Origin: Acidobacteriota bacterium
Lineage (GTDB): Bacteria > Acidobacteriota > Terriglobia > Terriglobales > SCQP01
Direction: 5' to 3'
Assembly (NCBI GenBank): GCA_027459505.1
Contig: DAIDIE010000028.1
Coordinates: forward strand, 1-64,000
DNA length: 64,000 bases
In this document: positions 1 through 64,000 of the stretch, piece by piece
Layout: every line of letters starts with the position of its first letter
How positions within the stretch are numbered: position 1 is the stretch's first letter
Translations under genes and position numbers: made by a program
The notes under the pieces: model-generated
Database searches by the model: none
What the model was told of the DNA's origin: nothing
What the model saw: the letters and a program-made list of their open reading frames with translations, nothing else

Positions 1-369
1 GGATGCGACCCGAGCGCCGCTGCCGGTCCAAACACGGTTGAGAAAGCGCGGCCAAGCGGTCGCGCCTTCTCCTATCTCCGGCGCTGCCGACCATTAACGT
101 AATCCGGCCATAAAATGGTCCAGCGTTTGGGGTCCACCTCATGGGATCAGTGGAGCAGCGGCAGAAGGGAGCATCGATGCCGGCATTTGTGGAACAATTC
201 GATTTGGCGCTCCACAAGCGTCTACGAAAAATGTGGGTATACTCCTTCAAAAAGGTGCGAAATTGTGGGTAGTACCCACAGTCCGGGAGAATTTTTCCGC
301 GTCTGCAAGCCACTGATAATGAGCCGCATAGAGCAATTCTGAGCAATGCTGAAAGGGGTGCATTTTCAA
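1..369. other. End of an integrated element left of the tRNA-Asn remnant
   Basis: No convincing gene is visible here. The stretch contains only short open frames with no recognisable domain. It lies on the side of the truncated tRNA-Asn where an integrated element is expected, because integrases that target tRNA genes leave the 3' copy at the far end of the element. It holds three copies of an 8-bp motif at 232-280. That it is mobile DNA is inferred from the tRNA fragment alone; no integrase is seen. Confidence 0.4.
232..280. repeat. Three copies of TGTGGGTA, two forming a palindrome
   Basis: TGTGGGTA occurs at 232-239 and 264-271, and its exact inverse TACCCACA at 273-280. The last two form a perfect 8+1+8 palindrome. 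They lie 90-138 bp from the tRNA-Asn crossover point at 370. Spacing and orientation are like arm-type binding sites of tyrosine recombinases or sites of an excisionase, but that role is inference. A repressor operator would look similar. Confidence 0.5.
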
Positions 370-415
<46 letters not shown>

Positions 416-490
416 TTCTTTTCAACGACCTACGCCACCTCCCGACTCCCAGGTGACCCGCGCAAATGCGTGGTCGAGACAGTCCAATTG

Positions 491-877
491 TTATTCTTCA
501 CTTTGCATGGGCTCAGGACAGCCCATGGCCAGCTTGACGAGCGAAGCCAGTTTGCAAATCTTTGTGTTGGTGAGCGGACGCTGCCCTGGCTCGGGCTCCC
601 GCAGATGTGTCCGCAGGACAACGGCGATGTTGTCCGCCTGGGCGGAGCAATCCATGCGCAGTCCAGTTTCGCCGGCATGAAGCAGCAGGTGAGCAGGACC
701 GAGCTTGTGAACCGATGTCGAGAGCGGAATCACAAGCACCGAGGTGGCACGCTCATGTTGATTCCGCGCATTGGGCGAGACGATAATCACGGGTCTGCGT
801 CCCTTCTCCGGCGGATTGGTATGGAAGTTTGTCCACCAAATCTCACCGCGCTGTGGAAATCGCTGCGCTGTTGGCAT
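491..877 (-). CDS. mazF: MazF/PemK-family endoribonuclease toxin
   Basis: Sequence-specific mRNA-cleaving toxin of a type II toxin-antitoxin pair, 128 aa. The family signature is clear: RGEIWW near residue 10 (it carries the conserved catalytic Arg), then KGRRPVIIVSPN, then a VIPLSTS strand followed by a region with LRMDCSAQADNIAVV. The ATG at 877 is chosen because it lies two bases after the antitoxin stop codon (882-880) and has AGGAAA upstream. The frame stays open further upstream but would overlap the antitoxin. Translational coupling with the antitoxin is likely. The pair sits on the core side of the tRNA-Asn remnant. Confidence 0.88.
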   Translation of the reverse strand: MPTAQRFPQRGEIWWTNFHTNPPEKGRRPVIIVSPNARNQHERATSVLVIPLSTSVHKLGPAHLLLHAGETGLRMDCSAQADNIAVVLRTHLREPEPGQRPLTNTKICKLASLVKLAMGCPEPMQSEE

Positions 878-879
878 GG

Positions 880-1161
880 TTAGTGCGTTTCCTTTGCGAG
901 TTGCGACTCCGCGAATCGTCCCCATGCGCTCTCCTCAGCAACTTCGTCCTCGCTGAGAGAATCGTAGTAATCCGCGTAGGCCGCTTCAATCGCTTTTTGC
1001 CGCCGCATGGCCATCAGTTCACCGAGAAGCGCATCCAAGGTTTCCGACTCCGAGTTGGATTTCCGTTCCTTGCAGCTCCGGCGAATGAAAGAGTCCGACT
1101 CCACGGAGATGCTGAAGCTCTTCTTGATCTTTCGGCCCATTTTGGGCGAAGTGGTAGGCAT
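880..1161 (-). CDS. Antitoxin of the MazF pair
   Basis: Small protein of 93 aa directly upstream of mazF. The N-terminal part (GRKIKKSFSISVES) resembles a ribbon-helix-helix DNA-binding strand. The C-terminal part is acidic and tyrosine-rich (AAYADYYDSLSEDEVAEE), the kind of tail that wraps a MazF toxin. The start at 1161 is preceded by GGTGAG at good spacing; an internal ATG at 1140 is an alternative. It should neutralise the toxin and autorepress the operon from the promoter at 1177-1205. Assignment rests on position and on the tail; the exact antitoxin subfamily is not certain. Confidence 0.8.
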   Translation of the reverse strand: MPTTSPKMGRKIKKSFSISVESDSFIRRSCKERKSNSESETLDALLGELMAMRRQKAIEAAYADYYDSLSEDEVAEESAWGRFAESQLAKETH

Positions 1162-1176
1162 AATCTCACCATGAGT

Positions 1177-1205
1177 AGTATATCCGGTAAGAATAGCCGT
1201 GCCAA
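1177..1205 (-). promoter_or_regulatory. Sigma-70-type promoter of the toxin-antitoxin operon
   Basis: Reading the minus strand, TTGGCA (1205-1200), a 17-bp spacer and TATACT (1182-1177) form a near-consensus promoter. Transcription would start about 7 nt further on, leaving a leader of roughly 10 nt that carries little more than the Shine-Dalgarno of the antitoxin. This supports the start chosen at 1161. Confidence 0.65.
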
Positions 1206-1415
1206 CGTCCACAACTGGCATCTACGGTCTGAAGGCCGCACGCCGCAGTGGAGCGAGCGGCTCGGAGGCGAGCCCTATCGCTGGCGCTCCCGCGCCGACC
1301 GCGGATTGCGCCTTTTCCCAGGCGGTACGTATCGCTGATGTCACTAGGAAAGCGGCTGCCGCTTTTCGAAATCGTGAAGAGCAATCAAGCAAGAACTCGT
1401 TTCAAGGAGAATCCT

Positions 1416-1811
1416 ATGCAAATCACAAAAGCTGGTTCTACGCCTTCCAGCAAAGGCCCAGCGGAATGGTTCACAGGAATTGTTCGGGTAGATCCGCTGT
1501 TCACCGCACCGGAACCCGCACGCGCTTCAGGTGCAAGCGTTACATTTGAGCCGGGAGCAAGAACGGCCTGGCATACGCACCCACTTGGGCAAACGCTGAT
1601 CGTGACTGCCGGTGCAGGGCGAGTGCAGCGCGAAGGTGGTGCGATCGAGGAGATCAGGCCCGGTGACGTGGTGTGGTTTGCGCCGAATGAAAGGCACTGG
1701 CATGGTGCGAACCTGACGACGGCCATGACGCATATTGCTATCCAGGAGAAGAAGGATGGCAAGGTGGTGGATTGGATGGAGCAGGTGAAGGACGAAGAGT
1801 ACAAACAGTGA
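1416..1811 (+). CDS. Cupin, (R)-hydroxynitrile lyase (GtHNL)-like
   Basis: A 131-aa single-domain cupin. Length and sequence match the Mn-dependent cupin family that includes the Granulicella tundricola hydroxynitrile lyase. The metal ligands fall at the same positions: His53, His55, Gln59 (WHTHPLGQ) and His94 (RHWHGA). The natural role of these enzymes is unclear: the known member cleaves or forms mandelonitrile in vitro, but many relatives are annotated only as cupins near carboxymuconolactone decarboxylases. The ATG at 1416 is preceded by AAGGAGA (1404-1410). The frame is open upstream but without coding character. No cyanide-related gene lies beside it, so the physiological substrate is open. 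Confidence 0.88.
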
Positions 1812-1979
1812 CAATGGCCGCGGGGCCGGCGGCCATGGCATTCAGCAAAATCCGGAATGACAGCGTCGTCCTGGCAGCCGCTGTTTACGGAAGCAATGCA
1901 TCCGACTCGCGCCAATTGTGAAATCGACACTCCAGGACGAGCACTGGCGCGCGGTGTGGAAACGCTATTAGAGATGTGA

Positions 1980-2996
<1,017 letters not shown>

Positions 2997-3068
2997 GGAC
3001 GGCCCCAGACGAACTCGGGCGTCGCCAGCGGTGCGGGACCTAAACGGAAACCCCGGACCTTTACTACG

Positions 3069-3120
3069 ACTTCGGCCTGCGATTTCGAACTCGAAAGCAG
3101 TTCGACTCGGCCCTGGCTCG
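3069..3120. repeat. Dispersed stem-loop repeat, type A, copy 1
   Basis: A 52-bp stretch in the convergent gap between the aldo/keto reductase and oxyR. It matches 39059-39110 at 51 of 52 positions. The core has CCTGCGATTTC, then GAACT-cgaaagc-AGTTC able to form a 5-bp stem, then GACTCGG and TGGCTCG. The type B repeats at 25198 and 58692 share both flanks but have a different stem. Confidence 0.85.
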
Positions 3121-3168
3121 CATGGCTATCGCTAAAAGGATCTTTGCCTCCGCTGCTCATTGCATATT

Positions 3169-4086
3169 TCAGCGAACCACCCTTCCCTCTCCAGAGAGTG
3201 CGTGAGGCCGTGTTTGCAGCGCCTCCCGCATGTGCTGGATCAAGTGGCGCATGGCGCGGGCCTGGTAGCGATGGCGATAAGTGACGATGCCGACGGAACG
3301 GAGGTTGTGTTTGCCGGAGAGGGGCACGAACTTGCATCCGGGCTGCGGCTTCACCGCCATGGCGGGCACGGCGGAGACGCCCATGCCGGCGGACACCATG
3401 GCCAGGATGGTGGCGAATTGACCGCTTTCAAAGATAATGCTGGGCGTTACCCTGGACTTGCGGCAGGCCGAGATCACGCTTTCGCGGAAGCAATGGCCTT
3501 CTTTAAGCAACAGAAAAGGCTCGCCCTTCAGCTGCAACAGGTTCAGTGAGGCGCTGGAGGCGAGCGGGTGCTGATCCGGAAGCACGGCGTAGAAGCTTTC
3601 TTTGAACAGTTCCTGGCACTCCAGGTCGTTTCCCTGCACCGGGAGAGCGGCAATGGCCAGATCAACGCTGGCCTCGTGCAGGCGATGCAGCAGAGTGGGA
3701 GTAATCTCCTCAACCACTTTGAGGCTCACCTGGGGATGGCGGCGGTTGAAGTCCTTGAGCAAGCGTGGCAGCAGGTAGGCGGCGATGGTGGGGATGATGC
3801 CGATAACCACCTCTCCCCGTTCCTCGCCGGAGAGGTCGCGAAGCTCGGACTTGGCCTCCTCCATCTGCCGCAGGATGCGTTCCGCTTTGGGCAGGAAAGT
3901 CCTGCCGAAGACGGTCAGGCGGGCTGATCGGGGCAAACGATCAAAGAGGCGTGCGCCCAACTCGGCTTCGAGCTTCAGAATTTGTTGCGACAGCGAGGGC
4001 TGGGCCACGCGCTCCACCTCGGAGGCGCGGGTGAAGGTGCCATGCCTTGCGACCGCGCAGAAATAACGGAGCTGGTGAACTTCCAT
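3169..4086 (-). CDS. oxyR: OxyR-type LysR-family redox regulator
   Basis: LysR-family activator, 305 aa, with an N-terminal winged HTH (about residues 1-60, QPSLSQQILKLEAELG) and a periplasmic-binding-like sensor domain. Two cysteines sit at positions 199 and 208 in the motif GHCFRESVISAC. These are the same positions and spacing as the peroxide-sensing pair of E. coli OxyR. It is divergent from katG across a 98-bp gap holding a CTAT-N7-ATAG palindrome, so it very probably activates katG in response to hydrogen peroxide and represses itself. The product acts in the cytoplasm. Confidence 0.93.
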   Translation of the reverse strand: MEVHQLRYFCAVARHGTFTRASEVERVAQPSLSQQILKLEAELGARLFDRLPRSARLTVFGRTFLPKAERILRQMEEAKSELRDLSGEERGEVVIGIIPTIAAYLLPRLLKDFNRRHPQVSLKVVEEITPTLLHRLHEASVDLAIAALPVQGNDLECQELFKESFYAVLPDQHPLASSASLNLLQLKGEPFLLLKEGHCFRESVISACRKSRVTPSIIFESGQFATILAMVSAGMGVSAVPAMAVKPQPGCKFVPLSGKHNLRSVGIVTYRHRYQARAMRHLIQHMREALQTRPHALSGEGRVVR

Positions 4087-4123
4087 GCAAGAGAACCCGG
4101 ATCGAGGCTTTCAGACGTAGTTC

Positions 4124-4150
4124 CTATAGACCTCATAGGAAAGATATATT
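4124..4150. promoter_or_regulatory. OxyR operator and katG -10 element
   Basis: CTAT (4124-4127), seven bases, ATAG (4135-4138) reproduces the inner palindrome of the OxyR consensus; with flanks it reads CCTAT-N7-ATAGG. TATATT at 4145-4150 is a plausible katG -10 box. With a 17-bp spacer the -35 hexamer would be 4122-4127, which is poor and overlaps the operator. That is what is expected of a promoter needing OxyR bound next to the polymerase. The outer half-sites are only weakly conserved. Confidence 0.7.
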
Positions 4151-4161
4151 TTACCTCTGGC

Positions 4162-6446
<2,285 letters not shown>

Positions 6447-6465
6447 GCATCTGGTCTCGGGCGCT

Positions 6466-6506
6466 GCAATCCGGCCCTCACGGGTGATGTACGAGGGCTG
6501 GATTGC
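6466..6506 (+). terminator. Inverted repeat after katG
   Basis: Arms GCAATCCGGCCCTC (6466-6479) and GAGGGCTGGATTGC (6493-6506) give a 14-bp stem with one G-T pair and a 13-nt loop, starting 20 bp after the katG stop. There is no long T run, so it may stop transcription weakly or simply stabilise the mRNA. Confidence 0.55.
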
Positions 6507-6517
6507 TCTTGCATTGC

Positions 6518-6558
6518 AGGCGCGGCCTGGTCTGGTGAGCCGCCTGCCGGCATTGCTC
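6518..6558. repeat. Dispersed repeat, type C, single copy
   Basis: The segment GCGGCCTGGTCTGGTGAGCC followed by GCCTGCCGGCATTGCTC closely resembles the two tandem units at 25011-25111 (shared blocks: GGCC, GTCT-CTG-GCCGC and GGCATTGCT). It is intergenic, between katG and the zinc-finger gene. Confidence 0.6.
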
Positions 6559-6656
6559 CACCACTGTGGCGCGCTCCTTTGGACCCTAAGGCCTGCACCG
6601 GCAACCAATTCCTCTTGCTGGAATCCAAGCAAAGGACCGGTCAACAGGGAGGGAGC

Positions 6657-6953
6657 ATGGCTGCGCAATGCAAGCACACCGACCAGATTAAGGTGACGCA
6701 TACTGACAAGCACGTCTGCCAGGATTGCGTCCTGACGGGCGACACCTGGGTGCAACTCCGCATGTGCATGGAATGCGGACATGTGGGCTGCTGCGACTCG
6801 TCAAAGAACAAGCACGCCACCAAGCACTTCAAGGAGACGGGACATCCCTTAATCCAGACGGTGGAACCGGGAGAACACTGGGTGTGGTGCTACGTGGATG
6901 AGGTCTATCCAGGAGAAATGAGGGGAGATCGCTTTATCGGGCGAGCGGCGTAG
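6657..6953 (+). CDS. UBP-type zinc-finger protein
   Basis: A 98-aa protein consisting almost only of a UBP (ubiquitin-hydrolase-like) zinc finger. Regularly spaced Cys/His pairs are seen: CKH near residue 5, CQDC, CMECGHVGCC and later HFKETGHPL. In eukaryotes this finger binds the free C-terminus of ubiquitin. Free-standing bacterial versions are common in several phyla and their partner is unknown. The ATG at 6657 has GGGAGGGAGC directly upstream; the longer open frame begins inside the intergenic repeat and is not used. No neighbour suggests a function. Confidence 0.85.
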   Translation: MAAQCKHTDQIKVTHTDKHVCQDCVLTGDTWVQLRMCMECGHVGCCDSSKNKHATKHFKETGHPLIQTVEPGEHWVWCYVDEVYPGEMRGDRFIGRAA

Positions 6954-7050
6954 GAACGCACGTTCGGCTCATTGCGCCCAAGCAGTTCGCACAACCGCCG
7001 GGAAGTTGCCGCACCTCAAAGCGGAAAACTGTTTTTTTTCGAGGTGTGGC

Positions 7051-7941
7051 TTGAAACAGACTTCAACTGTGCTGATCGATCCGCGAGAAGCGGGTCCAAA
7101 ACCACCTTACAGTGCCGACCCGCAGAGGCCACCCGGCTCGGAAGAGCGGATGCAGCCGAAGGCGGATCACGGGGAGCACTCCTACCATGGCTGTGGAAAG
7201 CTGGAAGGAACGGCAGCGCTGATAACGGGTGGCGACAGTGGCATTGGGCGCGCAGTGGCGCTGGCGTTTGCGCGCGAGGGTGCGGATGTACTGATCTCCT
7301 ATCTGGATGAGCATCGGGACGCGGAAGAGACAGCACGGCTGGTACGGGAGGCGGGACGGCAGGCAATCACAGTTGCGGGTGACATCAGCGCACGCGAGCA
7401 TTGCGAGAAGCTGGTCGAGCGAACCGTGCGAGAGTTTGGCCGCATTGACATCCTGGTGAGCAATGCAGCAATGCAATCGGTGAGGCAGGATGTCGATGAG
7501 TGGAGTCCAGAGGAGTTTGACAAGACCTACAAAACGAACGTCTATGCCATGTTCTACCTGTGCCGGGCGGCAATGCAAGCGATGAACCCGGGCGGATCAA
7601 TCATTGCGACCACCTCAGTACAAGCGTTCCAGCCAACAGGATCGCTTCTGGCCTACTCCTCGACCAAGGGGGCGATCCGCACGTTTATTCAAGCACTGGC
7701 TGAGCTGGCTATCAAGCGAGGCATTCGGGCTAACGGAGTTGCGCCGGGACCGGTATGGACGCCCCTGATCCCCTCCACTATGCCGCAAGAAAAGGTCAGA
7801 GAGTTTGGAAAGCAGACGTTGATCGGCCGCGCGGCGCAGCCAGCGGAGCTGGCGCCCGCGTTTGTCTTCCTGGCCTCCAACGATGCCCGGTATATTACCG
7901 GCTCGGTGGTTGACGTTACAGGAGGCGAGCAGATCCCGTAG
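7051..7941 (+). CDS. SDR-family oxidoreductase (YghA/YhxC-like)
   Basis: Short-chain dehydrogenase/reductase, about 296 aa from a TTG at 7051 preceded by GAGGTG. An ATG at 7006 in frame lacks a ribosome site. The Rossmann motif TGGDSGIG lies at 59-66, NAAM near 138, and the catalytic Ser189, Tyr202 and Lys206 (YSSTK) are present. The roughly 50-residue N-terminal extension before the Rossmann fold, rich in Pro and Gly, is typical of the YghA/YhxC group often linked to general stress. The reaction is NAD(P)-dependent oxidation or reduction of an unknown alcohol/ketone. It is convergent with the RES gene. Confidence 0.88.
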   Translation: MKQTSTVLIDPREAGPKPPYSADPQRPPGSEERMQPKADHGEHSYHGCGKLEGTAALITGGDSGIGRAVALAFAREGADVLISYLDEHRDAEETARLVREAGRQAITVAGDISAREHCEKLVERTVREFGRIDILVSNAAMQSVRQDVDEWSPEEFDKTYKTNVYAMFYLCRAAMQAMNPGGSIIATTSVQAFQPTGSLLAYSSTKGAIRTFIQALAELAIKRGIRANGVAPGPVWTPLIPSTMPQEKVREFGKQTLIGRAAQPAELAPAFVFLASNDARYITGSVVDVTGGEQIP

Positions 7942-7972
7942 GTCGACAGAGGCTGGTGAAGCCTGCCGCAGC

Positions 7973-8794
7973 TTAGGCCGCCGCTTGCCAGCGCCGCTGA
8001 CTGCGGTGCAGACGGGTTAAATCGGCGGGCTGCGGCTGCGCTATCGCGCGCATGCGATCGGGATCGTAGCGGAAGACGACAAGGTTGGCGGCCTCATGCG
8101 CGGCAGCGCGAAACAAGATGCCGCTCTTGTTTTCGCGTTGCGCCCACGCTGCCAGCAGGCGGCAACAACTATAGGCATCGGCGGCGGAACACGCCGCAGA
8201 AGGGCTTCCCCGCCCTTTTCCGTTGCCGCGCGAGGGCAGACACAGCCTTAAGAAGCCCACCAACAGCGGGCCGGCCACAAGCTGGCCGCCTCCCGCATGT
8301 TGATTGACTCGAGGGGGAGCCGGGGCCGCCGCAGTTTGCGACTGCTGGTCATGGGCGTATCCAACAAGCTGGCTAAGGTCGACCACGCGGTCAAGGTTGA
8401 TCACACGAAAGCGCTGCACCCATGGTTGATTCCGAGGCTGGCCATTGCGCTGCACTGAGCGGAAGGCCTCGCGCAGCGCACCCTGCGGAGTTTTTGCGAG
8501 ATAAAAAAAACTCTCGCCCTCGCGATTGAAGCGTCCGGCTGGAACGTCGACCTGGACCGGATCGGGAGGACCAAATTCGTGTGGCGCGGGCGCACTTTCA
8601 GAGGGCGCAAAGCGGGCGCGATACCAATCGGAGTGGTGCAAGCAGCGAGATGGAACGGAGTGGAGCGCATGCAGGAATTGAGCGCCGAAAGGATGAGAAG
8701 CGGTCGCATCCAAACCTTGCCGTGCGCACCAGATGAGTTCTCGCACTGCGTCGTCGTCAAGAGCATGAGCGTAGGTTTGGCGAGGAGCGGCCAC
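7973..8794 (-). CDS. RES-domain protein lacking the conserved serine
   Basis: 273 aa from a GTG at 8794. The central part fits the RES domain (NAD+-degrading toxins paired with Xre antitoxins). The conserved Arg is Arg88 (AGRFNREG), the Tyr is Tyr98 (FFYLAK) and the Glu is Glu109 (GALREAF). The C-terminal block GILFRAAAHEAANLVVF corresponds to the usual G-Y-P-S segment, but the serine that gives RES its S is Ala230. There is also an insertion rich in small residues around 150-205. No Xre antitoxin lies next to it; the upstream gene is a cysteine desulfurase 43 bp away. It may be an inactive or repurposed RES protein. Confidence 0.65.
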   Translation of the reverse strand: MAAPRQTYAHALDDDAVRELIWCARQGLDATASHPFGAQFLHALHSVPSRCLHHSDWYRARFAPSESAPAPHEFGPPDPVQVDVPAGRFNREGESFFYLAKTPQGALREAFRSVQRNGQPRNQPWVQRFRVINLDRVVDLSQLVGYAHDQQSQTAAAPAPPRVNQHAGGGQLVAGPLLVGFLRLCLPSRGNGKGRGSPSAACSAADAYSCCRLLAAWAQRENKSGILFRAAAHEAANLVVFRYDPDRMRAIAQPQPADLTRLHRSQRRWQAAA

Positions 8795-8837
8795 GCCAGG
8801 TTAGATGCGGAGCAGCGCATTGCGGCAGATCGTATTT

Positions 8838-10001
8838 TCAGTCAGCAACTTGCAGCTGTCTGAGCTGCTCGACTGCTTCCGCCACCTGTTCGCATGCACT
8901 GTCAATCTGCACGGAAGTGGTGTCGCGTCCGAGACCGAAGCGCAGGGCGGCCTGAGCCAGCTCAGCGGGAACGCCCATCGCGGTGAGCACATAGGAGGGC
9001 TCTCCGCTTCCGGAACGGCAGGCGCTGCCGGCCGAGAGCGCGAGTCCGGGCAAGCTGGTCAGCAGTTCCTCGCCAGCGACTCCAGCAAAGGAAAGATTTG
9101 CGACGTGCGGCAGGCGGTGCACAGCCGAACCGTTGCGAACCACGCCCTCCACCTCGGTCATCAGCCGCCGCTCCAGTTGGTCACGTAAGGCGCCAATGCG
9201 GGGCGACTCGGTGGGCATAAGTTCGATCGCGAGTTGGGCGGCGGCGCCCAAGCCGACAATCCCAGGGACATTGGAAGTGCCAGCACGCAGTCCCGCCTCC
9301 TGCCCGGAACCGGATAGAAGGGGCCGCAGCTTTGGCTGGACGGCAGAGCGGACAAATAGCGCGCCCACACCTTTAGGCGCATACATCTTATGACCGGCAA
9401 GGGAGAGCAGGTCCACATCCCAGGCACGCACGTCAACCGGGATTTTGCCGCAGGCTTGGGTTGCGTCCGTGTGCAAGAGTGCCCCGCGCTCATGGACGAG
9501 GGCGGCGATAGCGGGAATGTCCTGCAGAACGCCGGTTTCCGAGTTTGCCGCCATGATGCTGACCAGCACGGTTTGCGAACTCAGGGCAGCGCTGAGTTCA
9601 TCCAGACGGATGCGGCCCTCCGAGTCCACGCCGAGAAACGTGACGCCAATCCCTTGCTCCCGCAGCGCCCGGGCGGTATTCAAAACCGATGGATGTTCGG
9701 TCGAGACGGTAATGAGCTGCGCCGGTTTTGCAGCATTGTTCAGCAGCACGCCGCGTAGCGCACAATTATTGCTCTCCGTGGCGCTGGAGGTGAAAACGAT
9801 CTCCTCATGCTGCGCGTTGAGCAAGCTGACCAACTGAGCGCGCGCACGGGCGACCGCGTCGGCAGCTTCCCATCCAAAGCGGTGAGTGCGGCTGGAGGGA
9901 TTGCCGAAGCGCTCGCTGAAATACGGCAACATCGCCTGCAGCACACGAGGGTCAACGGGAGTTGTGGCCTGGTGATCAAGGTAAATCATGGGCATTACCA
10001 C
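8838..10001 (-). CDS. nifS: Cysteine desulfurase, NifS/IscS family
   Basis: PLP-dependent class V aminotransferase fold, 387 aa. It takes sulfur from L-cysteine, leaving alanine, for Fe-S clusters, thiolation or other sulfur transfer. YLDHQATTP near the N-terminus, the PLP lysine Lys205 (LAGHKMYAPKG) and the persulfide cysteine Cys328 (SAGSACRSGS) are all present. The start could be any of the first three ATG/GTG codons (MVMPMIYL). No iscU or regulator is adjacent, so it may serve tRNA thiolation or general sulfur supply. It sits 78 bp after the AmpG-like gene and 43 bp before the RES gene. Confidence 0.93.
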   Translation of the reverse strand: MVMPMIYLDHQATTPVDPRVLQAMLPYFSERFGNPSSRTHRFGWEAADAVARARAQLVSLLNAQHEEIVFTSSATESNNCALRGVLLNNAAKPAQLITVSTEHPSVLNTARALREQGIGVTFLGVDSEGRIRLDELSAALSSQTVLVSIMAANSETGVLQDIPAIAALVHERGALLHTDATQACGKIPVDVRAWDVDLLSLAGHKMYAPKGVGALFVRSAVQPKLRPLLSGSGQEAGLRAGTSNVPGIVGLGAAAQLAIELMPTESPRIGALRDQLERRLMTEVEGVVRNGSAVHRLPHVANLSFAGVAGEELLTSLPGLALSAGSACRSGSGEPSYVLTAMGVPAELAQAALRFGLGRDTTSVQIDSACEQVAEAVEQLRQLQVAD

Positions 10002-10079
10002 TGATTACAGGATAGTCCAGAGCAAGAGGCCCGGAGGTAAAGCGTGCCGCTGGGTACTGGCTCCCCTCGGCGGGTCCTG

Positions 10080-11309
10080 TCAGGCCTGCTGGACGCGAAC
10101 ATTGCGCCCGCGGAAAGCACGGAAGGCCCAAAGGAGCGCCAAACAGGCGGCCATGCTGACGCCCGCATCGGCAATGAAGCTGCCGGTGAGCCCTTTCCAA
10201 TCGTAGGCGTGGCCGTCGAGCACACCCATGTAGTCGACGGGAACATTCATCGCAGCCACCAGCAGCGCGAAAGTGGTGGCGGCGAGCGGATTTCCCTGAC
10301 CAATGACTTCGAAAATAATGGCGAAGCCGGTAGCAAAGGCGAGCGCCTGAAAGACGTTTTCCCCGGTAAAGGCGAAGGCGAAAGTCCAGGGATGGCGGGG
10401 CAGCAGCAGCAGACTCAGCGTAAAGACGGCGCCTACGATTCCGACGCTCAAGTAAAGCGGGCGCAGGGGAAGCTTGCGTGCCAGCGGCTTCAGCAGGAAG
10501 CTACCGCCCAGTCCGGCCAGAACGGAACCCAGTCCAGCGGAAAAGCTCACGAGTTGAACGCTGGCAGAAAAATCCTTACCCACGCCGCCCAGGACGTTGG
10601 TGAGTGAGAAGGAGGCGGAGGGAAGCAGGAAAAGCGCCAGCGCCCAAAGCACTTCCCGCCTCCTGAGCAGGGCGGCGACCTCACGCCAAAACCTTCCAAA
10701 ACTTTCGCTTGCCAGAGTGCGGTCCGGCCCCGGAGAGGGAATAAACAGGAAACTGACCAACGGAAGCAGAAGCGTGGTCACCAGAATCACGGCGGAAAGC
10801 GCGGGCCGCCAAGTGTGAACCATTTCGCCGCCCAGCAGGATGGTAAGGCCGGCGGCGCCGGTATTGAAGACATTGAACCACATGCCGAGTGAGGTATCCT
10901 GCCCGTGGCTGATGAGGCTACCGGTCCAGCCGCCTACCGCGCTGGCGTACAACATACCGCTCACGTAGGCGGACAACATTACCGCCTCAACAACAGCCGG
11001 ATTGCTGTGGTGCAAGACGGTATAGGCACAGGCGGCCGTGGTGTAGAGAAGAAAGGCGAGCGCGTAGGAGCGGCGGCTGAAGCGCACGTCCAGAATGGGG
11101 GCAATCAGAAAATTCCAGAAACCGGGCGAGATGATGAGGGCGACCATGACCGCGATCTGGCCGCCGGAAAGCCCCTGGGCGGCGAGCATCTGCGGAAGCG
11201 TCACCACCGCAAAACCATTCAGCAACCCGAGCGGCGCGTTGGTAACACCCAACAACCATGGTGGCGGAATGGGGCGGGATGGCGCGAGCGGTTCAGATTT
11301 TGTTTTCAT
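10080..11309 (-). CDS. AmpG-like MFS transporter
   Basis: Integral membrane protein of 409 aa with about 12 hydrophobic helices and a cytoplasmic loop near residues 200-225. The style is that of the PAT/AmpG branch of the major facilitator superfamily: short N-terminus with PPWLLGVTNAPLGLLNGF and a helix-rich C-terminal half. AmpG imports anhydromuropeptides for cell-wall recycling, but relatives move other substrates (for example acetyl-CoA or siderophores), so the substrate is not assigned. It lies on the minus strand between the M1-like gene and the cysteine desulfurase with gaps under 80 bp. Confidence 0.8.
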   Translation of the reverse strand: MKTKSEPLAPSRPIPPPWLLGVTNAPLGLLNGFAVVTLPQMLAAQGLSGGQIAVMVALIISPGFWNFLIAPILDVRFSRRSYALAFLLYTTAACAYTVLHHSNPAVVEAVMLSAYVSGMLYASAVGGWTGSLISHGQDTSLGMWFNVFNTGAAGLTILLGGEMVHTWRPALSAVILVTTLLLPLVSFLFIPSPGPDRTLASESFGRFWREVAALLRRREVLWALALFLLPSASFSLTNVLGGVGKDFSASVQLVSFSAGLGSVLAGLGGSFLLKPLARKLPLRPLYLSVGIVGAVFTLSLLLLPRHPWTFAFAFTGENVFQALAFATGFAIIFEVIGQGNPLAATTFALLVAAMNVPVDYMGVLDGHAYDWKGLTGSFIADAGVSMAACLALLWAFRAFRGRNVRVQQA

Positions 11310-11379
11310 GGGATTGACGAGAGGCTTGCGCCCGGTTCAGCGTGTCCGCGTTTTTGAGACGTGCGCTGAAAGACATTTG

Positions 11380-13017
11380 TTACATCCGCCGCCGTCCGCG
11401 CGTCCGGCGAGCACGCCGGACATGGACGGTCCGGATGGGAAGGGGCGCGGATTTCACTTCAACCGGCAGCAGGTGCTCGGGATCAATCTGCACGGAGCTA
11501 ACCGTGCCGCTGACCGGAATTCCCAGAATCGTATCGGCGTTGCGGACGTCAACCATCTGCAGATAGTTCCCCCTGCTGGTCACGATAAGCAAGGGCGCGC
11601 GCAACGAAAACACTTTTCCGTGCTGGCGCATGCGCACCTGAACGGTCTCCCCGCTGCGCGGCAGGCGGATACGGCGCCAGCTAAAGTCCAGGCGAGGGAG
11701 GCGGCCGGGCGTGAGCCATTGCCTCCAAAACCAGTCCAGATCCTGATGCGAGATGGATTCCGCCAACGCTTCAAAGCTGGTCAGCGACCGGGGTGAGGGG
11801 GCGGCGGCATAGGCGGCCAGCAAATGGGAAAACTGTGGCGCCCCAATCTGCAGTTTGAGGGCGGATAAGACCAGGGTGTCACGCGCAACGAGCTGGCGGG
11901 TTTCACGCGCGGGACCGGAGGAAGAGGCCCGCGACTGGGCTGGATCGCTGGCCTCGCGCTGCCATTGCTCATTGCGGCGGCAAAGCCAAAGCTGCGCCGG
12001 GGCGGCGGGCAATTGCGCGCGCACGGCTCGCATAGCCGACCAGTTCTGAAGCGCTCGCAGCAATCGCGCCGGGGAATCAACCGTGGTCGAGGAGGACGGA
12101 GGCCACCAGAGCGCGGCGACGGCACGAGCCAGTTCCCATTGCTGCTCTTGTGGACTTCCGCCCGCGGGGGCCGCGACGAAACCCGCGTCGCCTTCCACCT
12201 GAACCAGCGCGGGAATGACTGCCACATTGAGCGCATGCAGGCGGGGCGCGCCCAGAAGCATGCGAAGCTCGTTTTCGGTTTTGTCCAGGATGCCCTGAAT
12301 CTGGCGGCGCGCGGGAGCGCTGACCCCAGCGGCGGAAAAGATCTGCTCGTTGACGCCGGGGACATCCCGGGTTGTCACCCGCACGTCAGTTCCCGCGACC
12401 AGAGCGATCGAAGAGGAAGGGGTGTTATCCACCCAATGTTGCCGTCCCGCGGTCCAGGAGACCAATTCGCCCCGTGAACCCAATTTCCAGTGGGCGGGAA
12501 AGGTGAAGGTCAAATCCGTGGTGAAGGGGCGCGAGGAAAAGACGGGATACCAGGCGGACGCGTTGGCAGCGGAAGCGGGTGGCAGCGCCAGGTTGGGCTG
12601 CGGAGCGCGCAGGACATATTGAAAGCGCAAAACGTGCAAGGAGGCCGGCAACCAGACCCTGGGCAGGAAGACCTGATATTCACCACCAGCATCGCGCAAG
12701 ACTGGCTGCAGGCCATCAATCCGCACCTGCAGGGCCCTGGCACTCCTGGTCAACTGAAAACGGAGATGACGTGTGGAGCGGCGGGCGCGCACGCGCACCT
12801 TCCAGCGCAGGACCAGGAGCGATTGTGCGGGCGCAGGAAAAGTGGTTGCGGAAATGCGGATTCGGCCGCGGTAGTGAACGGCATCAACGGAATGAGCGCC
12901 AGAGGAGGCGACGGAAGAGAGGGCGGGCACGGCGAGTGGCGGAGCGGGCGCCTTCATGCCCGCCTCGCCAGTCGCGGCCAGGCACAGAGTAAGCCACACG
13001 AAGAACACTCTCTGCAT
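11380..13017 (-). CDS. Exported M1-peptidase-like protein without the zinc site
   Basis: 545 aa from the ATG at 13017, which begins a clear signal peptide (MQRVFFVWLTLCLAATGEA). The longer start at 13044 would overlap the upstream gene. Layout follows M1 aminopeptidases: an N-terminal beta region, a helical centre, and LDWFWRQWL near the C-terminus like the M1 LDWFFDQW motif. The place of the zinc motif HE-x2-H-x-WW reads RAVAALWW at 298-305, so both histidines and the catalytic glutamate are replaced. It is expected to be a non-catalytic relative in the periplasm or outer envelope. The role is unknown. The C-terminus ends in many Arg residues. Confidence 0.72.
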   Translation of the reverse strand: MQRVFFVWLTLCLAATGEAGMKAPAPPLAVPALSSVASSGAHSVDAVHYRGRIRISATTFPAPAQSLLVLRWKVRVRARRSTRHLRFQLTRSARALQVRIDGLQPVLRDAGGEYQVFLPRVWLPASLHVLRFQYVLRAPQPNLALPPASAANASAWYPVFSSRPFTTDLTFTFPAHWKLGSRGELVSWTAGRQHWVDNTPSSSIALVAGTDVRVTTRDVPGVNEQIFSAAGVSAPARRQIQGILDKTENELRMLLGAPRLHALNVAVIPALVQVEGDAGFVAAPAGGSPQEQQWELARAVAALWWPPSSSTTVDSPARLLRALQNWSAMRAVRAQLPAAPAQLWLCRRNEQWQREASDPAQSRASSSGPARETRQLVARDTLVLSALKLQIGAPQFSHLLAAYAAAPSPRSLTSFEALAESISHQDLDWFWRQWLTPGRLPRLDFSWRRIRLPRSGETVQVRMRQHGKVFSLRAPLLIVTSRGNYLQMVDVRNADTILGIPVSGTVSSVQIDPEHLLPVEVKSAPLPIRTVHVRRARRTRGRRRM

Positions 13018-13024
13018 GCGCGTG

Positions 13025-13681
13025 TTACTGCCGAGTGACAACAATACCTACGGCTGGAATGCTGAGTTGCTCGAGTTGATTGCCGCGCAGGTAGAGGTCC
13101 ACACTGGCCTCGCTGGTGGTGGCGCGCAGGTGGTAGTCCTTGGCAAGGGGTCCGGGGCTTGGGGGAAGCGCCTGTACCGTCACGGTGCCAGGGTCGCCGG
13201 TATGGGGAACGAAGACGCGGAAGCTTTGTATGCCGCCTTGTTTGCGATTGTAGTGTTCCACCAGAAGTTCCCAATGGGTATAAAAGTTGGCGTCGAGAAT
13301 GAAGGTATTGGCAGGCATCTGGAACTGGTAGTCGCGACCGGGGCCGTGCCCGGCGGAATAATGGGCCGAGAGACTGCCCTTACTGTAGCTGACGGTGATG
13401 TAGGGCTTGCCCTGGTTCCAGGCATAGCGGGCCAGTGCGCCGTTCTTGTACTCCAACTGGCTTTGCTGCTGAACGGCGTTGCCGTCGATGACGTAATTCA
13501 ACTCAACATTGGCGCTTTCGCGCCCGGGCCGGCGCTGAATGCTGAAGTGCTCCAGGCCCAATTGATTGCCATTCTGGGTAACGACAAAAGCACCCTGCTC
13601 GCCCGACTGTGCCGAGAGGGGGAGCACGGCGGCGAGGGTCAGGATCAGCAGAAACAGAAGAGATGAAAAACGATTCCGCAT
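13025..13681 (-). CDS. Exported protein of unknown function
   Basis: 218 aa from the ATG at 13681; the frame stays open upstream into aroK but the signal peptide (MRNRFSSLLFLLILTLAAV, cleaved near LSAQ) fixes this start. The mature part is beta-rich with repeated polar strands (GNQLGLEHFSIQRR, VELNYVIDGNAVQQQSQLEY) resembling periplasmic lipid- or sugar-binding beta proteins, but no family is recognised with confidence. Its stop lies 7 bp before the M1-like start, so the two are probably cotranscribed and may act together in the envelope. Confidence 0.75.
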   Translation of the reverse strand: MRNRFSSLLFLLILTLAAVLPLSAQSGEQGAFVVTQNGNQLGLEHFSIQRRPGRESANVELNYVIDGNAVQQQSQLEYKNGALARYAWNQGKPYITVSYSKGSLSAHYSAGHGPGRDYQFQMPANTFILDANFYTHWELLVEHYNRKQGGIQSFRVFVPHTGDPGTVTVQALPPSPGPLAKDYHLRATTSEASVDLYLRGNQLEQLSIPAVGIVVTRQ

Positions 13682-13706
13682 TACGACTCCAAACAAAAAC
13701 ACAAAT

Positions 13707-14282
13707 TTATGCCTCGCCTTCGCGATTTGGAAAGCCAAGTCCGGCAAGCGGCGTTGCCGAACCGGCAACGGCGCCCTCCGGCAACTGGCGCACAATTCGC
13801 TCCACAACTTCCTCCGGCGTACCGCTACCCGGTACAGTGACGTGGGCCTGGCGGTAGAAGGGCAGACGGCGCTCGTAAAGCGCGCGGAAGGAGTGCTCAT
13901 CGCGGAACAGGGGTCGATTGGTGACCTGCGCAAGGCGCAAAAGCAGCTCCTCCACGGGAACGTCCAAAAAAAGGATCAGGCCGGGAGATTGTAGCAGGAG
14001 CTGGGCATTGGCGGGCTGGGCGAACGTTCCGCCCCCCAGCGCGATGACGGAGCGGCGGACGCGCGCTTCCTGCAATAAGAGATCGAGTTGGTGGCGTTCA
14101 ATGGAGCGGAAGGCCGCTTCGCCCTGTTTAGAAAAGATCGTTGCGATCGGGAGCCCCACGGCGGCTTCAATGCGCTCGTCCAGGTCGTGGAAGTGCCACC
14201 CCAGCGTACGCGCCAGCAACCGCCCCACTGTGGATTTTCCACAGCCCATGAAACCGACCAGCACAAGGGGCGAGGGGGGCAT
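13707..14282 (-). CDS. aroK: Shikimate kinase
   Basis: Phosphorylates shikimate at the 3-position with ATP, fifth step towards chorismate. 191 aa with a Walker A motif GFMGCGKST near residue 10, the shikimate-binding DLDERIE, FRSIER and the glycine-rich GGGTF. An RPLF segment for nucleotide binding follows. The start at 14282 was chosen because it puts the P-loop at the usual distance from the N-terminus; upstream residues of the open frame are low-complexity. The 20-residue C-terminal tail is longer than in E. coli AroK. It is the only aromatic pathway gene in the window. Confidence 0.93.
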   Translation of the reverse strand: MPPSPLVLVGFMGCGKSTVGRLLARTLGWHFHDLDERIEAAVGLPIATIFSKQGEAAFRSIERHQLDLLLQEARVRRSVIALGGGTFAQPANAQLLLQSPGLILFLDVPVEELLLRLAQVTNRPLFRDEHSFRALYERRLPFYRQAHVTVPGSGTPEEVVERIVRQLPEGAVAGSATPLAGLGFPNREGEA

Positions 14283-14423
14283 AAAAACGAGTGTAGCAGG
14301 GAGCGAAGCCGCGGACTGAGGTGAAAGAAGGGGTGAAGAGCAGGGGCTCGGGGTGGCGAAAGGCAGGACGGAGGCGCGGTGGAGGGTGCAAAGCACCCTC
14401 CACGCGGAGAGGGCAAGACAGGA

Positions 14424-14750
14424 TTAGCGACTGCGCGGAGCGCTGTGAACGAGACGCGGAGCGGGCACGGCGTCGGCGGAGCGATCTCTTACGCCGCGCG
14501 CGGCCTGGGCGGCGGGGCGCAATTCAGTTTGGATCAGCCCTTCCCGCTCAAGCTGGGCGCGAATATCGCCCCACAGGTCGCGTGCGGGCTCGACGGAGGC
14601 CAGTTTACGCGCCTTGCGGGCAATCGTCTGAAAGTCTTCCAGCAAACCGCTGCACCGGAAGCACTGTTGGGCGTGCTGCAGCAATTCGGGGCGAAGTTGG
14701 CTGAGATCGGCGGACTCGGAGACCGCGATCTCAAAAACGTTGCATTCCAT
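14424..14750 (-). CDS. Putative zinc-binding anti-sigma factor (ZAS type)
   Basis: 108 aa, 40 bp downstream of the ECF sigma factor gene. An H-x3-C-x2-C motif (HAQQCFRC) with Cys3 upstream is the hallmark of ZAS anti-sigma factors, which hold ECF sigma factors inactive. The ATG at 14750 follows GGAGAGG at good spacing; an upstream TTG is less likely. No transmembrane segment is seen, so this would be a soluble sensor, possibly of redox state through the zinc site. Confidence 0.75.
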   Translation of the reverse strand: MECNVFEIAVSESADLSQLRPELLQHAQQCFRCSGLLEDFQTIARKARKLASVEPARDLWGDIRAQLEREGLIQTELRPAAQAARGVRDRSADAVPAPRLVHSAPRSR

Positions 14751-14790
14751 GATGTAGTCCCTCTCCAAAAGTGAAACCAGCTCGCACTCC

Positions 14791-15366
14791 CTATGCCTGA
14801 GAGTTTCCTTGCGCGCGAGCTCCTTGTGATTGCGCCAGTTGCAGCAGATCGCGGAGCTTCATGCGAGCTTTGTGCAGCTGGGACTTGGAATTGCCGATGG
14901 AGCAGCCCATCATTTCGGCGATCTCGTTGTGCTCGTAACCTTCCATGTCGTGCAGCACAAAGATGGTCCGGTAACCGGGTGGCAGGCGCTCAATGGCGCG
15001 CTCAATGTTGACGCGGTCGACGGAGCCGACCAAGGTCTGATCACTGGCGCCAATATCCCGCCGCGGCCCATCTTCCTGGGTGGGCTCGGTGGTCTCTTCC
15101 AGCGATACTTCGGGCAGGCCCTTGCGGCGCAGGTGCATGAGCACCACATTCACGGCCAGCCGGTGCAGCCAAGTGGAAAAAGCCGATTCGCCCCGGAAAG
15201 TGGCAATTTTGCGAAACAGTTGCAGAAACGCTTCCTGAGCCAGATCGTCGGCTTCAGCGGTGTTGCCCGTCATGCGAAGGCACAGCGAGTACACCCGGCG
15301 TTTGTGCAGGTGATAAAGAAACTCAAAAGCCTGGGGGTCGCCTTGTTTGGCGGCATCAATCGCCAC
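14791..15366 (-). CDS. ECF RNA polymerase sigma factor
   Basis: Extracytoplasmic-function sigma-70 factor. Region 2 ([42 protein letters not shown]) and region 4 ([43 protein letters not shown]) are complete. The start is uncertain. No ATG lies near the domain; GTG at 15366 gives a normal 191 aa, with GGAG upstream. The frame is open to an ATG at 15621, but that would run into the divergent DUF4149 gene. An ATT at 15411 behind GAGG is another, unconventional option. It is followed by a ZAS anti-sigma gene that probably controls it. Confidence 0.85.
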
Positions 15367-15610
15367 CGGCTCGCTCCAAGCCTCCGCCGCAGTCGCCTTT
15401 TTCGTATTAATGGTGCGCCTCGTCGAAAAAGAGTTCAGTACAGTCCCGGCGTTCCCATCAACCCTGGTCGTGCGCAGTGCTGGTAGGACGCTCTGCGTTA
15501 TTGGACGCAGTTGGGGGGCAGAGATGTTGCACCCGTTTCCCACTTTTAACCAGAGTTTTGCACCCTTGGGGGGCTCTGGCCATCCACATGCTATCCTCGA
15601 ATCTGCGCCT

Positions 15611-16108
15611 ATGTCGAACATTTTGCGATATTTGATGATCCTGGCGCTGGCCGTGTGGCTTGGGGGCGAGCTGTTTTTTGGGGCTGTTCTGGCGCCGACG
15701 GCTTTTTCGACCTTGCCGAACGCGGCCTTGGCCGGCGCTGTGGTCGGAACCGCGCTGAAGCGCCTCCATTGGATTGGACTGATTTGTGGCGTCGTCTACC
15801 TCGTAACCAGCCTGCTGCTGTTCCGGGTGGGGCCGCTGACCGGCAGCGCTCCAGCCGGGTTGCTGCGAAACCTTCTGGCGGTAGCGATGTTGGCTCTCAC
15901 CCTGACATCGCAGGTGGCCATAATCCCCCGCATGGACCAGCTCCGTTCAAGCATGGAGCAAGGGGGTGCGACAGTGACCCAGATTCCCACCAACGATGCC
16001 CGGCGCGTTAGCTTTGACAGCCTGCATCGGCTCTCCACCCGGCTGGAGGGGGGCGTCATGCTCCTGGGACTGGTGCTGCTCTACCTGACCACGCGTATTC
16101 CCGCCTGA
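15611..16108 (+). CDS. DUF4149 membrane protein
   Basis: Small integral membrane protein of 165 aa with four predicted helices: residues 5-27, 45-70, 85-105 and 140-160. The [17 protein letters not shown] segment in helix 1 and IPRMDQLR in the loop after helix 3 are typical of the DUF4149 family, whose function is not known. It is divergent from the sigma factor gene. The start is the ATG at 15611; the open frame continues upstream but opposite the sigma leader. Confidence 0.8.
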
Positions 16109-16231
16109 ACGGGGTTCGGGGAGACAGCCTATTCGGAGCAGGCCTTTCCTGCACTTGCAGCTAAACCTGACAAGCTCATTTTCAGAAAGCAGCGCCGGTC
16201 CCTGTGAACAGGGCCAAGCACAATCAATCTC

Positions 16232-17293
16232 ATGAAAACTGGCATTATCGGCCTGCCGCAAGTCGGCAAGACATCTTTGTTTACCATGTTGACCGGCGTG
16301 GAGGTCACGCCCGGCAAACGCGAAGATCACCTGGGTATTGCGCGTGTTCCAGACCAGCGTCTGGACCAACTCGGAGATCTGTTTCATCCGCGCAAGCTGA
16401 CCCACGCGACAGTAGAGTTGGTTGATGTAGCTTCCCTGACGCAAGAGTCACTGCGCGACGGCAGTGGCATTGCCGCGCTACGCAACGTGGACGCACTGAT
16501 CCATGTAGTGCGCGCCTTCGACGATCCGTCCGTGCCGCATATGGCAGGAGACGTGAATCCCTTGCGCGACATTCAAAACCTGGAATTTGACCTGGTGGTC
16601 AGCGATCTGGGCCAAGTGGAAAAGCGGCTGGAGCGTGTGGAGAAAGACATCAAGAAGCAAAAAACCCCAGCGCTGGTCGAGGAACTCGCCTTGCTGCAGC
16701 GCATGAAGCCACATCTAGAGGCGGAACAACCGCTACGCACCTTGGCGCTGAGCGTCGAGGAAGAAAAGCGGATGCGGGGCTTTCAATTTCTCAGCCAGAA
16801 ACCCATCCTTTACGCGCTGAACGTGGGGGAAGATCAGGCGGGACAACTGGAGACGGCGACTGACCGGGCCGGCATCAAGACCGCTCCAAAGACCGGGGCG
16901 GTGGCGATTTGCGCCAAGGTGGAAGCGGAATTGGCGGGCCTCGGCGACGAGGAAGCAGCCGAGTTCATGGGCAGCTATGGCCTGAAGGAGTCGGGGCTGG
17001 CGCGCCTGACGCGCGCCGCGTACGCTCTGCTGGGAGTGATGTCGTTTTTCACCGCGGGTGAAGATGAATGCCGTGCCTGGACGGTGCCGGTTGGCAGCCG
17101 CGCGGTGGAGGCGGCTGGCGCAATTCACACAGATTTATCCAAACACTTCATTCGCGCCGAGGTGATCCGCTGGGACCAGTTGCTGGAGCTAAGAACGGAA
17201 GCCGCGGCAAGGGAAAAAGGACTGCTGCGTCTGGAAGGGAAAGACTACATTGTGCAGGACGGGGATGTGATGCACATTCGCCACTCAGGCTGA
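16232..17293 (+). CDS. ychF: YchF-type translation-associated NTPase
   Basis: Obg-family P-loop NTPase of 353 aa that in this subfamily prefers ATP to GTP and binds ribosomes; linked to oxidative-stress response in E. coli. Order: G domain with GLPQVGKTSLF (7-17), DVASL for G3, a helical insert around 120-175, then the C-terminal TGS-like domain ending DYIVQDGDVMHIRHS. The G1 motif lacks the usual N-x-G-x-S pattern of YchF (LPQVGKTS rather than PNVGKS), and the protein is about 10 residues shorter than most YchF. A strong hairpin follows the stop. Confidence 0.92.
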   Translation: MKTGIIGLPQVGKTSLFTMLTGVEVTPGKREDHLGIARVPDQRLDQLGDLFHPRKLTHATVELVDVASLTQESLRDGSGIAALRNVDALIHVVRAFDDPSVPHMAGDVNPLRDIQNLEFDLVVSDLGQVEKRLERVEKDIKKQKTPALVEELALLQRMKPHLEAEQPLRTLALSVEEEKRMRGFQFLSQKPILYALNVGEDQAGQLETATDRAGIKTAPKTGAVAICAKVEAELAGLGDEEAAEFMGSYGLKESGLARLTRAAYALLGVMSFFTAGEDECRAWTVPVGSRAVEAAGAIHTDLSKHFIRAEVIRWDQLLELRTEAAAREKGLLRLEGKDYIVQDGDVMHIRHSG

Positions 17294-17300
17294 CGCTGGA

Positions 17301-17327
17301 CGGGGCTGAGGACCGACCTCAGCCCCG
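17301..17327. terminator. Hairpin between convergent ychF and holin-X gene
   Basis: CGGGGCTGAGG (17301-17311), loop ACCGA, CCTCAGCCCCG (17317-17327) is a perfect 11-bp stem lying 7 bp after ychF and 15 bp before the end of the opposite gene. No T run on either side, so it may work in both directions with help from Rho. Confidence 0.6.
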
Positions 17328-17341
17328 CCGTGGTGAACTCC

Positions 17342-17776
17342 TCAGGCGGCCAGCTTCTGTTTGATCCATTCCTTGTCGTCTTTGACACGGGTGGTGGTCT
17401 TTTCAAACCGCAACGCGCCTTTGCTCAACGAGCGCATCGCTGGCATGATTACCAGCCCAGCGACAATCACCCAAGCGACGCCGACAATACAGAACGCCCA
17501 GCCCCAACTACCGAGGCCATACGCCACCAGGCATACCAATGCCACGCTGAGCAGCAGGAAACCGCAAGCCGCAAATAAAGCCGCCACCACGGCGGAGATG
17601 GCCAGCACCTTCAGGAAGGCGGTCTTCTCCTCGGCTTCGGCCAGAAATAGCCGGCCCAGATCGACCAGATAATTTCCGGTCTGCTGAAACAGCTCCTTGA
17701 CCAGATCGATCGTTCCCTGTTGGCGTGTGGAACTGATAACCTCGGCTTGCCGGCCACTCTTCTCCGCGTAATCCAT
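17342..17776 (-). CDS. Holin-X/DUF1469-like membrane protein
   Basis: 144 aa. A polar N-terminal helix (STRQQGTIDLVKELFQQTG) is followed by two adjacent transmembrane helices at about 52-78 and 83-107, then a charged C-terminus. This is the layout of the DUF1469/holin-X family, common in chromosomes and usually not phage-derived. Function is unknown; a role in membrane stress is often assumed. The ATG at 17776 has GGGAGGC about 8 bases upstream. It is convergent with ychF. Confidence 0.72.
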   Translation of the reverse strand: MDYAEKSGRQAEVISSTRQQGTIDLVKELFQQTGNYLVDLGRLFLAEAEEKTAFLKVLAISAVVAALFAACGFLLLSVALVCLVAYGLGSWGWAFCIVGVAWVIVAGLVIMPAMRSLSKGALRFEKTTTRVKDDKEWIKQKLAA

Positions 17777-17960
17777 AAAGAAGCCTCCCTCGGCACTGGA
17801 CCGATTGAGCCTTTGGGCTGCCAGTTTCAGCGGCGACGACAGCACAGCGGCCCTATCGCACTGCAATGACCCGTTCCTTGGGAGGATGCCGCTAGGGCTG
17901 GAGGGTGTTGCTGAGGAGCCGGGAGAGTGCACACGGCCTCGGGTGGACTATCGTGGCTCT

Positions 17961-18045
17961 ATTGCTACTCTGGCTGGGATTGCTACTCTGGCTGAACGGC
18001 CACTCTGGAACTATGGCTACTCTGGAACTACGGCCACTCTGGAAC
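17961..18045. repeat. 17-18 bp minisatellite at the rnr 3' end
   Basis: Five imperfect copies of a unit with CTCTGG as invariant core at 17968, 17986, 18003, 18020 and 18037 (spacing 18, 17, 17, 17). Typical units are GGCTACTCTGGAACTAC and GGCCACTCTGGAACTAT. The rightmost copy encodes the last residues VPEWP of RNase R and the next supplies its TAG stop. Confidence 0.85.
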
Positions 18046-20460
18046 AAAGCTAATTTTGTGGCGGATGGGATCAATGCGTTCCACCTGAACATGGAGCTGT
18101 CCGCCCAGCCGGAAGCGGCGACCGCTTCGCTTGCCGGCCCACTCCCGGGAGGCCTCGTTGTAGAAAAAGCGGTCCAACTCCTGCAAAGCGTTGCCGCTAA
18201 CAAAGCCCTCAATAAACAACTCCATCAACTCGACAAAAAAGCCGTTTTTGGTGACGTGAATGATCAGGGCGGGAAACCTCTCGCCCATGCGCGTCTCCAT
18301 GAAGCGAACCTTCTTCCATTCCATCAGCTCACGTTCCGCCTCATCGGCGCGCCGCTCCGCATCGCTGTTTTCCGCGGTGACCAGGCGCAGTTCGGAAGCG
18401 GGAATCAGCTCGCTAACAGCAGCGATCGCGGCTTTACGTTGGCGCGAGGGGCGCCGTGGTGAGGCCGGGAACTCCTGCTCCGGAAAGGCTTCCATGGCAT
18501 GTTTCAAGAGCCGGTGCACCAGCAGGTCGGGATAGCGGCGAATGGGCGAGGTGAAGTGGGTGTAAGTTGGCGCCGCGAGAGCGAAGTGGCCAGTATTGGT
18601 TTCCGAATAGCGTGCCTGTTGCAGCGAGCGCAGCATCAGGAAAGAGAGAATGCGTTCTTCCGGCTTGCCGGCAATGCGCGCCACCAGTTTCTGGTAATGC
18701 CGCGGGGTAATATGCAAGTCGTCTCCGGAAGGCATTTCCAGAACGCGCACACGCCCATTCACCCGCTGCCGCACTTGCTTGATGGGCAGTGCCCCCAAGC
18801 CAAAGCTGTAGCCAAAGCTGGCGGCAAGCTCCTCGAAGTCGAGCACCTTCTTTACGTCCGGCTTCTCATGAATGCGATAGACGGAAGGAATGGCGAGGCC
18901 TTCGAGGTGACTGGCGACGGTCTCATTGGCGGCCAGCATAAACTCCTCGATGATGCGGTGCGCGATGTTGCGCTCGGCCTTTCCAATGCTGGCCATGCCG
19001 CCCCCCTCATCGAACGAGATGACGGCCTCGGGGAGGTCAAAGTCGATGGAGCCGCGACGGAAGCGTTTGAGCTGTAGTTTCTGTTCCAACTCCCGCATGA
19101 GCTCGAAGTGGGGCGCCAGCGCCTGGAATTGCCGGCGCGCCCCGGGATCATCGCTGAGCACCGCATTGACCTGGGTATAGGTCATGCGTGCGGCCGAACG
19201 GATCACGCCGCGGGCAAAGCGGTAGCTGACGAGATTGGCATCGTCATCGAGGCGCATGATGCAGGAAAGCACCAGACGGTCCAATGCCGGGCGGAGGCTG
19301 CACAGATCGTTGGACAGCACCGCGGGGAGCATGGGGATGGCGCGATCGGGGAAATAAACCGAGGTGCCGCGCAAACGGGCTTCGCGGTCAATGGGAGACT
19401 CCGGGAGCACGTAATGCGACACATCGGCGATGTGCACCTGAAGTTCGTATCCGTCTGCAAGGCGGGTGACCAGCACGGCGTCATCGAAGTCTTTGGCGGT
19501 CTCCCCGTCGATTGTCACGATGGAGAGGGAACGGAAGTCTTCCCTGCCCTCGATATCAGACAACGCCGGCGCGCGCTCGCCCTCCCGCAGGCGGGCGCCG
19601 GCGGACAGATTGGCCGCCTGATCCAGCACCTCTGGGGGAAAGCGGTGGGGCAAATGGTGCTTGCGAATAACGATTTCGACATCGACGCCGAAGTCGTCGC
19701 GATAGCCCAGGACTTCAATGACGCGGCCGCGGGCTTCGCCGGTAGCGCTGGGATAAGAGCTGATCTCCACATCCACCACTGCGCCTTCCAGTGGCTCGGC
19801 GGCGCTGGCGAAACGTTGGCGAGCGGCTTTACTTTCGCTGCCGAGAGTACGGTGCAGATCGGCGAGGCTGAGATCGGGCGGCATCTCCGCACCGCGGGGA
19901 ATCAGGATTGGCTCGCGAAGGCGATCGTCAAACGGCCTCACAAAATTAAATGGCCGGGCGTAATGAAACTCGCCCACGACCGTGGCATGGGCGCGCTGCA
20001 GAATGCGTACTACTTTACCCTCCAAACGGAGTTCGCCCGGAGTGCCGCCGCGGCGAAGAACCTTGGTCACAACCGTATCCCCGTGCATGGCATTGCCGAG
20101 AAAGGGTGGAGGAATAAAGATGTCGGCGGCCTTATCGGCCGCGGGTCCAGGGGATTCACGCCAAGGCAGGACGAATCCAAAACCATCGCGGTGAATGCTG
20201 ATGCGCCCGCGCACTTCGTCGGCGGCCAAAGCTTGAACCGGCGCCGTCTTGGCGACGCGGCGCGCGGACGGCGACGGCGCCAGTTCGAAATGGTGTCTGG
20301 TCTGCACAATGCGGCGGGTCCTGACAAGATCATTGAGCTGAGAGCGCAACAGGCGGCGCTCGTGGCTCTTGATATGCAGCTCACGAAGCATCTGCTTGAG
20401 CGATGCGCGTCCGTGAGGCTGCCGCCCGAGGTAGGCCAGAAGCTCGGCGTTGTTTAGCAT
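18028..20460 (-). CDS. rnr: Ribonuclease R
   Basis: 3'-5' exoribonuclease of the RNB family, 810 aa, degrading structured RNA. Order: N-terminal winged-helix (1-60), cold-shock domains (about 85-240), RNB catalytic domain (about 290-640), C-terminal S1 domain (about 720-800). The catalytic acidic cluster is intact in GETAKDFDDAV and DVSHYV; FTSPIRRYPDLLVHRLL marks the end of the RNB domain. Following the S1 domain the last five residues (VPEWP) and the stop codon come from the minisatellite at 17961-18045, so the natural end may once have been different. It is last in a minus-strand run bamD-ispF-rnr, 40 bp after ispF. Confidence 0.95.
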   Translation of the reverse strand: MLNNAELLAYLGRQPHGRASLKQMLRELHIKSHERRLLRSQLNDLVRTRRIVQTRHHFELAPSPSARRVAKTAPVQALAADEVRGRISIHRDGFGFVLPWRESPGPAADKAADIFIPPPFLGNAMHGDTVVTKVLRRGGTPGELRLEGKVVRILQRAHATVVGEFHYARPFNFVRPFDDRLREPILIPRGAEMPPDLSLADLHRTLGSESKAARQRFASAAEPLEGAVVDVEISSYPSATGEARGRVIEVLGYRDDFGVDVEIVIRKHHLPHRFPPEVLDQAANLSAGARLREGERAPALSDIEGREDFRSLSIVTIDGETAKDFDDAVLVTRLADGYELQVHIADVSHYVLPESPIDREARLRGTSVYFPDRAIPMLPAVLSNDLCSLRPALDRLVLSCIMRLDDDANLVSYRFARGVIRSAARMTYTQVNAVLSDDPGARRQFQALAPHFELMRELEQKLQLKRFRRGSIDFDLPEAVISFDEGGGMASIGKAERNIAHRIIEEFMLAANETVASHLEGLAIPSVYRIHEKPDVKKVLDFEELAASFGYSFGLGALPIKQVRQRVNGRVRVLEMPSGDDLHITPRHYQKLVARIAGKPEERILSFLMLRSLQQARYSETNTGHFALAAPTYTHFTSPIRRYPDLLVHRLLKHAMEAFPEQEFPASPRRPSRQRKAAIAAVSELIPASELRLVTAENSDAERRADEAERELMEWKKVRFMETRMGERFPALIIHVTKNGFFVELMELFIEGFVSGNALQELDRFFYNEASREWAGKRSGRRFRLGGQLHVQVERIDPIRHKISFVPEWP

Positions 20461-20499
20461 CAGAATCCGCTGTTTCTCATCCGCGCCATGGGAGCTCGC

Positions 20500-20976
20500 T
20501 CAGGCGCGCTTTGCAAGCAGAGCCGTAACATGGGCGATGGCGGCGTTTCCGGTGCCCATGCCTTCGGGCGTTTTGCCTTTGATGGAGACGCGCTCGATCC
20601 CAACCTTCAGAATCTCCGCCACGTTTTGCCGCAAGCGATCACGGAGCGGTTGCAGCCGGGGCTTTTCAAGGATCAGAGTGGCATCGATATTGACGACATC
20701 CCAGCCTTGCTGGTGAACCAGATCCAGAGCATGCCGCACAAACAAGCTGCTGGCCGCACCCCGCCATTGCGGATCGCCGGGGGGAAAAAAAGCGCCGATA
20801 TCGCCTAACGCCAGCCCGCCCAGCAAGGCATCGCAGAGCGCATGCAGCAGGACGTCACCATCGCTGTGGCCCGCCAGTCCAAGGGGCGAGTCGAGCTGGA
20901 CCCCACCCAGCCACAAGGGGGTATTGGGGGCAAACTCGTGGGAATCCCAACCGTATCCAATGCGCAAATCTGGCAT
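20500..20976 (-). CDS. ispF: 2-C-methyl-D-erythritol 2,4-cyclodiphosphate synthase
   Basis: Fifth enzyme of the MEP isoprenoid pathway, forming the cyclic diphosphate with release of CMP. 158 aa, family-normal. The metal-binding D-x-H motif is GYGWDSHEF (Asp, His around residues 10-12), followed by GHSDGDVLLHALCDALLGG and the C-terminal KGKTPEGMG. The ATG at 20976 fits family length; an upstream in-frame ATG at 21045 would add 23 odd residues. No ispD adjoins it. The open question is only cotranscription with bamD, 120 bp upstream. Confidence 0.95.
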   Translation of the reverse strand: MPDLRIGYGWDSHEFAPNTPLWLGGVQLDSPLGLAGHSDGDVLLHALCDALLGGLALGDIGAFFPPGDPQWRGAASSLFVRHALDLVHQQGWDVVNIDATLILEKPRLQPLRDRLRQNVAEILKVGIERVSIKGKTPEGMGTGNAAIAHVTALLAKRA

Positions 20977-21096
20977 GATAACGCCGTCGTTCCTCCTTTT
21001 CAGTCTCGCATAACAAATAAGGCCGAAGCAGCATTCGCTATCCACCGGGGGAAAGCGGCGCCGCTTCGGCCAATTGCCAACACAACGCAGGCCCGT

Positions 21097-22404
21097 TCAG
21101 GGCAGCACGCGCTCGAAGATGTTTTCCTTTTTCTGGGTGACGGGGACGTTCTCGTGAATCTGTTCCTCCAGAATGCGCTGCTTTTTCTGTTTGTCGATTT
21201 GATCCGGGGTCAACACCTGGGACTGGCTATTCTGGGTTGCAGTAGCAATCGTGCCGTTTTGCGAGTCGTTAAGCCCGGATGAGGAAACCGACTCCAACTG
21301 GACCTGGCCCGAATTGGACGCGGAACTGGTGGCGGGGGCGGCGGAAATATTCTCGTAAGCGCCATTGACGTTGGTGATCGTCGGCGCGGTAACGGTCGGC
21401 TTCCCAACCCGATCCGCGGTGGCCAACTGGGCCTTCGGGGCACCCTCAAACGTGCTCAGCAGGCGCTGCAAGCGGGTAAGCTGACGCCGGCTGGCGATCT
21501 CCTGGCGATTAAAGGCAATCTCCTGCGGGGTCGGGCGAGGAATGGGAGCGTGTAAGGCGCTCAAGCGCGCAACCGCCTGATGCACCTCAGGGCTGAGCGG
21601 ATAACGGCGAATCAGCTTGGAATAGAAGTGCACCGCCTGGGTGCGATCCGCGTTTCCATTCTGGATAAGCAGCTTTTTGATCGTGGGATTTTTGGCTTTG
21701 TCAGAAGCCTGGAAGTAGTAGCCCGACGACTCGTAAAAGGAACGGGCCAGGTCGGCCATGGCGATGTCGCCCTTGCTGTACAAGGGATAGTTGGTCACGG
21801 TATGCAGCAGGCGGTTCTGGGCGGCGCGATAATTTTGCCGCAGTAGATAGAACTCGCCAATCCGAAATTGCCGCTCGGCCAAAACCTCCTGCACCTCACG
21901 GAGCATCTGCATGGCCTGTCCGCTATAGGCGCCGTAAGGATAGTTCACCAGGTAGTCACGAAGTTCGCGCTCGGCGGCTTCGGCCTGGGTAGGATCACGA
22001 TCCGGCTTTTGCAATTCATCAAAGTGAATACGGGCGATCTTGAACTGCGCCTCGCCGGCTTCCTTCATATTCGGGAAAAACGTGATGAAGTCCTTGTACT
22101 CGGCCTCCGCCTGGGCAAGGCCATCGGCGCCACCCTCTTTGTACCAGGAATCGCCAATCGCCATCTTCGCGCGCGCGAGGTACTGGCTGTCGGGATAGGT
22201 GTTGATCAGCGTCTGCAGCGAGAGGCGTGCGACCGTGAACTGATCTTTGTTGATGGCCTTCATGGCCTTGTCGAAGAGCTCTTTGTCGGGCTGCTGCGAG
22301 TGGACGTTGGCCAAGGGGTTGGCCATCTGCTTGTGGTGAAACAGGCAGGCCGAATTGGCGACGGCAAATACAGCGGTGAGGGAAAAGACAACGATCCGTT
22401 TCAT
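21097..22404 (-). CDS. bamD: BamD-type outer-membrane assembly lipoprotein
   Basis: 435 aa. A lipoprotein signal ends at Cys20 (VANSAC). Tetratricopeptide-like helices from about 40 to 290 match BamD/YfiO (KDQFTVARLSLQTLINTYPDSQYLARAK and similar repeats), the lipoprotein that with BamA folds outer-membrane proteins. It is far longer than E. coli BamD (245 aa): the last 130 residues are a polar, Ser/Thr/Gln/Asn-rich tail (SAAPATSSASNSGQVQLE). Long disordered tails are seen in other acidobacterial BamD proteins. It probably acts at the inner face of the outer membrane and heads the bamD-ispF-rnr run. Confidence 0.88.
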   Translation of the reverse strand: MKRIVVFSLTAVFAVANSACLFHHKQMANPLANVHSQQPDKELFDKAMKAINKDQFTVARLSLQTLINTYPDSQYLARAKMAIGDSWYKEGGADGLAQAEAEYKDFITFFPNMKEAGEAQFKIARIHFDELQKPDRDPTQAEAAERELRDYLVNYPYGAYSGQAMQMLREVQEVLAERQFRIGEFYLLRQNYRAAQNRLLHTVTNYPLYSKGDIAMADLARSFYESSGYYFQASDKAKNPTIKKLLIQNGNADRTQAVHFYSKLIRRYPLSPEVHQAVARLSALHAPIPRPTPQEIAFNRQEIASRRQLTRLQRLLSTFEGAPKAQLATADRVGKPTVTAPTITNVNGAYENISAAPATSSASNSGQVQLESVSSSGLNDSQNGTIATATQNSQSQVLTPDQIDKQKKQRILEEQIHENVPVTQKKENIFERVLP

Positions 22405-22634
22405 CGGCTCAAAAAACCTCGATCCCTGGCCAGCCCAGTTGGCCAGCGAAGCGGTTCATTCGAAGGAGCGCTTGCCTTAAGAAGGCGGGATGGCTTCCAA
22501 AGCGACTGAACCGTTTTCCTGACAAACTTGGACAACAGCCCAAGCAGACAGACTTTGCGCAGTTTCCGATACAGTTTACGTCATTTCGGGGCGTTGCGCC
22601 GCCCCTGCGCAATGGGAAAAGCGCCAAAGACGGG

Positions 22635-23213
22635 TCAGGCGTCCAGGCGCTTCGCGTCTAGTACCGTCTGGACACCACTAGTGGAGCGCTTCAGGCCTGG
22701 ACTGGGCTCACCAGCAGAAAGATCAGCGGCCTCGTTGCGACCATGGTCCGAATCCCCGGCCTGACGCATGCGACTGTTGGGACCTCGAAACCAGCTTACG
22801 AGAGCCAACAAAGCTAATGTGGCGGCGCCCGCCGCCGTGTCCAGCAATACATCATGAACTGAGGGGCCGCGGGAGGGGACAAAGCGCTGGTGAAGCTCGT
22901 CGGAAGAGGAGTACAACAAACAAAACAGCAGTGCTTTCCATGCAAATCGCGGCCGGAAACGGGCACTGCCAGCAAAGAACAAATACGCGAGCAGCGTCAG
23001 GGTGGCGTAGAGCAAAACGTGTCCGGTCTTCCTGAACAGGTGGCTCCACTCCGTCCAGCGTGGCGGGTGCGGCGCAGGAATAGCCAGGACATGAAGGATC
23101 TGCCGCAAAAGCCAGTCGGTGTGCTGGCCCGAGTGAGCATCGGCGGAGAAGACAAAAATTATCGCGCAGAGCGCCAAGCCAAAAACCGCCGCCCATTTCT
23201 GTAGTTGTGTCAT
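22635..23213 (-). CDS. VanZ-like membrane protein
   Basis: 192 aa with about four hydrophobic helices. The VanZ signature is present: RKTGHVLLYATLTLLAY and SSSDELHQRFVPSRGPSVHDVLLDTAAG. VanZ gives low-level teicoplanin resistance in enterococci by an unknown route, but the family is widespread and its general function is unknown. The last 50 residues are polar and poorly conserved. No glycopeptide-resistance genes are nearby. Confidence 0.88.
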   Translation of the reverse strand: MTQLQKWAAVFGLALCAIIFVFSADAHSGQHTDWLLRQILHVLAIPAPHPPRWTEWSHLFRKTGHVLLYATLTLLAYLFFAGSARFRPRFAWKALLFCLLYSSSDELHQRFVPSRGPSVHDVLLDTAAGAATLALLALVSWFRGPNSRMRQAGDSDHGRNEAADLSAGEPSPGLKRSTSGVQTVLDAKRLDA

Positions 23214-23408
23214 TGAAACCAGAAAACCTGACAGAACCTGATGCTGCCCATTTTAGCGGGTAAGCATGTTTGGGGTAAAGAAGCCTGTTTCCAGTCGCGC
23301 CATGGCAGCCCCGAAGGCTGGCGACAGGCGTCATGCCCGGGTGGCTCGCACGTTCACTGCGCTCCCTTCCGAGCGGCAAGAAAGCACGCGGTGAGATGCA
23401 ACCGGGCT

Positions 23409-24269
23409 CTACTCGGCGTGGGGCTGATAGTTCCAAAAGTCTTGCTGTTTGGATTCAGACCAATGCTTCAGGAACGCGATGGTGGCATTCGCTCCAAACT
23501 GTACTTTTTGGGGAACCCAGACGCCAGGTGCGTAGCGCTCCAACTGCATGTCCAGATTCGCCGCGTGAACCGTGGCCAGCACGCCGAGAAGATAACGGAC
23601 AGGTTGAAACATGTGGATCTGAATTCGCACGACATGGAGATCCTGGGCATCCACCCACAATTCACCACGGGATGACAAAAGAATGTCTTCCGCCCTTGAA
23701 CGGCTTTTGTTATCCGGATTGGGTGTCATGGGCAGGACCCAAGTGGGGCGGCCCCGCCAGGTTCGCAAGCTGGGTGTGCCGTACAGGTAATCGTTGGCCA
23801 GTTGGGAAAACGGGATCTGCTCTTTGCTCACCTTCACCACCCCAAAGGGGGCCCAGTCGCGCTTGGCATCATCTGTGGCAGTCTGCCGTGCCGCGTTTGC
23901 CTGTCCCGCCAGTTCCTGAGGCGAGAGTTGGCGGGCATCCAACGCGGTAATCTGGCGAACAGGATGCCCCTTCACGTAAAACATGGTTGCCGTATACCCT
24001 TCCCATTTGCCGTTACGACCGATCTCGTCGTGTTCCACATGAGAAAAGTGCGTATTCGCCATTTCATCCTGGATGAAGTTGTGCAGCAGGAGGGGGCGCA
24101 GTTGGGCAACAGGCGGCAGTGCCGGCGGAGTTGCGACAACGGCAAGTCCGGTCGTATGCGCTCGGGCGGCCCTAGTGTTGTGCGGCGGATGAACCGCGGC
24201 ATGGGCGTTGACGACGAATGAAGCAGTCAGCAGCGCAAGCGCTGGCAGATGTAGCTGACGAGTCCCCAT
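23409..24269 (-). CDS. Exported protein, outer-membrane lipoprotein-sorting-like
   Basis: 286 aa with a signal peptide (LALLTASFVVNAHA). The mature region contains YTATMFYVKGHPVRQITAL, then a helix rich in Gln/Ala, then ELWVDAQDLHVVRIQIHMFQPV and GVWVPQKVQFGANATI. The second part resembles the half-barrel of LolA/LolB-type and related acidobacterial exported proteins in which a value is tested against a sugar-like cavity, but no firm family can be named. Likely periplasmic. It is divergent from the MmcB-like gene. Confidence 0.7.
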   Translation of the reverse strand: MGTRQLHLPALALLTASFVVNAHAAVHPPHNTRAARAHTTGLAVVATPPALPPVAQLRPLLLHNFIQDEMANTHFSHVEHDEIGRNGKWEGYTATMFYVKGHPVRQITALDARQLSPQELAGQANAARQTATDDAKRDWAPFGVVKVSKEQIPFSQLANDYLYGTPSLRTWRGRPTWVLPMTPNPDNKSRSRAEDILLSSRGELWVDAQDLHVVRIQIHMFQPVRYLLGVLATVHAANLDMQLERYAPGVWVPQKVQFGANATIAFLKHWSESKQQDFWNYQPHAE

Positions 24270-24442
24270 ACCTTTTAGACTGTATGCGAGTTCTTGGCGT
24301 TGCGAAAAGAGCCAGCGCCGGCAGCGGATGAAGCGGCAAGGCCGCTTGAGATTGACTCGAACCGGGCTAGTGAAGCGGGAGCGCCCTTTCCTGTTCCAAA
24401 AAGGGTTTTCCCATCCTGCACTATTCAGTGCTACAACTAGGC

Positions 24443-24994
24443 ATGTCCGTTTCCGCCCATGACAAGCTGGTCATCCGCGCAGTGGCCTGGCTGCGGCGCT
24501 ACGGCTGCGGCATTGTCCTTTCCGAGCAGTACTGTTCCACCGGTGAGGTACCGGATGCAATCGGGTGGAAGGGCCAATGCCGATCCGTGGTGGTGGAGTG
24601 CAAAGCGACCCGCGGCGATTTTCTGGCTGATGCGAACAAGCCTTTCCGCCTGAAGCCCCGCGAAGGGTTGGGATGTGAGCGCCTCTACCTGGCGCCGGCG
24701 GGGCTAATCCGGGCGGATGAGCTGCCGACCGGGTGGGGGCTATTGGAGGTCGAGCGCGGTGATATCGTCGTGCGGGTGAAACCGGCACGGCAGAGTCAGC
24801 GGACCGAGGTTGGGCTGCTGAAGGAAATGAATCTGCTGCTGGCCAGCCTGCGCCGGGTGGAGGTGCGAATCGAACCACAGTCGATCACCGACTTCCTGAA
24901 GTGGAAAAGCCGGCTGGCCGAGTACAACGGCGGAGTGCTCCCAGAAGGAGTGCTGCCGGCGGAAGATGAAGAGAATTCGCACCTGCAGGTCTAA
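24443..24994 (+). CDS. MmcB-like PD-(D/E)XK-fold protein
   Basis: 183 aa. The nuclease-like core is visible: EVPDAIGW with Asp38, a strand VVVECKATRGDFLAD with Glu52-x-Lys54, giving the D...E-x-K set of the restriction-endonuclease fold. MmcB in Caulobacter takes part in mitomycin-C damage response and this family is named for it. GTG at 24428 is a possible earlier start; the ATG at 24443 has only a weak AGG upstream. No SOS box was recognised. It is followed by the repeat-packed intergenic block and stands alone. Confidence 0.75.
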   Translation: MSVSAHDKLVIRAVAWLRRYGCGIVLSEQYCSTGEVPDAIGWKGQCRSVVVECKATRGDFLADANKPFRLKPREGLGCERLYLAPAGLIRADELPTGWGLLEVERGDIVVRVKPARQSQRTEVGLLKEMNLLLASLRRVEVRIEPQSITDFLKWKSRLAEYNGGVLPEGVLPAEDEENSHLQV

Positions 24995-25010
24995 GGCTCG
25001 CGCAGCATGC

Positions 25011-25111
25011 GGCAGGGCCGCTTGTCTCCTGCGCCGCCCGCCGGCATTGCTCATAGTTGGGAGGCACGGCCTCGTCTCCTGAGCCGCGCGCTGGCATTGC
25101 TTACCGTTGGG
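25011..25111. repeat. Two tandem ~50-bp units of repeat type C
   Basis: Unit 1 (25011-25060) and unit 2 (25061-25111) share the order GGCA-GGCC, GTCTCCTG-GCCGC, GC-GGCATTGCT and GTTGGG at a period of 50 bp with small indels. A third, diverged copy is at 6518-6558. The opening block GAGGCACGGCCTCGTCTCC also recurs with two changes at 58671-58689, directly before repeat B. Confidence 0.7.
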
Positions 25112-25118
25112 TCGCTGG

Positions 25119-25140
25119 CACGTTCTCCAGTGAGAACGTG
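25119..25140. other. Perfect 9-bp hairpin
   Basis: CACGTTCTC, loop CAGT, GAGAACGTG. It lies between the type C tandem and repeat type B in the 254-bp gap between the MmcB-like gene and the RbsD/FucU gene. A further C/G-run hairpin (about 25160-25178) follows it. Confidence 0.6.
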
Positions 25141-25197
25141 AAGCCGCCGAGGCCGGGCTCCTCCCCCGCGCGAGGGGGCCGCCCTTAGGAATTTCGC

Positions 25198-25245
25198 GGC
25201 CCTCCACCTGCGATTTCCTCCCGCAGGGAGGAGTCGGTGGCTCGC
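25198..25245. repeat. Dispersed stem-loop repeat, type B, copy 1
   Basis: 48 bp that match 58692-58739 at 45 positions. Layout: CCACCTGCGATTTC, stem TCCTCCC-gca-GGGAGGA, GTCGGTGGCTCGC. It ends 4 bp before the stop codon of the RbsD/FucU gene. Flanks are shared with type A at 3069 and 39059 whereas the stem is different. Confidence 0.85.
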
Positions 25246-25248
25246 CTC

Positions 25249-25638
25249 TCAGGCGGATTCAAGGATCATATTCGCGTACTGGACAGTGTCGCCGGTTCGA
25301 ATCAGGCCAATGGCGGAGGGAATCCGACTTTTGAACATGACATGCGGCTCGAAATGCAAAGCAACGCTCCCAAGTGCCTGCCTGAATTGTGACACCGTGT
25401 CCGGCTGGTTAACGCCCAGGAACTCTTCTGCCATATACACGGCGCCCACGCTGAAGTTGGGGATCAGGGCTCGCCAAACATCAAGGACTTTGGGCAGATC
25501 ATCGACCAGCGAAAGGTCCACGGTTTCAATTTGTGGGAAGAACGGGAAGCCGCGATCCGCGATCACCAGCAGGTTGGTGTGGCGAACACGGCTGAGTAAG
25601 GAGTTGACGGCCGGGTTGAGAATTCCGGAACGGAGCAT
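25249..25638 (-). CDS. RbsD/FucU-family sugar mutarotase
   Basis: 129 aa from the ATG at 25638. Members interconvert pyranose and furanose (RbsD) or alpha and beta anomers (FucU) of ribose or fucose in the cytoplasm. Family marks: RHTNLLVIADRGFPFFP, the VDLSLVDDLPKVLDVW block, PHVMFKSRIPSAIGLIRTGD and the C-terminal QYANMILESA. RbsD/FucU cannot be separated by eye. It is divergent from a zinc alcohol dehydrogenase, so both may belong to a short sugar-oxidation route. Confidence 0.85.
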   Translation of the reverse strand: MLRSGILNPAVNSLLSRVRHTNLLVIADRGFPFFPQIETVDLSLVDDLPKVLDVWRALIPNFSVGAVYMAEEFLGVNQPDTVSQFRQALGSVALHFEPHVMFKSRIPSAIGLIRTGDTVQYANMILESA

Positions 25639-25752
25639 ACTGGCGCCTTGTCTGCCCCGGCGGAGTCCGCGCGGCGGCCTCAATAGTATAGTGATCGGGG
25701 CGGAACAGTTCCAAAGTTGCGCAAGCCCGTGGCTCACGGAGGCGGTGTTCAG

Positions 25753-26760
25753 TTGAAAGCGCTCATTTTAGAACGACCTCGAGACATTGCGGTTCGTGAG
25801 GTGCAGGCAACCGGCCCAGCAGCATGCGAAGCGCTGCTGCAGGTTCGGCTGGTAGGTCTGTGCGGCACCGATTTGAACTCTTTTCGCGGGCGCAATCCGC
25901 TGGTCAGCTATCCCAGAATTCCGGGCCACGAAATCGCCGCCACGATCGTCAGCGGCGGCAGCGCCACTCTGCCCGACGGCGCCAACGTCACGGTCTACCC
26001 CTATTCTCAATGCGGCGCCTGCGCTGCCTGCCTGCGCGGCCGTCCCAACGCCTGCCAGCACAACCAGACGCTGGGGGTGCAACGCGATGGCGCGCTGCGG
26101 GAGTTCATCAGTGTAGCTCCCAACAAGCTTTTTCCGGCGCGTCTGGAACTCCAGGAACTCTGTCTTGTGGAACCCCTGTCGGTGGGCTTTCATGCCGCCG
26201 CACGGGGCGAGGTCCGCCCGGGAGAAATCGCCGTCGTTATTGGATGTGGCGGTGTGGGACTGGGCGCGGTGGCGGCATGTGCTTTCCGGGGGGCGGAGAC
26301 GGTCGCGGTAGACGTGGATGATCACAAGTTGGAGATCGCAAAATTAGCCGGGGCCACGCACTGCATCAACACCGAGCGGCAGGAGTTGCACGCGTCTCTG
26401 CAGGAGATCGCGCAGGGCCGCGGACCGGATGTAGTCATCGAAGCGATTGGTCTGCCACAAACCTTTCGCGCGGCCGTTGAAGAAGTGGCCTTTACCGGGC
26501 GTGTAGTTTATATCGGCTACGCCAAAGAGCCGGTGTCCTACGAGACGCGGCTGTTTGTGCAAAAGGAACTCGACATTCGCGGTTCCCGCAACGCGCTGCC
26601 GGAGGATTTCCGCGAGGTGATCCGCATGTTGGAGCAGGGCCGGTTTCCAGCGCGCGAGACGATCACCACGGTGGCACCGCTGGAGAAAGGACCGGAATTG
26701 CTCAGCGATTGGGACGCAACACCCGCACGGTACAGCAAGATCATGCTGCAGGTGAGTTGA
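25753..26760 (+). CDS. Zinc-dependent medium-chain alcohol dehydrogenase
   Basis: 335 aa from a TTG at 25753 preceded by GGAGGCGG. Catalytic zinc ligands Cys37 (GLCGTD), His59 and Glu60 (GHE), and the structural zinc cysteines Cys87, 90, 93, 101 (CGACAACLRGRPNAC) are present. The NAD-binding GCGGVGLGA lies near 161. It resembles sorbitol, L-threonine and galactitol-1-phosphate dehydrogenases; the substrate is unknown. The divergent RbsD/FucU gene suggests a sugar. It is convergent with the acyl-CoA dehydrogenase gene. Confidence 0.9.
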   Translation: MKALILERPRDIAVREVQATGPAACEALLQVRLVGLCGTDLNSFRGRNPLVSYPRIPGHEIAATIVSGGSATLPDGANVTVYPYSQCGACAACLRGRPNACQHNQTLGVQRDGALREFISVAPNKLFPARLELQELCLVEPLSVGFHAAARGEVRPGEIAVVIGCGGVGLGAVAACAFRGAETVAVDVDDHKLEIAKLAGATHCINTERQELHASLQEIAQGRGPDVVIEAIGLPQTFRAAVEEVAFTGRVVYIGYAKEPVSYETRLFVQKELDIRGSRNALPEDFREVIRMLEQGRFPARETITTVAPLEKGPELLSDWDATPARYSKIMLQVS

Positions 26761-26765
26761 GGAGT

Positions 26766-27944
26766 TCAGATCCCTTGCGCCTGTCGCAGCAGCTCGCGGG
26801 CAATGACGAGGCGCTGAATTTCGCTGGTTCCTTCGCCAATGGTGCAGAGTTTCACGTCCCGGTAGTACTTCTCGGCCGGGTACTCTTTGATGAAGCCATA
26901 GCCGCCGTGAATCTGCACACATTCGTCGGCGGCACGAACGGCCACTTCTCCGGCGTAGAGCTTGGCCATTGCCGATTCGCGCGTAACGCGCTGCCCATTG
27001 TCTTTCATCCAGGCGGCACGGCGTGTTAACAGACGCGCAGCATCGATTTCGGTAGCCATGTCGGCGAGCTTCCACTGAATTCCCTGGAAGCTGGAAATCG
27101 CCTGGCCAAACTGCTTGCGTTGTAACGAGTAGCGTGTAGCGGCTTCGAAGGCGCCCTGGGCGATTCCCAAGCCAAGCGAAGCGATGCTGATGCGCCCCCC
27201 ATCGAGGATCCGCAGCGAATCGACAAAGCCCTCGCCGGCTTTGCCGATCAGATTGGCGCTGGGCACGCGGCAATCCTCAAAGATCATTTCGGCAGTGTCG
27301 CTGGCGCGCATACCCAACTTGTTCTCTTTTTTACCGGCACGGAACCCAGGAGTGCCCTTCTCCACAACGAAGGCCGACATGGCATGACGGTTGTCGCGGT
27401 TCTTGCCCGCGGGTTGCTCTTCACCGGGAGAGACGGCAATCACCACACAAACGTCGGCGTGATGTCCATTGGTGGTGAACGTTTTGGTGCCGTTAATGAT
27501 CCAACCGTCGCCATCTCGCACGGCGGTAGTGCGAGCGCCAGCGGCATCGGAGCCCGCGCCCGGCTCGGTCAAAGCCCAACTGCCGATCCATTCCCCGCTG
27601 GCCAGCTTGGGAATGTACTTCCGCCGCTGCTCGTCGTTGCCACAAACGTAGATATGGTTCGTGCAGAGTGAGTTGTGGGCAGCAACGATCAGGGCAACAC
27701 TGCCGTCCACGCGAGCAAGCTCTTCGATGGCGATGGAATACTCCATATAACCAAGGCCTGCGCCGCCCAACTCGCCAGGGAAGATCACGCCCAGCAAGCC
27801 CATTTCGCCAAGCTGGCGGATGACCTCCGCAGGCCATGCCTGGGCCTCATCCCACTCCATCACGTGCGGAGCAATCTCTTTTTCGGCAAACTGCCGGATG
27901 GAGTTTTGCAGGTCCAACTGTTCATCACTGAGCTGAAAGTCCAT
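26766..27944 (-). CDS. Acyl-CoA dehydrogenase
   Basis: Flavoprotein of 392 aa that makes the 2,3-double bond of acyl-CoA and passes electrons to ETF. N-terminal helical part from about 1 to 120, a beta domain with [16 protein letters not shown], and the C-terminal helical part containing the [22 protein letters not shown] region and IGEGTSEIQ, which carries the usual catalytic glutamate of the short/medium-chain group. The substrate chain length is not fixed. The window also encodes EtfBA and ETF-QO, its expected acceptors, about 11 kb away. Confidence 0.93.
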
Positions 27945-28254
27945 GCGGAGCTCTCCCGTGAACTGTCTCCGTTATAGCACGGCGGGCTTGTGCGGCAGGT
28001 GATGGAGGAGACTAGCCGACCAGTCGGCACGGCCGCTTTTATTCCACCCGCTTCGGTGTCCGGCCCTACCCCAAGCCGCGCGGCGCGGCTTGGGGATAGC
28101 TCGTAAGGATCCCGGGCGCCGTTGACTGCGGCTTACGTGCATCCGATTTGCAGGCCCGCCCTCCGCCCGTGGCGCGGGCCACCCGAGCTTCGCGGTAAAC
28201 ATCTACCGAAGCGTGCGAACGCCGCACACAAACACACAACCCAGGAGGTAATCG
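27945..28254. other. Intergenic stretch between acyl-CoA dehydrogenase and HhH gene
   Basis: No gene is supported here. It holds a perfect 12-bp hairpin (28069-28095), and the HhH leader with AGGAGG at 28243-28248. GGCACGGCCGC at about 28027 recalls repeat type C but the match is too short to count. Confidence 0.5.
28069..28095. other. Perfect 12-bp hairpin with 3-nt loop
   Basis: CCCCAAGCCGCG (28069-28080), loop CGG, CGCGGCTTGGGG (28084-28095), followed by ATAGCTCGTAAGGA. No T run, so not a classic terminator. It is placed between two divergent genes, which argues against termination; possible recombination or regulatory structure. Confidence 0.55.
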
Positions 28255-28479
28255 ATGAGCGGAGCCATTGGCGACGCCCAGGGAGTCGACCTAAACAGCG
28301 CGAGTGAACAAGAGCTGGAGAGGGTTGGCGGTCTGGGGCGGGAACGAGCACAACGCCTGGTCCAGAGCCGTCCGTTCCAAAGTTGGGACGATCTGAAAGG
28401 AATCCCGGGCTTCAGCGAGAAACTCGTACAGGACCTGCGGGATGCAGGTGCGCACTTGGGCGGTCGTAAGGCAGCCTGA
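28255..28479 (+). CDS. Helix-hairpin-helix protein
   Basis: 74 aa made of one ComEA-like helix-hairpin-helix unit: VDLNSASEQELERVGGLG, ERAQRLVQSRPFQSWDDLKGIPGFSEKLVQDLR. Such units bind DNA without sequence preference, through the G-h-G turns (GLG, GIPG). No signal peptide or membrane anchor, unlike ComEA, so cytoplasmic. AGGAGG at good distance precedes the ATG. Function not known. Confidence 0.85.
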   Translation: MSGAIGDAQGVDLNSASEQELERVGGLGRERAQRLVQSRPFQSWDDLKGIPGFSEKLVQDLRDAGAHLGGRKAA

Positions 28480-28502
28480 TTGAAAACATCACAACAAAAA
28501 AG

Positions 28503-28545
28503 GGCGGGAGTGAGCATCTCCAAATCTGGGGTGCTTACTCCCGCC
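28503..28545 (-). terminator. Rho-independent terminator of gltB
   Basis: Read on the minus strand: a 14-bp stem (28545-28532 pairing with 28516-28503, one G-T pair) followed by CTTTTTTGTTGT. It lies 18 bp after the gltB stop. The same stem also faces the end of the HhH gene, so it may serve both convergent genes. Confidence 0.85.
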
Positions 28546-28562
28546 TCGTGTTTCTTCTGGAA

Positions 28563-31500
28563 TTAAACCGTCGCCGCAGTGGCGTCCACGCTGGAGGCGC
28601 TCTCGGCCGCAAGCCTGTCCGCCGCGCTCGGCAACACTGACGCCCAGGTAGCCTCAATCGAGCAGGGCAGTTTCAGTGGCTGGACACGGACCAGCGGCAG
28701 TGCACCCGCAGTCGACAGCAGGCGGCTGGCACGCTGGCTTTCGGTGAGGCGGAAGTGGGTCTCCAGGACCTCGCGCAGGTGCTCTTCCTCCGCCTCGCTG
28801 ATCGCCTCCACTTTCACGTATTCATCATGAAAACGGAACTGCGGCAGATGATCGCGGAGAACATAGGATAGTCCTCCTGTCATTCCGGAGCCGAAGTTCG
28901 CTCCCGTAGGCCCGAGCACCACCACCAAGCCGGCGGTCATGTACTCACAGCCGTGCTGTCCGGTTCCCTCGACGACCGCCAGGGCGCCGCTGTTGCGAAC
29001 GGCAAAGCGTTCTCCGGCGCGTCCCGCCGCGTAGAGCTGACCGGAGGTAGCGCCATAAAGGGCGGTGTTGCCCAAAACAACATCGCCGCGACGAGAAGCC
29101 TCCGAACCGGCGCTGATGATAATTTCACCGCCGCTCATACACTTACCGACGTAGTCGTTAGCCTCGCCCTTGAGCACGAAGCGAATGCCCCGGCCCAGGA
29201 AGGCGCCAAAGCTCTGTCCGGCGCTGCCGCGGAACTCATATTCGAATGTACCGGGCGCAATGCCGTTTTGCCCGAAGCGGCGCAGCACTTCGCCGGTCAG
29301 ACGCGCACCCACGCTGCGGTCGCTGTTGCCAATCGGCAGCACGGCCTGCACATGGCCGGTTTTTTCCGCCCGGTCGAGCACCTCCACCAAGCGCTGTTGC
29401 AGGGTAGGCCGCTCGGTAAACAGGCAGCGTAGCGGATGCCGCAGTTCGGGAAGTGTGTCCAACAAGTCGCCGATTTTTTCGGCGTCGCCGGGATCGCGCG
29501 GTTCCAGCAGATCGACGCGCCCAACAATGTCCTCAATGGAACGGGCGCCCAGTTGCGAGAGCAGTTCACGCACTTCCTGGGCAACGCCTTCAAAATAAGC
29601 AATCAGCATCTCCGGCGTACCGGCAAACTTCTGCCGTAAGCGCTCATCCTGGGTGGCGATTCCGGTGGGGCAGGTGTTGAGGTGGCATTGCCGCACCATG
29701 ACGCAGCCCACCGCCACCAGCGCGCTGGTCCCGAACCCAAACTCGTCGGCGCCGAGCAGGGCGCCAATGACGACATCGCGGCCGGATTTGAATCCGCCAT
29801 CCACCCTGAGCCGCACGCGGGAGCGGAAGCCGCAGCGCACCAGCATGTTATGCGCGTCGCGCAAGCCGATTTCCCAGGGCAGGCCCGTATTCTTGATCGA
29901 AGTCAAGGGCGAAGCGCCGGTACCACCGTCAAAACCAGCGATGGTAATCACGTCCGCACCGGCCTTGGCCACGCCAGCGGCAATAATGCCAACGCCGGCG
30001 CCGGCGACCAATTTGACGCCCACACGCGCGCTCGGATTAATGGCCTTCAAGTCGTGGATGAGCTGCGCCAGATCTTCGATGGAGTAAATGTCATGGTGGG
30101 GCGGCGGAGAAATCAGAGCCATTCCCGGCACGGCGTGCCGCAAACGGGCAATGTAGGGCGACACCTTGGCGGGGGGCAACTGGCCGCCTTCCCCGGGCTT
30201 GGCGCCCTGCGCCATCTTGATTTCCAGCTCTTCCGCGTGCACCAGATACTGCGCGGTCACGCCGAAACGGGCGGAAGCCACCTGTTTGATCTTGTTGTTG
30301 GCTTCCAGATCAATGGTGTAGTTGTCGGAGTCTTCGCCGCCCTCACCGGTATTACTGCGGCCACCAATGCGGTTCATGGCCACGCTCAGGGCGCGCTGCG
30401 CCTCGCGGCTAATAGCGCCCAAAGACATGGCCTGGGTACAAAAACGGCGCATGATCGAGGAGGCGCTTTCAATATCGCCGGTGGGCGGCAGCGAGGCGTG
30501 ACGGAACTGAAACAGGTCGCGAATGGCGACGGCCGGGCGACTGTTCACGTAGTTGGCGTACTCGCGATATTTCTCCGGCGTGGGCGCTTTCACATAAGCG
30601 TGGAAGCGACGCACCAGATCCGGAGAGGTGGAGTGCTGCTCGCCGCCGTGACGATAACGGTAGAGGCCGGCATCGCGAAGCTGATTGATGTCGACAGGTT
30701 CATTGGAGACCGTCCTGGCTTCCGCCGGCGCAAAAGCTGCCTCATGGCGGGCGATCGCCTCCTGCAGCAACTGATCCAAACTAACGCCGCTGAGATGGGC
30801 CGAAGCGCCCTCAAAGAATTGCTCCACAACTTCGTTATTCAACCCGACGGTTTCAAACAGATGGCTATTGCGGTAGCTGGCCAGGGTGGAAATACCCATC
30901 TTGGCCAATACCTTGCGCAGCCCCGCCTCAACGCCATAGCGGAAGTGATCCGGGCCATGGGCTGAGATGCGGGCGGTCATCTCCCAGGCTACGTAGGGAT
31001 GAATGGCGGTCACACCGACCGCGGCCAGCATCGCGAAATGATGGGTATCCCAAACCTGCGCCGTCTCGACCACCAACGGCATGTGGTGGGCCTGCTCCTC
31101 AACCAGGGTTTTCCATGCAAGGGCGGCCGCTAGCAGCACCGGCAAAGCAGCGCGGGTTGCACTGATGCCACGGTCAGTGAGAACGACCAGACCGGGTTGC
31201 TGAGAGTTCAGCGCGCGAACGGTCTGCTGAATACGGTCCAAAGCGGCGCGCGCCGCCACGACGCCACCCTTCGCCTCAAAGTCCAGCGGGATGAAATGAG
31301 CGACCTTGCCGCTCAGAGCGGGTAGGCGCTCGAACTGACTCTGATCCAGCAAAGGTGAATTCAACTTCACCGGCGAGCCGCCCAGGTAGGCGTCCAGCGA
31401 CATCACATGCGCTTCCCGCAGCGAGTCAATGGGAGGATTTGTCACCTGGGCAAAGCGCTGCTTGCAATAGTCCCAAATCAGGCGCTGCTGACCTGAGAGA

Positions 31501-33014
31501 TAAGCCGGCGGCGCGTCGTCGCCCATGCTGAAAGTGGCATCCTTACCACTCTCGATCAAAGGCTTAAACAGCAGCTTGTACTGATCCTGTGTAAAGCCCG
31601 CCGCGGAGGCCACTTGCATCAGGTTGGGCGTGGAAGGACCACTCACGGTCTGAGCATTGGCAATGCCGGCGATGTCTTCCGGTATCTCGGCGTTGGCAGC
31701 GTCATCGGGAGCGATGTGGCCGAAATGCACGCCGGGCTCGACAACCGGCATAGGAACGTATCTGACCGCTGCGTTTCCCTGGCCACCCAGGCCCAGGAGT
31801 TCGGAGATTTCATGGGGACGGTAAAAGTGACCGCCCTGCGGGTCGGCGAGCACCAGCTCGCCCGGTCCGAGGCGATTGCGTTCGACAATGCGTTTGTCGC
31901 CAAAATCAGCAATGCCGACTTCCGAGCCGACCACCACCAGGCCATCGGCGGTGACGGTGTAGCGCATGGGGCGCAATCCATTGCGGTCCAGCTTGGCGCC
32001 AACCATGCGGCCGTCGCTAAAGATCACCGCGGCGGGTCCATCCCAGGGCTCCTGGTCACGGGCCTCCGCCTCCAGATAGACACGAAGTCCCGCCGGGAGG
32101 CTGTCGTCATGCTCCCAAGCCGGCGGCATCAGGCGATACATGGCAGCGGCGGGGCTGTAGCCCTGCCGTATCAGGATTTCCAGCGCATTGTCGAGGCTAG
32201 CTGAATCACTGACGTTTTCCTCAAGCGCTTTGAACCACTCCGGGGCACGGAATTCCTGCCGCAATTGATGCTGACGGGCGCGCGCCCAACGCCGGTTCGA
32301 GCCGATGGTGTTGATCTCGCCGTTATGCCCGACCATGCGGAAGGGCTGCGCCAATCGCCAACTGGGACTGGTGTTGGTGGAGTAGCGCTGGTGAAATACG
32401 GCGAAGTTACTGACGAAACCGGGATTGGCCAGATCGGGGTAAAAAGCGGACAGCTGCCAGGGCACCAGCAATCCCTTGTAGACGATGGTGCGCTCGGAAA
32501 ACGAGCAGATGTAGGTCTCAGCGGGAGCCGTGGCCTCCACCCGTTTGCGGGCCAGGAAGAGCAAGCGCTCCAGGTCCGCGGAAGGGTCCTTGGCCGCGGC
32601 AAAACACTGGTAAATCAACGGCAGCGTCATGGCCGAGCGGGGCCCGAGATGGCGGGGCTCCAACGGCACTTCGCGCCAGCCCAGAAAATGCAGATCGGAG
32701 GCGCGAACAGCGGCCTCCACCGCCGCCTGCGCGGCGGCCAGCTGATCATTGGGCAGAAACAACATGCCAACGGCAAAGCGTTCGGGGAGTTGGACGCCCT
32801 GGGCAACGGCAGCAGCGCGGAAAAAAGCATGAGGCAGAGCCGTCAACAGGCCGGCGCCGTCACCGCTACAGCCGTCGGCGTCAACACCGCCGCGGTGATT
32901 GAGGCGCTGCAGGGCTAGCAATGCGCGCTCGACTACCTCACGAGAGGCGGCGCCGCCCAACTGCGCAATAAACCCGACTCCACAGGCATCGTGGTCCTGC
33001 CATTTTTGCTGCAC
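28563..33014 (-). CDS. gltB: Glutamate synthase large subunit
   Basis: 1483 aa from a GTG at 33014 preceded by GGGAGAGAC. It makes two glutamates from glutamine and 2-oxoglutarate. Order: N-terminal class II amidotransferase with the nucleophile Cys11 (DHDACGVGF), a central domain, the FMN-binding synthase domain (GGEDSDNYTIDLEANNKIKQ to about residue 1150) with the [3Fe-4S] cysteines in CVMVRQCHLNTCPTG, and the GXGXG helix (GSAGQSFGAFLGRG). Mature enzymes begin at the Cys after removal of a short leader. No gltD small subunit lies near; a ferredoxin is divergent at 33419, so it may be ferredoxin-dependent. The gene could also work with a distant gltD. Confidence 0.93.
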   Translation of the reverse strand: MQQKWQDHDACGVGFIAQLGGAASREVVERALLALQRLNHRGGVDADGCSGDGAGLLTALPHAFFRAAAVAQGVQLPERFAVGMLFLPNDQLAAAQAAVEAAVRASDLHFLGWREVPLEPRHLGPRSAMTLPLIYQCFAAAKDPSADLERLLFLARKRVEATAPAETYICSFSERTIVYKGLLVPWQLSAFYPDLANPGFVSNFAVFHQRYSTNTSPSWRLAQPFRMVGHNGEINTIGSNRRWARARQHQLRQEFRAPEWFKALEENVSDSASLDNALEILIRQGYSPAAAMYRLMPPAWEHDDSLPAGLRVYLEAEARDQEPWDGPAAVIFSDGRMVGAKLDRNGLRPMRYTVTADGLVVVGSEVGIADFGDKRIVERNRLGPGELVLADPQGGHFYRPHEISELLGLGGQGNAAVRYVPMPVVEPGVHFGHIAPDDAANAEIPEDIAGIANAQTVSGPSTPNLMQVASAAGFTQDQYKLLFKPLIESGKDATFSMGDDAPPAYLSGQQRLIWDYCKQRFAQVTNPPIDSLREAHVMSLDAYLGGSPVKLNSPLLDQSQFERLPALSGKVAHFIPLDFEAKGGVVAARAALDRIQQTVRALNSQQPGLVVLTDRGISATRAALPVLLAAALAWKTLVEEQAHHMPLVVETAQVWDTHHFAMLAAVGVTAIHPYVAWEMTARISAHGPDHFRYGVEAGLRKVLAKMGISTLASYRNSHLFETVGLNNEVVEQFFEGASAHLSGVSLDQLLQEAIARHEAAFAPAEARTVSNEPVDINQLRDAGLYRYRHGGEQHSTSPDLVRRFHAYVKAPTPEKYREYANYVNSRPAVAIRDLFQFRHASLPPTGDIESASSIMRRFCTQAMSLGAISREAQRALSVAMNRIGGRSNTGEGGEDSDNYTIDLEANNKIKQVASARFGVTAQYLVHAEELEIKMAQGAKPGEGGQLPPAKVSPYIARLRHAVPGMALISPPPHHDIYSIEDLAQLIHDLKAINPSARVGVKLVAGAGVGIIAAGVAKAGADVITIAGFDGGTGASPLTSIKNTGLPWEIGLRDAHNMLVRCGFRSRVRLRVDGGFKSGRDVVIGALLGADEFGFGTSALVAVGCVMVRQCHLNTCPTGIATQDERLRQKFAGTPEMLIAYFEGVAQEVRELLSQLGARSIEDIVGRVDLLEPRDPGDAEKIGDLLDTLPELRHPLRCLFTERPTLQQRLVEVLDRAEKTGHVQAVLPIGNSDRSVGARLTGEVLRRFGQNGIAPGTFEYEFRGSAGQSFGAFLGRGIRFVLKGEANDYVGKCMSGGEIIISAGSEASRRGDVVLGNTALYGATSGQLYAAGRAGERFAVRNSGALAVVEGTGQHGCEYMTAGLVVVLGPTGANFGSGMTGGLSYVLRDHLPQFRFHDEYVKVEAISEAEEEHLREVLETHFRLTESQRASRLLSTAGALPLVRVQPLKLPCSIEATWASVLPSAADRLAAESASSVDATAATV

Positions 33015-33418
33015 GTGTCTCTCCCTTGCGGAGCCACAGCCGTGGTGGTGCTCCGCCTTGGCCGACTTTACATCGGCGTGCTTAAAATTCCTGAGGCACT
33101 AGTTAAAACTTCCAATGACGGGCAGCGCCACACATGCACTCTGCCGCCAGCGCACCTCGCCTTCGCACTCTGCTCGCAATATGCCGCTTCTATTAGAACC
33201 GCTGCAGAGGTGAAAGTACAATCCAAGCTTTAAATACAGCCCATAGAAAAACCACTGATGCCAAAGGGGTTGTCGAGTGTCGGCATTACCTCCTATAATG
33301 AACAACTTGGACCACAACGTGCGGGCCGCAAAGGGAGTTCCCAAGGCTCTTTGCGGGCAGCCTGCCGGCGGGCCAACCACCACAACTTCGCAGTGCTCTG
33401 AGAGGATTACAACGTCAA
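33015..33418. other. Divergent regulatory gap between gltB and ferredoxin gene
   Basis: 404 bp with no supported gene. It carries the ferredoxin promoter (33270-33299) and presumably that of gltB, for which no clear hexamers were found. The DNA is AT-richer than the flanking genes. Confidence 0.5.
33270..33299 (+). promoter_or_regulatory. Promoter of the ferredoxin gene
   Basis: TTGTCG (33270-33275), an 18-bp spacer and consensus TATAAT (33294-33299). Transcription would begin near 33306, leaving a leader of about 110 nt. Confidence 0.65.
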
Positions 33419-33679
33419 ATGCCCTACGTCATTGCCGAACCCTGCATTGGAACCAAGGACACGGCCTGCACCGATGCCTGCCCGGTCGACTGCATTCACC
33501 CCAAAAAGGACGAAGCAGAGTTTGAAGGCAGCGAACAGCTGTTCATCGACCCCGCCGAATGCATCGACTGTGGCGCCTGCGTCCCGGTCTGTCCGGTTTC
33601 GGCGATCTTCGCTCTCGACGATCTGCCGGAAAAGTGGAAGGACTACGCCCAGAAGAACGCTGGCCACTACGGGCGCTAG
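33419..33679 (+). CDS. fdxA: 7Fe-type ferredoxin
   Basis: 86 aa, acidic electron carrier. The first cluster site is C-x7-C-x3-C-P (EPCIGTKDTACTDACP), with a Thr where a [4Fe-4S] site would have its second Cys, so a [3Fe-4S] cluster is likely; the second is a complete C-x2-C-x2-C-x3-C-P (CIDCGACVPVCP) for [4Fe-4S]. This matches the FdxA/Azotobacter FdI type. Placed opposite gltB, it may deliver electrons to glutamate synthase. A strong hairpin follows. GAGAGG about 14 bases upstream is a weak ribosome site. Confidence 0.92.
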   Translation: MPYVIAEPCIGTKDTACTDACPVDCIHPKKDEAEFEGSEQLFIDPAECIDCGACVPVCPVSAIFALDDLPEKWKDYAQKNAGHYGR

Positions 33680-33701
33680 AACCTGACCAGAACCCACCTC
33701 A

Positions 33702-33740
33702 AAAGGGCCGGAACCGCACACGAAGCGGCTCCGGCCCTTT
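33702..33740. terminator. Terminator between ferredoxin and udgB genes
   Basis: AAAGGGCCGGAACCGC (33702-33717) pairs with GCGGCTCCGGCCCTTT (33725-33740) with one internal mismatch, followed by CATTT on the + strand and flanked by A on the other. It serves the ferredoxin gene and overlaps the end of the convergent udgB. Confidence 0.85.
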
Positions 33741-34495
33741 CATTTGGCCGAGCGTTGGGCTTTGGCGGCCATCTTCCTTCCCGCCAGTTCCCGCGCACGC
33801 AGCAAAACCCGATCCAGCATTGCTTCGGTCAGCTTTCCCGTAAAGGTATTCTGCTGACTGGGATGGAAGGAGCAGAGCAGGTACAGCGGGCGCGGCGCCG
33901 TGACCTTGAACTCAGCGCCATGGCTGAAGGGAAAATCGGCGTAGCGCAGCGTGGTCTTTCCCCCAGCGGCTTGCTCCGCCTCGCGCAGCACGGTGACAAC
34001 CTGCCGGTGACCTAAGGCTCCCAAACTTAAGACGACGCGTACATTGGGCAATTCCAGAAGCTCGCGACGCAGAAACGGGCGGCAGGCATCCAATTCCTCC
34101 GGCAAGGGTTTATTGTCCGGGGGCGCGCAATGCGCCGAAGCCGTAATGTAGGCGCCGGATAACGCTAAGCCATCGCGCGCATGCAGGGCTCGCGGCTGGT
34201 TGGCAAAGCCACAACGGTAGAGCGCCGCGTAAAGAAAATCTCCGCTCCGGTCTCCTGTGAACATTCTCCCCGTGCGGTTGGCGCCATGCGCCGCTGGCGC
34301 CAGCCCGGCAATCAGAAGTGACGCATCCGGGTCGCCAAAAGAAGGGACCGGTTTGCCCCAATACACCTCGTCCTGAAATGCCCGGCGCTTTTGTAGAGCT
34401 ACCAGTTCACAATAGGCGCGCAGCCGCGGACAGCGCTCACAGGCGACCACCTCTTCAGCCCAACGGCCAATCATGCTATTGGATTGTGAAGACAT
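33740..34495 (-). CDS. udgB: Uracil-DNA glycosylase, family 5 (UdgB)
   Basis: Removes uracil and some other deaminated bases from DNA. 251 aa. An Fe-S cluster is expected from Cys19, Cys22 (ACERC) and a later C-x14-C pair (CAPPDNKPLPEELDAC). Motif GLAPAAHGANRTGRMFTGD forms the base pocket and SFHPSQQNTFTGKLT the second active-site motif. The length and both motifs match the UdgB family. The ATG follows the stop codon of the DUF309 gene without a gap (TAAATG), so the two are translated from one mRNA. Confidence 0.93.
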   Translation of the reverse strand: MSSQSNSMIGRWAEEVVACERCPRLRAYCELVALQKRRAFQDEVYWGKPVPSFGDPDASLLIAGLAPAAHGANRTGRMFTGDRSGDFLYAALYRCGFANQPRALHARDGLALSGAYITASAHCAPPDNKPLPEELDACRPFLRRELLELPNVRVVLSLGALGHRQVVTVLREAEQAAGGKTTLRYADFPFSHGAEFKVTAPRPLYLLCSFHPSQQNTFTGKLTEAMLDRVLLRARELAGRKMAAKAQRSAK

Positions 34496-34882
34496 TTATT
34501 CCCGCTCTCCCGCCACCGCGAGCCGCGGCGGATTTCCGGCGGCCCGATTGCATTCGGCGCAGCGCACAAAGGCATTCACCGCCACGCGCCAGCTCTCAAT
34601 ACAGAGGCCATGCCACTCCCCCGGCATCGAGGCGATCTTTGCCTGACCACGCCTCCACAGACTCCGCGCACCCGCAGGATTGCCATGTGTCCAGTGGTGG
34701 TATCCAACCGCGATCTGAATAAGGCCCTGCAGCCACTGCCGCTCATCTCCACACTGCTCGCGCCAGCGGTCTTCCCATGCTTCGTGGCATTCGAAAAACT
34801 TGCCCGCGTTAAACAGTTCCAAACCGGGGCGGAGGGCTTCGAAATCAAGACCCTTCACCGGCATGCCATCAGAACCCAACAC
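34496..34882 (-). CDS. DUF309 protein
   Basis: All-helical small protein, 128 aa from a GTG at 34882 that directly follows the stop of the methyltransferase gene; the ATG at 34864 is an alternative. Signature: LFNAGKFFECHEAWEDRW and GLIQIAVGYHHWTHGNPAGARSLW, with a conserved His-Glu and His-His that look like a metal site. The family has no defined function. It lies in the tight minus-strand cluster EamA-methyltransferase-DUF309-UdgB. Confidence 0.82.
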   Translation of the reverse strand: MLGSDGMPVKGLDFEALRPGLELFNAGKFFECHEAWEDRWREQCGDERQWLQGLIQIAVGYHHWTHGNPAGARSLWRRGQAKIASMPGEWHGLCIESWRVAVNAFVRCAECNRAAGNPPRLAVAGERE

Positions 34883-35299
34883 CTAGAACCAGGTGCGCTG
34901 GCGATAGGCCAGGTATTCGTCTCCAAACGCTTCGCGCAGCACTCTCCCTTCGCGATGAGCCCGGAGAGTTTGTACGGCTATCAGCAGCGGGAGTGCGGAA
35001 AGCCAGCGGTATTGGTGAGACAACATCACCAAGCCGGTGAGCGCGAAAGTGGAGAAGAAGTAAACAGGATTGCTGAAATAGCGATACAGGCCCGAAGTGA
35101 CCAGGGCGCGCGCTTGTGGCCGCACCGAGAAGGAACTCCCCAATTGGAATCGAGCCAATGCCCACAGAGCCATAAAGAGGGCGGTGAAGCCCGTTTCGAT
35201 CCACAACAGATGGTGATGAGGAGAATGGAGCCTGTGATCAGTAAGGAAAATAAAACCGAGGCTGGCCGCGAGGACGTCCAGCGAATGGCGCAAACGCAT
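34883..35299 (-). CDS. Isoprenylcysteine/phospholipid methyltransferase-like membrane protein
   Basis: 138 aa with about three to four hydrophobic helices. The C-terminal half carries the ICMT/PEMT signature: LVTSGLYRYFSNPVYFFSTF, and REGRVLREAFGDEYLAYRQRTWF. These integral membrane enzymes use S-adenosylmethionine to methylate lipids or small thiols; the substrate of bacterial members is generally unknown. It is shorter than most, consistent with a minimal member. Confidence 0.85.
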   Translation of the reverse strand: MRLRHSLDVLAASLGFIFLTDHRLHSPHHHLLWIETGFTALFMALWALARFQLGSSFSVRPQARALVTSGLYRYFSNPVYFFSTFALTGLVMLSHQYRWLSALPLLIAVQTLRAHREGRVLREAFGDEYLAYRQRTWF

Positions 35300-35361
35300 G
35301 TCCCCATTTTAACCGAGGGCTGCTCATTACGCGATCCGGCGTGAGCCATTGAAGCCGCTCT

Positions 35362-36270
35362 TCAACTCCGCAGGCCGAATATCAGTAGTGCCGCAAAAAT
35401 CAACGCGAGTCCAGCCACTTGCCATCCCCGCAGCCGCTCGCGCAAGAACACCAGACTCAGCACCACGGTCCAGGCGCTAAACAATCCTGCGACAGCAGCG
35501 ACCACGGTAATTGGTCCGCTCCGGGTTCCCAAGGCGTAACAGATGTAGCCGCCACTATCGAGAACACCGACTGCCCAGGCCAGAGGTGAACGCAGCAATC
35601 CAAGCAGAGCACGCGGCTTCCGATCAGCAGCCGCCCCTGGCAACAGTCCATTCCCCGAAGCTGTCCTTTTCGGAAGGAGCCATACAGGGACCAGCAGCAC
35701 CAATACACCCACGATTCGGAAAACGGCAATCGGCGCCGCCGCGGGGATCCGGCTGGCGTAGCGTCCCAGGAGATAACACATCAGGCCGAACACCAGCGCC
35801 GAGGCCAGTGCGCCAAGCACAGCACGGCGGCGGTGCGGATCGGGAGGGGTACTGGAGTTGCCGGGCGTCGCCACCAGCACCGTTCCCAGCACCACCGCGC
35901 CGGCACACAGCAACGTCAGCGTCAGAACATGTTCGTGGCCGGCTCCGATCGCCAACAAGCCAGTAACGACAGGAAAGGCGGAAGCTATTGGCGAAACCAC
36001 GCTCAGGGGACCATGCTGGAAAGCGTAATAGAGCACCAAGCCACCGAGTGTGTTCAGCAGCCCCAAGGCGAGCAGGGGAACCAGAAACTCGCCGGGATTC
36101 AAATCGATCAGGCGCAGCGCACCCGCCGTCACCAGGACGGCCGCGCTGGCCACGCTCATGGCAAAGAGCGTGCGCACAAAGCCGAAGCGAACGGCCAATT
36201 GCCGGGCGAAAAAGTCCGCCGTGCCCCAACACAGCGCCGTCCCCAACCCCAATGCCAGTGCGCTCAGCAT
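35362..36270 (-). CDS. EamA/DMT-family transporter
   Basis: 302 aa, ten predicted helices arranged as two EamA repeats (about 1-135 and 150-300). LGTALCWGTADFFARQLA and GLLNTLGGLVLYYAFQHGP in the first half and GVLDSGGYICYALGTRSGP in the second are typical for drug/metabolite exporters. Substrate unknown. 43 bp after the HTH-TPR gene and 63 bp before the methyltransferase gene on the same strand. Confidence 0.88.
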   Translation of the reverse strand: MLSALALGLGTALCWGTADFFARQLAVRFGFVRTLFAMSVASAAVLVTAGALRLIDLNPGEFLVPLLALGLLNTLGGLVLYYAFQHGPLSVVSPIASAFPVVTGLLAIGAGHEHVLTLTLLCAGAVVLGTVLVATPGNSSTPPDPHRRRAVLGALASALVFGLMCYLLGRYASRIPAAAPIAVFRIVGVLVLLVPVWLLPKRTASGNGLLPGAAADRKPRALLGLLRSPLAWAVGVLDSGGYICYALGTRSGPITVVAAVAGLFSAWTVVLSLVFLRERLRGWQVAGLALIFAALLIFGLRS

Positions 36271-36312
36271 GGTTTGACGCCAGAAGGAGGCACGATGAGC
36301 CGACAGGGCATT

Positions 36313-37530
36313 CTAGTCTTCCCTGCCCTTGTTGATGAGGTCGCAAAGCTTCTGGAAATCGCGACGGTGGCGCAGAGAGCGAAATCGCGGTGAGCAGGGC
36401 AGAAATACCATCCAGGCGCTGCCATCTTCATAGGCGCGCCGCAAACAGTTGATCGCCTCCCTGGCGGCGGTTTCGGTACCTTTCGCCAGCGCCAGCACCG
36501 CGAATTCGTGTTCGGAAACATAGGCGCCCTGCGCTCGCATGGCGTGTAATGCGGAAATGGCTTCCGCCGCCGCCTTTGTGTCACCGGTCCGTCGCCGCAA
36601 GTTGCCGATAGCGGCGACACAGGCTGGCGAGCGTTCGCCCTGCTCCCAAGCCTGGCGGAAGCTGGCGAGCGCCTCTGGGAGGCGGTCCTGCGCCTCCAGC
36701 ACCAGCCCGAGAAGCAGGTGCGCCGCAGCCAGTTCGGGGTGCAGTTCCAGCAATGCTCGTGAAGCGGCCTCCGCGACCGGCAGCTCATCGCTTAAATACG
36801 CAATCGTGACTTCGCAAAGCTGCCCAGCGAGGGCTACCGGGTCAATCTGAAGCGCGTCTTTCAGTATTTGTTTGGCACTGTCCGATTCACCGCGTGCGGC
36901 AAGGAAGATGGCGAGCCAGTAATGAGTGGAGATGTGTTTGGGAGCCAACTGCAGTGCCGAGCGCAGCAGTTGCTCCGCTTTTTGGGGTAAACGCTCGGCC
37001 ATCCACGCGATGTTTCCGAGAACGGCATGAGCCGGACCGCTTTGGGGATTCAACTGCAGGGCTCGTGCGGCGCACTGCTGTGCCTGCTCAAACGACGGGC
37101 GAGGCGGCTGGCGATCGTAATACCCCAACGCGCACCAACTTTCGCCCAAAGCCTCCCAGGCCTGGACCAGATTGCCGTCTAAACGCAAGGCCGACTGGTA
37201 ATGCCGCAGGGAGTTGCGGACCGCGGCCTCGCCAGCGCGGTTCCACCAGACTCGGCCTTTCAGATATTCTGTCCAGCCCGGCGAAACCTTCCCTTCCGGC
37301 TGCGCCGGAATGTCGCGAGCGAGTTGCCGCTGGGCGCGCCATTGTTCTAACTGCGCCACATCGGCCCAAACCGACCCACCGCGCTGGTGCACGTGACGGT
37401 GCACCGGCAAGCCTTCCAGCCGCTCCCAGCGCTGCACCGTCCGCACATCGCGGCCAAAGTAGGAGGCGATCTGTTTCCAGGAGTCCAGGCGCTCGTTCAA
37501 CTCGGCCTCCACATGGCTCGGTATCCTCAC
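36313..37530 (-). CDS. HTH-TPR regulatory protein
   Basis: 405 aa. The N-terminal 70 residues hold a MerR/excisionase-like HTH with WKQIASYFGRDVRTVQRWE and a GLPVHRHVHQRGGSVWAD wing. This domain is often fused to sensor or TPR parts in acidobacterial proteins. The rest is built from tetratricopeptide repeats (about 95-400; for example LQLNPQSGPAHAVLGNIAWM). It is likely a DNA-binding protein controlled by protein partners; targets are not known. It heads the minus-strand cluster with EamA. Confidence 0.85.
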   Translation of the reverse strand: MRIPSHVEAELNERLDSWKQIASYFGRDVRTVQRWERLEGLPVHRHVHQRGGSVWADVAQLEQWRAQRQLARDIPAQPEGKVSPGWTEYLKGRVWWNRAGEAAVRNSLRHYQSALRLDGNLVQAWEALGESWCALGYYDRQPPRPSFEQAQQCAARALQLNPQSGPAHAVLGNIAWMAERLPQKAEQLLRSALQLAPKHISTHYWLAIFLAARGESDSAKQILKDALQIDPVALAGQLCEVTIAYLSDELPVAEAASRALLELHPELAAAHLLLGLVLEAQDRLPEALASFRQAWEQGERSPACVAAIGNLRRRTGDTKAAAEAISALHAMRAQGAYVSEHEFAVLALAKGTETAAREAINCLRRAYEDGSAWMVFLPCSPRFRSLRHRRDFQKLCDLINKGRED

Positions 37531-37680
37531 GTGATCAAAGAAGTGACTCCGCGGCGGAGACCAACACCTGCTTCACACGCATTGCCCCACACGACAAAAG
37601 ACGACATCGCCCGCATGCCGTGCGCTGTCGCTTGGCCCTCACCACAGGCCTGAGGACACTGGCTGTGGAGGGCAGCCACC

Positions 37681-38397
37681 ATGATATTCAATTCAACAAC
37701 ATCCGGCAGGCGTTCCGGGCTTGCGAGGTCTCAAACGTTGTTCGCGGTGTTCGCGCTGGTCGTCAGTTGCACGGCACAACAACGAGTATTGTCTCCATCT
37801 GGAATGCAGCCGGCAAGCGATGGAGGAGCGCCTGTCGCACCCACGCTGCCGGCCGGGGCGCTGATTCGTCTCTTGCTGGTTGACCCGCTCTACAGCCGTA
37901 CCGCCACACCAGGACAATGGGTTTTGTTCCAGACCCAGGGCGGCGACGGATTACCGCCCGGCCTGCAGGTCAGCGCCGATGTGGTAGCGGCACAAAGCGT
38001 TTCCCGCTTCCACACTCCGGCATTTATCCAGCTTCAATTTCTCAGCCTGCGCCTAAGCGGTGGGCGGCTTGTGCAGTTGCGAGCCACCCTGATCTCCGGC
38101 GCTCTGCCCGACGCCCGAGTCCAGGCTGGGAACCGTATTGTCGCCGCGCTTGATGATCATTCCATTGCACGCGGCACGTTGAAAAAGGGGGCGGCCACGT
38201 TTGCCTTAGTCACGGCGGTGGGTATTCTCAGTCACCATCCGTGGAAAGGGTTAGGATACGCCGCGCTGCTTGGAGCAGCACCCGCGGCGGCGGGCGCCGC
38301 CGCGCAACAACTCCGGGATTGGCAGCTTCCCGAAGGCAGCGTCTGGACGATCCGCACGCTGCAGCCCTTGCGCTTGGCTCCGGAGGTGGGGCAATGA
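37681..38397 (+). CDS. Exported protein of unknown function
   Basis: 238 aa. A charged N-terminus and hydrophobic segment (LFAVFALVVSCTAQQ) suggest export, possibly as a lipoprotein at Cys30. The mature part includes TLPAGALIRLLLVDPLYSRTATPGQWVLFQTQGG, a strand-rich core, and a glycine/alanine-rich hydrophobic stretch around 185-215 that may be membrane-associated. No known family is recognised. GGAGGGCAG precedes the ATG. It is divergent from the HTH-TPR gene. Confidence 0.7.
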   Translation: MIFNSTTSGRRSGLARSQTLFAVFALVVSCTAQQRVLSPSGMQPASDGGAPVAPTLPAGALIRLLLVDPLYSRTATPGQWVLFQTQGGDGLPPGLQVSADVVAAQSVSRFHTPAFIQLQFLSLRLSGGRLVQLRATLISGALPDARVQAGNRIVAALDDHSIARGTLKKGAATFALVTAVGILSHHPWKGLGYAALLGAAPAAAGAAAQQLRDWQLPEGSVWTIRTLQPLRLAPEVGQ

Positions 38398-38656
38398 CTC
38401 GCCGCACTAACCCAGCCTTTGCAAATTCCCTGCTCCTGGCGTGCTGCGCTGCGAAATCCCAGTGCAGCGCCGCAAGAGCGCTCCACCTCGGCGCCTGAGG
38501 GCAACGCCACATCAAAAGCTGCTTCGAACCCATTACCATAGGAGTCGCGGCCGATTCGGCGGCCGATTGCAGCCCGTTGCCTCTATGCGAATTTTTTGGC
38601 GAAAGTGAAAGCGCGATGGCGACCCGGTCGGGGTCGAGTTTTCTCCAGAGCGCATT
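38398..38656. other. Stretch without a supported gene
   Basis: Open frames here are short and overlap in several phases on both strands, with stops in all of them. On the minus strand a segment reading FDVALPSGAEVE has a PilZ-like look but is broken. It may be decayed coding DNA; nothing more is supported. Confidence 0.3.
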
Positions 38657-38884
38657 ATGCGAATGAACCGGCACCTGGAAGCGGCGGAGGCGCCTTTCAC
38701 GCTGCTGCATCTGGAAGCGCCGTGCAACCCCGCTCAATGGAATGCGGTGGTGCGCGCGCAGGCCGCGACGGGAACGCCACCGCGCCAACCGCTCGCGTTG
38801 CTGGAATTGACCATGAGCGAGAGCACTGCGGAAGAGCGCCTGGTGCAACTTCTGCAGCAGGCCTGGGCTCGCCGGCGGGGTTAG
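38657..38884 (+). CDS. Small ORF, probable remnant
   Basis: 75 aa, MRMNRHLEAAEAPFTLLHLE onward, ending in a Leu/Gln/Arg-rich helix. The frame stays open and coding-like upstream to about 38609 (DPVGVEFSPERIM) with no start codon, which suggests the 3' part of a broken gene. No family is recognised and no ribosome site precedes the ATG. Confidence 0.3.
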   Translation: MRMNRHLEAAEAPFTLLHLEAPCNPAQWNAVVRAQAATGTPPRQPLALLELTMSESTAEERLVQLLQQAWARRRG

Positions 38885-39058
38885 TTCCGCTCAACCATCC
38901 GGAAAACGAACGGTCGGTCAGGCCTTTGCCCCAAATTGGCCTTCTCTGTGCAGAGCTGCATCCAATCCCTGTTGCCAGCAAACCGCCCGCGCGCACACAC
39001 TAGGAGGGGGTGGTCTGCTCTGCCAGGCAGCGGCACGGGACCTGATAGGCAACCCAGC

Positions 39059-39118
39059 ACTTCGACCTGCGATTTCGAACTCGAAAGCAGTTCGACTCGG
39101 CCCTGGCTCGTAAGGAGG
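39059..39118. repeat. Dispersed stem-loop repeat, type A, copy 2, joined to etfB ribosome site
   Basis: 39059-39110 equals 3069-3120 with one change. It is followed at once by TAAGGAGG (39111-39118), the Shine-Dalgarno of etfB. In this copy the stem-loop GAACT-cgaaagc-AGTTC lies in the etfB leader and could affect its translation. Confidence 0.8.
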
Positions 39119-39122
39119 CGGC

Positions 39123-39899
39123 GTGAAATTACTGGTGTGTTTGAAACAAGTGCCGGCCAAGGATGCTCCCCTGAAACTGAATAGCGCGGGCAGCTGGATT
39201 GTTGAGGATGTCAGCTATGAAGTGAGCGAGCCCGACGCCTATGCCCTGGAAGAGGCTCTCCGGCAAAAGGAGGCCCACGGGGGCGAAGTCACCGTGATTA
39301 CCGTTGGCCCCCAGCGCGCAGCCCAGGTACTGCGGGAAGCGCTCGCCAAAGGCGCTGACAAAGCCATCCACGTCGAGGGCGATGGCACTCAGTTGCTCGA
39401 CAGCTTTGCCACCGCCGAGGCGATTACCCGCGCCATCCCCGGCCAGCACTTTGATCTGATCCTCACTGGCCTGCAGTCGGACGATTCCGGAGCGGCGCAG
39501 GTGGGCGTCATTTTGGCCGAGCTGATGGGCATTCCCCACGCCACCATCATCATGCAAATCGAGCCGGTCCCGGGTGGCGTTCGCGTCAAGCGCGAGTTGG
39601 AGGGCGGCGCCTTTCAGTACCTGGAGATGCCCACGCCCGCGGTGCTGACCATTCAATCCGGCATCAACAAATTGCGTTATGCCACCCTGATGGGAATCAA
39701 GCAGGCGAAAAGCAAGCCCTTGAGCAAAATCAACGCCGAAACCGACGGCATCAGCGTAGAACTCAACCGGCTGGTGATTGAGCGGCTTTATGTTCCTGGC
39801 GCGCAGAAGAAGACGGAGCGCATCACGGGAACCGCGAAGGATGCGGCCGCGCGAATAGCGAGTGTCCTTAAAGCGCAGGGGATTGGAGCCGGCGAATAG
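39123..39899 (+). CDS. etfB: Electron transfer flavoprotein beta subunit
   Basis: 258 aa from a GTG at 39123 behind TAAGGAGG. With EtfA it carries electrons from acyl-CoA and related dehydrogenases to ETF-QO. Sequence marks: KLLVCLKQVPAKD, NEPDAYALEEA-like SEPDAYALEEALR, AMP-binding region DLILTGLQSDDSGAAQVG and the C-terminal LSKINAETDGI. 17 bp before etfA and in one operon with ETF-QO. The acyl-CoA dehydrogenase at 26766 is a likely donor. Confidence 0.95.
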   Translation: MKLLVCLKQVPAKDAPLKLNSAGSWIVEDVSYEVSEPDAYALEEALRQKEAHGGEVTVITVGPQRAAQVLREALAKGADKAIHVEGDGTQLLDSFATAEAITRAIPGQHFDLILTGLQSDDSGAAQVGVILAELMGIPHATIIMQIEPVPGGVRVKRELEGGAFQYLEMPTPAVLTIQSGINKLRYATLMGIKQAKSKPLSKINAETDGISVELNRLVIERLYVPGAQKKTERITGTAKDAAARIASVLKAQGIGAGE

Positions 39900-39916
39900 G
39901 CCAGAAAGGCGGCAAT

Positions 39917-40921
39917 ATGACCAGTGATGAAAACAACGCTCCCCAGCAAGGAGCGGTGCTGGCGGTGGTGGAGCACTCGGATGGCAAACTCACCCGCGCC
40001 TCTCTGGAGGTGATCGCGGCGGCGCAGAAGTGGGCCGAAGCGCTGCAGGCGCCGGCTGAAGCCGTCCTGGTGGGGGCGCCCGATGTGGAACTCGGCGCGG
40101 AACTGAGCCGCTACCAGCTTCGAGCGGTCCTGCAGGGCCGCCACGAGGCGCTGCGCAGCTACGCTTATGACGTTTACACACAGGCGCTGCAGCAGTTGAT
40201 CACTGCAACGCAGCCCGTCCTGGTCCTATTTCCACACAGTTATCGAACCCGCGATTTCGCTCCCCGTCTGGCGACAAGAGCGGGCCGCGCTCTCATTTCC
40301 GACGTGATTGCCATGCGCGTGGAGCAGGGAAAGCCGGTTTTCACCCGTCCAATTTTTCAGGGCAAGTTCGCGGCCGACGTTGCCGCCACTGGTGGCGCGC
40401 CGTACTTTGTCAGCCTGCAGATTGGAGCATTTCAGGAGCCGCCACGGCTCGGCGAGCAACCGGCGCCGGTGCGCGACGTCGCGGTCGATCCGGAGCCTTC
40501 GCGGATCAAAAGCGAGGCGCCTTTTCACGAGGCGCAGCAGACGGTTGACCTGGCGCAGGCAGCGCGCATTGTGGCGGTGGGCCGCGGCTTGAAAGAGGCC
40601 AAATATATGGAGTTGGCCCAACAACTCGCCAGTGTTCTGCACGCCGAGTTGGGCGCCTCACGCCCGGTCTGCGACAGCGGTTGGCTGCCCATGGACCGGC
40701 AGATCGGCTCCTCAGGCCAGACCGTCTCTCCCAAGCTGTACGTAGCGCTGGGAATTTCCGGCGCCATTCAGCATCTGGTCGGGATGAAATCGGCGCGCAC
40801 TATTATTGCCATCAACAAGGACCCCGAAGCGCCCATCTTTGAAGTTGCCGATTACGGCGTGGTCGGCAACTTGTTTGAGGTGGTTCCGGCGCTGCTGGAA
40901 GAGCTCAAGAAACCGAGTTAG
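39917..40921 (+). CDS. etfA: Electron transfer flavoprotein alpha subunit
   Basis: 334 aa, the FAD-binding partner of EtfB. N-terminal alpha/beta domain (about 1-190), then the FAD domain with GRGLKEAKYME, GQTVSPKLYVALGISGAIQH and MKSARTIIAINKDPEAPIFEVADYG, all typical. Full family length. 17 bp after etfB and 26 bp before the ETF-QO gene. Confidence 0.95.
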   Translation: MTSDENNAPQQGAVLAVVEHSDGKLTRASLEVIAAAQKWAEALQAPAEAVLVGAPDVELGAELSRYQLRAVLQGRHEALRSYAYDVYTQALQQLITATQPVLVLFPHSYRTRDFAPRLATRAGRALISDVIAMRVEQGKPVFTRPIFQGKFAADVAATGGAPYFVSLQIGAFQEPPRLGEQPAPVRDVAVDPEPSRIKSEAPFHEAQQTVDLAQAARIVAVGRGLKEAKYMELAQQLASVLHAELGASRPVCDSGWLPMDRQIGSSGQTVSPKLYVALGISGAIQHLVGMKSARTIIAINKDPEAPIFEVADYGVVGNLFEVVPALLEELKKPS

Positions 40922-40947
40922 ACTCCCAACACCAAGGGCAAACCGCC

Positions 40948-42603
<1,656 letters not shown>

Positions 42604-42639
42604 CCCTTTGAGCCTCCCCGGGTCATGGCGGCGGCAATT

Positions 42640-43665
42640 TTACTGCGCGGCGCCGCCGCTTTTGAAAACCTGCTGTGCCAGATAGTCATGGACGCGGGCA
42701 TTGTCGCGCACCACCGCGATAAACGCGGATTTGACCATCTGCTCGCGCGCATTCTTCAACATCTGTTGAATCCGGTCTTTGACGGCCGACAAGGGCTGCT
42801 GCCCGGGAGCCTCTTTGTCCACCAGCTTGACAATGTAGTAGGCGCCTTTGTTCTGCACCGGAGCGGAAACGCCTCCCGGCTTCAGGGCCAGCACGGCGTC
42901 GCGCAGTGGCGCCGGCGTCGTGTGTTGCATCAGCTGGCTCTGGGTGATAATGCCCATATCGCCGCCGCTGGAGGCGCTGTTGGGATCTTCCGAGTACTGC
43001 TCGGCAACACTGGAAAAGCTCTGCCCGGACTTCAGCAGCTTCTCGATTTTGGCGAGCTTCTGTTTTGCCTGTTGCGCGTTTTGCGCTTTGTCGTGTTTTA
43101 GATTATTCACCTGACCGGGAGTGGAACTGACCGCAATCACGCGCACATGATAGGACGGCTCGGTAGTGCGGAACTGCGCCTGGTTCTGATTATAGAAGTC
43201 CTGCACTTCCTGATCAGAAACCGTGATTTTGTTGTCCACCTCGCGTTTGAACAACTCCTGCAAAACAATTTGATCAGCGATATCGATACGCAACTGGTTG
43301 TCCGGCGTACCAGGCTCGCGGAGCCGCGCGGTGGGCAACTCCTTGTCGATTTTGTCCTTGGACGCGGTAATGCCTCGCTTGGCCGCGTACTGCAGCAGGG
43401 CATCGCGCGTGATCAGCTCATCGGCCAGTCCCAAGCGCAAACGTTCCGCCTGGAGCGCGGGGATCGTGCCGCTGGCATTGCGCGTCTGTGCGGTATAGAC
43501 GCGGTCCAACTCCGCCTTGGTGATAGGCTTGCCGTTAACGGTGGCTACCCAGTCCGGGTTGGGCTTTGATTTGAAATAGTGGCAGCCAGCGCTGGCCAGC
43601 AGTCCGGTTGCCAGCAACAGGGCGCTCGCCCCACTGATGAATTGTCTGGAGGATTGTGCGTTCAC
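42640..43665 (-). CDS. PpiC/SurA-type peptidyl-prolyl isomerase lipoprotein
   Basis: 341 aa. Lipoprotein signal ending at Cys28 (LLASAGC). SurA-like N-terminal helical chaperone part (ATVNGKPITKAELDRVY, DELITRDALLQYAAKRGI), then a parvulin isomerase domain at about 165-285 (VRVIAVSS, FSSVAEQYSEDPNSASSGGDMG, KPGGVSAPVQNKGAYYIVKL). It helps fold exported proteins in the periplasm. It is convergent with ETF-QO. The parvulin domain lies between helical parts, as in PrsA/SurA. Confidence 0.92.
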   Translation of the reverse strand: MNAQSSRQFISGASALLLATGLLASAGCHYFKSKPNPDWVATVNGKPITKAELDRVYTAQTRNASGTIPALQAERLRLGLADELITRDALLQYAAKRGITASKDKIDKELPTARLREPGTPDNQLRIDIADQIVLQELFKREVDNKITVSDQEVQDFYNQNQAQFRTTEPSYHVRVIAVSSTPGQVNNLKHDKAQNAQQAKQKLAKIEKLLKSGQSFSSVAEQYSEDPNSASSGGDMGIITQSQLMQHTTPAPLRDAVLALKPGGVSAPVQNKGAYYIVKLVDKEAPGQQPLSAVKDRIQQMLKNAREQMVKSAFIAVVRDNARVHDYLAQQVFKSGGAAQ

Positions 43666-43786
43666 GATGTTGGTTCGCCACCTTGCCTGAATGCTAAAAC
43701 ACCATCATTTCACAAAAACGCCGCGGCACGAAACCGTACCGTCCGGCCAAGGCTGAAAGCCAGCGCGGGAAGCGCTCCTCCCTCCC

Positions 43787-43810
43787 CCAGCGAGGAACTC
43801 GCTGGCTCGC
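43787..43810. repeat. Hairpin with TGGCTCGC tail (possible type A/B relative)
   Basis: CCAGCGAG-gaa-CTCGCTGG is a perfect 8-bp stem with a 3-nt loop followed by CTCGC. The end, CTGGCTCGC, is shared with repeats A and B, but the 5' flank CCTGCGAT is absent, so membership in the family is uncertain. Intergenic, between ppiC and the C26 hydrolase gene. Confidence 0.45.
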
Positions 43811-43868
43811 TTCCAATGAGCCGAATCGTTTTTAATGCAAGCAGGGCGGCGCTGGCATACTTTTAGGC

Positions 43869-44546
43869 ATGAAGGTCGCCGTTTCGCTTTCCGCCAAGGA
43901 ATACGACAGAGGTCAGGGATCACCCTATATTCAGGCGCTGCTGCAAGCGGGCGCAGCCCCAGACGCTCTCCAGGTGGTGCGCCCTGGGGACTCCCCTGAG
44001 ATCAACTTCGATCGTCTCCTTCTCACCGGGGGCGCGGATGTGGATCCCACCCTCTACGGCGAACAGCCGGAATTCGCGAACGTCATTGTTGACCGCCGCC
44101 GCGACGATCTGGAACTCGGGCTTGTGGAGCGGGCTTTGCGCCAGCATCGGCCAGTCCTGGCCGTCTGCCGCGGATTACAGCTGGTCAACGTCGCCCTCGG
44201 TGGCAGCCTGTATCAGGACCTGCCGCGGCAATTGGCGACGGATCATCGCCAGAAGCTGCCCCGCACACAGCGGCTACACCAAGTTGTCGCCAGTGCGGGC
44301 AGCAGGCAGACGCTGCCCACTCCGCTACCCGTCTGGGTCAACAGCCTGCACCATCAGGCGGTAAAGCGCACAGGCAACAATCTGCTGGTGGCCGCGGTTA
44401 GCGCGCATGACGAACTGGTGGAAGCGATGTGGGGAGAACCGGGCAGCACAGCGGCTCCCATTCTCGCCGTGCAATGGCATCCGGAAGAATTGCGAAATGA
44501 TCCCACTCAACTGGCCCTCTTTGAATGGCTGCTGGCGGAAAGCTGA
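43869..44546 (+). CDS. Gamma-glutamyl-gamma-aminobutyrate hydrolase family (C26)
   Basis: 225 aa, class I glutamine-amidotransferase fold. The nucleophile lies in LAVCRGLQLVNVALGGSLYQDL and the His-Glu pair in AVQWHPEE near the C-terminus. LLTGGADVDPTLYG is the C26 oxyanion region. PuuD members split gamma-glutamyl-GABA in putrescine breakdown, but there are no puu genes nearby, so the substrate is open. Confidence 0.88.
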   Translation: MKVAVSLSAKEYDRGQGSPYIQALLQAGAAPDALQVVRPGDSPEINFDRLLLTGGADVDPTLYGEQPEFANVIVDRRRDDLELGLVERALRQHRPVLAVCRGLQLVNVALGGSLYQDLPRQLATDHRQKLPRTQRLHQVVASAGSRQTLPTPLPVWVNSLHHQAVKRTGNNLLVAAVSAHDELVEAMWGEPGSTAAPILAVQWHPEELRNDPTQLALFEWLLAES

Positions 44547-44573
44547 AGGACCAGGCCTGCCCAGCTCACGGAA

Positions 44574-47051
44574 CTAGAAAATTCGCGAAAAGAATCCCTT
44601 CTTTTTTTTCTTCTTCTTTTTGGGCGGCGACGGAGTATTCTGCGCCACGGCTTGCGGCGTGCCGGGCGCTCCCAAATCTGGTTGTGAGGGGGGTGGCGGC
44701 GGGGTTGACCCGCCCAGGTGCAGGAAATTCAGTACCTTATTGCCCACTCCCTTCGCCGTCAGCGGTGGGGAATGCAGTTGGCAGTACTGGGTAGGCTGTG
44801 TGCCCGCCACGTAGTACTCGGTAACCGTCTTGGGGCAGAGTGGTGTGGCCAGTTGCAGCGTCTGCGGATCCAGTTGCACCGCTACAATTCCCGGCGGCGG
44901 ATTGAACTGGTGCACATCGTGGTAGGCGGGGAGTTGAATCGCGTTCTTCATGAACTCCCCCCAAATTGGCAGCGCCGAGTGCGCACCCTCCAGCCCAAGC
45001 TGGCGGTAGTCGTCAAAGCCCACCCAGACAATGCAAAGCAGGTTATTGGTGTAGCCGGCAAACCAGCCATCGTGGGAGGTGCCGGTCTTGCCAGCGGCGG
45101 GAGCATCAAAACCCATGCCGCGAACGCCGGCGGCGGTTCCGTTATTAATCACCGACTCCATGAGACTGGTGGTCAAAAACGCGATGCGGGGATCCAGCAG
45201 GGGCTTGGGGTCATTGTGCCCCCGCATAATGACGTCGCCAGAGGCGGTCTGAATGGAGTAAAACAACTGCGGCTTTAGCAAAATGCCGTGATTGGCGAAC
45301 ATGGTATAGGCTTGCGCCATCTGCAAGGGCGTGGCCCCATAACTGCCAATCGCTTCCGCCGGGGTGGCCTGAATTTGCGTCAGTCCTGCCTCATGCGCCA
45401 GGTCGGCCACCCGTTGGTAACCAACCTGTTGCGCCAACGAAATGGTGGCGTTATTGAGCGAGTGCATGAGCGCCGTGCGAAGCGTCACCCGGCCCATGTA
45501 GATGTTTTCGAAATTGCCTGGCTGATAACCGCCCTCAAATGTGGTTGGCTCATCCATGACGGTGGAGGTGGGCACAAACTGCGGCTGCGTTCCGTTGATT
45601 ACGCTAGAGAGAGCGGTGGCGTAGACAATGGGCTTGAAAATACTGCCCGTCGGCCGGATCGCCAGCACATGATTGAGCTGACTGGCGGCATAATTGGTCC
45701 CGCCCACCAGCGCTTTGACGGCGCCGGTATGGGGGTCCAGTGCGATCAGGGCCGCCTGCGGCATGGGGCCGGGCAACACGCGGTGACCGACAATGCGGCC
45801 ATGCCGGCGAATCACGCGGGTACGCATGGCTGTAATGCGCTTGTCGACCAGCGCCATTCCATCAGCCACGGCGCGCGCTGCAATGCGTTGCAGGTCCGGG
45901 TCCAGCGTCGTGAAGACATGCAGGTTGCGCGATTCCAACTCCTCGGCCGGAATGCGACCGGCAATCTGCTCGCGCAAAACGTCGACGAAGTAGGGGGCCT
46001 CACTTCCCTGTGCGCTGGGCGGAACCACGTTCAGCGGTTCGTTCATCGCGCTCTGCTCGTCGGCCTTGCCCATCCACCCCGCTTTGTAGATGTTATGCAA
46101 CACCTGATTACGCCGCTCCAGGGCGCGATTGGGATGGCGGTCGGGGTTGTCGCCATTGGGGGAATGAATGATGCCCGCCAGCAGCGCGTACTGCGCCCAG
46201 TCGAGTTGCTGCAGCGGTTTATCGAAATAGGCTTGCGACGCCTGTCCGAATCCACGGATGGTGTAGGTGCCGCTCTGCCCCATGTAAATCTTGTTGGCGT
46301 AAAGTTCAAAAATCTGCTGTTTGGTGAGCCGCTGCTCCAATTCGAAGGCGATCAACATTTCGGTCAGCTTGCGGCGGATGCTCTTTTGGGGCGTCAAAAA
46401 GAAGTTGCGCGCCACCTGCATGGTGATGGTGCTGCCACCCTGCTCCTTGCGATTGCTGCGTAGATCGCGGTAGGCTGCCGCCAGAATGCGCCAGTAGTTG
46501 ATCGCGCCGTGGTGAAAGTATTCGCGGTCCTCAATCGCAAGCACCGCCTGCACCATATGCGGCGGAATCTGCGCATACGACAAAATGCGACGCTTGCTGC
46601 GGTTGCGGTCAAACATGGTCGTGAGCTGCTCCGGCTCGAGTTCATAGCTGGAGAGCTGCTGCCCCGTGTCAGTGGCCTGGATGGAAGCAATCGACCCTTT
46701 GGAGAAGGCCACCAGTGCCGGTTCCGGAGAATGAAAGGAGGCCACCCCGGGGTTGATGCGGATCTCGTTTTCGCCCAGCTTGTAGGTCCCGATCTGAAAC
46801 TTGGGGTCGTTGTAGTGAGCGCGCATGAGCCGCAGGGCGATGTCCTGTGGGGTCAATGTCTCGCCCACAAAGACGGTCTGCGGCGCCGCGTAGAGAATGG
46901 CCGGTGTATCAAACAACTTGCTGCTCAGCCGGAGATCAATGATGTGGGCGTAGCGGTTGTAGTAGTGAATAAAAACGCCCCCGCAGATCACCGCCAAAAT
47001 CACGGCAACAGCCAACAACACACGGGCGACGGGGTGCACCAGGAACCGCAC
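44574..47051 (-). CDS. Bifunctional class A penicillin-binding protein (PBP1b-like)
   Basis: 825 aa. One N-terminal membrane helix (8-30), a small UB2H-like domain (FVGETLTPQDIALRLMRAHY), GT51 transglycosylase with Glu174 (AIEDREYFHHG) and the GGSTITMQ motif, then transpeptidase with Ser470-x-x-Lys473 (TGSIFKP), SLN at 531 and KTGT at 655-658. It polymerises and cross-links peptidoglycan in the periplasm. The normal QPGSSFKP reads RPTGSIFKP here. The C-terminus is a Pro-rich linker ending in eight consecutive lysines and GFFSRIF, odd for an exported domain; the underlying A-run could slip. Confidence 0.93.
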   Translation of the reverse strand: MRFLVHPVARVLLAVAVILAVICGGVFIHYYNRYAHIIDLRLSSKLFDTPAILYAAPQTVFVGETLTPQDIALRLMRAHYNDPKFQIGTYKLGENEIRINPGVASFHSPEPALVAFSKGSIASIQATDTGQQLSSYELEPEQLTTMFDRNRSKRRILSYAQIPPHMVQAVLAIEDREYFHHGAINYWRILAAAYRDLRSNRKEQGGSTITMQVARNFFLTPQKSIRRKLTEMLIAFELEQRLTKQQIFELYANKIYMGQSGTYTIRGFGQASQAYFDKPLQQLDWAQYALLAGIIHSPNGDNPDRHPNRALERRNQVLHNIYKAGWMGKADEQSAMNEPLNVVPPSAQGSEAPYFVDVLREQIAGRIPAEELESRNLHVFTTLDPDLQRIAARAVADGMALVDKRITAMRTRVIRRHGRIVGHRVLPGPMPQAALIALDPHTGAVKALVGGTNYAASQLNHVLAIRPTGSIFKPIVYATALSSVINGTQPQFVPTSTVMDEPTTFEGGYQPGNFENIYMGRVTLRTALMHSLNNATISLAQQVGYQRVADLAHEAGLTQIQATPAEAIGSYGATPLQMAQAYTMFANHGILLKPQLFYSIQTASGDVIMRGHNDPKPLLDPRIAFLTTSLMESVINNGTAAGVRGMGFDAPAAGKTGTSHDGWFAGYTNNLLCIVWVGFDDYRQLGLEGAHSALPIWGEFMKNAIQLPAYHDVHQFNPPPGIVAVQLDPQTLQLATPLCPKTVTEYYVAGTQPTQYCQLHSPPLTAKGVGNKVLNFLHLGGSTPPPPPSQPDLGAPGTPQAVAQNTPSPPKKKKKKKKGFFSRIF

Positions 47052-47198
47052 CCAGGGATGGGTTTTTACGATGACTCTCAGGGCTGATTTCCTACCTTCT
47101 GCACAGGATAGCGCAGCTCAGCATTTCTAAAGAGAAAAGGTCCGGCAAATGCCTTGCGACTGGCACCGCCGGACCCGCATGTCTCCACCTCGGCCAGG

Positions 47199-47567
47199 CT
47201 AGATAATCGACCGGTTCGAGGAGTGATCGTGGAAATGCAAAGTCACCGGATGTACTGGAAGCTGCACAGGAACGTCAAAGTCCACCACAATATTAATGCC
47301 GCGCGCCAGATGCGTTACCTGCACGTCATCAACGCTTACCGGCAGACTCAGGGATTGCGCATGGTTCACGATGTTCTTTTGAATCGCACCGTCCCCCAAA
47401 CCGTCGTAAGGCGCATGCATGGCCTGGTCGGTGATGTAGTCCTTCAGCTGAAAGTTGGACATGTATACCGGGACGATCTGCAGCCCCACGTAGACAATGG
47501 CGACTACAATCGCCAGGACTACGATCAACCGGATGGTACTCCCGCCTGTCTGAACCCGTTTGGACAC
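47199..47567 (-). CDS. DUF4845-like single-pass membrane protein
   Basis: 122 aa from a GTG at 47567, which follows GGAG at good spacing. One transmembrane helix near residues 11-32 (IRLIVVLAIVVAIVYVGLQIVP) and a periplasmic or extracellular domain rich in Val/Asp (VSVDDVQVTHLARGINIVVDFDVPV). Resembles the DUF4845 family of unknown function that accompanies envelope genes. 118 bp after proS on the same strand. Confidence 0.65.
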   Translation of the reverse strand: MSKRVQTGGSTIRLIVVLAIVVAIVYVGLQIVPVYMSNFQLKDYITDQAMHAPYDGLGDGAIQKNIVNHAQSLSLPVSVDDVQVTHLARGINIVVDFDVPVQLPVHPVTLHFHDHSSNRSII

Positions 47568-47684
47568 TTCAAGACTCCTGCCGGGCGAAATCGCGCCACG
47601 CCTATGCTGGCACGAAGCCAACGGCAACTCACGAAAAAAACATGCTGTCCGGGTGACTCCCTTGGCACGGGTAGGGCCTTACCC

Positions 47685-49394
47685 TTATGCCCGTACCGGC
47701 TGTACCTGCTCTTGCAAAAGCCCCGCGATGAGGGTGGGAACCTGTGCCAAAGGGACGTCGCGCGTTGTCCGGCTGACCCGTTCGACCAGTTCCACCAGGC
47801 CTTGACCGACCTTCTTGCCTACGGTGACGCGCAGCGGAATGCCAATCAAATCGGCATCTTTGAACTTCACGCCAGGGCGCTCATCTCGATCGTCCAGCAA
47901 CACGTCAACACCCGCCGCACCCAAGTCCTTGTAGATCGTCTCCGCAGCGTTCACCATGGCAGCGTCGCCAGCGTTGACGATCGTCACCACCACCTGAAAG
48001 GGCGCGATTGAGGGGGCCAGCCAAAAGCCGTTCTCGTCGTGATTCTGCTCAATCGCCGCTGTCAGGATGCGCTCCACGCCGATTCCGTAAGAACCCATGA
48101 TGGGCACGATTTCCTTACCCTGCGCATCGAGAACCCGGACTTCCATGGCTTGGGTATACTTGCGCCCCAGCTTGAAGATGTGGCCAATCTCCACTGCCTT
48201 GGCAACCTGCAGCGGCTTGCCGCATTGGGGACAGGAATCGCCTCCCCGCACCGTACGGACGTCCACCCACTCGGGCTGGAAGTCTCGCCCCGGATTTACG
48301 TGGCGCAGATGGAAACCGTCGCGATTGGCTCCGCAAATCAGACCCGATCTCGTCTGCAAGGTGGGATCGGCAAGGATGCGCAGTTTGAGCCCGACCGGCC
48401 CCACCGAGCCGGCGGCGGCGCCGGTGTGGCGCACAATTTCCTCGGGGTGGGCGGGCCGGGCCTCCTGGCCGAGCACAGTGGCCAGCTTCGTCTCATTGAC
48501 CTCATCGTCGCCGCTGACCAGTACCAGCACCGGCTTGTCCCCCGCCATGAACAGGAGAGACTTGATTAGCCGGTGCGGCTGCACGCCGGTGAAGGCCGAC
48601 ACTTCGGCAATGGTGCGCTGCCCGGGAGTCGCATATTCCTCCGCTGCGGCATTTTCAACCGGCTCCGGAGCGAATTGCACTCCGGCGCTGGCCAACTCGA
48701 CATTGGCGGCATAGCCACAGGCGGCGCAACTGGCAATGAGATCCTCGCCGGCGTCGCTACGCACCATGAACTCATGCGATTGTGAGCCGCCCATGCTGCC
48801 TGAATGCGCCGACACGATCATGTAGCGCAGCCCACAACGATCAAAAATGCGGCAGTAAGCCTCGTGGTGCTTCTGGTAGCTGATATCCAGACCAGCCTCG
48901 TCCAGGTCAAAACTGTACGAATCTTTCATCGTGAACTGCCGCACGCGGAGCAGCCCGGACTTGGGGCGCGGTTCATCCCGGAACTTGGTCTGGATCTGAT
49001 ACCAGATTTGCGGCAATTGCTTGTAGGAGCGCAGTTCACGGCGCGCCAGGTCCGCCATGATCTCTTCATGGGTCATGCCCAGGCACAAGTCGCGGTCAAA
49101 GCGATCCTTCAGCCGGAACATGTTATCGCCCATCACCTCCCAGCGGCCGCTGGTCTGCCAGATTTCCGCCGGATGCAGTGCAGGCAAATAAAGTTCCTGG
49201 GCGATGCGATCCATCTCTTCCCGGACGATGGCGATGATCTTGAGAATCGAGCGCTGCCCCAGATAGAGGTAGTCGTACAAGCCTGCCGCCAATTGGCGAA
49301 TGTAGCCGGCACGCAGCAAAAAGATGTGGCTTGCCACCTCGGCGTCATTGGGCGCTTCACGCAGAGTGGGAATAAGGGCTTGGCTCCAGCGCAT
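47685..49394 (-). CDS. proS: Prolyl-tRNA synthetase
   Basis: 569 aa bacterial-type class II synthetase that charges tRNA-Pro in the cytoplasm. Motif 1 region ([24 protein letters not shown]), motif 2 ([26 protein letters not shown]), an editing insertion domain (about 220-390; contains [10 protein letters not shown] and ARPAHPEEI), motif 3 ([16 protein letters not shown]) and the C-terminal anticodon-binding domain. All in the expected order and length. It follows plsY-gpsA, 85 bp after gpsA. Confidence 0.96.
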
Positions 49395-49479
49395 GAATAT
49401 CCTTCGGCTCCGCCCACTTCGGCGTGGACAGCGGAAACAAAAATGTTAGCAGATGCGGAAACACCGCTGGGTTGAGCGG

Positions 49480-50499
49480 CTACTCCGATTTGAGGCTGCG
49501 CTCCATCAACGGACGAATCGCCTCGCGGGGCGGTACCCGGTCGAAGAGAACGTTTGACATCTGAGCGGTAATGGGCATTTCCACTCCATGCTGGCACGCC
49601 AATTGCAGAGCCGCCGAAGTGGTTGCGACCCCTTCGGCGACGCTGCGCATACCGGCAAGGATGTCCTGTAGCGCTCGCCCCTTCCCCAGTTCCTGCCCCA
49701 CAAAACGGTTGCGGCTCAGCTCTCCGGTGCAGGTAAGCACCAGATCGCCCAGCCCGGCCAGCCCCGTCACGGTAGCGGGACGGCCGCCCAGCTGCGCCAC
49801 CAGCCGGCCAAGTTCGGCCAAGCCACGGGTGATCAGCGCGGCCATGGAATTGTGCCCCAGGCCCAATCCCGTGCAGATGCCGGCGGCAATGGCAATCACG
49901 TTTTTTACCGCCGCCATCAGTTCCACCCCCAGCACGTCGGTGCTGGAATAGAGCCGGAAACTTGGACCCGACAACTGGCTCTGCAGACGGCGCGCTAAAG
50001 CTTCATCCGCGCTGGCAATGACCACTGCGGTGGGATCACGGCGCGCCACCTCCAAAGCAAAACTAGGGCCACTCAACACCGCGAGTGGCGGCACAAACCC
50101 AGCCCGCGATTCGAAAGTCTCGCTCAACACTTGCGACATGCGTCGCAAAGTACTCTGCTCCAATCCTTTGGTGGCGCTCACCAATGGAATCCCGGCGGGC
50201 AGGACCTGCGCCAAAAGACCGGCTACCTCCCTGGTGGCCTGCGCGGGAATCACGTGCAGCACCAGGCTCACCCCCTCCACCGCCGTTGCCAGTGCAGTGG
50301 TGGGCAACACGTTTTCCGGAACCACAATACCGGGGAGGAAAGCGGGATTTCGCCGCTCCCGCAACACCTGACTGCACACTGCCTGGTCCCGCATCCAGAG
50401 CCGAACACTGGAGGAGGACTGCTGCGCCAGGATGACGGCCAGCGCCGTTCCCCAGCTTCCACCGCCTAGCACGGCGATCGGCTCGCGTTGGCTGCTCAT
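49480..50499 (-). CDS. gpsA: Glycerol-3-phosphate dehydrogenase (NAD(P)+)
   Basis: 339 aa; reduces dihydroxyacetone phosphate to sn-glycerol-3-phosphate for phospholipid synthesis. N-terminal Rossmann motif GGGSWGTALAV (8-18), ATKGLEQSTLRRMSQVL, and the helical C-terminal domain with VKNVIAIAAGICTGLGLGHNSMAALITRGLAE, which carries the catalytic Lys. The start overlaps the plsY stop by 4 bp, so the two are translationally coupled. Confidence 0.95.
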   Translation of the reverse strand: MSSQREPIAVLGGGSWGTALAVILAQQSSSSVRLWMRDQAVCSQVLRERRNPAFLPGIVVPENVLPTTALATAVEGVSLVLHVIPAQATREVAGLLAQVLPAGIPLVSATKGLEQSTLRRMSQVLSETFESRAGFVPPLAVLSGPSFALEVARRDPTAVVIASADEALARRLQSQLSGPSFRLYSSTDVLGVELMAAVKNVIAIAAGICTGLGLGHNSMAALITRGLAELGRLVAQLGGRPATVTGLAGLGDLVLTCTGELSRNRFVGQELGKGRALQDILAGMRSVAEGVATTSAALQLACQHGVEMPITAQMSNVLFDRVPPREAIRPLMERSLKSE

Positions 50500-51164
50500 G
50501 CCGTTTGCTTCCGTCCCAGGCGGTTCTCGGTGCCACGCAGCAGCCGGTCAATGTTGGCTTTATGGCGCCAGACAATCAGCAGTGCGGCACAAAGAGAAGC
50601 GACGTAAATCGGCCAGGGATAGCCCGAGCCCACCCGCCACCAAAGAATCGGCAGAAAGGTCAGCGCGGCCACAATCGATGCCAGCGAAACATAACGCGAG
50701 ATGGCCAGCACCACCGCAAAAACCACAAGCGTATAGAGCGTTGCAAGCGGCGCCAGCGCCAAATAAATGCCCAACCCGGTAGCCACGCCTTTGCCGCCTT
50801 CGAAATGCAGCCAGGGGGTGAACATGTGGCCCACAATAGCCAGCAGGAGCGCCCAGGCCACCCAGCCAAAGTGATAGGCCGGAACCCCCGTGCCCGTCTG
50901 CATGAAGACATACGGCTGGGGCACGCTGCGGTAAGAGAGCAGATCGGCAATCACGATCGCCAGGTAGCCCTTGCCCGCGTCCAGGAACAAGGTCAGCAAA
51001 CCCGCCGCCGCTCCGGCCGTGCGCAAAACGTTGGTGGCGCCGATGTTGCCGCTCCCCTTGGCGCGGATGTCACCCCCCGTTTTGGCCTTATAGGTAAGAT
51101 AGCCAAACGGAATCGAGCCCAGCAGGAAGGCTTCCAGCGAAATCAAAATAAAGTTGAGCAGCAT
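50496..51164 (-). CDS. plsY: Acyl-phosphate glycerol-3-phosphate acyltransferase
   Basis: 222 aa integral membrane enzyme with five to seven helices that uses acyl-phosphate to acylate glycerol-3-phosphate. Conserved motifs: GSIPFGYL near residue 17, GSGNIGATNVLRTAG, then GHMFTPWLHFEGGKGVATGLGIYLAL with the Gly-rich catalytic loop. The substrate is made by GpsA from the next gene, 4-bp overlap. Length is normal. Confidence 0.94.
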   Translation of the reverse strand: MLLNFILISLEAFLLGSIPFGYLTYKAKTGGDIRAKGSGNIGATNVLRTAGAAAGLLTLFLDAGKGYLAIVIADLLSYRSVPQPYVFMQTGTGVPAYHFGWVAWALLLAIVGHMFTPWLHFEGGKGVATGLGIYLALAPLATLYTLVVFAVVLAISRYVSLASIVAALTFLPILWWRVGSGYPWPIYVASLCAALLIVWRHKANIDRLLRGTENRLGRKQTA

Positions 51165-51263
51165 GTGGCAGCCTCATTGTAAAGCAGCCGGTGGGAATCA
51201 CACCATGACCGCCGCGCCAGCCTCCATTGGGCAGCCTCTGCAACCACCAGTCATTTTTTCGCT

Positions 51264-53666
51264 CTACTCCCCCGCCATGCGGTCCGGCTGCAATTGCAGA
51301 ACATGCTTGCTGTGCCGCGCCACCGCGGCCGCACTGAACCAGAAGGGCAGATTCCGGCCATGCAGATAGGCCGCAAACTCATCGCGGTAATGCGCCGATC
51401 CCAGCTCCCCAGATTCGCCTGAAAACAATGTCAGGCGCGTCTGATCCCAATCTCCGGTATCCACCGCCATGCGCATGCTGGGTCCCAGCTTGGGCGTGCG
51501 CTGCTGAATGGTCAAATGACTGCCATTGACGGGTACAGGACCCGCATCGGCAAGGCTGCGCAGCAGGGGGATATGGGTGAAGATGGGGTGGGCTACATGA
51601 AGTTGCCGCCCCTTGCCCCATGGCTGCCGTGCAGCCTCTGGAACTAGCCGTGTGTAATCGTTCAGGGTCTGGAGCAGAACGCCATCCCAGCCGCGCTGAG
51701 CGTTGGGTGGCAGCCATTGTGGCGGGCGCGCCCGCAGCAGTTCCTGCTCGAATACGGCGGACTGCAACCAGTGGTATTGCGTTGCCAGCGCTCCGGCTTT
51801 CGCGCTCAGCACGCGTAGCAGAAACTGGCGGCGCAAGCGATACTCGAAACCCGCTGCCACGCTATCGGCGCGCATGTTGCCATGGAAGCGACTTAAAAGC
51901 TGCAAGCCTCTCCGTGCCGCGGCATTCATTTGCGCCACAATCCTGGGATGGCGGCCTGCGGCTGCGACTACCCGAGCCGCAAAGTATCGGTCCAAGTCGG
52001 AGACGCTATCCATCTGAATCGAGGCCATTTGCGCCAGCGACCAGCGCGGCCGCGAGGCGAGAATTTCGTAAATGCGGCGCGTGCGATAGGGCGCGTCCCA
52101 CTCCGCGCTGAACAGCCCTGAGCCGTGTGGGAGTACCCGCCCGTTGGCGGTAGCCAGCACTCCCGCTTGCGGATCATAGGCGCGCGGCATGCGTGCGAAC
52201 GGCACCCAGCCCGACCACTGCCGGGCGCGACCTGCCCGCAGAGGAATACTGCCATCAAAGCCTTTCCGCAGGGGGATGCGCCCGGCGCACTGAAAACCGA
52301 TATTGCCGTACTGGTCGGCGTAGCCGAAATTCAACACGGGACCGTTGTAACCCGATAATGCGGCCTCGAAGTCGCCCCAATTCTCCGCTTGCGCCAACTG
52401 CAGGAAGGTGTTCGTCAGACGCAAAGCTCCGGGCGAATACAGCGTCCAACGCAAGGCCATGGCGCCGCGCCCACTGTTCACAACGAGAGGGCCATCACCG
52501 GTCTCGCTCACCTGAATAGTCCGCGGCGCCGCGCCGTGCACCGCGATGATCTCCTCACGCACCACCCTGGCAGCGGAAGCGGGCTCGCGCACCAGATCCT
52601 GCACATCCGCCCCGGTCACCGTCACTCCCCACGCGATGTGCTCGTTGTGACCAATCACCACTGCGGGAATGCCCGCCAGCGCCACGCCGGCCACGTGCAT
52701 GCCGGGCGCGGCAAGATCCACCGCCCACCAGATGCCCGGCATTTGGTACATCAGGTGCGGATCATTGGCCAGCAGGGCATGTCCACTGAGGCTGCGCTCG
52801 GGCGCGAGCATCCAGTTGTTGCTGCCGTCTCGCCCACGGGGCTCCCGCATGAGCGATTGCCAGAGTCGTTGGGTCGCGTCGCCGCCTCCAACTGCCATGG
52901 CCGCTGACGTTGTGGTTACGCTCGCCCCGGTCGCAGCTTTTTTCGGCAGGCGCAGTCTCCGTAACGCCACATCGCGGTGCGGTGTGGGGCCGGCCCATTC
53001 GCCCGGAATCACATCCCACACGCTCTTGCTGGGATAGAGTTGCGCGGTCAGCTCCGGACCAAGCGCACGAAGAAACCTCTCGCGCTGCAGATCGCGCCGG
53101 TAGGAGGTCGTTAGAGAACGATACATCTGCGCGGCAATGAGCAGGCAATCGCGTGGCCGCCACGGAGCCGGACGGTAGCCAAGAAGCTTGAATTCCAGCG
53201 GTAAGCGTCGGCCGCGCTGCTGAATGTAGGCATTTACACCTGCGCAAAAAGCCGCCAGCGCGGCTTTCTCATTACCACTGAGAAGCGCGCTCTCCCGTGC
53301 GGCAGCTTGCGCGAGTCCCAGGCGGCGCGAGGCGATATCAAACTTGACCGCCTGCTCCCCAAAGATTTCCGCCAGCCTCCCCCCTCCCACCCGACGCATC
53401 AGGTCCATCTGCCAGAGCCGGTCCTGGGCCATGGCATACCCTTCAGCCTCCAGCAGATCGTGATCATTGTCCGCGGTGATGTGGGGGCGGCCGTAGTCGT
53501 CGCGAACAATGCGGACCGGCGCAATCAGGCCTGGAACGTGAACCGTACCGTCTAATCTGGGCAAAGCGCGCCGCGCATACCAATAGGCCAGAACACCCGC
53601 CGCGACAAAGAGTGCCAAACAGACCAGCACTATCCGCAAGCAGCGGCGCAGCCAGAGGTCGAACAT
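51264..53666 (-). CDS. Penicillin acylase family protein (Ntn hydrolase)
   Basis: 800 aa from the ATG at 53666, which has GGAG at good spacing; a longer frame to 53837 gives 57 extra residues without a signal. One N-terminal transmembrane helix (about 9-30), so membrane-anchored facing out. The alpha part (about 35-255) and the beta part starting at the nucleophile Ser282 (GRDGSNNWMLAP) match penicillin acylases, which are autoprocessed before the Ser. Relatives hydrolyse N-acyl groups including acyl-homoserine lactones or lipopeptides; the substrate is unknown. Confidence 0.92.
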   Translation of the reverse strand: MFDLWLRRCLRIVLVCLALFVAAGVLAYWYARRALPRLDGTVHVPGLIAPVRIVRDDYGRPHITADNDHDLLEAEGYAMAQDRLWQMDLMRRVGGGRLAEIFGEQAVKFDIASRRLGLAQAAARESALLSGNEKAALAAFCAGVNAYIQQRGRRLPLEFKLLGYRPAPWRPRDCLLIAAQMYRSLTTSYRRDLQRERFLRALGPELTAQLYPSKSVWDVIPGEWAGPTPHRDVALRRLRLPKKAATGASVTTTSAAMAVGGGDATQRLWQSLMREPRGRDGSNNWMLAPERSLSGHALLANDPHLMYQMPGIWWAVDLAAPGMHVAGVALAGIPAVVIGHNEHIAWGVTVTGADVQDLVREPASAARVVREEIIAVHGAAPRTIQVSETGDGPLVVNSGRGAMALRWTLYSPGALRLTNTFLQLAQAENWGDFEAALSGYNGPVLNFGYADQYGNIGFQCAGRIPLRKGFDGSIPLRAGRARQWSGWVPFARMPRAYDPQAGVLATANGRVLPHGSGLFSAEWDAPYRTRRIYEILASRPRWSLAQMASIQMDSVSDLDRYFAARVVAAAGRHPRIVAQMNAAARRGLQLLSRFHGNMRADSVAAGFEYRLRRQFLLRVLSAKAGALATQYHWLQSAVFEQELLRARPPQWLPPNAQRGWDGVLLQTLNDYTRLVPEAARQPWGKGRQLHVAHPIFTHIPLLRSLADAGPVPVNGSHLTIQQRTPKLGPSMRMAVDTGDWDQTRLTLFSGESGELGSAHYRDEFAAYLHGRNLPFWFSAAAVARHSKHVLQLQPDRMAGE

Positions 53667-53919
53667 AGGCACTCCGTGGCCTCCAGAGCGCGTTCCACCG
53701 GTCTCGGAACCGAAAGTGGCTGATGGCATGGAAACGATTGTCGCCCAGCCGGCTCCAGCCAAGCCAAGAAAAACCCGGCGGCCTGAGCGATGCTGAACGT
53801 CGACCTGCAGGACCCAAGGGCGGCTGGTACAAACCACCGGCAGGGCTGGGAACTATCAACCCCTGTTTGACGTGCCACACCATTCCCTATTCTGCCCGGC
53901 GGTGTCCTATCCTAGATTC

Positions 53920-54900
53920 ATGATCCAGACGCTGTTTGGCACGCCAAAAAAGCCGGGCTTCTTCGAACGCATTCAGGAGAAGATGTCCGATGCGGTACAG
54001 AAGACCAAGGACAACCTGGTCAACCGTGTCGATGAAATCCTGGGCAACCGGACCGAGGTCAGTCCCGAGCTGTTGCGCCAACTGGAGGCCGCCCTGATTG
54101 GTGCTGACGTGGGCGCACGCACGGCGGCGGAAATCGTGACCAAAGTGCGGCAACGCGCCGAGCAGGACCAGACCACCGGAGCCGGCCAGGTCAGGCAGAT
54201 TATTAAAGATGAGCTGGTGCGCATCCTGGAAGCCGCCGGTGTGCCGCCGCAAAGCGCTCCCGCAGGAGATCCCTTTGTCCTGCTCATGGTGGGTGTCAAC
54301 GGCGCCGGCAAAACCACCAGCATTGGCAAGCTCACCCAGCGCTACAAGAACGAGGGCAACAGCGTGCTGCTGTGCGCCGCGGACACCTTCCGCGCCGCCG
54401 CCATTGAGCAGCTTGAGGTCTGGGGCAAGCGCACCGGCACTGAAGTAATTCGTCAGAAACAGGGCGCCGACCCCTCGGCGGTGCTGTTTGACGCGATCAG
54501 CGCCGCCAAAGCGCGCGGCATTGACTTTGTCATCGTGGACACCGCCGGCAGGCTGCACACCAAGACCAACCTTATGCAGGAGCTGTCTAAAATGCGCCGC
54601 ACCGCCCAACGGCTGGTGCCCAGCGCGCCGCATGAGACGCTGCTCGTACTGGACGCCACCACCGGACAAAACGGTTTACAGCAGGCGCGCCAGTTCACCG
54701 AAGCCGCCGGGGTGACCGGTCTGGTTGTCAGCAAACTCGACGGCACCGCGCGCGGCGGCATCGTCGTCGCCATCGCCCGAGAGATGAATCTGCCGGTGCG
54801 CTACGTGGGGACGGGCGAAAAGCTCGACGACATGATCCCCTTTGACGCGCGCCAGTTCGTGGACGCATTGTTTGGAGAAGACCGCGCTTCGGCCGCCTAA
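53920..54900 (+). CDS. ftsY: Signal recognition particle receptor FtsY
   Basis: 326 aa GTPase that docks SRP-ribosome complexes at the membrane. N domain (about 1-110), then the G domain: GVNGAGKTTSIGKLTQRY, DTFRAAAIEQLEVW, DTAGRLHTKTNLMQEL, SKLDGTARGG and GTGEKLDDMIPFDARQFV. The acidic A domain of E. coli FtsY is absent. The ATG at 53920 gives the usual short N-terminus (MIQTLFGTPKKPGFFERI). It is divergent from the acylase gene. Confidence 0.96.
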   Translation: MIQTLFGTPKKPGFFERIQEKMSDAVQKTKDNLVNRVDEILGNRTEVSPELLRQLEAALIGADVGARTAAEIVTKVRQRAEQDQTTGAGQVRQIIKDELVRILEAAGVPPQSAPAGDPFVLLMVGVNGAGKTTSIGKLTQRYKNEGNSVLLCAADTFRAAAIEQLEVWGKRTGTEVIRQKQGADPSAVLFDAISAAKARGIDFVIVDTAGRLHTKTNLMQELSKMRRTAQRLVPSAPHETLLVLDATTGQNGLQQARQFTEAAGVTGLVVSKLDGTARGGIVVAIAREMNLPVRYVGTGEKLDDMIPFDARQFVDALFGEDRASAA

Positions 54901-54993
54901 GGGACGCTTGCCGCGGTAGTCACCTGGGAAGACCCGGCCGGGACTGCCCAGATTACCCAACAGGCGTTACGCGGACGCCCAGGGCAACCCCGG

Positions 54994-56142
54994 ATGGAGC
55001 CCGGTAGCACGCCAATGGAATCATTCAATCAACAAGACCGGGCGCTCATGACGAAAGCGCTCGACCTGGCTCGTGAGGGGGTGGGACTCGCTTCCCCAAA
55101 CCCGTGTGTTGGTGCGGTTATCGTGCAGGATCAGGCGGGGCAAAGCGATGGACCGCGCATCGTCGGGAGTGGTTTTCACCGTTACCAGGAGAAGCTCCAT
55201 GCCGAGGTCATCGCCTTGCGTGCGGCTGGTGAGGCGGCGCGCGGCGCCACGCTTTACATCAACCTGGAACCCTGTTCTCACACCGGGCGCACCCCTCCCT
55301 GTAGTGAGGCGGTCATCCGCGCCGGGATCAAACGTGTGGTGGTGGCCATGCCGGATCCCAATCCGCTGGTCAGCGGTCAGGGAATCGCGCAACTGCGCGC
55401 GGCCGGCGTGCTGGTCGATGTGGGCCTGCTGCAGCCGGATGCGCTGGAACTCAACGCCGCCTTCTGCAAATGGATTGTGAAACGGACGCCGCTGGCGACG
55501 CTCAAGGCTGGAATGTCGCTTGACGGCCATATCGCTCCGCCGCGGCGCGAAGGAGATGGTCCCCAATGGCTGAGCAGTCCTCAATCGCGCACTCAGGTCC
55601 AAGTCTTGCGCCATGCCAGCGATGCGATTTTGACCGGCATTGGCACCGTGCTGGCTGACGATCCCCTGCTGACCGACCGTAGCGGCCGGCCGCGCCGCCG
55701 TCCTCTCTTGCGCGTGATCGTGGATTCGCGGCTGCGGATTCCGGAAAACTCGAAACTTGTTCAGACCTGCCAGCATGACCTCCTCGTCGTCTGCGCACAA
55801 TCTGATCCGGGAAAAACGGAGCTCCTGCGGAAAGCTGGCGTCGAGGTGTTGGAGCTGCCCAATGGAGAAGGCCAGGTGGACCTTCCCGCCCTGTTCGCCC
55901 TATTGGGGCGGCGCGATGTGCTTTCCGTGTTGTGCGAGGGCGGCGAGAGGCTCAACACCGCCTTGCTGCGCTCCGGCTGCCTGGACCGGTTACTGTTGTT
56001 CGTAGCACCCACGTTACTCGGTGGTGGTCCTTGCCTGTTCCAGGACACTGCTATTGCAGCGCCCTTAAAGCTGCGAGATGCCCGTATCCATCACTGCGGC
56101 CCGGATATTGTTATTGAAGGAGCGCTGGGAGGCCATGATTGA
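54994..56142 (+). CDS. ribD: Bifunctional riboflavin biosynthesis protein RibD
   Basis: 382 aa. The N-terminal deaminase domain has the zinc site LHAEVIALRAAG and EPCSHTGRTPPC; the C-terminal reductase domain (about 165-375) carries the NADPH-binding region with DAILTGIGTVLADDPLLTDR and RVIVDSRLRIP, and VLCEGGERLNTALL. It performs the second and third steps of riboflavin synthesis. An ATG at 55015 is a second possible start. Overlaps the GNAT gene by 8 bp. ribE lies 1.6 kb away on the other strand. Confidence 0.95.
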   Translation: MEPGSTPMESFNQQDRALMTKALDLAREGVGLASPNPCVGAVIVQDQAGQSDGPRIVGSGFHRYQEKLHAEVIALRAAGEAARGATLYINLEPCSHTGRTPPCSEAVIRAGIKRVVVAMPDPNPLVSGQGIAQLRAAGVLVDVGLLQPDALELNAAFCKWIVKRTPLATLKAGMSLDGHIAPPRREGDGPQWLSSPQSRTQVQVLRHASDAILTGIGTVLADDPLLTDRSGRPRRRPLLRVIVDSRLRIPENSKLVQTCQHDLLVVCAQSDPGKTELLRKAGVEVLELPNGEGQVDLPALFALLGRRDVLSVLCEGGERLNTALLRSGCLDRLLLFVAPTLLGGGPCLFQDTAIAAPLKLRDARIHHCGPDIVIEGALGGHD

Positions 56143-56665
56143 CATTCGTCCAGCCCGTGCCGAGGAGATGGACGGCGTACGCCAGTTGCTGCGCGAATAC
56201 GAAGCCAGCATTGGACACGACCTCTGCTTTCAGTCCTTCGAGGCGGAGTTGGCTGGCCTTCCCGGCCGTTATGCGCCGCCTAAGGGGGCTCTGGTGGTTG
56301 CCGTCCGTAACGATCTGGAGCAGCCCTTGATGGCGCGCCCCATAGCTGCTTCCCAGAAGAACAGAACGCTCGCCGGCTGCGTCGCTGTGCGTCCGTTAGC
56401 CGGAAACGAAGCGACTGCCGAGATGAAGCGGCTGTTCGTGATCCCTGAACAGCGGGGCGCCGGTCTCGGACGGCGGCTGGCGATTGCTGCGATCGAGGCG
56501 GCCCGCGCCGCCGCTTATCGCGACCTCGTGCTCGATACGCTTGCTTCCATGCAAACCGCCATTACGCTCTACCAGAGCCTCGGCTTCGTGGAAACCGAGC
56601 CCTACTACAGCAACCCGCTCGCGGGGGTGGTTTACCTTCGCAAGAGATTGGCAGAGAACCGATGA
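56135..56665 (+). CDS. GNAT-family N-acetyltransferase
   Basis: 176 aa. A GNAT fold with the acetyl-CoA motif A: MKRLFVIPEQRGAGLGRRLAIAAIEAAR (the Q/R-x-x-G-x-G/A loop is EQRGAGLG). The C-terminal LYQSLGFVETEPYYSNPL is typical. The acceptor is unknown. ATG at 56135 overlaps the ribD stop by 8 bp; its own end overlaps the next start as ATGA, so ribD-GNAT-MDR form one operon. Confidence 0.88.
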   Translation: MIDIRPARAEEMDGVRQLLREYEASIGHDLCFQSFEAELAGLPGRYAPPKGALVVAVRNDLEQPLMARPIAASQKNRTLAGCVAVRPLAGNEATAEMKRLFVIPEQRGAGLGRRLAIAAIEAARAAAYRDLVLDTLASMQTAITLYQSLGFVETEPYYSNPLAGVVYLRKRLAENR

Positions 56666-57675
56666 AACCAGGCCTCATGAGAGCAATGGTCTGTACAGCC
56701 GCTGGCGGCCCGGAGGTATTGCAGCTACGAGAGCTGCCGATTCCCGAACTGCCCAGCCCAAAACATATCCGCGTCCGCCTGCGTGCCGCCGGCGTCAATC
56801 CGGTGGATACCAAGATGCGCAAGCGCGGCACGCTGCGCCCGCAAAACCTGCCTGCCATTCTTGGCTGTGATGGTGCGGGCGTGGTCGATGCGCGTGGCGC
56901 CGAAGCCCGCCGCTTTAGCGAAGGTGACGAGGTCTATTTCTTCAACGGTGGCGTCGGCCTGGACCCCGGCACCTATGCCGAGTACACCACCGTCCACGAG
57001 GACTACGTCGCACCCAAGCCCAAACGCCTTTCGATCGAGGAGGCGGCCGCGGTCCCACTGGTGTGGATCACCAATTGGGAGTCATTGTTTGAGCGGTTCC
57101 AGCTAGCGCCTGGAGCGAACATCCTGATCCACGCGGGCGCTGGTGGCACCGGCCACCTGGCGATTCAGATGGCGCATCAAGCGGGCTACCAGGTGATGAC
57201 CACGGTGCGCGGCGAAGAACGGGCCGCATGGCTGCGCAAACTGGGAGCGCAGCGGACCGTGGATTACACCCAGGAAGATTTCGCGACCGCCGCTCTGCAC
57301 TGGACGGGAGGGCGCGGCGTGGATCTTGTCTACGACACGGTTGGCGGCGCCACGTTCACCAAGTCGTTTGCCGCACTGCGCCCCTACGGGTATGTGGTGA
57401 CTCTTTTGGAGCCGCCCGCGACCACCGAGGAGATCGTCGTCGCCAAACAGCGCACCCTAAGCATCGCCTACGAGATGATGCTGACCCCGACCATTTTTTC
57501 GCTGCACGATGAGCGCGTACGCCAGGGCAAGGTCCTGGAAAAAGCAAACGCGGCCTTTGACGAGCAGGGTTATGAGATTCGCCTCCAGCAAGTGCTCCCG
57601 CTGGAGCAGGCGGCGGAAGCCCACCGTATCCTCGAACGCGGCGGCCTCACCGGCAAGCTGGTCTTGCAGATATGA
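56662..57675 (+). CDS. MDR-family NADPH:quinone-type oxidoreductase
   Basis: 337 aa, zinc-free medium-chain dehydrogenase/reductase. N-terminal GroES-like part (RAMVCTAAGGPEVLQLRELP, RLRAAGVNPVDTKMRKRG), then the NADPH Rossmann motif HAGAGGTGHLAIQMAHQAGYQVMTT at about 160-184 and the C-terminal RGGLTGKLVLQI. Resembles quinone oxidoreductase/enone reductases; substrate unknown. Start overlaps the GNAT stop by 4 bp. Confidence 0.9.
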   Translation: MKPGLMRAMVCTAAGGPEVLQLRELPIPELPSPKHIRVRLRAAGVNPVDTKMRKRGTLRPQNLPAILGCDGAGVVDARGAEARRFSEGDEVYFFNGGVGLDPGTYAEYTTVHEDYVAPKPKRLSIEEAAAVPLVWITNWESLFERFQLAPGANILIHAGAGGTGHLAIQMAHQAGYQVMTTVRGEERAAWLRKLGAQRTVDYTQEDFATAALHWTGGRGVDLVYDTVGGATFTKSFAALRPYGYVVTLLEPPATTEEIVVAKQRTLSIAYEMMLTPTIFSLHDERVRQGKVLEKANAAFDEQGYEIRLQQVLPLEQAAEAHRILERGGLTGKLVLQI

Positions 57676-57724
57676 AGCGGTGAGCTATTGGCCCTTCAGC
57701 GCGTTGCTCTGCGACGTGGCGGGC

Positions 57725-58459
57725 TTAAAAACCCTGTTGGCGGAGTTCCGCCCAGCTCAGGGCTTTCTTCCGGCGGCCCGGTTGAGTGGATTTTTTAGCA
57801 GGCGCCTTCGCTTCGCCAGAGCCCGGCAGCACCCGCAATGCCAGCAGCCGGTCTACGTACCGCGCTAACAGGTCGGCCTCCAGATTGACCGCTGAGCCAG
57901 GCTTGAGCGACTGCAGGTTGGTGTGTTTCCACGTGAAAGGAATCACGGCAAATCCAGCGCGATTAGCATCAAGAGAGGCAATGGTCAGGCTGATACCTTC
58001 CACGGCCAGCGAACCTTTCCAAATCACAAACGGCAGTAGTTCGGAGGGCAGATCGATTTCCATCCACCAGCCGCTTGCCTTTTTACGGCTTTCGACTGGT
58101 TTAAGGCTGCGCAGCACCCCGACGCTGTCCACGTGTCCCTGTACCAGGTGACCGCTCAGCAGCGCGCCCGCCCGCAGCGGCTGCTCGAGATTCAACTGCT
58201 CGCCGCGCCGCAGCCGCCGGAACGCGGTTCGTCGCAGCGTTTCCGCCGCCACGTTCGCCTCGAAGCCCAGAAGCTCGCCGCGACCGCGCACGTCGGATAA
58301 CCGCGTGATGGTCAGGCAGCAGCCGCTCACCGCAATGCTATCGCCGGGCTGCAGATTCTGCAGGAAGTCGCGTGGCGCCGACACGCGCAGGTGCGCGCCC
58401 TTGCCGTGCGGCGCAAACTCGCGCACGGTCCCAATCGCCGCAATGATGCCGGTAAACAT
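57725..58459 (-). CDS. ribE: Riboflavin synthase alpha chain
   Basis: 244 aa. Two lumazine-binding repeats: repeat 1 from MFTGIIAAIGTVREF to about 95 and repeat 2 from about 97 (LLSGHLVQGHVDSVGVLRS) to 190. It dismutates two 6,7-dimethyl-8-ribityllumazines to riboflavin. The last 40 residues (GEAKAPAKKSTQPGRRKKALSWAEL) are a basic extension beyond the usual ~200 aa. Convergent with the ribD operon. No FMN riboswitch was recognised upstream. Confidence 0.94.
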   Translation of the reverse strand: MFTGIIAAIGTVREFAPHGKGAHLRVSAPRDFLQNLQPGDSIAVSGCCLTITRLSDVRGRGELLGFEANVAAETLRRTAFRRLRRGEQLNLEQPLRAGALLSGHLVQGHVDSVGVLRSLKPVESRKKASGWWMEIDLPSELLPFVIWKGSLAVEGISLTIASLDANRAGFAVIPFTWKHTNLQSLKPGSAVNLEADLLARYVDRLLALRVLPGSGEAKAPAKKSTQPGRRKKALSWAELRQQGF

Positions 58460-58780
58460 GAATTCCCATGGTAGCAGGACGTTAACAGCCGCGGTCTACG
58501 GCCCGCCGAGTCACCTGCCGGATCGCGCACCGCGAGTGCCGCTCATGTTCGTCACTCGGCGACTCGCCGGGCGCCAGACTCCGCAGCTCTGAAGGCCTGC
58601 CCTGGCGCGAACGCATCATTCTCCGTTGACGATCCCCCGGCCACCGATCACCCTTCCGCGTTCGGCGAATAGAGGTACGGCCTCATCTCCCGGCCCTCCA
58701 CCTGCGATCTCCTCCCACAGGGAGGACTCGGTGGCTCGCTCCTAAAGCAGCCTTGCCTGCAACCGCACCACGCGTCCGCT
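58460..58780. other. Intergenic stretch with repeat B copy 2
   Basis: No supported gene. Holds the ribE leader, the type C-like block at 58671-58689 and the type B stem-loop at 58692-58739. The rest shows nothing recognisable. Confidence 0.55.
58671..58739. repeat. Type C fragment joined to dispersed stem-loop repeat type B, copy 2
   Basis: 58671-58689 (GAGGTACGGCCTCATCTCC) matches 25061-25079 with two changes; 58692-58739 matches 25198-25245 at 45 of 48 positions. In copy 2 the stem is TCCTCCC-aca-GGGAGGA. The order C then B is the same in both places, although separated by about 120 bp in the first. Confidence 0.85.
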
Positions 58781-59593
58781 TCAGAGAGCTGACAGATCCA
58801 GCGGCAACGATTCATCCCACAAGCTGCCGAGGTCCAGGTGAACCTGGTTCTGGCTAAAATCGCCGCGAAAGACAAAGGTCGGGATGGGACGGCGGTTGTT
58901 GCGGTGATGGTAAGGAATGTACCAAAGTTCGCTGTGGTCGAACTCATACGCCGAGTACAACGGATACTTGTCATACAACCGTACTTGCAGCCGGCCGCGG
59001 CAGGCCGCCGGAAGCCGGTCATAAATGTTGGCTTTGAGCCAGGTGCGCACCACGGCCTCCAGCGACTGCGCCATCGCCGCCGCAGTCTCCAAATCCGAAA
59101 ACTTCGCCGCCATCAGGCGCATCAGCGCCTGGTTTTCCGGATTGGGTAACAACAATCGCAATGTCGCCCCCCGCTGGCTGAGGTCCTGCACAATCTCCTC
59201 GTAGTGCTCCTCAAAAAACGTGCTGCTGCGCAACACCAGCATGGTGATCAACGAGGCCTCGCGGAAGCGGACCCACAAGCGCTGGCTGCTGAAGATCGGG
59301 ATCACCTCCGACAGCCCAAACGCTTGAATGGAATCGTCCAATCCGGCGCGGTCCATCGTGCGCTGAATGAGCGCTTCGAAATCGCGCTTGACCAGGAAGT
59401 CGCTGACCACCGGAATGGCAGCGCCAAAGATGCACAAGCCCCCGGTCTGCTCTTCCAGAAACGAGGCAAACGGATGGGTGGCGCTATGGAAATAGCCCAG
59501 GATCATGAGAATGATCCCGAGCGCGCACCAAAGAAGTACCAGAAACGCGGTTTTCCAGGAGAGGACGCGGCGAATGTAATTGACGAAGTTCAT
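58781..59593 (-). CDS. Membrane-anchored protein of unknown function
   Basis: 270 aa with one transmembrane helix at about 14-35 and a second weak hydrophobic stretch near 50-65. The cytoplasmic part has SQRGATLRLLLPNPENQ, a helical region, then RLQVRLYDKYPLYSAYEFDHSELWYIPYHHR and FVFRGDFSQNQVHLDLGSLWDES. The latter recalls C-terminal sensing domains of the DUF5919 type, which follow a PLD-like strand (R-x-L-L-L-N-P). The enzyme activity, if any, is unknown. Alone in its neighbourhood, with repeat B after its stop. Confidence 0.65.
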   Translation of the reverse strand: MNFVNYIRRVLSWKTAFLVLLWCALGIILMILGYFHSATHPFASFLEEQTGGLCIFGAAIPVVSDFLVKRDFEALIQRTMDRAGLDDSIQAFGLSEVIPIFSSQRLWVRFREASLITMLVLRSSTFFEEHYEEIVQDLSQRGATLRLLLPNPENQALMRLMAAKFSDLETAAAMAQSLEAVVRTWLKANIYDRLPAACRGRLQVRLYDKYPLYSAYEFDHSELWYIPYHHRNNRRPIPTFVFRGDFSQNQVHLDLGSLWDESLPLDLSAL

Positions 59594-59729
59594 AACCAGC
59601 GAGTCATCGCCGCCTCCTGACCAGCATCATCTTCATGCAACCGCGGCAAAGCGCCAACCCGCGCCCCTGTGCCCGCAAAAGCGGATCGGCGCCCTGCAGT
59701 CCCGGCCGCGCCGCCGCTCACGCGGGAAG

Positions 59730-59735
59730 TATAAT
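59730..59735 (+). promoter_or_regulatory. Consensus -10 box before the nucleotidyltransferase gene
   Basis: TATAAT at 59730-59735, 27 bp before the GTG at 59763. No clear -35 at the right distance. CAGGGGG at 59751-59757 is the likely ribosome site. Confidence 0.5.
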
Positions 59736-59762
59736 GGAAAACGCAATCATCAGGGGGACACT

Positions 59763-60506
59763 GTGGGTCTCGCTACAAGCGCGTTGGCCGAACCGGAGCT
59801 GCGCCAAGCACTGCACAACTACTTTGCCGCTCCGGAACGGCGTCTCCTGGTGGAGGCCCTGCGGCCCCTGGATCGTCCCTCCTGGCGGACCTATGTTTTT
59901 GGCGGCTGTCTGCGCGATCTTGCCCTGGCGGGCCCGCAAGCGCTCCCGCGCGACCTCGACCTGGTGGTTGAAAACGCCTCCAACGAAGAGCTGGCCACCC
60001 TGCTCGCCCCGTCGATGGTGCGCCGCACCCGCTTTGGCGGTTTGCACCTCGATTGTGCAGGCTGGACGGTGGATGTATGGGCGCTCTCCTCCACCTGGGC
60101 CTTCGCCCACGGCGTCATCGCTCCAGCCGTAATCCAAAAACTGCCCCTAACCACCTTTCTCGACGTCGAGGCGGCCGCTCTGGAAATGCGCTTCGCCGAA
60201 GCCGCGCCGGGCGCGCTCTTCGAAAGCGGCTTCTTTGCCGCCCTGAAACTGCGGCAAGCCGAGATCAACCTGATCTACAATCCCTATCCCCAATTATGTG
60301 TCGTGCGCTCGCTCGTGTTACTCAACCAGTTGGCCTTTACCGCCGGGCCCAAGTTGCGCGCCTACCTCGTCGAACACGGCGCCGCACTGAGCGACCACGA
60401 CTGGCTCTCCACCCAAACCGCTCATTACGGCCGCACCCTCTACTCCCCCAGCCAGCTCCGAACCCTGCTGGAAAAGCACGTAACTGCGCCTCGCCAACTG
60501 GCTTAA
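59763..60506 (+). CDS. PolyA polymerase/CCA-adding-like nucleotidyltransferase head domain
   Basis: 247 aa from a GTG at 59763 with CAGGGGGACACT upstream. The nucleotidyltransferase head is seen: VFGGCLRDLAL (G-G-x-x-R-D like), then PRDLDLVVE giving the D-x-D metal pair. RFGGLHLD and the following helices fit the same superfamily. It lacks the large C-terminal tRNA-binding part, so it is unlikely to be the cell's CCA-adding enzyme. Function uncertain. Confidence 0.7.
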   Translation: MGLATSALAEPELRQALHNYFAAPERRLLVEALRPLDRPSWRTYVFGGCLRDLALAGPQALPRDLDLVVENASNEELATLLAPSMVRRTRFGGLHLDCAGWTVDVWALSSTWAFAHGVIAPAVIQKLPLTTFLDVEAAALEMRFAEAAPGALFESGFFAALKLRQAEINLIYNPYPQLCVVRSLVLLNQLAFTAGPKLRAYLVEHGAALSDHDWLSTQTAHYGRTLYSPSQLRTLLEKHVTAPRQLA

Positions 60507-60677
60507 CTTATCCGATCGGTCCTCAGCACTGTGGCACGCGCCCTGACTGGCCACCTGCGGCAATACGTCACCGCGAACAAAACTCAAAAAATGAAAACCA
60601 GTGTTAACAGGCTGGCCCGCGGAACCTCGCGGTGAGAGCCGGCTGGCGAACGGCTCACTGCGCTGCCGGCGCCTCGG

Positions 60678-61190
60678 CTACCGCGGCGACCACTGCTCGT
60701 CGGCGGAGGGACCGTACAGCGCCGGAACGGGAACCCCGTTCAGGCGCAGGTATACGCCCAATTGCGCCACGTGATGCACCAGGTGGTTGAAGAACATCGA
60801 CCGGAACGTCCGCACACGGCTGGTGTTGCTGATGACCTGAGGGCCGAAGCTGAAGGGCCACTGCGCAGCCAACTGCGTATCGGAGGCCGCGGTCAGCGCC
60901 GCTCGGCAACGCGCCACGCTCTCATCAAACCGCTTCAGGCATTCCTCCCGCGTGGTAAACGTCAGGTCCGCGTGGGGCCGCTTGGGCGCCGCCAGATCCA
61001 TGCCCTCATCCTCGATAATGTAGGCCCCAAACAGCGGCATCGTGGCGCAATGCATGGCCAATTTGCTTAGCGGCATGGATTTTTCATGCGGGCGATATTC
61101 CACCTTGTCTTCAGGAACGCGCTCTAAAGTACGGCGCGTGTTGGCCATCTCACTATCAAAGTCTTCCAGCAACACTTCAGCAATGGTCAT
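60678..61190 (-). CDS. DinB-family protein
   Basis: 170 aa four-helix bundle. The His triad for a metal ion is present: His47 (LAMHCA), and the pair in FFNHLVHHVAQLGVYLRLNGVPVP. GPSADEQ is the usual end. Family members include thiol-dependent metalloenzymes (bacillithiol/mycothiol transferases); the exact reaction here is unknown. The name refers to a damage-induced gene and not to the polymerase. Confidence 0.88.
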   Translation of the reverse strand: MTIAEVLLEDFDSEMANTRRTLERVPEDKVEYRPHEKSMPLSKLAMHCATMPLFGAYIIEDEGMDLAAPKRPHADLTFTTREECLKRFDESVARCRAALTAASDTQLAAQWPFSFGPQVISNTSRVRTFRSMFFNHLVHHVAQLGVYLRLNGVPVPALYGPSADEQWSPR

Positions 61191-61497
61191 CCTGACCTCC
61201 TGTTAAATCATAGTTCGTTTATTCACGGCCTTTCCACCCCCCTGGCCACGTTGCGCTGAGGAGGAAAGGAAAAGATGAATTTCCTGCCAGGACTGTTCCA
61301 AGCGGACGCAGAAGAGCAGTCGAGCGCAAGCGTCTTGGGCGATGCACTTGCGACGAGCCAACAGCACTACCCCATCCGAATCAGCGAAGAGCCATCCCAG
61401 CAAAGCCCACGGGCAACAGTCTCCCGCCTGGCAGCGGTTTTTCCGCGCCCACGGTTTGTATATACTCTGTTCATCCTTAGGATAGGGGCGTGAATTC
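61191..61497. other. Leader stretch before the lipoprotein gene
   Basis: Contains an open frame at 61275-61493 (72 codons) behind GAGGAAAGGAAAAG, but the protein has no recognisable composition and no family, so it is not called. TATACT at about 61460 may be the -10 of the lipoprotein gene. Confidence 0.35.
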
Positions 61498-61977
61498 ATG
61501 TCCAAGCGGCGCATCGTGGTGTATTGGCCATTGCTGGCTACCTTGTTGCTATCACTCTCGGCCTGCCGTTCCAATGGCGGACCAACATCGCTGTTCGCCT
61601 CCCACGCGCCGCTGGCCAAGGGAGTACAGCTCGGGCGCTATCACTGCGCCTCCAGCCTGGGTGGCGGTTGGACCCCGGGACCCGTGATTCTCCTCTACAC
61701 CGGCGGGTTCGAAATCACCAGCGGCGACACATACAACTTTGTCGACAGTCAGCACCACGTCAGCGGACAGGCGGGCAGCTACAGCTTCCAGGCCAGCAGC
61801 AAATGTGGCGCCCATTGCCCCGGAAAACTGCAGTTCACCTCAGGCACCCTGCAGGGTTCCCAGGCGGCCATCAATCTGCAAAACCACGAACTGTACCTGG
61901 TTCGCGCACAATTCGTAGGCAAGCCGAATGCCAACCTCGCCGCATTGTCGTGTTGGCACACGCAAAAGGCGCAATAA
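61498..61977 (+). CDS. Small lipoprotein
   Basis: 159 aa. Type II signal peptide ending at Cys23 (LLLSLSAC). Mature part is strand-rich, with CASSLGGGWTPGP, YTGGFEITSGDTYNFVDSQ, SSKCGAHCPGKLQFTSGTL and a final CWH; four cysteines may form disulfides. No family known. Located at the edge of the core, 345 bp before the tRNA-Glu fragment. Confidence 0.75.
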   Translation: MSKRRIVVYWPLLATLLLSLSACRSNGGPTSLFASHAPLAKGVQLGRYHCASSLGGGWTPGPVILLYTGGFEITSGDTYNFVDSQHHVSGQAGSYSFQASSKCGAHCPGKLQFTSGTLQGSQAAINLQNHELYLVRAQFVGKPNANLAALSCWHTQKAQ

Positions 61978-62321
61978 GAGCAAGATCAGCAAAGCGCGAT
62001 CTGGCGCATAAAGCTGGAATCCGCGAGAGGCGAATGCGTTTCAAGAGAGCGCGTACTTTTCGCCCTAAAACGGCGCGAATGATCTTGTTGGCGTATAGCG
62101 CAATCGCTGCGTCTTGACGCGGCGTTGCCGGCGCATCTGCTTGAATCCGGCCACGAATTCCAGTCAACCGGCGTTCTGCCGGAAGGCACTCTGTCAACAG
62201 GTGTCAATTGTTGACCATCGGGCTAGGTTCCAGGAATGAATGCGAATTGGGGGCCGGTCCTGGAGCCGTTCGTCACGGAATGGTGGATTCCCTGAGGACG
62301 TTTAGGCCGGCTTGGTTTTAT
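61978..62321. other. Stretch between lipoprotein gene and tRNA-Glu remnant
   Basis: No supported gene. Reading frames are broken on both strands. The last part runs to the CCA end of the tRNA-Glu half. Confidence 0.4.
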
Positions 62322-62365
62322 TGGCGTCCCCGACGGGATTCGAACCCGTGTTACCGCCGTGAAAG
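62322..62365 (-). pseudogene. 3' half of tRNA-Glu(TTC), probable attachment-site remnant
   Basis: On the minus strand: anticodon loop CTTTCAC (62365-62359, anticodon TTC), 3' stem GGCGG, TAAC, a perfect T-arm ACGGG-TTCGAAT-CCCGT, acceptor 3' strand CGGGGAC, G and encoded CCA (62324-62322). The bases that should be the 5' anticodon stem (CCGCC) are GGACA, and no GTCCCC acceptor strand is found. The break is at the same point as in the tRNA-Asn half. The fragment points towards the core, so the element is to the right. Confidence 0.85.
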
Positions 62366-62447
62366 TGTCCCAAGTTGAGGTAACTCGTTGATTCCAGTAG
62401 GAACGGGTGGCTCCCTCAGTCCCGCTTTCGACCCCTCGGCGCAGGCT

Positions 62448-62468
62448 ATTGGACGGCAATTGGACGGC
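62448..62468. repeat. Two direct copies of ATTGGACGGC
   Basis: ATTGGACGGC at 62448-62457 and 62459-62468, 11-bp period, 83-103 bp from the tRNA-Glu crossover. Could be arm-type recombinase sites or part of an integrase 3' end (in one minus frame it reads AVQLPSN); neither is proven. Confidence 0.4.
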
Positions 62469-62648
62469 GATTTTCTCGGCATCGGCACCTGACTGTGGCT
62501 GTTTTAGCGAAGCTGGCAAGCCTGACCCCGGCCTCCAAATCTGGACGCTTGGTGAGATCAATCAGCCGCCAACCGTGTGGCCGAAATCAACCGCAGCACC
62601 CGCTCAAGTTCCTGACCCGCCGCACTGCGGGACCCCGGCCGGGCAGGC

Positions 62649-62998
62649 GTGTTGGCAGTAAGAGCCTCCTCGTACAGGAGAAGTCCAGGCGACAGGCCCA
62701 AATGGCTGGTCATTCCCCGACGCGGCCTGCATACCAGCATCGCCATCTTTGGAGCCATCGGATCGGGTAAGCCCTCTTGCTGCATCCTGCCTTGGCTCAA
62801 GCAACTGCCGAGTACGAGCCCGCTTCGGAAGACGCATCGCGTCAGCGGCCTGGTCCTGGAGGTCAAGGGCGACCTCTGCGGACACGTCACGTCAAGCGCA
62901 TGCTCAAGTCTGCCGGGCCCGCGGAAGACTTTATCGAGGTCGGCTTCAACTCACGCTACCGCTACGACCCGCTCTGGCCTGCCCCCGAATCCCGTTGA
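62649..62998 (+). pseudogene. Remnant of a VirD4/TraG-type conjugative coupling protein
   Basis: The first frame reads PKWLVIPRRGLHTSIAIFGAIGSGKPSCCILPWLKQL, then SGLVLEVKGDLCGHV, the Walker A region and the following strand of VirD4/TraG-like DNA-pumping ATPases of type IV secretion. The Walker A reads GSGKP where GSGKT is needed. A tandem copy of ACGTC (62884-62888 and 62889-62893) shifts the frame; removing one copy restores KRMLKSAGPAEDFIEVGF and RYRYDPLW. Only about 100 residues remain of a protein normally of 500-700. It is direct evidence for a conjugative element on the right of the tRNA-Glu fragment. Confidence 0.75.
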
Positions 62999-63164
62999 AG
63001 TGAGAGTACTGGAAGCTCAAGAAAATGCCTGAGACACTTGAAGCGGAGAGTTACCATGTGTCACTTCACCAATTTACAGAAAAGGAATAGCACTATCGAA
63101 ACGACCGCTTTGGGGCCGATTGTTGCAAGCAAGCAGACGCTGGCGGTTCGCCCACTCTTCTGAG

Positions 63165-63851
63165 CTAAGGGCGAGAATTCAGGCGATAGAATTCGCGCGC
63201 GTACTCAAGAGACCTGAATCGAAAGTCCAGCCACTTATCGTCGTAATCCAGGAACCTCACGGCTCGCTTCAGGTACGTTGGTCCTACTCTTGCTGCAGCG
63301 AAAAAAAGAATACCCAACAACCCAGCCACCCAGCTTGGTAAATGGAGCGTAACGGCAATCACTAGACTTGCGGAGAATCCAACCACAACGGAGGCGCGCC
63401 AAATCACCCGCCACCGCTTGAAACGGCTCGCGCACGACTTGCAGTGGGGGACAGCGAGTACAAGGTACTGAACCCGTGTGTAAATCACCCTATAGTTTCG
63501 AAACGTCTCCCGCTCCGACTTCATGTGTATATAGGTGGATGCGTCAGGCACGAGACAACATGGGCATACGGGAGGGAAACGGAGGCGTCTTCTCGGAACC
63601 GTAACCACAGCCCAGTCCCCTTCGACAACAGGCCCTCTCGCCCGAATGTCCGCATCCAATCGCCTCTCCATTTCAACTCCGTATTCAGGAAGAGAGATTT
63701 TTCCGAGGTTTCGGCGGGAAATTTCGGCTTGCAACGCCGTGCGCGCAGCATCCACCAGCTTGGAACTCTCAGAAAAAAGCGTTACCAACTCCTCGTCGGT
63801 CATCTTCTCGTAGTGGTCGCGGAAATCAGCAGTTTCGAGTTTCCTCATCAT
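63165..63851 (-). CDS. Membrane protein with Cys-pair motif, unknown function
   Basis: 228 aa. An N-terminal helical region (EKMTDEELVTLFSESSKLVDAARTALQAEI), a central VCPCC and HCKSC pair that may bind zinc, two transmembrane helices at about 152-167 and 170-188, and a basic C-terminus (KWLDFRFRSLEYAREFYRL). No family is recognised. Codon use is AT-richer than in the core genes, which fits recently acquired DNA. Lies in the element right of the tRNA-Glu fragment. Confidence 0.6.
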   Translation of the reverse strand: MMRKLETADFRDHYEKMTDEELVTLFSESSKLVDAARTALQAEISRRNLGKISLPEYGVEMERRLDADIRARGPVVEGDWAVVTVPRRRLRFPPVCPCCLVPDASTYIHMKSERETFRNYRVIYTRVQYLVLAVPHCKSCASRFKRWRVIWRASVVVGFSASLVIAVTLHLPSWVAGLLGILFFAAARVGPTYLKRAVRFLDYDDKWLDFRFRSLEYAREFYRLNSRP

Positions 63852-64000
63852 TGGGAGAACCTCCCAGGTACTCGGCGAGTGTGCCGGACACGTTCCTAGT
63901 CCGAGTAGTGTGACGGCGGCCCAAGCGCGTAAGTAGAATGGTCAGCTTGATGAATGGTATACGCGTGCATTACGGATTTCAACCTAAGCCTTCTCAATTG

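Follow-up and report, generated by a model that had tools for sequence, protein, structure and literature searches.

Fixed-ended intergenic repeats with a one-sided boundary rule and a shared orientation along the chromosome in an acidobacterial genome

Introduction

Bacterial genomes commonly carry small intergenic repeats, and for most of them the spreading enzyme is, to our knowledge, not known. The insertion sequences IS608 and ISDra2 transpose in single-stranded form, drawing on the lagging-strand template, and use subterminal hairpins together with a flanking target tetranucleotide (PMC6006769). The PATEs (palindrome-associated transposable elements) of Haloquadratum walsbyi are related to IS605, are gene-free, and lack inverted repeats and duplications, and their empty sites often hold a few extra bases (PMC3119063). 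Acidobacteria themselves carry RAYT/TIRYT-type transposases with TIRs of their own (PMC3733652, PMC6006769), and ERIC (RU) sequences and pneumococcal BOX elements are foldable composite intergenic repeats of 100-250 bp, modular in build and with internal size variants (PMC2759123, PMC3049150).

The two repeat families described here, R1 and R2, share features with each of these systems and match none of them fully. Like the IS200/IS605 elements (IS608, ISDra2), they have hairpin ends, cause no target duplication and have a target flanking one end only, and their co-orientation along the chromosome recalls the preference of those elements for the lagging-strand template; R1 and R2 are gene-free, however, and their target is one fixed base at distance 4, not a tetranucleotide. 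No insertion sequence with ends matching R1 or R2 was found. With PATEs, R1 shares the lack of terminal inverted repeats, near-terminal palindromes, the lack of target duplication, dispersal, nesting and a length too short for a transposase. PATE ends, in contrast, have a conserved terminal oligonucleotide where R1 and R2 have one fixed base (NNNG), and resemble IS605-type transposons of the host genome, whereas no such partner was found for R1 and R2. REPs, REPINs and TIR elements are likewise many-copy palindromic intergenic repeats, and RAYT genes are present in this genome, but REPs and REPINs measure 20-40 bp against the 180-190 bp of R1, flank RAYT genes, which R1 and R2 do not adjoin, and occur as inverted pairs, whereas R1 and R2 lie mostly in one orientation. 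Their GTAG or CGTC terminal tag is also absent; in R1 a CGTC does come after the left hairpin, but R2 and the R2-like family of a relative (genome G006, below) lack it. ERIC and BOX, compared with R1 by length and design only, resemble it in being composite, foldable and intergenic, and differ from it in that R1 has fixed ends, the NNNG boundary and co-orientation along contigs. A literature search, most subscription papers lying outside its reach, returned related kinds of repeat and neither the R1 nor the R2 family.

Results

The gap at 25011-25248 is one R1 copy and the remnant of an earlier one

The gap lies in a 64-kb window (the whole stretch of DNA analysed), which belongs to a draft MAG of 4.06 Mb in 45 contigs, 97% complete. 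On its left stands an MmcB-like gene (stop at 24994), which owes its name to the original prediction and whose protein is without a match in Pfam and NCBIfam; on its right stands a minus-strand gene with a Pfam RbsD_FucU match (stop codon 25249-25251). The original prediction had described two tandem C units, a perfect 9-bp hairpin, a C/G-run hairpin and a repeat B in this gap, and each of these parts is there in its place. Together they make up one non-autonomous, gene-free R1 copy of the 180-190 bp kind and the remains of an older copy.

The R1 copy is full-length, belongs to subfamily I and occupies 25061-25249 on the plus strand, with the left end GAGGCACGG and the right end GGTGGCTCGCCTCT (profile match 25060-25246, 198 bits; right end mapped to 25236-25249), so that its last base, 25249, overlaps the RbsD/FucU stop codon by one base. 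At its extreme 5′ end is the hairpin GAGGC-ACG-GCCTC (25061-25073), followed on the same strand by the perfect 9-bp hairpin CACGTTCTC-cagt-GAGAACGTG (25119-25140), which is kept in the other R1 copies compared, by the C/G-run hairpin (25155-25184) and by a core hairpin, GGGCCGC-CCTTAGGAATTTC-GCGGCCC, with a 13-nt loop CCTKCGGAATTTC (25176-25202). The right-end module, which is the former repeat B, comprises a hairpin CCACC...GGTGG and the right terminus (25203-25249), and is followed by the target-side bases CAG-G (25250-25253), which fit the NNNG rule described below. Each C unit spans 41 nt (25021-25061 and 25071-25111); they are spaced 50 nt apart and share 83% identity. Both exist, but the first is not a separate repeat: it is the left end of an older, truncated R1-type copy (25013-25060, plus strand; matching profile model positions 6-51 at E=1e-4 within the window).

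R1 spreads as a fixed-ended unit

In a first search of the genome, positions 66-251 of the gap query were found jointly and in order at 41 places, at 86-97% identity; because the C part and B co-occur in this way with the 9-bp and C/G hairpins, all four form one repeat. With up to 3 mismatches allowed, the genome contains at least 82 sites of the core 21-mer CCGCCCTTCGGAATTTCGCGG and 0 of a reversed control, a recurrence far above chance. End mapping, in a sample of 1.47 and later 1.87 Mb (about 46% of the genome), places the ends of R1 sharply to the base amid unrelated flanks, at N|GAGGCACGGCCTC on the left and GGTGGCTCGCTCCT| on the right. R1 thus spreads as one fixed-ended unit. The genome-wide search that had been proposed for the single parts shows them to be repeats dispersed through the genome and inserted in gaps; they are neither unique to the locus nor a fixed ancestral block kept in relatives. 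The view that C, the hairpins and B were inserted as independent modules does not hold, since they recur as one sharp-ended unit with the same order and spacing at more than 40 places.

R1 copies commonly measure 180 bp in subfamily II (CTCCTTCAGGCCG), 189 bp in subfamily I (CTCCTGAGCCGCCCGCTGGCATTG), or about 230 bp, a length seen mostly where B contains a 41-bp hairpin. This hairpin, CGGGCCCCAGCAACGG...CCGTTGCTGGGCGGG, lies in the B part of several copies (C10:80228, C18:5027, C42:85494 and others) and is possibly a third small element. The five pairs of the left-end hairpin are all intact in 68 of 83 copies, and truncated copies of both R1 and R2 occur, shortened at either end. Terminal inverted repeats are absent from R1, as are target duplications and complementary flanks in a scan of 54 copies; R1 does not fit a classical MITE, which would have the inverted repeats and the duplication. 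The R1 copies of this genome are too alike to inform a covariation analysis, and no Rfam covariance model matches R1.

Contig ends fall some 140 bp into subfamily II copies that are almost the same in sequence (for example C6:1-141, C10:1-141, C18:1-140 and C42:1-140). Subfamily II has probably spread recently, since its copies are nearly identical and several contigs start or end inside them. As contigs break inside R1, the repeat breaks the assembly and the R1 count is a lower bound.

Elsewhere in the window, an R1 copy with its middle deleted and both ends kept lies at 58671-58743 on the plus strand (profile match), followed by AAAG in keeping with the NNNG rule, and a diverged left-end fragment, the C part alone, lies at 6518-6560 on the plus strand (profile model 3-45, E=6e-4). 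Parts of the gap had been said to recur near these two places, and a search with the gap sequence bears this out (B at 58685-58739, 91% identity, E=1e-16; C at 6502-6557, E=2e-6), but the order "C then B" at 58.7 kb results from the deletion within R1 and not from an independent assembly. The window also holds three plus-strand pieces of R2: two right parts, at 3020-3125 (right end to 3121, then ATGG, which fits the rule) and at 39024-39116 (right end to 39111, then AAGG), and a left part at 28025-28074 (profile match).

A second family, R2, shares the design of R1 and is invaded by it

R2 was found through the flanks of some R1 copies. It is about 175 bp long, and 1.87 Mb of the genome yielded at least 106 matches to it, on contigs C9, C10, C14, C31, C34 and others. 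Where R1 has GAGGC-ACG-GCCTC, its left end has the hairpin GCGGC-ACG-GCCGC, with the five pairs intact in 53 of 69 copies, so that the A-T pair of R1 is exchanged for a C-G pair in R2. At 88.5 kb of contig C10 an R1 copy is nested within R2, and relative to uninterrupted R2 copies 6 bases (TTCGAC) are missing at the site, which parallels the extra bases of PATE empty sites. In two copies the 5′ part of R2 is fused to R1 at an identical junction. A strict pair search for filled and empty sites by flank matching gave none, and the R1-in-R2 case was found by hand.

One boundary rule is common to R1, R2 and repeats of other genera

The fourth base past the right end of R1 is G in 74 of 78 copies, and the left flank is random; the flank is conserved at the right end only, and G is the sole constant base among the four (NNNG). 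R2 ends in GACTCGGCCCTGGCTCGT, then NNNG in 62 of 67 copies. The same rule is found in other genera of the bacterial family: core-type repeats of the genomes G002, G007, G009 and G010 end in ...CCCCGCG[A], then NNNG in 27 of 28 cases, and the R2-like family of G006 ends in ...GTTAACGCTT, then NNNG in 31 of 39. Against a G frequency of 0.32, the corresponding p values are 8e-32 for R1, 3e-25 for R2, 8e-13 for the core-type set and 1e-9 for G006.

Copies are co-oriented along the chromosome and avoid divergent gaps

Within 60 kb, 162 of 179 R1 and R2 copies share the local majority orientation (p=7e-31, with copies treated as independent), and the orientations of the two families agree mutually (67/76 and 77/89). 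The bias is equally high in the best-conserved and the most-diverged third of copies, so that insertion is a likelier origin for it than slow selection. Orientation tracks the T-A skew at third codon positions, averaged over both gene strands, in 42 of 51 windows (contig-flip p=0.00015); this skew is a replication-type signal. The association with G-C skew gave p=0.06, and gene strand did not explain repeat orientation (p=0.19). On contig C29 of G006, a run of 27 "+" copies gives way to 6 "−" copies at a single switch (254-275 kb), about 30 kb past the maximum of cumulative G-C skew. In the window's genome, no switch in skew is seen around dnaA on C8, and marker genes that bear on leading versus lagging strand are few. 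Orientation switches within several contigs of this genome, more often than two replichores would yield in a chromosome that is not rearranged. Consistency is lower in G002, where opposite orientations lie 1.6 kb apart.

Gene context was taken from a simple purpose-written gene caller, whose calls are approximate. The gaps that hold R1 are codirectional in 45 cases, convergent in 17 and divergent in 11, and R1 overlaps a predicted gene 7 times; this compares with 289 codirectional, 71 convergent and 171 divergent among all gaps of at least 200 bp (including gaps lengthened by the repeats themselves); divergent, promoter-bearing gaps are thus avoided and convergent ones mildly favored. The proposal that convergent gaps are permissive survives as this mild preference, but the avoidance of divergent gaps and the co-orientation by strand form the clearer pattern.

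Relatives share the core hairpin and the design, not the R1 unit

The relatives searched are other genera of the family and include none of the window genome's own genus; among them, near-full R1 was found in this genome only. Other genera share only the core hairpin (in G013, the core and part of B), inside different repeats. Its 13-nt loop is constant across several genera in otherwise different repeats and is the only shared part of high identity, while its stem covaries, GGGCCGC/GCGGCC- here against GACCCGC/GCGGGTC in G005; some of this covariation is probably one inherited change. Scanned for across the whole collection, the core 21-mer had 21 matches, all in acidobacterial MAGs; in the class sample, none of the 199 remaining genomes carries it. 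An exact 24-mer of the repeat had no match among named genomes, a set from which the species itself was possibly left out. G006, a different genus with no detectable core, has an R2-like family of 47 copies in 0.4 Mb (contigs C29 and C12), with the left hairpin GCGGC-NCG-GCCGC (five pairs intact in 32 of 39). The other 13 family genomes hold no homologue of the MmcB-like gene from which synteny or an empty site could be read.

Discussion

The best explanation, to which we give a probability of about 0.55, is that these are non-autonomous, PATE-like repeats inserted in single-stranded form, in step with replication, by a putative trans-acting enzyme. Such an enzyme would recognize the hairpins of the single-stranded element and would insert it 5′ of NNNG, always with the same polarity with respect to the replication fork, like IS200/IS605-type elements and PATEs. 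Taken together, the hairpin ends, the missing duplication, the one-sided base rule and the chromosomal polarity recall single-strand transposition as carried out by HUH enzymes, and from this we infer that R1 moves as a single strand during replication. Intergenic gaps, chiefly those without divergent promoters, would tolerate these insertions, and truncated and nested copies would presumably accumulate there as a result. No mobilizing enzyme tied to R1 was found, and although spaced pairs of R1 ends exist, none was traced to a transposase gene as a longer autonomous version. More tentatively, and at odds we consider rather long, a single mobilization system, neither RAYT nor reverse transcriptase, might be common to several genera of the family; it would move several repeat families, read a 5′ hairpin (GNGGC-NCG-GCCNC, or the core hairpin with its constant 13-nt loop), join the other end three bases before a G and keep one polarity relative to replication.

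That the RAYT (REP-associated Y1 transposase) genes of the genome move R1 and R2 seems unlikely. Two PF01797 genes are present (on C42 and C40), the C42 protein scores 76.7 bits against NCBIfam REP_Tyr_transpos, just below the cut-off of 80, and among 14 family genomes the core hairpin and PF01797 occur together in 8, are both missing in 5, and the core stands alone in 1 (Fisher p=0.003). The C42 gene, however, is bordered by palindromes of its own and lacks R1 or R2 ends, and the C40 gene, cut by a contig end, shows one flank; the Y1 genes of seven relatives have neither R1/R2 ends nor intact core hairpins outside the gene, and the RAYT genes checked for inverted repeats carry different palindromes; the GTAG tag is missing from the R1 and R2 ends; and G006 has co-oriented repeats that obey the rule, yet no PF01797 hit at 96% completeness. 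The flanks of the RAYT-like Y1 transposase gene at C42:123703-123957 carry the palindrome GCCCACTCAAC...GTTGAGTGGGC and direct CAACTGACAACTGACAAC tracts.

The repeats could instead be kept for a cellular function, either one that needs chromosome polarity, as do FtsK-orienting or architecture-imparting sequences, or as 3′-end RNA structures. The strong co-orientation, the depletion from divergent gaps and a loop conserved across genera on a covarying stem would all suit such a role, but we hold it to be quite improbable: the near-full unit occurs in this genome alone, the equal bias of best-conserved and most diverged copies fits an insertion bias over slow selection, the one-sided NNNG boundary is the signature of an insertion, and no Rfam family matches.

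Similarly improbable is rolling-circle (IS91/Helitron-like) transposition in place of a circular single strand, with the hairpin as terminator, a one-sided target and neighboring sequence sometimes carried along. A hairpin at one terminus, a target rule at the opposite end only, the lack of duplication, and the two copies that share one junction between a 5′ part of R2 and R1 agree with it; no Y2_Tnp (PF04986) hit was obtained, but the control of that search was also silent, so that this proves little.

Successive insertion of independent modules into a permissive convergent gap, as in the original prediction, is very unlikely. The truncated left end adjoining a full copy, R1 inside R2 on C10 and the 41-bp hairpin variants do show repeated insertion building mosaics, and to that extent the idea stands; the parts of R1 are not themselves modules, however, and for them it is refuted by the joint recurrence of C, both hairpins and B.

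Retroposition may also produce strand bias, but that R1 spreads by reverse transcription of RNA is highly improbable: the unit is structured and GC-rich, truncated copies are present and the strand bias could be accounted for, yet truncation affects both ends of R1 and R2, and the sole reverse transcriptase found in the genome is of the UG19 defence type, with no group II intron or retroelement enzyme. This 701-aa protein (DRT type, C39:90888-91292; PADLOC 525 bits) is encoded by the minus-strand ORF 253-2358 of its segment.

Returning to single-stranded, replication-linked insertion, four repeat sets from several genera share one boundary rule, and one chromosome polarity where this was most fully tested. 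The shared rule and polarity together provide a concrete signature with which to find the enzyme and to test replication-linked insertion. For the organism itself, the repeats account for part of the fragmentation of the draft genome and place foldable sequence beside gene ends.
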